In this document: piece after piece, positions 1 to 20,648 of the stretch
Position numbering within the stretch: the stretch's first letter is position 1
Layout of the letters: every line of letters starts with the position of its first letter
IMG/VR virus record: IMGVR_UViG_3300007344_000338
Location: 1 to 20,648 of that record
From: a virus
DNA: 20,648 bases
Strand: one strand, 5' to 3'
Position numbers and translations under genes: made by a program
The notes under the pieces: generated by a model
Databases searched by the model: none
What the model was told of the DNA's origin: nothing
Seen by the model: only the letters and a program-made list of their open reading frames with translations

Positions 1-1
1 A

Positions 2-346
2 ATGCAGGCGCGGAACTATTCATGGGGGCCAACCCTGGCAACAGCCGATTGGCAATATCCTTGGTCCGATAACTCACTTTTAGCAGAATATGATGTTTCT
101 GGCGGTTGGACCGCTGACACATACTATGCTTTTACGTCGGAAGCGGGGATGGCTGACGCTGTTAATAAAACGGGTTACACCTATTTTATTATTGGTACTG
201 ACACGATTGACGGCATTGCCCCTGCGTCTATTGATTGGTCCATTTATCATACGAGCGACGAACCCGGCACGTCGAAAGACCCTAAGTTGGAAATCACAAC
301 AGAAGATGTGCCTGACTTTACGCCATTTGTTATGTGGGTGTCCTGA
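2..346 (+). CDS. C-terminal end of a virion protein with jelly-roll-like domain (5' end outside window)
   Basis: The reading frame is open from the window edge and stops at TGA 344-346, so the true start lies upstream and only about 114 residues are visible. The visible part is rich in aromatic, Gly, Ser and Thr residues. It ends in a pattern (YFIIGT, then IDWSIY, then DPKLEITT near the end) that resembles the last strands of carbohydrate-binding or jelly-roll domains of the DNRLRE type, common at the ends of phage tail proteins and secreted proteins. The next gene starts on its stop codon (TGATG), so the two are translationally coupled and belong to the same late operon. A role as a tail or fibre surface protein is inference; the domain call rests on pattern only. 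Confidence 0.6.
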   Translation: MQARNYSWGPTLATADWQYPWSDNSLLAEYDVSGGWTADTYYAFTSEAGMADAVNKTGYTYFIIGTDTIDGIAPASIDWSIYHTSDEPGTSKDPKLEITTEDVPDFTPFVMWVS

Positions 347-1827
347 TGCCTGACTTGCAGAAAATAGAAATCCCGCCTGGTATCTTCCGGAATGGCACGG
401 AATATCAGTCAATGGGGCGCTGGTATGACGCCAATCTTGTGCGCTGGCGTAACGGCACCATGCTTCCTGTCGGCGGCTGGGCACCATTTACGTCAACGCA
501 AATGACTGGTGTCCCGCGTGGTGCTTTAGGGTGGACCGATAATTCAGGTGATGCTCGATTGGTCACGGGGACGGCATCGAAGCTGTATTCTGTGAATGAG
601 GCGCAGACGGTTTCCGACATTACGCCGGTCGGCTTGACTACGGGTAACGAAGACAGCACGGCCATTAGCGGCTATGGCGGTGGTTTGTATGGTGCTTATG
701 AATACGGTACGCCGCGTAGTGATGCGACTTCTTTGGATGACGCCGATACATGGTCATTGGATGTTTGGGGTCAAAACCTTGTGGGGTGTCTGACTTCGGA
801 CGGAAAGTTGTATGAATGGACAACATCTGGTGTTGCCGCGCAGATCAGTAATTCACCAACAAGCTGCAATGCAGTAATGACAACCGATGAACGGTTCGTG
901 TTCGCTCTTGGCGCAGATGGGAATGGTCGAAAAGTGTCATGGTGCGACCAAGAGAACAACACGGTCTGGACGGCGGCTTCTACTAATCAGGCTGGCTCTA
1001 AAGAACTGACTACTAACGGCAAGTTAATGAATGGGATGCGTGGCCGTGGACAAGCGATTTTGCTGACTGATATTGATGCACATGTCGCGAATTATGTCGG
1101 CCCGCCATTTATTTATTCGTTCTCCAAGGTGGGCGACAATTGCGGTTTGGTTGCGCCAAATGCTGTTGTCTCACTTCCAAACGGCAATGTTATGTGGGCG
1201 TCTTATCAGGGCACCTTCTATGTGTATGACGGTTCCGCTGTTCGTCCTGTCCCGTGTGAGGTAACAGATTACCTAAAGGCTAATGTGAATTGGGACCAGA
1301 AGGCGAAGATTGCCGCAACGTCAAATAGCCTGTTTAATGAGGTTTGGTTCTTTTATCCGTCAACGGCAGGCGACGAATGCGACAGTTACGTTTCCTATAA
1401 TTTCATCGAAGGCCATTGGTCGGTTGGTTCAATGGATCGGTCGTGCGGTGTGGACGTTGGCGCCTATGATGTACCGCTATTCGTTTCAACGGATGGGTAC
1501 TGGTACAAGCATGAAACAGGTTTTTCTGTAGGCGGTGCTTCTGTTTATGCCCAAAGCGGTCCTATTGAAATGGGGATGGGGCGATATTGGGCATGGGTCA
1601 CAAGCCTTGTTCCAGACGAAAACACTTTAGGTGATTTGCAGGTATCGTTCATCGGCGCAGCGTCCCCTACAGGCGACCAAACGACATATGGGCCATATAC
1701 CCCCGGAAACTACACAGATATGCGCTTCACGGGGCGCCAGATGGCCGTAAAGGTCGAAAGCACGGGGGAAAAAGAATGGCGCTGGGGCGTTCCGCGTATT
1801 GAGGTTCAAGTAGCGGGAGAGCGTTAG
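346..1827 (+). CDS. Phage virion structural protein, putative tail/adaptor beta-repeat protein
   Basis: A 493-residue protein. I chose ATG 346, which overlaps the upstream stop as TGATG; a GTG at 334 would add four residues. The N-terminus (PPGIF, a Trp/Arg-rich segment around RWRNG, then PVGGW) followed by recurring short beta-type segments resembles phage proteins placed between portal and tail in podovirus genomes, such as stabilisation or adaptor proteins with propeller-like folds. No catalytic motif is seen. It is followed directly by another structural gene with no gap (TAG then ATG). A structural role is well supported by context; the exact position in the virion is a guess. Confidence 0.6.
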   Translation: MPDLQKIEIPPGIFRNGTEYQSMGRWYDANLVRWRNGTMLPVGGWAPFTSTQMTGVPRGALGWTDNSGDARLVTGTASKLYSVNEAQTVSDITPVGLTTGNEDSTAISGYGGGLYGAYEYGTPRSDATSLDDADTWSLDVWGQNLVGCLTSDGKLYEWTTSGVAAQISNSPTSCNAVMTTDERFVFALGADGNGRKVSWCDQENNTVWTAASTNQAGSKELTTNGKLMNGMRGRGQAILLTDIDAHVANYVGPPFIYSFSKVGDNCGLVAPNAVVSLPNGNVMWASYQGTFYVYDGSAVRPVPCEVTDYLKANVNWDQKAKIAATSNSLFNEVWFFYPSTAGDECDSYVSYNFIEGHWSVGSMDRSCGVDVGAYDVPLFVSTDGYWYKHETGFSVGGASVYAQSGPIEMGMGRYWAWVTSLVPDENTLGDLQVSFIGAASPTGDQTTYGPYTPGNYTDMRFTGRQMAVKVESTGEKEWRWGVPRIEVQVAGER

Positions 1828-2823
1828 ATGCGGTTCCCGCCTGTCCCTGACCAATGGAACATTGATTACCAGCTTTTGTTCAGCACCCAAGTTGAGGCGC
1901 TGGCCCGACAATCACGCAAGGTTGGTGAAGATTTGATTGTTGGCGGTAACGACGGAACCCGCGTTGAGCGTGTTATCTACCCTTCTATTGAAGGTTGGGG
2001 CGTCCAGGTTGACCCTATAGAACCGACCTATCCGTGGAAGGATTTGCGCGGTCATATCCTGTCCAGAACGGGCGGCAACGCCCCCCCTGCGTTCAGTCAG
2101 TATATCGGTGACATCTATCAGTGGAATTTTGACAGCGCCAGCCAAGAGCAAGAAGTATTCAACGAATACCACATGCCGCACGATTATGCTGTTGGTACTG
2201 ACCTATATGTGCATACTCACTGGTCTGTTGATGCAGCTAGCACAGGCGATGTGAATTGGCTGTTCGATCTGGCTTATGCCAAGGGGTACGATCAGGCTGT
2301 TTTTGAGGGAACAGCCGGTAGCGGTTCTCCTGTTACGGTGTCGGTTACGCAATCGTCACCAACTGCTTTCAAGCACCAGATTGCAGAGGTTGAATGTTCT
2401 GCGTCTGGTGGGTTGATTTCACCGGCTACGGTCAATGTTTCAATCACCAGCGGAACAGCAGCCTTAACGGCGGCTTCTGCACTGTTTACGGCAGCAGATA
2501 TTGGGCGGACTGTGACGATTGTGGGCGCTGGTTCTGGAGGGGCTGATCTGGAAACAACAATTTCTGGATATAGCAGTACCACTTCTGTTACTCTTGCAGA
2601 CAACGCCTCTACGACGGTCAGCGCACAAGACGCTTTCAGGTATCGCGTTCTTGATACTGATTTGTTGGAGGTTGATGGCCTGATAATGGTGCGAACCTGG
2701 CGTCATGCGACAAGGACAGCGGATACCTTGAACCAAGCTCCGTTCCTTCACGAAATTGACATACATTACCAAAGCACCGGCATTGGTACTAAAGGGCGTA
2801 ACGGCCCGGACTTTTGGAGTTGA
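1828..2823 (+). CDS. Phage tail-associated structural protein with an inserted Ala/Thr/Val-rich domain
   Basis: A 331-residue protein starting immediately after the upstream TAG, with a GGGAGAG ribosome site about 6 bases before the ATG. Residues about 95-195 (Trp/Tyr-rich, including EYHMPHDY and VHTHW) and 275-325 (EVDGLIMVRTWRH, then HEIDIHY) look like two halves of one beta-rich tail domain. Between them, residues about 203-268 carry a separate repeat-like segment (FTAADIGRTVTIVGAG, then TVTL/TTVS style strands) typical of head-binding or pectin-lyase-like modules in tailspikes. This suggests a domain inserted into an older structural protein. No enzyme signature is visible, and the function is inferred from neighbours and composition. 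Confidence 0.6.
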   Translation: MRFPPVPDQWNIDYQLLFSTQVEALARQSRKVGEDLIVGGNDGTRVERVIYPSIEGWGVQVDPIEPTYPWKDLRGHILSRTGGNAPPAFSQYIGDIYQWNFDSASQEQEVFNEYHMPHDYAVGTDLYVHTHWSVDAASTGDVNWLFDLAYAKGYDQAVFEGTAGSGSPVTVSVTQSSPTAFKHQIAEVECSASGGLISPATVNVSITSGTAALTAASALFTAADIGRTVTIVGAGSGGADLETTISGYSSTTSVTLADNASTTVSAQDAFRYRVLDTDLLEVDGLIMVRTWRHATRTADTLNQAPFLHEIDIHYQSTGIGTKGRNGPDFWS

Positions 2824-2827
2824 CGAT

Positions 2828-3991
2828 ATGGGCTTGTTTAGCGGCGGTGGCACACCAAAATATCTGAAAAAGCAGGGTAAGAAGATACTTGGCGAAGCGT
2901 GGGATGTTTACAATTCCACGTCGTTCAATCCGTATGAGGGTGAAGCCGTTGCCCCGATGAATAATGTCCTGTCTACGGCCATTAACAATGCAGCGACGGC
3001 AACAAACCCCGGCCAAGGCATGTTCGATCAGGCTGTGTCGACGGCGCAGGGTGCTGCCAATACAGCGGCGGGGTACAGGCCGCAACAGATTCAATACACC
3101 AATGTTGCTCCTACAACGGTAGCGGCGGCGCCGACTGTTGCCGCTCCTCAAATGGTGACATCACAGGACGTTCAGGCGGGGTCATTCCTTGACGCCAATA
3201 TGGACGATTACATGAACCCGTATATTCGGAATGTGATCGACGCCACAATGTCTGATCTAAATTACAATCGGGAGGTGCAGCGCGTTGCTGATCGGGCCTC
3301 TGGTGCGGCGGCGGGCGCTTTTACCAATGACCCTCGAATGCAGGTGTTGACGGCAGAAACAACAGGCGTCTTTGACCGCACAGCGGCAGGGACAATTGCT
3401 GATCTGTACCGTACTGGCTATGACACAGCGTCAAACCTGGCTGTTGGCGATATTGACCGTCGTTATAATGCTGGTGTTTCTAACGCTGATCGGAGCCTTA
3501 CCGCCCAGGGCGCGAACCAGACGGCGGCGAATGAAGTGGCTTTAGCCAATGCGAAGTTGGCCTCCGAAGCCAATATGAAACAGGCTGACATTAACGCCGA
3601 CGCCGCATTGGCTGATGCATCTGGCCTTTTGGACGCTTCTACGAAGAATGCAGATATGGGGCTGGCGGTAGCCAAGTTGGCGGCTGATACGGGATTAGAC
3701 GCCAGTCAGATCATGGCTTATGCAGGGTCGCAGGCAGGCCAGCAGGATGCCGCATTTAGGAAGCTGGCGCTTGACGCAGGTTTGACGCAGCAGCAGTATG
3801 ACCAGTTGTTGCCGACATTTAACTATGAGCAGTACGTCGCAGAGCAAGACTTCCCGTTCAAGAAGATGGGCCTTCTTACAGGCGCCATTAGCAGTATCGG
3901 CAACCAGAGAAGCGGCAGCAGTGTTGCCTCTGGTATTGGTGACCTAGCATCGGGGCTGGGTAATTTTGCTAGTGGAATGAAGCAGCGTTAG
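2828..3991 (+). CDS. Alanine-rich internal virion / DNA-ejection-like protein
   Basis: A 387-residue protein. The start is ATG 2828, because GGAG at 2816-2819 lies 8 bases upstream; the frame stays open upstream inside the previous gene, but that extension has no ribosome site of its own. The N-terminus is basic with a Gly patch (SGGGTPKYLKK). Residues about 123-180 contain MDDYMNPYIRNVID and then GAAAGAFTNDPR, a pattern found in a widespread family of podovirus proteins near the ejection genes. The middle (about 190-320) is strongly Ala-rich and probably a long helix or coiled coil, and the C-terminus is Gly/Ser-rich. It is followed 8 bases later by the first of two proteins sharing an N-terminal module. 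A role inside the virion or in ejection is inference. Confidence 0.6.
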   Translation: MGLFSGGGTPKYLKKQGKKILGEAWDVYNSTSFNPYEGEAVAPMNNVLSTAINNAATATNPGQGMFDQAVSTAQGAANTAAGYRPQQIQYTNVAPTTVAAAPTVAAPQMVTSQDVQAGSFLDANMDDYMNPYIRNVIDATMSDLNYNREVQRVADRASGAAAGAFTNDPRMQVLTAETTGVFDRTAAGTIADLYRTGYDTASNLAVGDIDRRYNAGVSNADRSLTAQGANQTAANEVALANAKLASEANMKQADINADAALADASGLLDASTKNADMGLAVAKLAADTGLDASQIMAYAGSQAGQQDAAFRKLALDAGLTQQQYDQLLPTFNYEQYVAEQDFPFKKMGLLTGAISSIGNQRSGSSVASGIGDLASGLGNFASGMKQR

Positions 3992-3999
3992 GGGGCAGC

Positions 4000-4362
4000 A
4001 TGATGGACAATCAGGCATATAATTCAAACGGCCTGACGGACGAGCAGCGCAAAAGTCTTGAAAAAAGAGATTGGCGAGACAAGGTTCTTTGGCTTTTTGG
4101 CCAGGGTGACTATCACCAAGAACGCCAGCGCCAAGATTTTCTGGACGAAAACGAGCGTCAGCGCCAAATGAGCGGTCTTGCTCAACAGAAGCGTAAGCAG
4201 GGCATCATAGATCAGGCTATGGCAGAGGTTCAGGTGCCCTACCAAATGGGGCAGACAGGTTATGACCCCACTATGGGGCAGCGCATGGGGATGCTATCAG
4301 GCGCCATTAACGGTCTTGGTTCTTATGGTTTGAGCGGTCCTGTCCGTCGGGTAAGAAGGTAG
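4000..4362 (+). CDS. Small virion-block protein sharing its N-terminal module with the next gene
   Basis: A 120-residue protein. Two adjacent ATGs (4000 and 4003) are possible starts, and AGGGGG at about 3990-3995 serves either. Residues about 11-47 (LTDEQR, then RDWRDKVLWLFGQGDYH, then RQRQDFLD) are nearly the same as residues about 11-48 of the following 427-residue protein. After that the two proteins diverge. The remainder here is Gln/Met/Gly-rich and ends in a basic tail (VRRVRR). It may be a shortened paralogue of the next gene or a small protein carrying the same virion-targeting or interaction module. No known domain name could be assigned. Confidence 0.7.
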   Translation: MMDNQAYNSNGLTDEQRKSLEKRDWRDKVLWLFGQGDYHQERQRQDFLDENERQRQMSGLAQQKRKQGIIDQAMAEVQVPYQMGQTGYDPTMGQRMGMLSGAINGLGSYGLSGPVRRVRR

Positions 4363-4371
4363 GGTAATATC

Positions 4372-5655
4372 ATGGCAGATCAGAGGTACGGTGCAGACGG
4401 CCTGACAGACGAACAGCGCCAGTACGCTAAAGAAAACCGTGATTGGCGGGATCGTGTTTTGTGGTTGTTTGGTCAAGGTGATTATCACAAGAACCGGCAG
4501 CGCCAAGAATTTTTGGACTACAACCGAGCTGTTGCCCAGCTTCAGGCGGACCAAGCGCGGGGCGCGGCATCACGCGCTTTGGAAACGACGCGCCAGATTG
4601 ATGCGGATCAAGACTTTTTAGCGACAGCAGCTAGCCAGTACGCGGCAACAGGACAGGCTTTCTCTCGCGAAGCTGTTGACGCAGCAAAGCGCCTTGGTGT
4701 CACGCTGGATGATACTATGGTTGGCGGCGCCGTCACCAATCGAACCGTCTTTACCCCCGATCAAGAGGCAATGCTTGGTAATCTACCGTCTATGGGGAAA
4801 TATGTTAATGACATAAGGTCAGAGGGAAGTGGTCCTGCTGCCCGGTATGCCCGTTCATTGAGGGTTGCCGGTATCTCTCCTGATACTGTTGACCGATACA
4901 CACCTCCCCTTCGCGAAGGGCAGGTTTTGAATGATGACTTCACGGTGGCGACCGTTCCCAACTTTGATGAATCCGCATCTAACACGGCAGGCATGATCGC
5001 AAGCGCGGAGGCAAAGGCGCGGGCAGACCAAGATCCTATCCAGGTTATGGACAAGAGAACGGGTGAAATAGTTATCGTTCCGAAGACAGAAGCAGTGCGG
5101 AACCGGAACTATGTAGACGCCTCTACGGGCCGTGAGTTGCGGGCAGAAGACGATGCTTCGAAACTGAAGGCGGCTGCTAGCGCCCAAAGTAATGCTATGA
5201 TGAATAGCTTTATCACTAATGCCCTGAATAACATCACGCCATATACGACAGGTTTTGGGGCGGCATTGCAGTGGGTTCCAGGCACAGATGCCAAGAGGCT
5301 TGCTGGAGAACTTCAGGCCATTATCGCCAATATTGGGTTTGACCGCCTTCAGTTGATGCGTGACCAGTCTACAACAGGTGGTACGCTGGGTAATGTCAGT
5401 AACATTGAATTGAGCATGTTGCAGTCTGTGAGCGGTACGTTTGACCAGGCCAATGATCCTAACCAGCTTGCTTATAACCTGACCCGGTATGGCAAGGTGC
5501 TGAACGCCATCGTGCATGAAGGGCTGGAGGCCGCACAGCGGGCCTACATGGAGCCATATGATCCGAAACGGAGTTATGTGGAAGAAGGCAGAATGGAAAG
5601 AGAATTGATGGTTACGCCGGACACAACCAATGTAACCGTGCGCCGTGTAGAATAA
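4372..5655 (+). CDS. Putative internal virion protein with shared N-terminal module
   Basis: A 427-residue protein starting 9 bases after the previous stop, with a GTAGGG stretch upstream of the ATG. Residues about 11-48 duplicate the module of the preceding gene (DGLTDEQRQ, RDWRDRVLWLFGQGDYH, RQRQEFLD). The rest is Ala/Gln/Asp-rich, predicted mostly helical, with no enzymatic motif. Its place between the Ala-rich protein and the 677-residue Gly-rich protein fits the internal or ejection cluster of short-tailed phages. Function beyond a structural role cannot be read from the sequence. Confidence 0.65.
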   Translation: MADQRYGADGLTDEQRQYAKENRDWRDRVLWLFGQGDYHKNRQRQEFLDYNRAVAQLQADQARGAASRALETTRQIDADQDFLATAASQYAATGQAFSREAVDAAKRLGVTLDDTMVGGAVTNRTVFTPDQEAMLGNLPSMGKYVNDIRSEGSGPAARYARSLRVAGISPDTVDRYTPPLREGQVLNDDFTVATVPNFDESASNTAGMIASAEAKARADQDPIQVMDKRTGEIVIVPKTEAVRNRNYVDASTGRELRAEDDASKLKAAASAQSNAMMNSFITNALNNITPYTTGFGAALQWVPGTDAKRLAGELQAIIANIGFDRLQLMRDQSTTGGTLGNVSNIELSMLQSVSGTFDQANDPNQLAYNLTRYGKVLNAIVHEGLEAAQRAYMEPYDPKRSYVEEGRMERELMVTPDTTNVTVRRVE

Positions 5656-5668
5656 GAATGGTGATGCT

Positions 5669-7702
5669 ATGCCTAGATATGAAGTAGTCATTGACGGTTA
5701 TGAGTATGGATTTGACTATCCAGATGAAAATACGCCCGATGAAGTTCTTCGTGGGAGAGCGGAAGAAATGGCTCGCCGTTACAGAGCGGCGCAGCAAGGC
5801 GACGACGAATATCAGAGCATTTATGATCGCCAAAAGAAGGCCCATAGCGGGGTGCAAGGAGCTTTGGCTCAAATGGGGCACGGCTCTTTGCTGGGGTACA
5901 GTGACGAAATAAACGCGGCCTTGGCTACGCTGATTTCTGGCCCGGAAGGGTCATTCACCGACTTGATTACGGGCGAAGGCAGCGACTATTACGACAAGCG
6001 GCTGGACATTAACCGCCGTGTTCTCAATGAGTACCGGGATAAAAACCCTGTTCTTGCACCTGTCATGGAAGGTAGCGGCGGGGTTCTGACTGGCTTGGTT
6101 GCTGGTCGCGCTGGGTTGGGCGGCACGGGTAGCACGCTGGGGCAAACAGCAAAGATTGGCGCAACAGAGGGCGCAATTGCGGGATTTGGTGAAGGGGAGG
6201 GCGGTTTTGTCAATCGCGCCTTTACAGGTGGCGTCGGGGCCACCCTTGGCGGCGTTGCGCCTTATCTTCTAGCCGCTGGTCGTCCTGCGGCGCAGTCTGT
6301 TGCGCGGAACGTGGGTAGATTTTTGGACCCAGGCATCCAGAAGTTGAACAAAGCGCAACGCCTGTTGATGGAAGACTTGCGGCTTGACGCCTTCAATCCG
6401 AACAAGCTGCGTCGTGTGCCGGGCAAACAGCAGACGGTAGCGGATATAGGGGGAGCTAACACGCTGGCAGAAATGCAGGCAGCGGCGGCTATTCCTGGAA
6501 ACCCGATGCTGGATGAAACGGTGGATTTCATGTCTGCCCGTCGCGCCAACCAGTACGGGCGAATTACTGATGACGCCGTTAGTTTGACGGGCCAGTCGCC
6601 CATTAACCGCATACAGGCTGAAGACGAAATTCTGGATGCGGCACGCAGGGAGGCAGACGATCTTTATCAGGCTGCATATGCTAATCCTGCGCAGATTGGT
6701 GATCTTGATACCTTGCGGCTGCTAGACAGTGACATTGTTAAAGAGGCTTACGATGATGCTTTGCGTCTGTATGACGCAGAGCGTTCGGCTGGAATGTTGA
6801 TTAACAAGGATTTGCCCCCGCTGGACAATATCTTTGTTAAAAATGCAAAAACAGGGCAGGTTCGTTTGGTGCGCTCCCCAAATATGCAGACCCTTGATTA
6901 CATCCAGCGTGCTTTGGACGATAAGGTGACGCAGCTTTACAAAGACGGTAAAGGTGGCCTAGCCGGTATCGCCAAAGAAACGCGCCGTAAGCTGATTTCT
7001 GCAATGGAGAAAATTTCCCCTGAATACGAACAGGCTCGACAGGTTTGGCGCGGCAAGTCAGAGGGGCAAGACGCGCTGAAAGCTGGCAAGAAGTTCTGGA
7101 CGGCTTCTGAAAATGATGTTGCTAATGCCATGAAAGACATGTCTGCAACAGAACAGGCGCTTTACCGCCAGAGTGCAATGGAAAGCATTCAGGACAATGT
7201 TATGCGCCCGTCTGACACAATCAATGTGGTAGGTCGCCTGAATAATGAAACCATGCGCCGCAAGCTGGCCAAGATTTCTACCAATCCAGAGGCCGTGGAA
7301 AACTACCTTCAACGCGCAGACATAGAAAAAAGCATGGCCCGTACCGAGGACGCCATTCTTACCGGGTCGCGGACAAAGAACATGGCGGCAAAGATGAAGG
7401 CCATTGAAGAAAACCCTAGCCTTATTTCAAGGGCTGTTAGCAAATTCCGCACACCGGCCACCGCCTTCGACACGCTCACAGAAGCCATGACTTCGGCGGG
7501 CCAGCGTGACGCTGCGGGGACGACAGCGGGTGAGCTATTGCAGCTTGGTGCTACGGAATTAAATGAAAATCAGCAAAAACTTATTGCTGATTTGTTCAAG
7601 TCTTACATGCTGGAGCGTGAAGTTGATCGGATCGGGATGGCTGGCGCCCGTTCGGCTTCGTCTTTCGCCAACCGCATGACACCATATGTCATTTCAAATT
7701 AA
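5669..7702 (+). CDS. Large internal virion / DNA-ejection-like protein
   Basis: A 677-residue protein with ATG 5669 and only a weak ribosome site. The N-terminal 40 residues are acidic and aromatic with an amphipathic helix (PDEVLRGRAEEMARRYR). Residues about 113-207 form a Gly/Ala-rich low-polarity stretch (such as GVLTGLVAGRAGLGG and GGVGATLGGVAPYLLAAG) that could insert into or cross a membrane. The remainder is long, charged and helical, with VADIGGANTLAEMQAA near residue 260, a pattern I associate with large podovirus ejection proteins. It is the last gene of the virion block; the next gene begins about 56 bases later. Membrane penetration during DNA entry is inference from composition. 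Confidence 0.6.
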   Translation: MPRYEVVIDGYEYGFDYPDENTPDEVLRGRAEEMARRYRAAQQGDDEYQSIYDRQKKAHSGVQGALAQMGHGSLLGYSDEINAALATLISGPEGSFTDLITGEGSDYYDKRLDINRRVLNEYRDKNPVLAPVMEGSGGVLTGLVAGRAGLGGTGSTLGQTAKIGATEGAIAGFGEGEGGFVNRAFTGGVGATLGGVAPYLLAAGRPAAQSVARNVGRFLDPGIQKLNKAQRLLMEDLRLDAFNPNKLRRVPGKQQTVADIGGANTLAEMQAAAAIPGNPMLDETVDFMSARRANQYGRITDDAVSLTGQSPINRIQAEDEILDAARREADDLYQAAYANPAQIGDLDTLRLLDSDIVKEAYDDALRLYDAERSAGMLINKDLPPLDNIFVKNAKTGQVRLVRSPNMQTLDYIQRALDDKVTQLYKDGKGGLAGIAKETRRKLISAMEKISPEYEQARQVWRGKSEGQDALKAGKKFWTASENDVANAMKDMSATEQALYRQSAMESIQDNVMRPSDTINVVGRLNNETMRRKLAKISTNPEAVENYLQRADIEKSMARTEDAILTGSRTKNMAAKMKAIEENPSLISRAVSKFRTPATAFDTLTEAMTSAGQRDAAGTTAGELLQLGATELNENQQKLIADLFKSYMLEREVDRIGMAGARSASSFANRMTPYVISN

Positions 7703-7758
7703 CCCCTCTATATAAGTATGTTTTTTTATGATCAACAAGCTAAAACAGGGGCGCGATT

Positions 7759-7956
7759 TTGGAGAGTTGGCTAGACCCGCTGTTAGGATACGGCCCCCTA
7801 GGAATGTGGTTGGTGTGGCAATTATACCGCGACAACAGGCAGGCCAAGGCGATTACGGATTTGACACAAGCCTTGAGCGAAAACGCCGCGAGTCAGCAAA
7901 CAATCGCAACCGCCATCACAGATATCCGCACGCATCTCATGGGGCGCGGTCAATGA
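7759..7956 (+). CDS. Small single-span membrane protein, holin-like candidate (TTG start)
   Basis: A 65-residue protein. The start is TTG 7759, chosen because AGGGG at 7747-7751 sits 7 bases upstream and the predicted membrane segment begins at once. Residues about 5-22 (DPLLGYGPLGMWLVWQLY) form one hydrophobic segment, followed by a polar helical tail (ITDLTQALSENAA). This shape, one membrane helix then a cytoplasmic coiled coil, is that of small holin-like or UviB/BhlA-type phage proteins, although similarity to a named family is not proven. Its stop overlaps the next start (ATGATG). It opens the lysis/accessory block, which supports a membrane role in late infection. Confidence 0.55.
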   Translation: MESWLDPLLGYGPLGMWLVWQLYRDNRQAKAITDLTQALSENAASQQTIATAITDIRTHLMGRGQ

Positions 7957-8105
7957 TGCGGAAGATTATAAAGATTTTAATTAAACATGAATGTTTGAAA
8001 GGCGCGGACAAGGCGATAAGAGATCATAAGGAATCGTCGCGCGTCTTAAGGGGTGAAATTGAGAAATTATCACAACAATTAAAGGCACAAAGGGAAGATG
8101 TTTGA
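7953..8105 (+). CDS. Small basic helical protein of the lysis block
   Basis: A 50-residue protein starting at ATG 7953 (a second ATG at 7956 is also possible), overlapping the upstream TGA by three bases. GGGG about 9 bases upstream can act as ribosome site. The product is highly charged (MMRKIIKILIKHE, then a helix ending EIEKLSQQLKAQRED), probably an amphipathic N-terminus followed by a short coiled coil. It overlaps the next gene by 8 bases, so it is part of a coupled chain. A longer version of this frame starting at 7728 would run through the TTG gene in another frame and is less likely. No function is recognised. Confidence 0.5.
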   Translation: MMRKIIKILIKHECLKGADKAIRDHKESSRVLRGEIEKLSQQLKAQREDV

Positions 8106-8505
8106 CCTTTTGGATATTTGCAGGGATTTTTTGGGCTATCTAATGATCGTCGTCATGGCTGTCTGGGTCAAACAGCGAATGGCATGGATTCACAACACAA
8201 CAGGGTCAATGAGAATGGACGCCCGCGCGGTTCAGTGCGTTGCGCTTTGCATGATCGTCTCGATCTTGTTTTGGCAGGTCGGGTGGCATGAAGTCGGCGC
8301 AGGGCCGGAGAATGTTAATTTTGTCCTGTTTGCCGTGGTTAGCCGCCTATGGCTGGTGGCCGCGTCGACAATGGCGGTGGTCTCATATTGGAACCTGACG
8401 GCTGGAGCCGATTGGCGGCGTAATGTACGGCGGCTGGCGGGGCTGGCCGGGATTGCATCGGCGTTGTCCATCGTGTCATACATTTTTTTACAGGTGGCCG
8501 CATGA
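8098..8505 (+). CDS. Four-helix membrane protein of unknown function
   Basis: A 135-residue protein with a ribosome site AGGGAAG just before ATG 8098. Four hydrophobic segments are visible: residues about 10-25 (FLGYLMIVVMAVWV), 45-63, 75-100 (through LWLVAASTMAVVSYW) and 112-132 (LAGLAGIASALSIVSYIF). The loops are short and contain Arg, which suggests an inner-membrane protein. Its position between two small membrane or helical proteins and the endolysin makes a holin or antiholin role possible, but phage-encoded exclusion proteins have the same look. It ends in ATGA overlap with the phosphoesterase gene, so the two are translationally coupled. Confidence 0.55.
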   Translation: MFDLLDICRDFLGYLMIVVMAVWVKQRMAWIHNTTGSMRMDARAVQCVALCMIVSILFWQVGWHEVGAGPENVNFVLFAVVSRLWLVAASTMAVVSYWNLTAGADWRRNVRRLAGLAGIASALSIVSYIFLQVAA

Positions 8506-9725
8506 CAACATCACTGACAGACGAACAACTACAAGAAGCTGTAGATTTATTGGCGCGGCATTCTAGCGTCAGCGAGGCTTCGCGGCACACAAAATGGCCG
8601 TGCAAACAGCCTGCCTTTTCACATCGCCTAAAGTCTGCACGTGACGCGGGATTTGTGCCATCTCCGGGATCAATCCCTATCGAGCCTGACGAACTGGACG
8701 TTGTAAAGCAGGAGTTGCGCGATGCGCGGCTTCTTCTTACGCAGATCAAAAGCGAGGAGATTACCCGCGCAAATGTGCGGTCATGGGTTGGTCTTGTATC
8801 GGAAAAAGAAAAAGCGCCGCCAAAATGGATAGTTAAGCCAAGCAAACGCGCCGGTCTGGGTGTGCCAACACTGTTTGCATCAGACTGGCATTGGGGCGAG
8901 GTTGTAAATCCCGATGAGATTCATGGCGTCAACAAGTTCGACCTGGAGATTGCCAAGGCGCGGTGCAGGTCGCTAATCAATACGGCTGTTGGCCTGCTGA
9001 CTAGCGAATTTAAAGACCCCGATTACCCCGGCATTGTCTTTGCTCTGGGCGGCGACATGATCACGGGCGACATTCACGAAGAACTATCCAAGACCAATGA
9101 CGCGCCTATAATGCCGACGGTGGTTGACTTGTTCGAGAATCTTATTTGGTGCATATCAACCCTGGCGGACAGGTTTGGGCGGGTCTATGTTCCGTGTGTT
9201 ACCGGCAACCACGGCAGGAACACAAAGAAGGTTCAAGCGAAAGAACGCAGCGCCACCAATTTTGATTGGCTGGTCTATTGCCTTCTGGAAAAGCATTTTT
9301 CAGGGGATGACCGAATTCAGTTTAATGTTGCCGAAGGTTCCGACTGCCTGTTTAAGATATACGATCACGAATATCTATTGTCACACGGCGACCAGTTCAG
9401 AGGCGGTGATGGCATGATCGGGCCGCTTGGCCCTATCACGCGCGGGCGACACAAGAAGGCATCGCGCAACGCGGCAATTGACATGCCGTTTCAGACAATG
9501 ATCGTCGGCCATTTTCATACTTTGATGCAATTGCCTAACCTGATCGTCAACGGCTCGCTCAAGGGTTATGACGAATATGCGTTTCAGGGCAATTTTTCGT
9601 ATGAAGTCCCGGCGCAGGCACTGTGGATCACTCACTCTGATCGCGGCATAACGCACCAGATGCCTATTTACCTCGAAGACAAAAAGAAAGGGGCGTCTAA
9701 GTCATGGGTGAGTTGGACAAAATAA
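8502..9725 (+). CDS. Calcineurin-like metallophosphoesterase with N-terminal HTH-like segment
   Basis: A 407-residue protein. The two-metal phosphoesterase motifs appear in order: SDWHWGE (D128, H130), GGDMITGD (D185), TGNHGR (N236, H237), LSHGD (H295) and VGHFHT (H337, H339). These residues bind the two metal ions and hydrolyse phosphoester bonds in this superfamily. The first about 60 residues (EAVDLLARHSSVSEASRHT) look like a helix-turn-helix of the kind that recognises DNA or pairs in replication and recombination proteins, followed by a helical linker. The substrate is unknown; nucleic acid is plausible given the HTH. The gene starts on the stop of the membrane protein (ATGA) and overlaps the endolysin by 22 bases. 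Confidence 0.85.
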   Translation: MTTSLTDEQLQEAVDLLARHSSVSEASRHTKWPCKQPAFSHRLKSARDAGFVPSPGSIPIEPDELDVVKQELRDARLLLTQIKSEEITRANVRSWVGLVSEKEKAPPKWIVKPSKRAGLGVPTLFASDWHWGEVVNPDEIHGVNKFDLEIAKARCRSLINTAVGLLTSEFKDPDYPGIVFALGGDMITGDIHEELSKTNDAPIMPTVVDLFENLIWCISTLADRFGRVYVPCVTGNHGRNTKKVQAKERSATNFDWLVYCLLEKHFSGDDRIQFNVAEGSDCLFKIYDHEYLLSHGDQFRGGDGMIGPLGPITRGRHKKASRNAAIDMPFQTMIVGHFHTLMQLPNLIVNGSLKGYDEYAFQGNFSYEVPAQALWITHSDRGITHQMPIYLEDKKKGASKSWVSWTK

Positions 9726-10117
9726 GGACTTCTGACGGCGGTTTTGTTGCGTGGCGTTGGGTGTCGTTCACGCCAAAAGAGATGCTTTGCCGTTGTGGTG
9801 AATGTGATTCCTTCGTTGACGTTCAATTTATGGATTCCCTGCAATGGCTGCGCGATGCCTACGGCAAGCCTATGCCAGTGACCAGCGGCCATCGTTGCGA
9901 GGCGCACAACAGGGCGGTCGGCGGCAGTGGAACCAGCGGCCATTTAACGGGCCGTGCAGCCGATATACAGGTAAAGTGGGGCGATGCCCTAGACCTTTTG
10001 ATCTTGGCCCATAAACGGGGCTTCACGCGCTTTGGCGTCAACCAAAAGGGGCGTTATGAAGGGCGGTTTATCCATCTGGGGATGGATAGGACAGAACCAA
10101 CAATTTGGAGCTATTAA
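9704..10117 (+). CDS. Endolysin, M15-type zinc D-Ala-D-Ala peptidase
   Basis: A 137-residue enzyme likely to cut the peptide cross-links of peptidoglycan for host lysis. The M15 signature is clear: VTSGHRCEAHN, then GGSGTSGHLTGRAADI with zinc ligands H80 and D87, and a third ligand H124 in FIHLGMD. The N-terminal FTPKEMLCRCGECD is the usual opening of the short M15 family in phages, with Cys residues near the start. There is no signal peptide, so a holin is needed to release it. AAAGGGG lies about 10 bases upstream of ATG 9704, inside the phosphoesterase gene. The next gene begins on its stop codon (TAATG). Confidence 0.9.
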   Translation: MGELDKIRTSDGGFVAWRWVSFTPKEMLCRCGECDSFVDVQFMDSLQWLRDAYGKPMPVTSGHRCEAHNRAVGGSGTSGHLTGRAADIQVKWGDALDLLILAHKRGFTRFGVNQKGRYEGRFIHLGMDRTEPTIWSY

Positions 10118-10272
10118 TGGGCGAATTAATCTATCTGGATGAGTACAGGAAAGAAAAGAGGCAGGCGACGAAAGAAGAACTCGACGGAATCATTGAATCC
10201 ATCTGGGCGGCGTTGTATTTCCGCTTTGACGCTACAATCGCCCCTGTTTCGCCAGAGGAAGATACCGAATAA
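10117..10272 (+). CDS. Small hypothetical protein after the endolysin
   Basis: A 51-residue protein, starting at ATG 10117 on the endolysin stop codon (TAATG), with GGAG at 10107-10110 six bases upstream. The product is acidic and charged: MGELIYLDEYRKEKRQ, a helix around EELDGIIESIWAALYFRFDA, and an acidic end. No membrane segment and no known domain are visible. It shares coupling and ribosome-site quality with its neighbours, which supports it being real. It may be a regulator or partner of lysis, but that is only suggested by position. Confidence 0.6.
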   Translation: MGELIYLDEYRKEKRQATKEELDGIIESIWAALYFRFDATIAPVSPEEDTE

Positions 10273-10304
10273 AAAGCGGGTTTACACAAGAAAGGGTAAG
10301 AAAG

Positions 10305-10466
10305 ATGAACACCTTGATTGATCGACTTAAAGAACCATCGACCTGGGCTGGGCTTGCTGGCTTGGGACTGTTGTTCGGCATGAGTCAGGATGAGTTTGAT
10401 ATTTACGTTGGCGCTATTACCGGCGCACTGGCGTTTGTGGCAATCATCCTGAAAGAGTCCAAGTGA
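10305..10466 (+). CDS. Two-helix holin candidate
   Basis: A 53-residue protein with AAAGGG about 10 bases before ATG 10305. The form is typical of a common class of small phage holins: a charged start (MNTLIDRLKEPSTWAG), a first hydrophobic helix (residues about 14-26, AGLAGLGLLFGM), a turn with acidic residues (SQDEFD), a second helix (residues about 34-50, VGAITGALAFVAIIL) and a charged end (KESK). Holins of this kind make pores that let the endolysin reach the wall. It lies one small gene downstream of the M15 endolysin. Among the membrane proteins of this block it is the best holin candidate. Confidence 0.7.
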   Translation: MNTLIDRLKEPSTWAGLAGLGLLFGMSQDEFDIYVGAITGALAFVAIILKESK

Positions 10467-10690
10467 TATGTCGAGTTGGAGCAATTGGCCTCGCTGGTCT
10501 GCTTGGCCTAAGTGGATGCGCTGGCCTCGGTGGCCTAGAATGCAACCACGAAAGGACGATCTACGCCCTGGGGATGGTGGCACCAAGCCAAGCGGCAATC
10601 GTGACGAAGATAACAGAACGGAGAATTTGTGATGCGAGTTACACTGACGATCATGGGGGCGGTGGCCCTGTTTCTAACAGCACTAACTGA
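10463..10690 (+). CDS. Small lipoprotein (possible o-spanin-like), overlapping a Trp-periodic ORF
   Basis: A 75-residue frame with a GTG start at 10463 overlapping the holin stop. Its first 19 residues form a lipoprotein signal: a short positive start, a hydrophobic Gly/Leu helix, and the lipobox LSGC with C19 as lipid-attachment site. Gly occurs at every third position in residues 6-24. Small outer-membrane lipoproteins near endolysin and holin often belong to spanins, so a role in outer-membrane disruption is possible; the inner-membrane partner is not obvious. The frame runs 59 bases into the next gene, longer than other overlaps here. A second ORF in another frame (10468-10632) uses the same DNA, and I cannot say from sequence alone whether both are made. 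Confidence 0.5.
   Translation: MICRVGAIGLAGLLGLSGCAGLGGLECNHERTIYALGMVAPSQAAIVTKITERRICDASYTDDHGGGGPVSNSTN
10468..10632 (+). CDS. Trp/Pro/Arg-periodic small ORF, alternative frame of the lipoprotein
   Basis: A 54-residue ORF with ATG 10468, one base after the holin stop, ending TGA 10630-10632 on which the next gene's ATG lies (TGATG). Its first 24 residues carry Trp at positions 4, 7, 10, 13, 16, 19 and 22, joined by Pro-Arg, Pro-Lys or Ser-Ala pairs (for example WPRW, WPKW, WMRWPRWP). The remainder is hydrophilic and charged. Junctions on both sides match the tight coupling of this operon better than the lipoprotein frame does. The composition recalls Trp/Arg-rich membrane-active peptides, but the Trp spacing could also be a by-product of the Gly-every-third pattern in the other frame. 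Confidence 0.4.
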   Translation: MSSWSNWPRWSAWPKWMRWPRWPRMQPRKDDLRPGDGGTKPSGNRDEDNRTENL

Positions 10691-11138
10691 CGAAGCCTTT
10701 GCGGGCGACAAAAACTCAATCTATTTCGAGCAACAGTCTGGCTTGGCCCGTGTGGGTTTCAGTGGCAAGGCGTGTGGCAGCTTTCCAATGCCCAGCGTTT
10801 CGCTAGATGGTGAACGGTCGTGTGCGCGGGTGCCGCTTACATATATGCACAAAAAGACTGACGCTAACGGCAACAAGACGAAGGAAGTTTTGAAGCTGGA
10901 AGATTACCACGACGAAACCTGCACTCGTGGCGTTGATGCCGCTGGCAACCCGACTGAAACCTGTTCAATCAAGGTGGTGTCTGGTCGTTCTGTTGACGGC
11001 AACTTTGGCCGTCGCCAGACATTCAGCATTCTTGGTGCGTTTGGTGAAGGTGACAGTTCTTCCGGCACTGACCGCACCTTCGCTACTGGTCTGGCTGGCG
11101 CCAGGCGCTCAACACAGCCTGCTAATTCTTCGGACTAG
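10632..11138 (+). CDS. Secreted periplasmic protein of unknown function
   Basis: A 168-residue protein. The start is ATG 10632 with GGAG at 10620-10623, 8 bases upstream; a GTG at 10629 is less likely. Residues 1-24 form a Sec signal peptide (MRVTLTIMGAVALFLTAL) with a cleavage motif AFA before G25. The mature part is polar, with four Cys in two pairs (KACGSF and ERSCAR; DETCTR and TETCSI) that could form disulfides in the periplasm, and a Gly/Ser-rich end. No domain is recognised. Being the last gene of the late operon, it may act at the envelope in lysis or exclusion of other phages; that is inference. Confidence 0.6.
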   Translation: MRVTLTIMGAVALFLTALTDEAFAGDKNSIYFEQQSGLARVGFSGKACGSFPMPSVSLDGERSCARVPLTYMHKKTDANGNKTKEVLKLEDYHDETCTRGVDAAGNPTETCSIKVVSGRSVDGNFGRRQTFSILGAFGEGDSSSGTDRTFATGLAGARRSTQPANSSD

Positions 11139-11191
11139 CCATTAACGGCTTGCAATCCTTTTTCCACATGCGCCACAGGGTCATTGGTTAT

Positions 11192-11225
11192 GGCCAGATC
11201 ACCCATAAGTCGCGTGATCTGTGCC
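11192..11225. terminator. Hairpin between convergent operons
   Basis: CAGATCAC at 11195-11202 pairs perfectly with GTGATCTG at 11214-11221 around an 11-base loop. With one bulged T the stem gains GGC/GCC at 11192-11194 and 11223-11225. It lies in the 88-base gap between the end of the rightward lysis operon and the end of the leftward block, where a bidirectional terminator is expected. There is no clear T-run on either side, so it may work as a Rho-assisted stop or as a 3' end protector. Confidence 0.5.
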
Positions 11226-11226
11226 G

Positions 11227-11511
11227 TCACCATTTCACCTTATCGGCCCAATAGGCGGCTGACATTTTTCCTTTGGCAATATTCTTGCCGTGGCGTGCTT
11301 TAAAGCTCGCACGTTTGCGCTTCATCGCTTGGCTTTCGCCCGCCTTGGGCTTGCCAGCGGTGTTGGCTCCTTGCTGGCCAAACCGAATTAGCTTTACCTT
11401 ATCGCCTTCTTTGGCAAGCACCACATGGCTTTTTTTCTTGTGGCTGGGCGTGCGCTTGGGTTTGTTGTAGCCCTTTAGGCCATTCTTCGTTAATCGGCTG
11501 TCTTTTGCCAT
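11227..11511 (-). CDS. Conserved small basic phage protein
   Basis: A 94-residue very basic protein (many Lys, few acidic residues). The start (MAKDSRLTKNGLKGYNKPKR) and end (KARHGKNIAKGKMSAAYWAD) match a pattern I recognise from many unrelated phage genomes, in a family annotated only as unknown function. The middle carries KSHVVLAKEGDKVKLIRFGQQG. The strong positive charge suggests binding to nucleic acid. AGGTG lies a few bases before the ATG. It is the last gene of the leftward block, ending next to the hairpin at 11192-11225. No catalytic function can be proposed. Confidence 0.65.
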   Translation of the reverse strand: MAKDSRLTKNGLKGYNKPKRTPSHKKKSHVVLAKEGDKVKLIRFGQQGANTAGKPKAGESQAMKRKRASFKARHGKNIAKGKMSAAYWADKVKW

Positions 11512-11549
11512 ACCTAGTCACCTAGAACGGTATTCATTAGATGCGTTGG

Positions 11550-11777
11550 TCATTGTACTTCCCTCATCAATGGCTCGCAATCATTTACCCATATATCCCA
11601 CGCTTCTACGGGGTCGTGGGTAATGTCCAAGTGAGACATCATCTTAATGATGCTTTCTTTATCGGGCGGAGTCTGTTGATTCCGCCCTTTCTGTACCTGT
11701 TTCAGCAGGACGGCTAATTTACTGTCGCCAAAGTCACTGAATGGGCGGCGTCTGTTTTTGTCTTTGTGTAGTGGCAT
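11550..11777 (-). CDS. Small hypothetical protein
   Basis: A 75-residue protein on the leftward strand with AGGA about 7 bases before its ATG. The N-terminus is basic (MPLHKDKNRRRPFSDFGDSK). The rest is helical and more acidic (SIIKMMSHLDITHDPVEAWD). No known domain. A tiny 11-codon frame (11518-11553) begins on its stop codon and ends just before the ribosome site of the next gene, so translation may be carried from this gene to the downstream one. It sits between the RHH-like protein and the basic protein, in a block likely made early in infection. Confidence 0.5.
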   Translation of the reverse strand: MPLHKDKNRRRPFSDFGDSKLAVLLKQVQKGRNQQTPPDKESIIKMMSHLDITHDPVEAWDIWVNDCEPLMREVQ

Positions 11778-11809
11778 TACCTATCCTTCTGTTCAATTCT
11801 TCTGGTACT

Positions 11810-12004
11810 TCATGTCCATTGTTTTTTGTCTATGTTGTCAGTAATGACCTGGCGCACTGCGCTGGGCGTTGTCAGGGCTGGATAATGTTCGCACAAGGCG
11901 TCGATCAGGTCAGCCGTCAAATATACTGAAACCTTCTTCCCCGCCTGTTTCCCCTTTGGCTTGCGGCCCGCGCCTTGGCGATAGCCGCCACGGTTTTCAG
12001 TCAT
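11810..12004 (-). CDS. RHH-like DNA-binding protein (intact copy)
   Basis: A 64-residue protein with a basic Gly-rich start (GGYRQGAGRKPKGKQAGKK), much like an AT-hook, followed by a strand-helix-helix pattern (VSVYLTADLIDALCEHY, then SAVRQVITDNI) typical of ribbon-helix-helix proteins. Such proteins bind DNA as dimers and often repress their own operon. AAAGG lies about 8 bases before ATG 12004; the gene starts 8 bases inside the end of the upstream methyltransferase gene. A second, broken copy is found at 12982-13116, in the same position relative to the second methyltransferase, because the region is tandemly duplicated. Confidence 0.6.
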   Translation of the reverse strand: MTENRGGYRQGAGRKPKGKQAGKKVSVYLTADLIDALCEHYPALTTPSAVRQVITDNIDKKQWT

Positions 12005-12926
12005 TGTATTGCCTTTCTGCTTCTAATATAGCGTTGCCGATCATCTCCGGTATCTGCGGGACAACGGCATTGCCTAGCGCCTTGAGACGTTTTGCGCGGT
12101 TTTTTGTGATCGTGGTAGTGCGGGCTATTCCGTATTCCCAAGTTCCGTCCAGCCAGGCGGAAACCCCATGAGGGGTTCGACCCATTCCGGGTTCAGGTTT
12201 CCTGATCCTTCCAGCGCCTGCATTTTGTGGTCCAGCCGGTCGTTCGTTCTGTCCCTTCCGTTCTTGCGTGTCAGGGCTGCTTCGCTCGACCCCTTGTACA
12301 TGGTCGCCGTTGGTGTCGGATACATCTTCGGCCATGTTTTCGGGTTGTTCACTTGGGCCGGTAGAGAAGAAGCGACATTCTCCGACCTGTCCCCCATCCT
12401 CTTTGTAAATGTCGAGTTGCTCTCGCCCCGCCCCGTGTCGCTGGCTTTGGGCGTGAGCCACAATCCAGAGCCTGTCGCGTCGGTGCGAGGCACCGAGGGC
12501 GCAAGCTGGAATAAGGAACGTCCTGCAGGCGTAGTCTTCACTTTCCAAGTCAGAAAGCACAGCGTCGAGGCCCATGCTGATGTGCCCAGCAACATTTTCG
12601 CCAATGACCCAAGCGGGCCGGTGTTCTTTGATGCAAGCAAACATCGATGGCCAGAGGTGGCGGTCATCGTCCGCGCCTTTTCGCTGCCCGGCTGTAGAGA
12701 AAGGCTGGCAGGGGTATCCCCCTGAAATAACGTCAACTGGTCCGTCATGAGTTAAGTTCCTTACATCTTCATAAATGGGTACATCGGGCCAATGCTTCCG
12801 CAGCACTTGCTGGCAGAACGGCTCTATCTCGCAGAAGCCTACAGTCTCGAACCCGCCCGTTCGTTCAAGGCCCAGTGAGAACCCGCCGATGCCGCTGAAA
12901 AGATCAAGAACCTTTAGTTTTTTCAT
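11997..12926 (-). CDS. DNA (cytosine-5)-methyltransferase, copy 1
   Basis: A 309-residue enzyme that would transfer a methyl group from S-adenosylmethionine to cytosine C5 at a specific site. Motifs in order: I, DLFSGIGGFSLGL (8-20); IV, GGYPCQPFSTAGQRKG with catalytic C73; VI, GENV (109-112); VIII, HRRDRLW (148-154); X, LGNAVVPQ (about 284-291). The region between VIII and X, where the target-recognition domain lies, is polar and low in complexity here. A second ORF (12125-12748) occupies most of the gene in the +1 frame. It is 30 residues longer than copy 2. It likely protects phage DNA from host restriction or alters host expression; that role is inferred. The start ATG 12926 overlaps the stop of a truncated upstream gene (TAATG). 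Confidence 0.9.
   Translation of the reverse strand: MKKLKVLDLFSGIGGFSLGLERTGGFETVGFCEIEPFCQQVLRKHWPDVPIYEDVRNLTHDGPVDVISGGYPCQPFSTAGQRKGADDDRHLWPSMFACIKEHRPAWVIGENVAGHISMGLDAVLSDLESEDYACRTFLIPACALGASHRRDRLWIVAHAQSQRHGAGREQLDIYKEDGGQVGECRFFSTGPSEQPENMAEDVSDTNGDHVQGVERSSPDTQERKGQNERPAGPQNAGAGRIRKPEPGMGRTPHGVSAWLDGTWEYGIARTTTITKNRAKRLKALGNAVVPQIPEMIGNAILEAERQYND
12125..12748 (-). CDS. Overprinted ORF in the +1 frame of methyltransferase copy 1
   Basis: A 207-residue ORF wholly inside the methyltransferase gene. A Shine-Dalgarno AAGGAA lies 8 bases before ATG 12748. It opens with MTDQLTLF, continues with GSEKAR.MTATSG, MLLGTSAWAS and LTWKVK.TPAG, then has LTPKASD and PTPTA motifs, and ends in LNPEWVEPLMGFPPGWTEL. 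The same order of motifs is found in the matching ORF of copy 2. From memory this pattern is a family met in phage genomes alongside cytosine methyltransferases; the end resembles the motif IX region of some single-frame C5 enzymes (LSP.FVEWMMG.P.GW). It may be a partner or target-recognition subunit. Expression is not proven. Confidence 0.7.
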   Translation of the reverse strand: MTDQLTLFQGDTPASLSLQPGSEKARTMTATSGHRCLLASKNTGPLGSLAKMLLGTSAWASTLCFLTWKVKTTPAGRSLFQLAPSVPRTDATGSGLWLTPKASDTGRGESNSTFTKRMGDRSENVASSLPAQVNNPKTWPKMYPTPTATMYKGSSEAALTRKNGRDRTNDRLDHKMQALEGSGNLNPEWVEPLMGFPPGWTELGNTE

Positions 12927-13029
12927 TACCCTAACCCCAGCGCAGCCGCAACCTTGTCTTCGTTCATAACGTCATTGCGGCTCATGTAGACGGCGGGTCC
13001 GTCAAGTTCGACCTTGAAGCCTTCACCGT
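12926..13029 (-). pseudogene. 3' remnant of the 13948-14190 gene
   Basis: On the leftward strand this stretch encodes the last about 35 residues of the small gene found whole at 13948-14190 (FKVELDGPAVYMSRNDV, then MNEDKVA and ALGLG). Its upstream part has been replaced at the CCGT junction by the start of the RHH-like gene in a different frame, and no start codon with a ribosome site remains. Its TAA still overlaps the ATG of methyltransferase copy 1, so the coupling point survives though the gene does not. Confidence 0.75.
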
Positions 13030-13116
13030 CAAATATACTGAAACCTTCTTGCCCGCCTGTTTCCCCTTTGGCTTGCGGCCCGCGCCTTGGCGATAGCCGC
13101 CGCGTTTTTCAGTCAT
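12982..13116 (-). pseudogene. Truncated second copy of the RHH-like gene with a chimeric tail
   Basis: A 44-residue frame from ATG 13116. The first 30 residues match the intact RHH-like protein (MTEKRGGYRQGAGRKPK, then KKVSVYLT), keeping the basic AT-hook-like part and the first beta strand. The remaining 14 residues (VKASRSNLTDPPST) come from an out-of-frame reading of the adjoining gene remnant. The helices needed for a full fold are lost. The ATG and its position 8 bases inside the end of methyltransferase copy 2 are unchanged, so a short basic peptide might still be made. Confidence 0.75.
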
Positions 13117-13948
13117 TGTATTGCCTTTCTGCTTCTAGTATCGCATGGCCTATCATTTTGGGTATTTGTGGCACTACAGCATTTCCGAGCGCCTTCAATC
13201 TATTTTTGTCCAGTTTACGGGAAACCCCATCATTTCTTCCACGAACAGCGGGGACAGTGGGCCATCCCAATGCATTGACAAGTTGATCTGCTTCCCCTTC
13301 TCCAGTCGCCTTCTGATTGCTGGGTTCTTCGGCCCACCCCTGTCCCGATTGTCGGATGCTGTTGGTGTCGGCATGAACGCGCTTGCTATTGAGCGCATTA
13401 TCCTTCCCCCCTTGTCCAGATTGGCTAGGCTTTTCCAATTGACGTTGTAATCGTGATGCTCCGATGCCGCTGGTGTGGGCAACAATCCAGAGCCTGTCGC
13501 GTCGGTGCGAGGCACCGAGGGCGCAAGCTGGAATAATGAATGCCCGGCAGGCGTAGCCTTCACTTTCCAGGTCAGATAGCACATCGTCGAGGCCCATGCT
13601 GATGTGCCCAGCAACATTCTCTCCAATGACCCAAGATGGCTTGTGTTTTTTGATGCAATCAAACATCGCTGGCCAGAGGTGGCGGTCATCTGCCGCGCCT
13701 TTTCGCTGCCCGGCTGTAGAAAACGGCTGGCAAGGGTATCCTCCGGTAATAACGTCAACTGGTCCTTCATGGTGTAACTCCCTAACATCTTCGTAAATGG
13801 GTACATCAGGCCAATGCTTACGCAACACCTGTTGACAGAACGGCTCTATCTCGCAAAAGCCGACAGTCTCAAAGCCGCCTGTGCGCTCTAGTCCCAGCGA
13901 AAAGCCGCCGATGCCAGAGAACAGGTCAAGCACTTTCAGTTTTTCCAT
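13109..13948 (-). CDS. DNA (cytosine-5)-methyltransferase, copy 2
   Basis: A 279-residue C5-cytosine methyltransferase. I start it at ATG 13948, which overlaps the upstream stop (TGATG); a GTG one codon earlier is possible. The motifs match copy 1: DLFSGIGGFSLGL, GGYPCQPFSTAGQRKG with catalytic C73, GENV, HRRDRLW and LGNAVVPQ. The first about 155 residues and last about 30 are close to copy 1; the segment between motifs VIII and X is different and about 30 residues shorter, so its target sequence may differ. A +1-frame ORF (13195-13770) overlaps it as in copy 1. The two enzymes together could modify two different sites on phage DNA. Confidence 0.9.
   Translation of the reverse strand: MEKLKVLDLFSGIGGFSLGLERTGGFETVGFCEIEPFCQQVLRKHWPDVPIYEDVRELHHEGPVDVITGGYPCQPFSTAGQRKGAADDRHLWPAMFDCIKKHKPSWVIGENVAGHISMGLDDVLSDLESEGYACRAFIIPACALGASHRRDRLWIVAHTSGIGASRLQRQLEKPSQSGQGGKDNALNSKRVHADTNSIRQSGQGWAEEPSNQKATGEGEADQLVNALGWPTVPAVRGRNDGVSRKLDKNRLKALGNAVVPQIPKMIGHAILEAERQYND
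13195..13770 (-). CDS. Overprinted ORF in the +1 frame of methyltransferase copy 2
   Basis: A 191-residue ORF from ATG 13770, preceded 8 bases upstream by AGGGAG; an earlier in-frame start exists but lacks this site. It starts MKDQLTLL, keeps GSEKARQMTATSG, MLLGTSAWAS and LTWKVKATPAG, has LLPTPAASE and MPTPTASD, and ends PLSPLFVEEMMGFPVNWTKI. The start lies at the same place relative to the methyltransferase start (178 bases) as in copy 1, and the motifs agree though the spacers differ. Retention of start, ribosome site, open frame and motifs in both copies argues that this protein is made. Confidence 0.7.
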   Translation of the reverse strand: MKDQLTLLPEDTLASRFLQPGSEKARQMTATSGQRCLIASKNTSHLGSLERMLLGTSAWASTMCYLTWKVKATPAGHSLFQLAPSVPRTDATGSGLLPTPAASEHHDYNVNWKSLANLDKGGRIMRSIASAFMPTPTASDNRDRGGPKNPAIRRRLEKGKQINLSMHWDGPLSPLFVEEMMGFPVNWTKID

Positions 13949-14190
13949 CACCCTAAACCCAACGCTTCCGCAACCTTGTCTTCATTCATAACGTCATCGC
14001 GGCTCATGTAGACGGCAGGGCCATCCAATACGGCCTTAAAGCCTTCGCCGTGGGCACGCTGCGCGTACCATTGGCCATGGTCGTTGCAGTTTATGTATGC
14101 GACCAGGTTCGACATTGAGCCGGTGTGACCTGCGTACATATGATACTGATTTCGGTAGTTGTTCAGAATGATGTGATTTGTGGTGGTCAT
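13948..14190 (-). CDS. Small hypothetical protein at the head of the leftward operon
   Basis: An 80-residue protein, first gene left of the operator, with a perfect AAGGAG ribosome site 7 bases before ATG 14190. It is rich in Asn, His and Tyr (NNYRNQYHMYAGHTG, then CNDHGQWYAQRAHGEG) and ends YMSRDDVMNEDKVAEALGLG. No known domain. Its stop overlaps the start of methyltransferase copy 2. A truncated copy of its 3' end sits before methyltransferase copy 1. As promoter-proximal gene with the best ribosome site, it should be made in quantity early. Confidence 0.6.
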   Translation of the reverse strand: MTTTNHIILNNYRNQYHMYAGHTGSMSNLVAYINCNDHGQWYAQRAHGEGFKAVLDGPAVYMSRDDVMNEDKVAEALGLG

Positions 14191-14309
14191 TGGTCTGCTC
14201 CTTTGTTTGTTTTTACCATTTTAATACAAGGGCACATAATCATAATACAAACCCCTAAATTCAAAAAAGTTGCGTTCATTCGGGGTTGTCTTTCTCCTAT
14301 TGGTGTTCG

Positions 14310-14356
14310 TGTAAACATTATGTTGACACCCGCGCCCTGTCAACATAATGTTTACA
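14310..14356. promoter_or_regulatory. Perfect inverted repeat: paired operators and facing promoters
   Basis: Two 19-base arms (14310-14328 and 14338-14356) are exact reverse complements around CCCGCGCCC. Each arm is itself an imperfect 17-base dyad: GTAAACAT-T-ATGTTGAC at 14311-14327 and GTCAACAT-A-ATGTTTAC at 14339-14355, giving four half-sites of form GT(A/C)AACAT. Each arm holds TTGACA, and the opposite arm holds CATAAT 15 bases away, so symmetric rightward (TTGACA 14323-14328, CATAAT 14344-14349) and leftward promoter elements overlap the operators. The 15-base spacer is short of the usual 17. The Cro-like product of the next gene is the likely ligand. Confidence 0.75.
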
Positions 14357-14382
14357 ACATCTGATAACGAACAGAGTTCAAC

Positions 14383-14616
14383 ATGACCGATCAGGAAATA
14401 CTGAACGCCTTGGAAGATCACTATAATGGGCAGACTGGATTGGCCGCTGAAATGACACGCCAATTTGGCAATGGCATCACCCGGCAACGCCTGTCTAATT
14501 GGCGGACGCGGGGCATTCCATACAACATGCGGGCCAGCGTGGTGCAGCTGTATGCTGACGCCTTTAAGCTGTCTCAAGATGATACGCTCAAACTAATGGT
14601 GCCGCCCAATGCCTAG
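14383..14616 (+). CDS. Cro-like HTH regulator
   Basis: A 77-residue protein, first gene right of the palindromic operator. It fits a small Cro/YdaS-type DNA-binding protein: a helix around LNALEDHYNG, then QTGLAAEMTRQFGNGITRQRLSNWRTRGIP as a helix-turn-helix (residues about 17-46), then a closing helix (RASVVQLYADAF). Such proteins repress the divergent promoter pair and often their own gene. The ribosome site is weak, which suits a low-level regulator. It overlaps the RusA gene by 8 bases. The pairing with the 14310-14356 operators is inferred from position. Confidence 0.65.
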   Translation: MTDQEILNALEDHYNGQTGLAAEMTRQFGNGITRQRLSNWRTRGIPYNMRASVVQLYADAFKLSQDDTLKLMVPPNA

Positions 14617-15031
14617 TATACAATTTACCGTGCCAGGCAAGCCAAGCGGTAAAGGGCGCCCGCGCTTCTCCCGAAAGTCTGGCCGCGCCTTTACGCCTGC
14701 CAAGACACAATCCTATGAAGCCCAGGTTAAGCACTTCTGCGCCGAAGCAATGGGCAACATGCCGCCCATTGAAGGTCCGATCCGCGTCGAGATTATTGCC
14801 GTCTTTGCCAAAGCAAAAAGCTGGTCGAAAAAGAAAACCCGCGAAACCTATTGGCATACGTCCAGCCCCGACGCTGACAATCTGGCGAAGGTGCTGGATG
14901 GCCTGAACGGTATTGCGTGGGGGGATGATCGACAAGTGGCGCTGTTGCAGGTCTCTAAAATTTATTCCGACGATGGTCGCGAATATATGCAAGTATTCAT
15001 TTCCGACATGGAGCAAAAAACAAATGAATGA
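14609..15031 (+). CDS. RusA-like Holliday-junction resolvase
   Basis: A 140-residue endodeoxyribonuclease that would cut branched DNA formed in phage recombination and replication. The RusA signature is present: VPGKPSGKGRPRF at the N-terminus, SPDADNLAKVLDGLNG with D88, D90 and K94, and AWGDDRQV with D106 and D107. These acidic residues bind the catalytic metal in the family. The length is typical. The gene overlaps the Cro-like gene by 8 bases and the next gene by 8 bases, so all three are coupled. It is the first enzyme of the rightward early operon. Confidence 0.9.
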   Translation: MPSIQFTVPGKPSGKGRPRFSRKSGRAFTPAKTQSYEAQVKHFCAEAMGNMPPIEGPIRVEIIAVFAKAKSWSKKKTRETYWHTSSPDADNLAKVLDGLNGIAWGDDRQVALLQVSKIYSDDGREYMQVFISDMEQKTNE

Positions 15032-15356
15032 ACATGCTACCCTGAAAAAGAGTTTTCTTGCCGCCGCAGAAGACGCAAAGCTGCGCGAAACTGTCTTGCT
15101 ACAGGCCCAGGCGCTCGTAAGTGGCGACAGAGAGGAACAATATGGCGACCCCTGTGAACATTTCACGCGGGTTGCTGTTATTTGGTCCGTGTTGCTGGAT
15201 GTAACGATAAAACCAGAAATGGTGCCGCTTATGATGGCCGCGTTAAAGCTGGATCGTCTGGCCACAGACACCAGTCATGCCGATAGCGCCGTTGACCTGT
15301 CTGGTTATGCAGCACTAGCCCATGAAGTCGCAATGAGAAGGAATAGCAATGAGTAA
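15024..15356 (+). CDS. Small helical phage protein, DUF6378-like
   Basis: A 110-residue protein. I start it at ATG 15024 (MNEHATLKK), with GGAG about 10 bases upstream; longer versions would run inside RusA. The core GDREEQYGDPCEHF, then VAVIWSVLL, PLMMAALKLDRLA and AVDLSGYAALA, is a pattern I know from a widespread phage family usually called DUF6378. Its helices and spaced acidic residues recall all-alpha NTP pyrophosphatases (MazG-like), but the metal motif is not clearly present. It lies between the resolvase and the nuclease, so a role in nucleotide or DNA metabolism is likely. Confidence 0.7.
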   Translation: MNEHATLKKSFLAAAEDAKLRETVLLQAQALVSGDREEQYGDPCEHFTRVAVIWSVLLDVTIKPEMVPLMMAALKLDRLATDTSHADSAVDLSGYAALAHEVAMRRNSNE

Positions 15357-16119
15357 TCCGTTTGAAGATCATGGTCTGACCCATATCAGCGCCAGCCAGT
15401 TGAACACCTTTGCCGCCGAACCGGCTGTGTGGGTGCTGACCCATCTTATCGGGTTCAAATCTCCCCTTAGCCCACCAGCGGCCCGTGGTATATCGTCTGA
15501 AAGTGGTGTGCAGCATTTGTTGGTTCATCCAGACGCCCCTATACAGGACGGCATCGACGTGGCGCTGAAACAATACGACCGCATGATGGCGTTGAATAAC
15601 AGCGAGAAGAAAGAAAAAGAGCGCAACGGCATTTCTGGCATGGTCGAAAACGGTGCCGCTGAATTGCGACAATATGGGGTGCCCAAATTTCCAGAAGAAG
15701 GGCAACAGTACATTGAGGCAAAAATTGATGGTGTTGGTGTTCCTGTTATCGGCTATCTGGATTTCGACTATCCTCAACATGGTATTATTGTTGATCTGAA
15801 AACAACGCTGCGCCTGCCATCTGTCATTAGCCCGACACATGCGCGGCAAGGCGCCATTTATTCCCGGTCCCGTGGTGATAATGTTGACATGCGCTTTGCC
15901 TATGTGACGCCAAAGAAGATTGGCGTTTACAGTCTGGAAGCCGACCAGTTGCGCGAAGCATGGAATGCTGTTGAACAGATTGCCCTTCGGATGCAGCGGT
16001 TCCTAGCACTGTCAAAAGACAAAGACGAACTGGCGGCGCTGGTGTGCCCCAATTACGAAACCTTCTATTGGAACGACGCAGTTTTGCGTGGTGCTGGTCG
16101 TGAACTGTATGGGTTTTAA
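15349..16119 (+). CDS. PD-(D/E)XK nuclease, exonuclease-like
   Basis: A 256-residue protein. The nuclease core is visible: E123 in YIEAKI, GYLDFDYPQHGIIVDLKTT with D138, and D149-L-K151 as the D/E-X-K motif, followed by QGAIYS (Q167, Y171), the QxxxY motif of RecB/Cas4-type and lambda-exonuclease-like enzymes. It would bind two metal ions and cut or resect DNA, fitting phage recombination together with RusA and the SSB-like protein. The start at 15349 overlaps the upstream stop by 8 bases. No Cys cluster for an iron-sulfur centre is seen, so it is not a classic Cas4. Confidence 0.8.
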   Translation: MSNPFEDHGLTHISASQLNTFAAEPAVWVLTHLIGFKSPLSPPAARGISSESGVQHLLVHPDAPIQDGIDVALKQYDRMMALNNSEKKEKERNGISGMVENGAAELRQYGVPKFPEEGQQYIEAKIDGVGVPVIGYLDFDYPQHGIIVDLKTTLRLPSVISPTHARQGAIYSRSRGDNVDMRFAYVTPKKIGVYSLEADQLREAWNAVEQIALRMQRFLALSKDKDELAALVCPNYETFYWNDAVLRGAGRELYGF

Positions 16120-16238
16120 TAGTCGGGGAAAAGCCCCCCTGATTTTTAGGGAGACTTTTTTCCAAGACATTTAACAAAGTCATTCATTAGGCAATTTCAT
16201 GCCAAAAGAGTAACGGTCAAATATGAAAGGAAATCAAA

Positions 16239-16892
16239 ATGGCCTTTATGGAAACAACGAGCGGCGGCGGCGCCTTTAACCCGTTTATAAAGTATAATGC
16301 TAAGGCAGGTAGATGGTATTCAAAGCGAGATGACAGCACAGACACCGAAGAATTTGAAGTGTCTGATATGACTGCCGTGGTCGACCTAGAGCGGCTGCAA
16401 ACCGGCTGGTTCCTGTTTGAAGCTGGCACGGCTCCGGCCCGCGTCATTGACGCTCAAATGGGTGTGGCTGGCGAGAAGCCAGGCGGCAACTTTAAGCGCG
16501 GGTTTCAGTGCCTGTTCTTTAGCCCCAAAAACTTTCCGTCTTCTGGCGTGCGGGAATTTTCGACAACAGCGAGCATTGTTATTGAAAGTTTCAATAATCT
16601 GCACACCGAATACGCAAACAATGGCAGCGGCAAGCTACCTGTTGTAAAGTGTATTGGCGTTGACCCGATCACCAGCAAGCACGGCACCAATTACCAGCCG
16701 AAGTTTGAAATCATTGATTGGGTGGACCGTCCGGCTGAACTTGACAATGCCACGATGGAAAGTAGCAGCGCACCTGCTACGCCCGCACCATCCGCCACAA
16801 GTGACGCCGGGCACCAGCCCCCACCAGCGGTAACTTCTGCACCACCAGCAGCGGCAAGTCCTCCCGCCGCTGACGATGGAAACCTGTTCTAA
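16239..16892 (+). CDS. Putative single-stranded DNA-binding protein
   Basis: A 217-residue protein with AAAGGA about 8 bases before ATG 16239. The N-terminal part (GGGAFNPFIKYNAKAGRWYSKRD) and the beta-type middle (residues about 40-165, including GWFLFEAG, NFKRGFQCLFFSP, FEIIDWVDRP) suit an OB-like fold with exposed aromatics. From about residue 175 the chain is Pro/Ala/Ser-rich and disordered, ending in ADDGNLF, an acidic tip with a final Phe like that of SSB proteins, which recruits partner proteins. Its place between the nuclease and the primase-helicase agrees. A strong terminator follows. Confidence 0.65.
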   Translation: MAFMETTSGGGAFNPFIKYNAKAGRWYSKRDDSTDTEEFEVSDMTAVVDLERLQTGWFLFEAGTAPARVIDAQMGVAGEKPGGNFKRGFQCLFFSPKNFPSSGVREFSTTASIVIESFNNLHTEYANNGSGKLPVVKCIGVDPITSKHGTNYQPKFEIIDWVDRPAELDNATMESSSAPATPAPSATSDAGHQPPPAVTSAPPAAASPPAADDGNLF

Positions 16893-16911
16893 TCCCGACA
16901 GGTAGTGCAGC

Positions 16912-16943
16912 GCAGGGCGGCATTGTGCATGGTGCCGCCCTGC
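16912..16943 (+). terminator. Rho-independent terminator after the SSB-like gene
   Basis: GCAGGGCGGCA (16912-16922) pairs perfectly with TGCCGCCCTGC (16933-16943) around a 10-base loop, followed by ATTTTCTT. This 11-base GC-rich stem should end or strongly reduce rightward transcription between the SSB-like gene and the primase-helicase. Confidence 0.8.
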
Positions 16944-16968
16944 ATTTTCTTGAAACAAAGGGGGGAAG

Positions 16969-19110
16969 ATGTCTCAACAAGCAGAAAGAATACAGCCTGA
17001 CCTAGACGTAATGCTGGATCATTTAGACCGGCATTTTGGCAACATGACGGAAGGCAAGATAGAGATTGCGACGGGGAAGAAGCCGACCCAAGCGCAGTTA
17101 TTCGGTCTGGATCAAATAGAAGATGCCGCCGAATATGCCTACAAGGAGAATTTAAAGGGCAACAATGTCTATTTTGGCGTAGCCCCGCGCAAAGAAGATA
17201 TTGCGCCATTTGGCCGTGCGCCTGACGCTGATTGTTTGCCCGCGCATCATGTGTGGGTTGATCTAGATGATCCGGGCAGCGCAGAGAAGGCAGCGGAGCG
17301 GCTAAAGTCACAAGATGTCAACCTGGTGCCGTCCTATAGCATAATCACTGGCAGGCACCCGCATGTTCGCGCACAGTTCTTCTTTGAATTAGAAGAACCG
17401 CTCAACAATCCGTCCGACATTACGGAAGTAAACAAGCGCTTGGCCTCAAACTTGGGCGGAGACAATGCCGTAACCAATATTTCCCGCGTTATGCGCGTTG
17501 CCGGTTCTGTCGCATGGCCAGTGAAAGACGGCCGCGTTCCAGAACAAACTAAATATCAGAGCCAATCTGTCCAGCCGTATAGCGTGGACAGAATAAAGCG
17601 CCTGATGCCCGCTCCTGCCCCTGTAACGGCTAGTGGGGCAGACGTAGCGCCTGTTAATGAGGGTAATGTCATTAAAATGCCTTCCGGGCCTCTAGGGGGC
17701 ATAGAGACGGTCATTGATGGCCGTGAAGAATATATGCGCGATTGCGTCGAAGCGGCATTCATCGAGGCCGTTGGTCGTGCTGGTGCGACAGACGTTGTAA
17801 ATGCGCAGACTGTTTTTGATCTGGCGTGGCCAATCTTTTCAACAAAGGTCGATATGACCCGCCCCGGACATAACACGCCCGAAGAAATGCAGTACAAGTG
17901 CAATAAGATCATTGAGCGTTTCACCCAAGGCCGTTTGCCTGACCTGCCAGACATTGACGCCGTTAAAAAGGCGTGGCTGGTGAAGAACCCGCCCGATCAT
18001 TCACCAGAAGAAGTGATTAAGCGTGCCGACGAAATGGAACGCCTGTTTCCGCTGACGCATTTGCGCGACGTAACCAACTTGGCGGACGTGCCACAATTGG
18101 TGCGCGGCACTTTGACGGAAGGCGGCATGTCGGTTATTTACGGCGATAGTAACGTCGGGAAATCTTTTTGGGCGCTTGATCTGGCCATGTGCGTGGCCAC
18201 TGGTGCCCCGTGGTGTGGCCATCAAGTCGTGCAAGGCGCTGTCGTGTATGTCGCAATGGAAGGTGGCGGCACATTCCAGAATAGAATGCTGGCGTGGAAG
18301 CGGAATAATTCGTTTTCAAAAGACGCCCCGTTTGCCGTCATTCCCGCCAGCGTCAATATGCTCAACAGTGAAGATGAACCCGCCATGTTGCTGGCGACGA
18401 TCCGCGCCTATGAAAAAGAAATTGACGTGCCTGTACGTCTGGTCATTATTGACACCCTGGCGCGTGCAATGGCTGGCGGCAATGAGAATGCGGGGGAAGA
18501 TATGGCGCAGATTATCCGTAATACCGACGCCCTGCGCACCGATAGCAACGCCCACGTCATGCTCGTGCATCACACAGGTAAAGATCAAACCCGTGGCGCC
18601 CGTGGCCATTCATCCTTGCGTGCTGCAACCGATACTGAAATTGAGTTGGAACACGCAGGTTTTGCCGATTTTGTTCACGTTAATGTGAAGAAACAGCGCG
18701 ATTTAGAAGGCGGGCAATATTATTCGTTCAAGCTGGATATTGTACAGCTTGGCACCGACCAATATGGGGCAGAAGTGACATCCTGCGTGGTCATTCATAC
18801 GAACAAGGCGAAAACGGAAGGCGAAACCGCCCCACGCCACGACTTGAGTCCGATGGAGCGCAAAGCTTTAGAGGCCATCACCGATACGCTGATTGAACGC
18901 GGCGAAATGCGAACAATTAAGCCGTCAATGCCCCAACTCAATACCGTTTCCCTTGAAGATGCCCGTATTGAAATGGAAAAGCGCGGAAACCTGTCACAAA
19001 ATCCGAAAAGCGCCAAGGCCGCATGGTCAAAGGCCAAGAACGCCTTGAAAGATGCCAACCTTATATCCGAATACAACGGGTTGGTGTGGCTCATAAAAGA
19101 TAAGATTTGA
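16969..19110 (+). CDS. Replicative primase-helicase (prim-pol-like + RecA-like domain)
   Basis: A 713-residue protein with GGGGGAAG directly before ATG 16969. Residues about 60-215 carry HHVWVDLDD (93-101), ITGRHPHVRAQFFFELEEP and RVMRVAGSVAWP, the pattern of RepB/prim-pol-type primase domains with acidic metal ligands. Residues about 380-600 form a RecA/RepA-like hexameric helicase: Walker A GDSNVGKS (392-399), Walker B LVIIDT (491-496), HHTGKD (534-539) and RGHSSLRAATD (545-555). The C-terminal about 80 residues may be a winged helix. It would prime and unwind phage DNA, with the SSB-like protein as partner. No active-site loss was noticed. Confidence 0.85.
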   Translation: MSQQAERIQPDLDVMLDHLDRHFGNMTEGKIEIATGKKPTQAQLFGLDQIEDAAEYAYKENLKGNNVYFGVAPRKEDIAPFGRAPDADCLPAHHVWVDLDDPGSAEKAAERLKSQDVNLVPSYSIITGRHPHVRAQFFFELEEPLNNPSDITEVNKRLASNLGGDNAVTNISRVMRVAGSVAWPVKDGRVPEQTKYQSQSVQPYSVDRIKRLMPAPAPVTASGADVAPVNEGNVIKMPSGPLGGIETVIDGREEYMRDCVEAAFIEAVGRAGATDVVNAQTVFDLAWPIFSTKVDMTRPGHNTPEEMQYKCNKIIERFTQGRLPDLPDIDAVKKAWLVKNPPDHSPEEVIKRADEMERLFPLTHLRDVTNLADVPQLVRGTLTEGGMSVIYGDSNVGKSFWALDLAMCVATGAPWCGHQVVQGAVVYVAMEGGGTFQNRMLAWKRNNSFSKDAPFAVIPASVNMLNSEDEPAMLLATIRAYEKEIDVPVRLVIIDTLARAMAGGNENAGEDMAQIIRNTDALRTDSNAHVMLVHHTGKDQTRGARGHSSLRAATDTEIELEHAGFADFVHVNVKKQRDLEGGQYYSFKLDIVQLGTDQYGAEVTSCVVIHTNKAKTEGETAPRHDLSPMERKALEAITDTLIERGEMRTIKPSMPQLNTVSLEDARIEMEKRGNLSQNPKSAKAAWSKAKNALKDANLISEYNGLVWLIKDKI

Positions 19111-19146
19111 CCCTATACACCAACTAGTAGAGAAAGGTGAAACGCC

Positions 19147-19515
19147 ATGAAAAACCCGCACGCCCATGAAATCGACAAGCACGTCGGCGCCCGGATCAAA
19201 CAGGTAAGGCGTGACCGTGGCATATCTCAATCTGACTTGGCTGACAGACTAGGCATTACATTTCAACAAGTGCAGAAATATGAAAACGCCAGCAACCGCG
19301 TTTCAGCGGGCAAGCTGTCGATGATTGCCAGCATTCTCGGTGTAAAGGTCTCTGACTTTTTCCCCGGCAATGCCCCCGCGCCAAGGGGCGGCAAGGTTTC
19401 CCGTGGCGTTCTTTCTATCGCCAATTCAATCCGCAAAATTAGCGACCCGGACGCGCAGGAATTGGCGTTAAGTGTCGCCCTCGCGTCGGTTGATGCTGTG
19501 CGCAAGGCGCAATAA
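19147..19515 (+). CDS. XRE-family HTH transcriptional regulator
   Basis: A 122-residue protein with AGAAAGG upstream of ATG 19147. Residues about 10-70 form a Cro/CI-type helix-turn-helix (VGARIKQVRRDRGISQSDLA, then LGITFQQVQKYENASNRVS, SMIASILGV), with the style of alphaproteobacterial XRE regulators. The remaining part contains no peptidase or other effector domain but a helical segment (ELALSVALASVDAV) that may dimerise. It ends the rightward early operon before two terminators. It may control late genes or the 14.3 kb switch; which operators it binds is unknown. Confidence 0.75.
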   Translation: MKNPHAHEIDKHVGARIKQVRRDRGISQSDLADRLGITFQQVQKYENASNRVSAGKLSMIASILGVKVSDFFPGNAPAPRGGKVSRGVLSIANSIRKISDPDAQELALSVALASVDAVRKAQ

Positions 19516-19520
19516 AGATA

Positions 19521-19550
19521 GCCCCGGCATACCGTCTGGCGTGCCGGGGC
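19521..19550. terminator. Hairpin terminator after the XRE gene (likely bidirectional)
   Basis: GCCCCGGCA (19521-19529) pairs perfectly with TGCCGGGGC (19542-19550). It is flanked by ATCTTCT to the right and, read leftward, by TATCTTTATTG. It lies between convergent genes and can stop transcripts from either side. Confidence 0.75.
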
Positions 19551-19588
19551 ATCTTCTACCTGTCGAGCAATTCACCAATTGCTACCAT

Positions 19589-19614
19589 GACGCCTGCTAT
19601 CCGGCGTCTTTTTT
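19589..19614 (+). terminator. Second rightward terminator
   Basis: GACGCC (19589-19594) and GGCGTC (19603-19608) form a perfect stem around TGCTATCC, followed at once by six T (19609-19614). It overlaps the stop of the leftward HTH gene and acts on rightward transcripts that pass the first hairpin. Confidence 0.75.
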
Positions 19615-19833
19615 CCCTAAGTCCAGCGCCGCTTCCGCGACCTTAACCGCTGCATCGTGGCACTTCATAAACAACAGCATCCGCGTCATCCATTTGGGTA
19701 TGGGCACCTCGCCATTCTCCCAGCGCCGCACAGTGCGCATATCAACGCCCACATGCCCGGCAAATTGTTTTTGTGTCATGCCCAGTGCCGTCCTGGCGTC
19801 GTAAATGTCGTCCGGTAATGTTACTGTATTCAT
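19597..19833 (-). CDS. Small HTH DNA-binding protein
   Basis: A 78-residue protein with a helix-turn-helix at residues about 11-45 (DARTALGMTQKQFAGHVGVD, then RTVRRWENGEVPIPKW), of the XRE/antitoxin-like type, followed by a helix (MLLFMKCHDAAVKVAEAAL). The ATG at 19833 overlaps the stop of the upstream coiled-coil gene by one base. No toxin gene is seen beside it, so an antitoxin role is not supported; a phage repressor or regulator is more likely. Confidence 0.65.
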   Translation of the reverse strand: MNTVTLPDDIYDARTALGMTQKQFAGHVGVDMRTVRRWENGEVPIPKWMTRMLLFMKCHDAAVKVAEAALDLGKKDAG

Positions 19834-20111
19834 CAGACATCCCCTGCGTATGGCAATTCGATTTGTTCAAGCTGGTCTGCTAAATCATCCAGCCTGGCGG
19901 CGATGCCGTGCAATTCTGTATGACGCCAACACAATTCCCGCATGGCATCCAGCCTGTTTTCCGTTTCAATATACTTGCCCCGCAATTCTGTGACGCTCTG
20001 GCGCAAATATTCTTTCTCCGTTTCTGTCTTGGGTGGTTCGCCCCGGTGGCGCTCATAGTTTTCTCGTCGTGTTTCAGTCATTGGTCTTTCGCCTTCCAGT
20101 TTGGTGGTCAT
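19833..20111 (-). CDS. Coiled-coil hypothetical protein
   Basis: A 92-residue protein. I start it at ATG 20111 (MTTKLEGER), since GGAG lies about 6 bases upstream; a start 4 codons earlier (20123) is also possible and would place this GGAG inside the gene. The product is highly charged (RRENYERHRGEPPKTETEKEY) and continues as a long helix (AARLDDLADQLEQI), so a coiled coil is likely. No domain is recognised. It is coupled to the downstream HTH gene by a one-base overlap. Confidence 0.55.
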   Translation of the reverse strand: MTTKLEGERPMTETRRENYERHRGEPPKTETEKEYLRQSVTELRGKYIETENRLDAMRELCWRHTELHGIAARLDDLADQLEQIELPYAGDV

Positions 20112-20141
20112 TGGATGCTCCATTTATTTGTTGCGGGTGGT

Positions 20142-20387
20142 TTAGGCGGCAGGATAGATCAGGTCGCCGTTTTCATTGCGTGTTGTGCCGTCTGGCACCT
20201 CGATCACGCCCAGTTCGTCACCGTCGTTCAGATGGTCTATGGCGTCCTGATAGTCGCCTTGCTCTACTTCCATTCCAGCCTGATCCATCCGGTCCTTTAG
20301 GTAGTCGATATGGTCGGCCATTGCTTCCGCTTTGGTGTCGCGGATTTCGTCATGCCAGATGCCAGCGATTGAGAATGTATATTTCAT
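20142..20387 (-). CDS. Small acidic hypothetical protein
   Basis: An 81-residue protein. I start it at ATG 20387 (MKYTFSIAGIWHD), preceded by AAGGAAAG; the longer frame to 20456 overlaps the upstream gene and lacks a ribosome site. It is rich in Asp and Glu (DEIRDTKAEAMADHIDYLKD, then EQGDYQDAIDHLNDGDEL) and ends in a short beta-like stretch (GVIEVPDGTTRNENG). The strong negative charge could mean DNA mimicry or simply a small regulatory protein. No homology is recognised. Confidence 0.55.
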   Translation of the reverse strand: MKYTFSIAGIWHDEIRDTKAEAMADHIDYLKDRMDQAGMEVEQGDYQDAIDHLNDGDELGVIEVPDGTTRNENGDLIYPAA

Positions 20388-20412
20388 TTTTCTTTCCTTC
20401 TGTTGTGGTGGA

Positions 20413-20648
20413 TTAAACAGCCCAGCCGCGAGCAATCGCCCCAGCTTCAATTGCATCCAGTTTTGCGATACGTTCAGCCAGAATAGGTGCTGGATGACGG
20501 GTGCCGTGGCCTGTCTCGTAGTACCCCCGCGCCTCTGCCATCGTCCACCACTGGCACCCTGCCTTCACCCGGATGCCATAATGGTGACTTACAGCAAAGA
20601 ATTCGTGATGGTCAATCGTGCATCCGGCAGAGAAAATGCCTCTGGCCC
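20413..20648 (-). CDS. Partial hypothetical protein at the right edge
   Basis: An open leftward frame enters from the right edge and stops at TAA (20415-20413). About 78 residues are visible, including CTIDHHEFFAVSHHYGIRV, a Trp-rich CQWWTMAEARGYYETG, and the end LAERIAKLDAIEAGAIARG. The frame is open throughout and the stop is 25 bases before the ATG of the next gene, so it looks like a real gene that begins outside the window. The His/Cys residues near the visible start could bind metal, but no family is recognised. Confidence 0.55.
   Translation of the reverse strand, partial: ARGIFSAGCTIDHHEFFAVSHHYGIRVKAGCQWWTMAEARGYYETGHGTRHPAPILAERIAKLDAIEAGAIARGWAV

Follow-up and report, generated by a model that had tools for sequence, protein, structure and literature searches.

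The window analyzed here is a 20,648-nt stretch of viral DNA (positions 1 to 20,648 of the record IMGVR_UViG_3300007344_000338). In what is presumed to be its late operon, downstream of an endolysin gene, two small genes, A and B, overlap in different frames:

9704 to 10117, plus strand: endolysin of the peptidase M15 type (Pfam Peptidase_M15_3, E 7.7e-24; phrog_894 endolysin, E 2.5e-31)
10117 to 10272, plus strand: 51-aa ORF coupled to the endolysin stop (TAATG), with homologues in contigs L002 and L005
10305 to 10466, plus strand: holin-like 53-aa membrane protein, recognized by its hydrophobic segment and its position after the endolysin
10463 to 10690, plus strand: gene A, lipoprotein with a lipobox, open in four phages and under purifying selection
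10468 to 10632, plus strand: gene B, Trp/Pro/Arg-rich peptide of 54 aa under purifying selection, its frame open in four phages and its Trp ladder conserved
10477 to 10539, plus strand: seven 9-base units, each starting with TGG, read as Trp in B and Gly in A
10632 to 11138, plus strand: gene C, secreted protein with a signal peptide and a conserved Cys, traveling with A and B

The holin-like protein has a weak match to the phrog_198 holin (E 0.025). The stop codon of its gene (TGA 10464-10466) is overlapped by the GTG of A and followed, after one base, by the ATG of B, the two starts lying 5 bases apart and straddling that stop. Downstream, the TGA of B overlaps the ATG of C in the TGATG at 10630-10634. 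With TGA-N-ATG upstream and TGATG downstream, B thus tiles the operon exactly, as had been anticipated by an earlier sequence-only reading of this DNA, according to which the junctions on both sides of the Trp-rich ORF fit the coupling of the operon (the endolysin and the 51-aa ORF are joined by TAATG). The lysis context invoked in the same reading was likewise recovered, in the form of the M15 endolysin and the small membrane protein, and one relative carries an unrelated endolysin close to this gene pair.

Gene A extends from the GTG at 10463 to the TGA at 10688-10690 and encodes 75 amino acids beginning with VICRVGAIGLAGLLGLSGCAGLGGLECNHERTIYALGMV. Gene B, relative to which A lies in the +1 frame, extends from the ATG at 10468 to the TGA at 10630-10632 and encodes 54 amino acids beginning with MSSWSNWPRWSAWPKWMRWPRWPRMQPRKDD. 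The approximately seven 9-base units with a TGG core that had been described are all present: TGG triplets are found at 10477, 10486, 10495, 10504, 10513, 10522, and 10531, a spacing of exactly 9 bases. This 7/7 run is the best in the whole window, the minus strand reaching at most four, whereas Markov-shuffled windows contain three to four of seven at best and never more than four. Reading the two frames directly confirms that the repeat puts a Gly at each third position in the signal peptide of A, which leads to the lipobox L-S-G-C (Cys codon at 10517-10519), and gives B seven Trp residues spaced by three, with Pro-Arg/Lys between them. Residues 1-29 of B contain these seven Trp along with seven Lys/Arg and no Asp/Glu, for a charge of +7; the C-terminus is acidic (−3 over residues 30-54). 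In a hydrophobicity scan, no membrane segment was detected in B, and the strongest hydrophobic segment of A is its signal. By our own criterion, no ORF other than A in the six frames of the 20.6-kb window has a lipoprotein signal; however, the same criterion finds such an ORF in 15 of 40 shuffled windows (about 4 in 10). The presence of A alone thus says little, and it is the position and conservation of the gene that carry weight.

Searches with A, B, and C all led to the same contigs, namely L001/L004, L002, L003/L005, and L006, the last of which was missed by the single-sequence A query and found by the other queries. L001/L004 shows no difference from the window in the stretch compared and was counted together with it, leaving four distinct sequences, hereafter the four phages (the window, L002, L003/L005, and L006). 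In all four, both A and B are open, of identical length, and retain their GTG and ATG starts, with a divergence from the window of 4-13% within the A/B overlap in the other phages. The outcome that would have contradicted the sequence-only reading, conservation of one frame and accumulation of stops in the other, was looked for in these four phages and did not occur. The B-to-C junction is also kept in the four, and in the three other phages a homologue of gene C, 81-85% identical to that of the window, lies directly 3′ of A/B. The lipobox, judged good at first sight, reads LSGC, LNGC, LGGC, and LSGC; in all four phages, a small ORF within the lysis cassette thus carries the lipoprotein signal by which an o-spanin is recognized (L-[SNG]-G-C, hydrophobic h-region, positive n-region). 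Where Arg4 of the n-region is lost (R to L), Lys2 is gained (I to K, outside B), and positive charge is retained. In B, the MSSWSNWP start and the Trp ladder are conserved, with seven, seven, seven, and six Trp residues, respectively.

In L006, the endolysin matches a different family (phrog_465, E 8.2e-36), and no homology exists between its holin-like gene and that of the window. Homology to the window starts at the end of the holin-like gene, and the AAGTGA-N-ATG junction is the same. The three genes A, B, and C have therefore remained linked next to differing upstream partners. The A/B overlap and its pair of closely spaced starts are thus maintained together alongside endolysins and holin-like genes of different kinds. 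Two relatives, L005 (2570-3007) and L006 (3725-4162), also encode, upstream of their lysis genes, a coiled-coil-like protein of 145 aa that has a membrane segment at its C-terminus; it was not found in the window and may be a separated spanin partner or a holin-associated protein.

Single-frame dN/dS is misleading within an overlap (for A alone, pN/pS is 0.9-1.5). We used instead a two-frame substitution model, in which each possible change is sorted by its effect in both frames and the rate is fixed from gene C. For the four sequences, the dN/dS-like ratio w was 0.34 for A (wA, p 3e-7) and 0.38 for B (wB, p 1e-7), and a run with three sequences, the same as in the controls, gave 0.41 and 0.35, respectively. 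In the controls, pseudo-frames in 38 windows of known genes, the alternative-frame ratio was at least 0.61 (median 0.92) and none of the 38 had p below 1e-3. Synonymous divergence is 0.33-0.55 in most neighboring single-frame genes (0.67 locally) and only 0.03-0.20 in B and 0.05-0.17 in A; the neighbors with low values are the L005 holin-like gene, which is unusually close to that of the window (pS 0.10), and the 51-aa ORF (0.16 in L002, 0.29 in L005). Thus, the check suggested by the earlier reading, conservation of each frame at synonymous sites, reveals purifying selection in both frames with the rate fixed from neighboring genes. RNA structure was considered as a cause of the constraint and rejected, folding of 10440-10640 being no stronger than that of shuffles (z 0.48).

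The constraint appears to be segregated along the overlap. Over the Trp ladder (B codons 1-24), the four sequences give wB 0.32 and wA 0.52, with wB falling to 0.19 when one block change in L006 is left out and ranging over 0.22-0.32 in the three- and four-sequence runs. Over the mature lipoprotein (B codons 25-54), the corresponding values are wA 0.23 and wB 0.44, with wA 0.23-0.27 over the two runs, and the synonymous sites of B show 0-2.5 changes in 20, as against 32-67% in nearby gene C. B therefore tends to be the more constrained frame along the ladder and A along the mature lipoprotein, an exploratory result, because both the split into halves and the exclusion of the block were chosen after viewing the alignment, and one that rests on few substitutions. 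A division of this kind, with each gene dominating one part, is known from the HIV tat/rev overlap (Fernandes et al. 2016, as discussed in PMC9119678), although A and B are phage lysis genes and their segregation involves only those few changes. Beyond the stop of B, gene A continues for 58 bases into gene C, so that over 10633-10690 it overlaps C and not B, its C-terminal codons also being read, in a third frame, as the C signal peptide; here C is constrained (w 0.13) and A weakly so (w 0.62, p 0.07).

It should be noted that a rate derived from the overlap itself leaves both frames short of significance across its full length (p 0.21 and 0.74). The selection result thus leans on the neighboring rates, and local recombination is the main loophole: by lowering divergence locally, it could mimic the dual constraint, a concern raised by the unusually low divergence of the L005 holin-like gene, and four sequences do not close this loophole. 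With the rate from neighboring genes, on which the statement depends, A and B constitute an overlapping gene pair with both frames open and under selection. We consider dual coding well supported, and the comparison of the four phages suggests that evolution protects both readings of this stretch of approximately 160 bases.

What the two products might do can be approached through known systems. Like A, the lipoproteins of two-component spanins (lambda Rz/Rz1, P2 LysB/LysC) are small, of the outer-membrane type, and encoded in a second frame over a small lysis-cassette gene; embedded or overlapped o-spanin genes are often missed by gene callers, and about 13% of the surveyed phages of Gram-negative hosts have no recognized spanin (PMC6139136). 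However, the partner differs, because B lacks an N-terminal membrane segment and hence is not an i-spanin. The arrangement differs as well: for about 70% of embedded o-spanins, the start lies close to the midpoint of the i-spanin (PMC6139136), whereas the starts of A and B are only 5 bases apart. No linked i-spanin was found, as no adjacent type II candidate passed the hydrophobicity scan; the coiled-coil protein of L005 and L006 was the sole candidate noted. Nor does A resemble a unimolecular spanin, since no C-terminal transmembrane segment was detected in it and its C-terminus, SYTDDHGGGGPVSNSTN, is hydrophilic.

In B, there is a likeness to disruptins, short cationic peptides thought to act on the outer membrane in lysis settings with no recognized spanin pair. 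The archetype, from phage phiKT, is an amphipathic helix (Holt et al. 2022, as described in PMC12819732), whereas B combines a Trp/Pro ladder with an acidic tail, the two being likened by description only. A disruptin was taken here to be a short cationic peptide of a phage without recognized spanins; in the present case, the genome is incomplete and A may itself be part of a spanin. Disruptins are described as so diverse that predicting them systematically is complicated (2026 paper, PMC12819732). B also shares with Trp-rich antimicrobial peptides such as indolicidin and tritrpticin a cationic stretch dense in Trp, Arg/Lys, and Pro (PMC6017362). Such peptides contain more than 25% Trp, often with Arg; in B, Trp accounts for 7 of the 22 residues at positions 4-25 and for 13% of all residues. 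B differs from them in its greater length, strict periodicity, and location in a phage operon; the likeness is one of composition, not kinship. Furthermore, many Trp-rich peptides cross membranes without lysing them (PMC6017362), and membrane disruption by B is thus not a given.

Considering the o-spanin form of A together with the likeness of B to membrane-active peptides and disruptins, we read the pair as an outer-membrane-disruption device consisting of an anchor and a cationic Trp peptide. With middling confidence, we propose that 10463-10690 is a dual-coded late lysis pair, in which an o-spanin-like lipoprotein overlaps a disruptin-like peptide, one piece of DNA probably carrying two tools against the host outer membrane. 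Re-initiation, localization, membrane activity, and the role in lysis are what we infer for A and B. Ribosomes finishing the holin-like gene at TGA 10464-10466 would restart either at the GTG of A or at the ATG of B; a GTG that overlaps the stop and an ATG one base past it suggest a single re-initiation site feeding two frames. A would be exported, lipidated at Cys19 and, with Ala as the next residue, sorted to the outer membrane, where it would act like an o-spanin, that is, as an outer-membrane-anchored lysis lipoprotein. B, having no export signal, might leave through the holin lesion, as endolysin does, and its Trp/Arg/Pro ladder could then bind and destabilize the outer membrane in the manner of a disruptin.

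More tentatively still, we suggest that the single 9-base repeat encodes both the lipoprotein export signal and a membrane-active Trp/Arg ladder, yielding an o-spanin-like anchor and a disruptin-like peptide from one re-initiation site. We know of no description of such a combined outer-membrane-disruption gene from one DNA. If so, a short repeat can serve two chemistries in two frames, a hydrophobic Gly/Leu export signal and a cationic Trp/Arg peptide. The locus provides a concrete candidate, amenable to testing, for how a little-known group of phages may disrupt the outer membrane. The notion, put forward in the sequence-only reading, that one lysis DNA yields two products is upheld insofar as both frames are open and constrained; the peptide and spanin roles it raised are conjectural, with neither a family for B nor an i-spanin having been found.

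Among the alternatives, the one that fares best, although we deem it unlikely, accepts translation of both frames and regards A as a conventional o-spanin with its i-spanin elsewhere in the genome, B being an accessory or regulatory peptide. In line with this, A stands alone as a lipoprotein in its lysis cassette, and L005 and L006 share the upstream coiled-coil protein with a C-terminal membrane segment. Yet that protein was not found in the window, where A is present all the same, and its topology is not the usual type II; moreover, an i-spanin is the normal overlap partner in spanins, and B is without a membrane segment. We consider it rather improbable that both frames are translated and A is a superinfection-exclusion or receptor-masking lipoprotein merely located in the late operon. 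Phage lipoproteins other than spanins exist, T5 Llp and phage Cor reportedly being examples with such functions, and the size and lipid anchor of A would fit; however, the coupling to the holin-like stop in two unrelated endolysin/holin settings and the presumed late operon agree better with lysis than with early exclusion.

The remaining alternatives deny one of the two genes. If only B were a gene, A would be the shadow of TGG CCN CGN codons, which read one base later automatically yield a hydrophobic sequence rich in Gly and Leu; as Trp has a single codon, the Gly residues of A follow from B. In simulations given B, A was open about half the time (10% for L005), with a lipobox in 1-14%, and over the ladder A changes freely in its amino acids (pN 0.13-0.19 versus pS 0.09-0.15 in the more distant pairs). 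Over the ladder, A could thus more readily be a shadow of B. The same does not hold for the mature domain, in which B alone does not account for the nearly frozen synonymous sites of its codons 25-54 and for the low wA; in addition, the start codon, lipobox, and n-region charge of A are all kept. We regard this possibility as improbable. In the opposite direction, B remained open in about 10% of simulations given A and carried about 2.4 Trp, compared with the 7 observed. The ladder requires T as the third base of seven A codons, which from phage codon usage has a chance of about 2e-4, and in the alignment of the four phages this T, the first base of TGG, is unchanged in 27 of 28 cells. Collectively, the T-ending codons, the retention of T, and the simulations make B hard to explain as a shadow of A. 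The T-position test is important because many Trp ladders found in other contigs by pattern scans resemble off-frame Gly-rich repeats, as judged from translations and not one by one; the test was devised after those ladders had been seen. Although such ladders lend it some color, the idea that only A is a gene and the Trp ladder an off-frame shadow of its Gly-every-third repeat is very improbable, given that the ladder T is kept while mostly free to change in A, that the differences at 10473, 10476, 10480, and 10482 (with 10481) alter A and leave the Ser-Ser-Trp-Ser-Asn of B intact, that B tiles the operon exactly, and that wB is low over the ladder.

Searches beyond the four phages yielded no further relatives of A/B, whether by family, profile, or tblastn searches or, among the matches listed, by DNA scans. 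Specifically, family searches of A, B, and C against PHROGs and Pfam gave no match, nor did PDB profile searches of A and C, or tblastn of A and C against the phage collection and of C against plasmids. The comparison of both products with phage proteins that had been called for thus recovered the same pair in the contigs of relatives and no family for either A or B. The AlphaFold models of A (pLDDT 44) and C (pLDDT 34) were poor and for this reason were left out of fold searches. In degenerate DNA scans (five TGG at 9-base spacing; W..WP..W..WP), the A/B family was, among the matches listed, alone in combining a convincing Trp ladder with a lipobox in the second frame, and distant relatives beyond these could exist. 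A profile search with gene C of 394 genomes of the Roseisalinus family and 385 of its class found none. The profile of A gave five weak matches in the 394 genomes of that family (E 0.004-0.009), which on comparison with A look like chance; the one in L391 adjoins an anti-sigma-factor-like ORF.

At the DNA level, the window segment 8400-11400 matches mainly Roseobacter, Celeribacter, and Synechococcus phages, in each case over short pieces. A small gene on the minus strand at 11227-11511 (phrog_7595) has DNA approximately 70-82% identical to stretches of phages of the same three groups, pointing to possible marine phage kin. Further downstream on the minus strand lie two tandem DNA methyltransferase genes (11997-12926 and 13109-13951; phrog_363). 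Inner ORFs in another frame of these genes (12125-12748 and 13195-13806) match phrog_1008 (E 5e-31 and 2.7e-29, respectively) and may represent a second, longer overlapping pair in duplicate; a Pfam search of the inner ORF at 12125-12748 gave no match. Finally, two adjacent genes on the plus strand (4000-4362 and 4372-5655) have a similar N-terminal stretch, GLTDEQR...RDWRD.VLWLFGQGDYH...RQRQ, as if duplicated.

Follow-up and report, generated by a model that had tools for sequence, protein, structure and literature searches.

Two genes on one strand of a viral DNA record appear to encode C5-cytosine methyltransferases, and each contains a second long open reading frame (ORF) in its +1 frame. 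Are these second frames genes and, if so, what do their products contribute to the enzyme? The window analyzed here is the entire IMG/VR virus record of 20,648 bases. The methyltransferase frames are called alpha1 and alpha2, and the +1 frames are called beta1 and beta2. Our preferred reading, to which we assign a probability of roughly 0.8, is that each locus encodes a split C5 methyltransferase in which alpha provides catalysis (motifs I-VIII and X) and beta provides target recognition and motif IX.

Alpha and beta genes in the window

The alpha1 gene (11997..12926, minus strand; 309 aa) is assigned as the catalytic subunit of a C5-cytosine methyltransferase on the basis of matches to PF00145 and phrog_363, an AlphaFold model and a structural match to M.HhaI. 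Motifs I-VIII are located at residues ~4-160 and motif X (GNAVVP) at about residues 285-290, and the PF00145 match (E 1.8e-39) is confined to residues 4-165. The alpha2 gene (13109..13951, minus strand; 280 aa), the second such catalytic subunit, matches PF00145 with an E value of 5.4e-40 and phrog_363 with an E value of 1.7e-83. PF00145 coverage is limited to the first 165-190 residues of the two proteins. Alpha carries PCQ, ENV, RRDR and GNAVVP, and motif IX was not seen in it.

The first-pass annotation had reported a second long +1-frame ORF in both methyltransferase genes, and its coordinates, frames and lengths check: beta1 (12125..12748, minus strand) encodes 207 aa and beta2 (13195..13770, minus strand) 191 aa. 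The sequence motifs that it listed as common to the two second-frame products were correct when rechecked. It placed the beta start 178 nucleotides after the methyltransferase start, which is true for the alpha1 start and for the ATG of alpha2 (181 from an upstream GTG). It also placed Shine-Dalgarno (SD) sites 8 bases upstream. This spacing holds for AAGGAA before the beta1 ATG (upstream region 12749..12768, minus strand, inside alpha1) but not for AGGGAG, which is 7 nucleotides before the beta2 ATG (13771..13790, minus strand, inside alpha2).

A protein search with the +1-frame products, proposed at the same time, matched both to the phage family phrog_1008 (E 5e-31 for beta1 and 2.7e-29 for beta2). 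The assignment of beta1 is further based on tblastn and codon statistics. PHROGs labels the alpha and beta families alike, as "DNA methyltransferase". Beta had no matches in Pfam or NCBIfam, and a sequence search of the PDB with beta likewise found none. In beta1, an N-terminal part (residues 1-92) lies over alpha motifs IV-VIII and is followed by a variable middle that resembles a target-recognition domain (TRD) and by the motif-IX-like C-terminal sequence LNPEWVEPLMGFPPGW. Beta2 consists of an N-terminal part, a middle of a different class from that of beta1, and the C-terminal sequence LSPLFVEEMMGFPVNW.

Two further long ORFs in the window are antisense to other genes. One (12168-12725, plus strand, 185 aa) lies opposite beta1/alpha1, and the other (4855-5691, minus strand, 278 aa) lies opposite a 427-aa gene at 4372-5655. 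Both are likely to be codon-composition shadows.

Length of the +1 frame compared with chance

The alpha protein was held fixed while its synonymous codons were shuffled 10,000 times, and the length of the +1 ORF was compared. A +1 ORF as long as that observed arose in 20 of 10,000 shuffles of alpha1 and in 3 of 10,000 shuffles of alpha2. The +2 frame of both genes is ordinary in the same test. When the window pair and its homologues were taken together, no shuffle matched the observed +1 length in 48 of 92 distinct genes, and a +2 ORF at p<0.01 was found in none of the 92.

Selection in two frames

The third codon positions of alpha1 and alpha2 differ in 24 of 52 codons before beta and in 12 of 26 after its end (46% outside the overlap), but in 11 of 79 (14%) over the first part of the overlap (Fisher p 1e-5). 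Among 22 disjoint pairs of homologues, with each sequence used once, alpha wobble divergence was lower inside the overlap in all 22 (mean 0.24 versus 0.45; Wilcoxon p 5e-7). For the more distant pairs, wobble positions outside the overlap have nearly saturated, so this contrast is conservative.

The first-pass annotation had counted by hand about 26 substitutions in the N-terminal overlap, with about 11 replacements in the methyltransferase frame and 18 in the second. This count was about right: there are 25 differences in 79 gap-free codons, with 12 replacements in alpha and 18.5 in beta. A codon-level test over many pairs, which it had suggested, was conducted with a site count for overlapping genes on 30 disjoint pairs. 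The windows for this count were picked by beta similarity, which biases it in favor of beta; with that bias, dNN/dNS for beta is 0.53 (0.45-0.61) for residues 1-92, and the values for the middle and the end are 0.23 and 0.26. The corresponding dNN/dSN values for alpha are 0.31 in the first part of the overlap, 0.89 (0.71-1.11) in the middle and 0.80 (0.54-1.18) at the end, and the latter two are indistinguishable from no constraint.

The flip in constraint is reproduced when a frame-neutral nucleotide filter is used. Under this filter, divergence at alpha codon position 3 versus position 1 is 0.41 versus 0.13 before beta, 0.22 versus 0.16 in the first half of the overlap, 0.17 versus 0.31 in the second half, and again 0.41 versus 0.13 after beta. 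Thus, alpha and beta are both under constraint over motifs IV-VIII, and it is stronger on alpha. Between motifs VIII and X constraint is detected on beta only, and the second half of the overlap is mainly beta's. The first-pass claim of shared constraint, stronger on the methyltransferase, is confirmed by these statistics for the first half; the handover to beta alone in the later segment had been missed. Together, the sequence statistics show that the alpha and beta frames are both protein-coding and that beta is a real gene.

Translation start of beta

Most beta starts lie 150-215 nucleotides downstream of the alpha start. SD matches of four bases are present at 41 of 67 beta starts, where synonymous resampling of alpha predicts 21.0 (p 5e-7), and matches of five bases at 17, where it predicts 5.3. 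This excess argues for independent internal initiation.

Conservation and annotation of the pair

A scan that used alpha peptides only yielded 80 viral loci. A beta homologue is present at all 80, always in the +1 frame of alpha; some of the scan peptides lie inside the overlap, which constrains the DNA there but not the +1 reading as such. Homologues whose +1 frame is broken by stops at the rate expected by chance, which the first-pass annotation had named as evidence against its proposal, were looked for and not found. A beta homologue in the +1 frame is also present at bacterial loci, and the pair is rare in Bacteroidota genomes (3 of 395). Searches by tblastn with beta gave matches in 121 phage records. 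In all 14 phage and plasmid records examined, which include phages of Paenibacillus, Lacticaseibacillus, Salmonella, Acinetobacter, Escherichia, Xanthomonas, Vibrio, Pseudomonas and Erwinia, these matches lie inside a methyltransferase-like gene. The beta HMM matched no frame of 22 single-chain C5 methyltransferase loci tested as a control, so methyltransferase motifs do not by themselves give rise to the second frame.

In some records both genes were entered by the depositors, as in Paenibacillus phage Lily (gp62/63, "g62 internal gene"), and overlapping genes were also deposited for E. coli phage K1ind2 (gp32/33) and Xanthomonas phage PhiXhv-18. RefSeq lists alpha only, with beta missing, at all six E. 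coli prophage loci (L153-L158), each of which is matched by the beta profile (E 5e-39 to 2e-52). At one of these six, Ec1117, the alpha frame is open but is entered in RefSeq as two pseudogene fragments. The two-in-one arrangement is the rule in a large phage family and is half-missed by standard bacterial annotation.

A few loci depart from intact frames; most of the loci are on metagenomic contigs, in which errors of sequencing can look like decay. At L150 (1346-2412, from a Bacteroidota genome) beta has two stops and alpha is frameshifted. L096 (1985-2993) has one stop in alpha and an intact beta. An apparent indel at L010 (2084-2975) swaps the frames after mid-gene. A natural single-chain fusion of alpha and beta was sought among the fetched loci, and the sole ORF matching both, that of L010, is best read as the result of this indel. 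A sequence resembling the C-terminal part of beta, overlapped by a fragment of alpha, is also found at L113 (1-381), on a contig binned as Heimdallarchaeota that could be of phage origin or mis-binned.

Structure and motif IX

The AlphaFold model of alpha1 is confident for residues 1-163 and 272-309, and residues 164-271 are predicted to be disordered. The ordered parts superimpose on M.HhaI with a Z score of 23.6 (205 residues aligned, rmsd 3.1). The stretch predicted to be disordered corresponds to the part of a single-chain enzyme that holds the TRD and motif IX, and it coincides with constrained beta code.

Beta modeled alone is poorly predicted (pTM 0.27), as might be expected for a subunit without its partner. 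A search of the PDB with this model gave weak matches only, none of them informative, and no match to the small domain of C5 methyltransferases. Given the low confidence and the absence of an informative match, no fold is claimed for beta, and its TRD is placed by position and constraint rather than by structure. When beta was aligned with single-chain C5 enzymes by hhalign, the sole match was of residues 185-202 (LNPEWVEPLMGFPPGWTE) to motif IX, a weak one (P 0.056). The end of beta has the pattern LNPxWVExLMGFPxGW and falls in the place expected for motif IX.

Tandem copies with different middle parts

The two alpha/beta units share two repeats. D1 (12450..12749, minus strand; 300 nucleotides, 90% identical to 13472-13771) covers the dual-coded first half of both overlaps. 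D2 (11914..12083, minus strand; 170 nucleotides, 89% identical to 13026-13195) covers the alpha C-terminus with motif X and the downstream flank. Most sequence between D1 and D2 aligns poorly across the copies. The N-terminal parts of beta1 and beta2 are 81% identical, and their middle (TRD) parts do not match each other at an E value of 1e-3. The units with their flanks are a tandem duplication in which the middle, target-recognition part of one copy has been replaced. Between the units, at ~12930-13030, is an apparent truncated copy of the 3' end of an 80-aa ORF (13948-14190).

The middle of beta1 matches those of loci L005, L034 and L018 (an Acinetobacter phage), among others, and the middle of beta2 matches those of L087, L058, L090 and L023 (a Paenibacillus plasmid). 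Such beta-frame modules, recurring in distant backgrounds, resemble target-recognition modules that may differ in specificity.

Alternative explanations

It is unlikely that the TRD resides in alpha and that the contribution of beta is limited to motif IX and contacts with alpha. This location of the TRD is stated for M.EcoHK31I in the description given in PMC3404938. However, purifying selection on the phage alpha was not detectable between motifs VIII and X in the 30 independent pairs, this stretch is predicted to be disordered, and two classes of beta-frame module recur in phages that are distant from one another.

A real beta that acts outside the enzyme, as a regulator, an inhibitor or an unrelated overprinted phage protein, seems quite unlikely. 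In favor of it, single-chain C5 enzymes have nothing that corresponds to residues 1-92 of beta, and no fold match is informative, but beta was never seen without alpha among the loci examined. Moreover, alpha has neither an ordered domain nor detectable constraint between motifs VIII and X, the end of beta fits motif IX by position and pattern, and at the sole bacterial locus found where stops interrupt beta, alpha is frameshifted as well. The first-pass annotation had offered a regulatory subunit as an alternative, which found no support.

A programmed +1 frameshift could join the alpha N-terminus to the beta C-terminus to form a single-chain enzyme, for which the beta start would be irrelevant. 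The reading from alpha to beta near motif VIII is indeed continuous in many loci (RRDRLW-LWPTPxASD). However, beta residues 1-92, which are upstream of the likely frameshift points, are under amino-acid constraint, as reflected in the dNN/dNS value of 0.53 and in the 22 of 22 pairs; this makes it less likely that the main product is a frameshift fusion. The position of the beta start and its SD sequence are also conserved beyond expectation, and a frameshift product would lose motif X. A fusion of this kind was rejected as the main explanation, given a constrained N-terminal beta with its own start, and we consider it very improbable.

That the +1 ORF is a non-coding shadow is scarcely credible: conserved alpha motifs do constrain the +1 frame in part, and shuffled window genes still have open +1 stretches averaging 78-97 codons, but single-chain enzymes with the same motifs have no beta in any frame, the suppression of alpha wobble is confined to the overlap and the second half of the overlap shows beta codon periodicity, so the single-chain control and the wobble test, both sequence evidence, reject it.

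Proposed division of labor

The reading of each locus as a split C5 methyltransferase can be stated as a mechanism. Alpha would supply the SAM-binding and catalytic core (motifs I-VIII, with PCQ, ENV and RxR) and motif X. Beta would be initiated independently at its own ribosome-binding site inside alpha and would contribute the target-recognition region and motif IX. The two proteins presumably assemble into one enzyme, with roles suggested by homology and by the established biology of C5 methyltransferases, and beta presumably sets its specificity. The two tandem copies may methylate different sites, and the most likely role of the methylation is to shield the phage genome from host restriction. 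An overprinted partner, perhaps a target-recognition subunit, had been proposed in the first-pass annotation; the conservation at 80 of 80 loci, the codon statistics for overlapping genes, the disordered alpha stretch and the motif-IX-like end of beta support this proposal.

We consider it fairly probable that specificity is coded within the catalytic gene in a hidden frame and that TRD modules are exchanged and selected in that frame. The alpha frame would then merely stay open to provide a disordered link to motif X, and coding would run as a relay, first in both frames and then in beta alone.

Comparison with known systems

In the C5 methyltransferase M.EcoHK31I, the gene for the larger polypeptide contains that for the smaller one in an alternative frame. 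Similarly, beta is nested in the +1 frame of alpha in the window and at all 80 viral loci. This biochemically studied precedent was missed by the first-pass annotation.

According to the account in PMC3404938, which cites Lee, Kam and Shaw (1995, NAR 23:103), M.EcoHK31I (YGGCCR) is composed of two polypeptides, of which the larger contains motifs I-VIII and X and the smaller contains motif IX. Both proteins are required in vitro, according to the title of the 1995 paper as cited there, and the predicted TRD is assigned to the larger subunit. Its sequence accession, X82231, is mentioned in PMC6174562. Alpha, like the larger polypeptide in this published description, has motifs I-VIII and X. M.EcoHK31I itself was not located in E. 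coli genomes, where the searches reached prophage relatives, none identified as EcoHK31I. M.EcoHK31I is part of a restriction-modification system, whereas no restriction gene was recognized beside the phage copies. The phage also differs in having two tandem pairs with different middle regions. Finally, the published TRD is in the larger subunit, whereas the phage family points to the smaller, because alpha between motifs VIII and X is without detectable constraint or order.

M.AquI (CYCGRG) is also split into two polypeptides, and its smaller subunit carries motifs IX and X and the distal variable region, as described in PMC3404938; here, in contrast, alpha holds motif X (GNAVVP). M.HhaI and other single-chain PF00145 enzymes share the predicted fold of the alpha core, but they have the TRD and motif IX in frame, and none of the 22 tested has a beta ORF in any frame. 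A single-chain enzyme would carry motifs I-X in one frame with an ordered small domain, whereas in alpha1 the Pfam match stops at residue 165 and residues 164-271 are predicted to be disordered. The same alpha/beta arrangement is found in Lily gp62/63, K1ind2 gp32/33 and PhiXhv-18, which were deposited as annotation with no mechanism stated there.

By architecture, the window genes fit the M.EcoHK31I type, which has been known since 1995. What is new is the breadth and strict dual coding of the family, its omission from annotation and the evidence for target recognition in beta. The pair is a well-supported case, in DNA phages, of two genes that overlap over a long stretch of the same strand and clearly divide the labor. 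Because the subunit that would decide specificity is in a frame omitted by RefSeq at all six E. coli loci examined, prediction of specificity from the annotated protein alone cannot work for many phage and prophage C5 methyltransferases. The location of the TRD in enzymes of the M.EcoHK31I type, a long-standing assignment, now becomes directly testable.

Follow-up and report, generated by a model that had tools for sequence, protein, structure and literature searches.

The palindrome at 14310–14356 is probably an autoregulatory operator pair of the Cro type, recognized by the HTH protein encoded at 14383–14616. Operator pairs are well-known control elements of phages; the unusual aspect of this one is the symmetry of its layout. 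The sequence analysed here (hereafter, the window) is the complete IMG/VR record IMGVR_UViG_3300007344_000338 (20,648 bases), which probably covers only part of a larger phage (related records are 35–39 kb). It contains the following features.

About 1–11.1 kb, rightward: structural genes.
11.2–14.2 kb, leftward: gene group with two C5-cytosine methylases.
13948–14190, minus strand: 80-aa protein, function unassigned, heading the leftward group and followed by C5-cytosine methylase genes.
14197–14276, minus strand: leader of the leftward genes, carrying promoter-like elements and with its end close to an AAAGGAG ribosome site.
14310–14328: candidate operator dyad 1, TGTAAACATTATGTTGACA, centre 14319, fitting TAAAC-N5-GTTTA with one mismatch.
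14317–14343, minus strand: candidate mirror-image leftward promoter (TTGACA 14343–14338, N15, CATAAT 14322–14317).
14323–14349, plus strand: candidate rightward promoter (TTGACA 14323–14328, N15, CATAAT 14344–14349).
14329–14337: 9-nt G/C-only spacer CCCGCGCCC, symmetry axis 14333.
14338–14356: candidate operator dyad 2, TGTCAACATAATGTTTACA, centre 14347, an exact inverted copy of dyad 1, fitting TAAAC-N5-GTTTA with one mismatch.
14383–14616, plus strand: Cro-like HTH protein of 77 aa with QRLSNWRTRGIP as its recognition helix region, the proposed operator ligand.
14609–15031, plus strand: RusA-like endonuclease, gene 2 of the rightward early group.
14.4–19.5 kb, rightward: early group (Cro-like, RusA, exonuclease-like, AAA helicase-like, XRE).
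After 19.5 kb, leftward: small genes.

The divergent genes 13948–14190 (−) and 14383–14616 (+) are separated by 192 bp, and the palindrome lies in this gap. In the leftward group, a cassette (80-aa gene, cytosine methylase, and 64-aa gene; 11810–14190, minus strand) is apparently tandemly duplicated, and remnants of the 80-aa gene (about 12935–13029) and of the 64-aa gene (about 13028–13118) were found between the two methylase genes. Two more HTH proteins are encoded convergently at 19147–19515 (+) and 19597–19833 (−). PADLOC reported methylase models only; neither the Cro-like nor the 80-aa protein was matched.

The perfect 19-base inverted repeat described in a preliminary reading of the sequence was confirmed, as were its 28-bp distance between operator centres and its spacer composed entirely of G and C: the arms pair at 19 of 19 positions. 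This is far beyond chance, given that the next-best perfect short-loop inverted repeats in the window have arms of 11 and 10 nt, and that the longest perfect arm among 60 Markov shuffles was 13 nt (mean 9.6). The 17-base dyads of the preliminary description hold as the core of each arm; the whole arm, however, forms a dyad of 19 bp in which all pairs match except that of positions 4 and 16 (A against G). The proposed search for further dyads, run across the window with TGTMAACATNATGTTKACA, returned only the two palindrome copies at ≤3 mismatches (0.03 expected). Their half-sites read GTTGACA (inner) and GTTTACA (outer), and the departure from the dyad consensus creates a perfect −35 element on either strand. 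Such symmetry may have originated from selection for two promoters or from one operator having recently been duplicated in inverted orientation.

As single-stranded DNA, the palindrome forms a stable hairpin (−18.4 kcal/mol, z −7.4), which would suit an element that works by its secondary structure (a cruciform or transcript hairpin), such as a replication origin, a recombination site, or a terminator. Nevertheless, there was no indication that the suggested cruciform forms, the palindrome lies between divergent genes and is not followed by a T tract, a terminator scan gave no call there, and no Rfam family matched. In addition, relatives of this locus (see below) keep individual dyads and not one long palindrome. 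Taken together, these results make a structural role highly improbable, the least probable of the readings considered here.

The product of 14383–14616 was modelled with AlphaFold at a pLDDT of 91 and is predicted to fold into five helices; at 77 aa, it has the form of a small single-domain HTH protein expected of Cro-type autorepressors. Its profile matched Xfaso 1 Cro (PDB 3bd1; E 2.4e-5), the model superimposed on that structure with a VIA Z of 6.3 (rmsd 2.4 over 59 residues), and the helices compare as SNWRTRG in the window protein and SNWRARG in 3bd1. The predicted fold is a common HTH and is not diagnostic: Cro, CI, POU, and Aca proteins appear together in the VIA list at tied Z values, and a Foldseek search with the model returned nothing below E 0.001. 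No Pfam or NCBIfam model matched the window protein at E 0.1 (including YdaS_toxin PF15943 and carph-isopro NF046037), whereas 13 of 14 aligned family members match NF046037 and 11 of 14 match PF15943. Because it is the sole window gene with the NWRTRGIP helix, and the only one whose product carries NWxxRG at all, this protein is the likely ligand of the palindrome dyads, as had been proposed. The other regulator put forward as a ligand, the 19147–19515 product, has a helix (TFQQVQKYENAS) without NWxxRG, which argues against it.

Loci encoding NWRTRGIP relatives were collected from viral contigs and genomes. TAAAC-N5-GTTTA dyads occur in their upstream regions, many of which separate cro from a divergent CI-like gene; all of these relatives share the helix string, as the search was partly seeded with it. 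The motif was first spotted by eye, and its derivation was then repeated blind, using all 5-mer half-sites with gaps of 0–12 in 13 upstream regions that excluded the window. TAAAC-N5-GTTTA ranked first among about 13,000 dyads (28 matches vs 1.38 expected), and half-site spacings other than N5 showed no comparable excess. Five held-out loci, fetched later, contained 13 matches (0.75 expected; reached in 0 of 500 shuffles); a larger count of 30 includes duplicates and loci already used, and 13 is the figure to cite. The 20.6-kb window has just three matches at one mismatch, two of which are the palindrome dyads, and two such matches occurred in 9 of 20,000 shuffles of the intergenic region. The claim that the palindrome is the operator of a phage repressor thus finds support in a family-wide comparison. 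It also fits this claim that the divergent CI genes of several relatives encode helices of a similar NWxxRG type, which would be expected if two repressors used common operators. The NWRTRGIP string is tied to these operators across CI/Cro-type regions from different bacteria, and such a link between helix and operator would permit the prediction of binding sites for many uncharacterised phage repressors. A relative from the same group (G001) was rejected as a member of the operator class: its Cro-like homologue (34.7% identical) has a different helix, NWHERGIP, and its upstream region contains no dyad at ≤2 mismatches. As a single case, it is weakly consistent with the link between helix and operator. 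Dyad matches elsewhere in two other genomes (G002 and G003) had three mismatches each.

The window shares the helix and two upstream dyads with this class, as defined here, and departs from it in spacing: most relatives have operator centres 15 or 22–24 bp apart (usual, not universal), and 28 does not occur among them. This counts against the suggestion that the 28-base distance serves cooperative binding. At 10.5 bp per helical turn, spacings of 28 and 23 bp are roughly half a turn out of phase, and a cooperative contact like that of the relatives is unlikely at this spacing.

The relatives also bear on another reading, a lambda-like CI/Cro immunity switch with the XRE protein from 19147–19515 as the CI acting on the same operators. 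In its favor, relatives with TAAAC-N5-GTTTA usually have a divergent CI-like gene beside cro, and a second XRE protein is present in the window. That protein, however, differs from the CI-like proteins of most relatives in its helix, and its gene sits 4.5 kb away with no operator copy nearby. No divergent NWxxRG CI gene sharing the operators was found in the window, a record that may be a fragment; the divergent gene encodes the 80-aa protein. We therefore regard an immunity switch of this kind as very unlikely.

Under the favored reading, the Cro-like protein would bind the palindrome as an operator pair, with one dimer per 15–19 bp dyad. Dyad 1 would cover the −35 element and dyad 2 the −10 element of a rightward early promoter (TTGACA-N15-CATAAT) predicted to drive the cro-like, rusA, exonuclease-like, and helicase-like genes, and the accumulated protein would then turn off its own early operon. 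The mirror promoter would be blocked at the same time as the rightward one, and the two could not be occupied jointly. Since each operator is an exact inverse of the other, the pair also spells out the leftward elements, which may fire or stay silent given that the leftward group comes with its own promoter-like leader.

The TTGACA and CATAAT elements noted in the preliminary description are indeed present symmetrically on both strands, and their spacer of only 15 bp is short. For this reason, a promoter scan with 16–18 bp spacers detected none at the palindrome. When spacers of 14–20 bp were allowed, the palindrome promoters had the highest score on each strand of the intergenic region, and an equally good score was reached in 2.3% of shuffles (scored with hexamer weights). 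At the sequence level, both dyads overlap the best plus-strand candidate. In several relatives, an operator lies upstream of cro between TTGACA-like and TTTAAT/TAGAAT-like elements (N16–18). The best rightward promoter in five of them (L006, L007, L009, L010, and L016) has a spacer of 17–18 bp; the operator lies within it and overlaps the −10 element at one end. The half-site variant GTTGACA supplies the −35 element in both L009 (TTGACA inside GTGTTGACA) and the window (counterpart ATGTTGACA). The window geometry differs, with one dyad per hexamer region, the 15-bp spacer, and centres 28 bp apart, and the predicted rightward promoter thus matches the family pattern only in part.

The leftward leader (14197–14276) is conserved in four relatives (L189, L190, L191, and L193) that have different small genes downstream and lack the palindrome. 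By eye, its promoter-like elements read TTTACA-N17-TATATT in L193 and, more weakly, TTTGTA-N17-TGTATT in the window. A separate promoter probably drives the leftward genes, and the mirror promoter may arise only as a side effect of the operators' symmetry; the window has the weaker leader of the two, and this leaves room for some leftward contribution by the mirror promoter. The leader also contains a G-run/C-run inverted repeat (AGGGG ... CCCCT in L193), and this repeat of a portable leader is possibly an operator for another regulator. A possible 19-codon leader ORF, with AGGAG upstream, was seen by eye at about 14221–14280 (−). A related leader-like promoter region is found in L199 (6300–6390), with a AGGAACGTAGTTCCT repeat just before TATATA and another small gene downstream.

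The preliminary description had presented the palindrome as a two-way switch. A truly symmetric switch, in which both promoters fire and compete for polymerase while one protein represses both, overlaps the operator-pair reading, adds leftward activity to it, and would coordinate the early and methylase operons. The hexamers and spacing are identical on both strands, each promoter is top-scoring on its own strand, and divergent genes flank the palindrome, all of which agree with such a switch. Against it stand the conservation of the leftward leader where the palindrome is absent, the short spacer, and the exact symmetry itself, which forces a second promoter as sequence even if it is not used. 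We consider the symmetric switch possible but rather unlikely, and none of the findings requires it. A little less likely still is that one repressor equally controls two interleaved, mutually exclusive promoters and that in this way the replication and methylase operons are coordinated from one element in a phage lacking an adjacent CI. The mirror elements of the earlier description therefore stand, whereas an equal two-way switch is doubtful, with no adjacent CI and a leader that is palindrome-free in four relatives.

The exact double-dyad pattern was not found in any other viral contig, and the early region had no DNA or protein matches among cultured phages. Dyad-like matches in other loci fell for the most part at a single recurring position within the gene of the 497-aa virion protein, and were attributed to codon constraint and discarded as operators. 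Octadecabacter DB virus 2 and MW202879, which were the closest by structural genes in the phage collection, have divergent regions without these dyads, as judged by eye.

Among known systems, the closest solved relative of the Cro-like protein by profile is Xfaso 1 Cro of Xylella (PDB 3bd1), which has a similar fold. The sequence identity is low, POU domains, C.EcoT38I, and Aca7 are equal to it in the fold comparison; what was compared here was sequence and fold. Bacterial bidirectional promoters share one −10 element (Warman et al. 2026; PMC12825309). The window likewise has a symmetric sequence that could load polymerase either way, one binding event excluding the other, but its −10 and −35 elements are separate for each direction and interleaved, with no −10 used on both strands and expected starts about 46 bp apart. 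In the immunity region of CP-933P (E. coli O157:H7), which has the CI analogue PaaR2 on the opposite side and four palindromes of 18 bp, the Cro analogue YdaS is reported to repress both divergent promoters, which overlap the repeated palindromes to which it binds; the reported inverted-repeat consensus GTTTAGTAA contains GTTTA (PMC8630535). Unlike CP-933P, the window has two dyads and no CI next door, and its protein falls below the Pfam model. The proposed function nevertheless fits that of YdaS, and the YdaS_toxin model matches most of the aligned family members (11 of 14).
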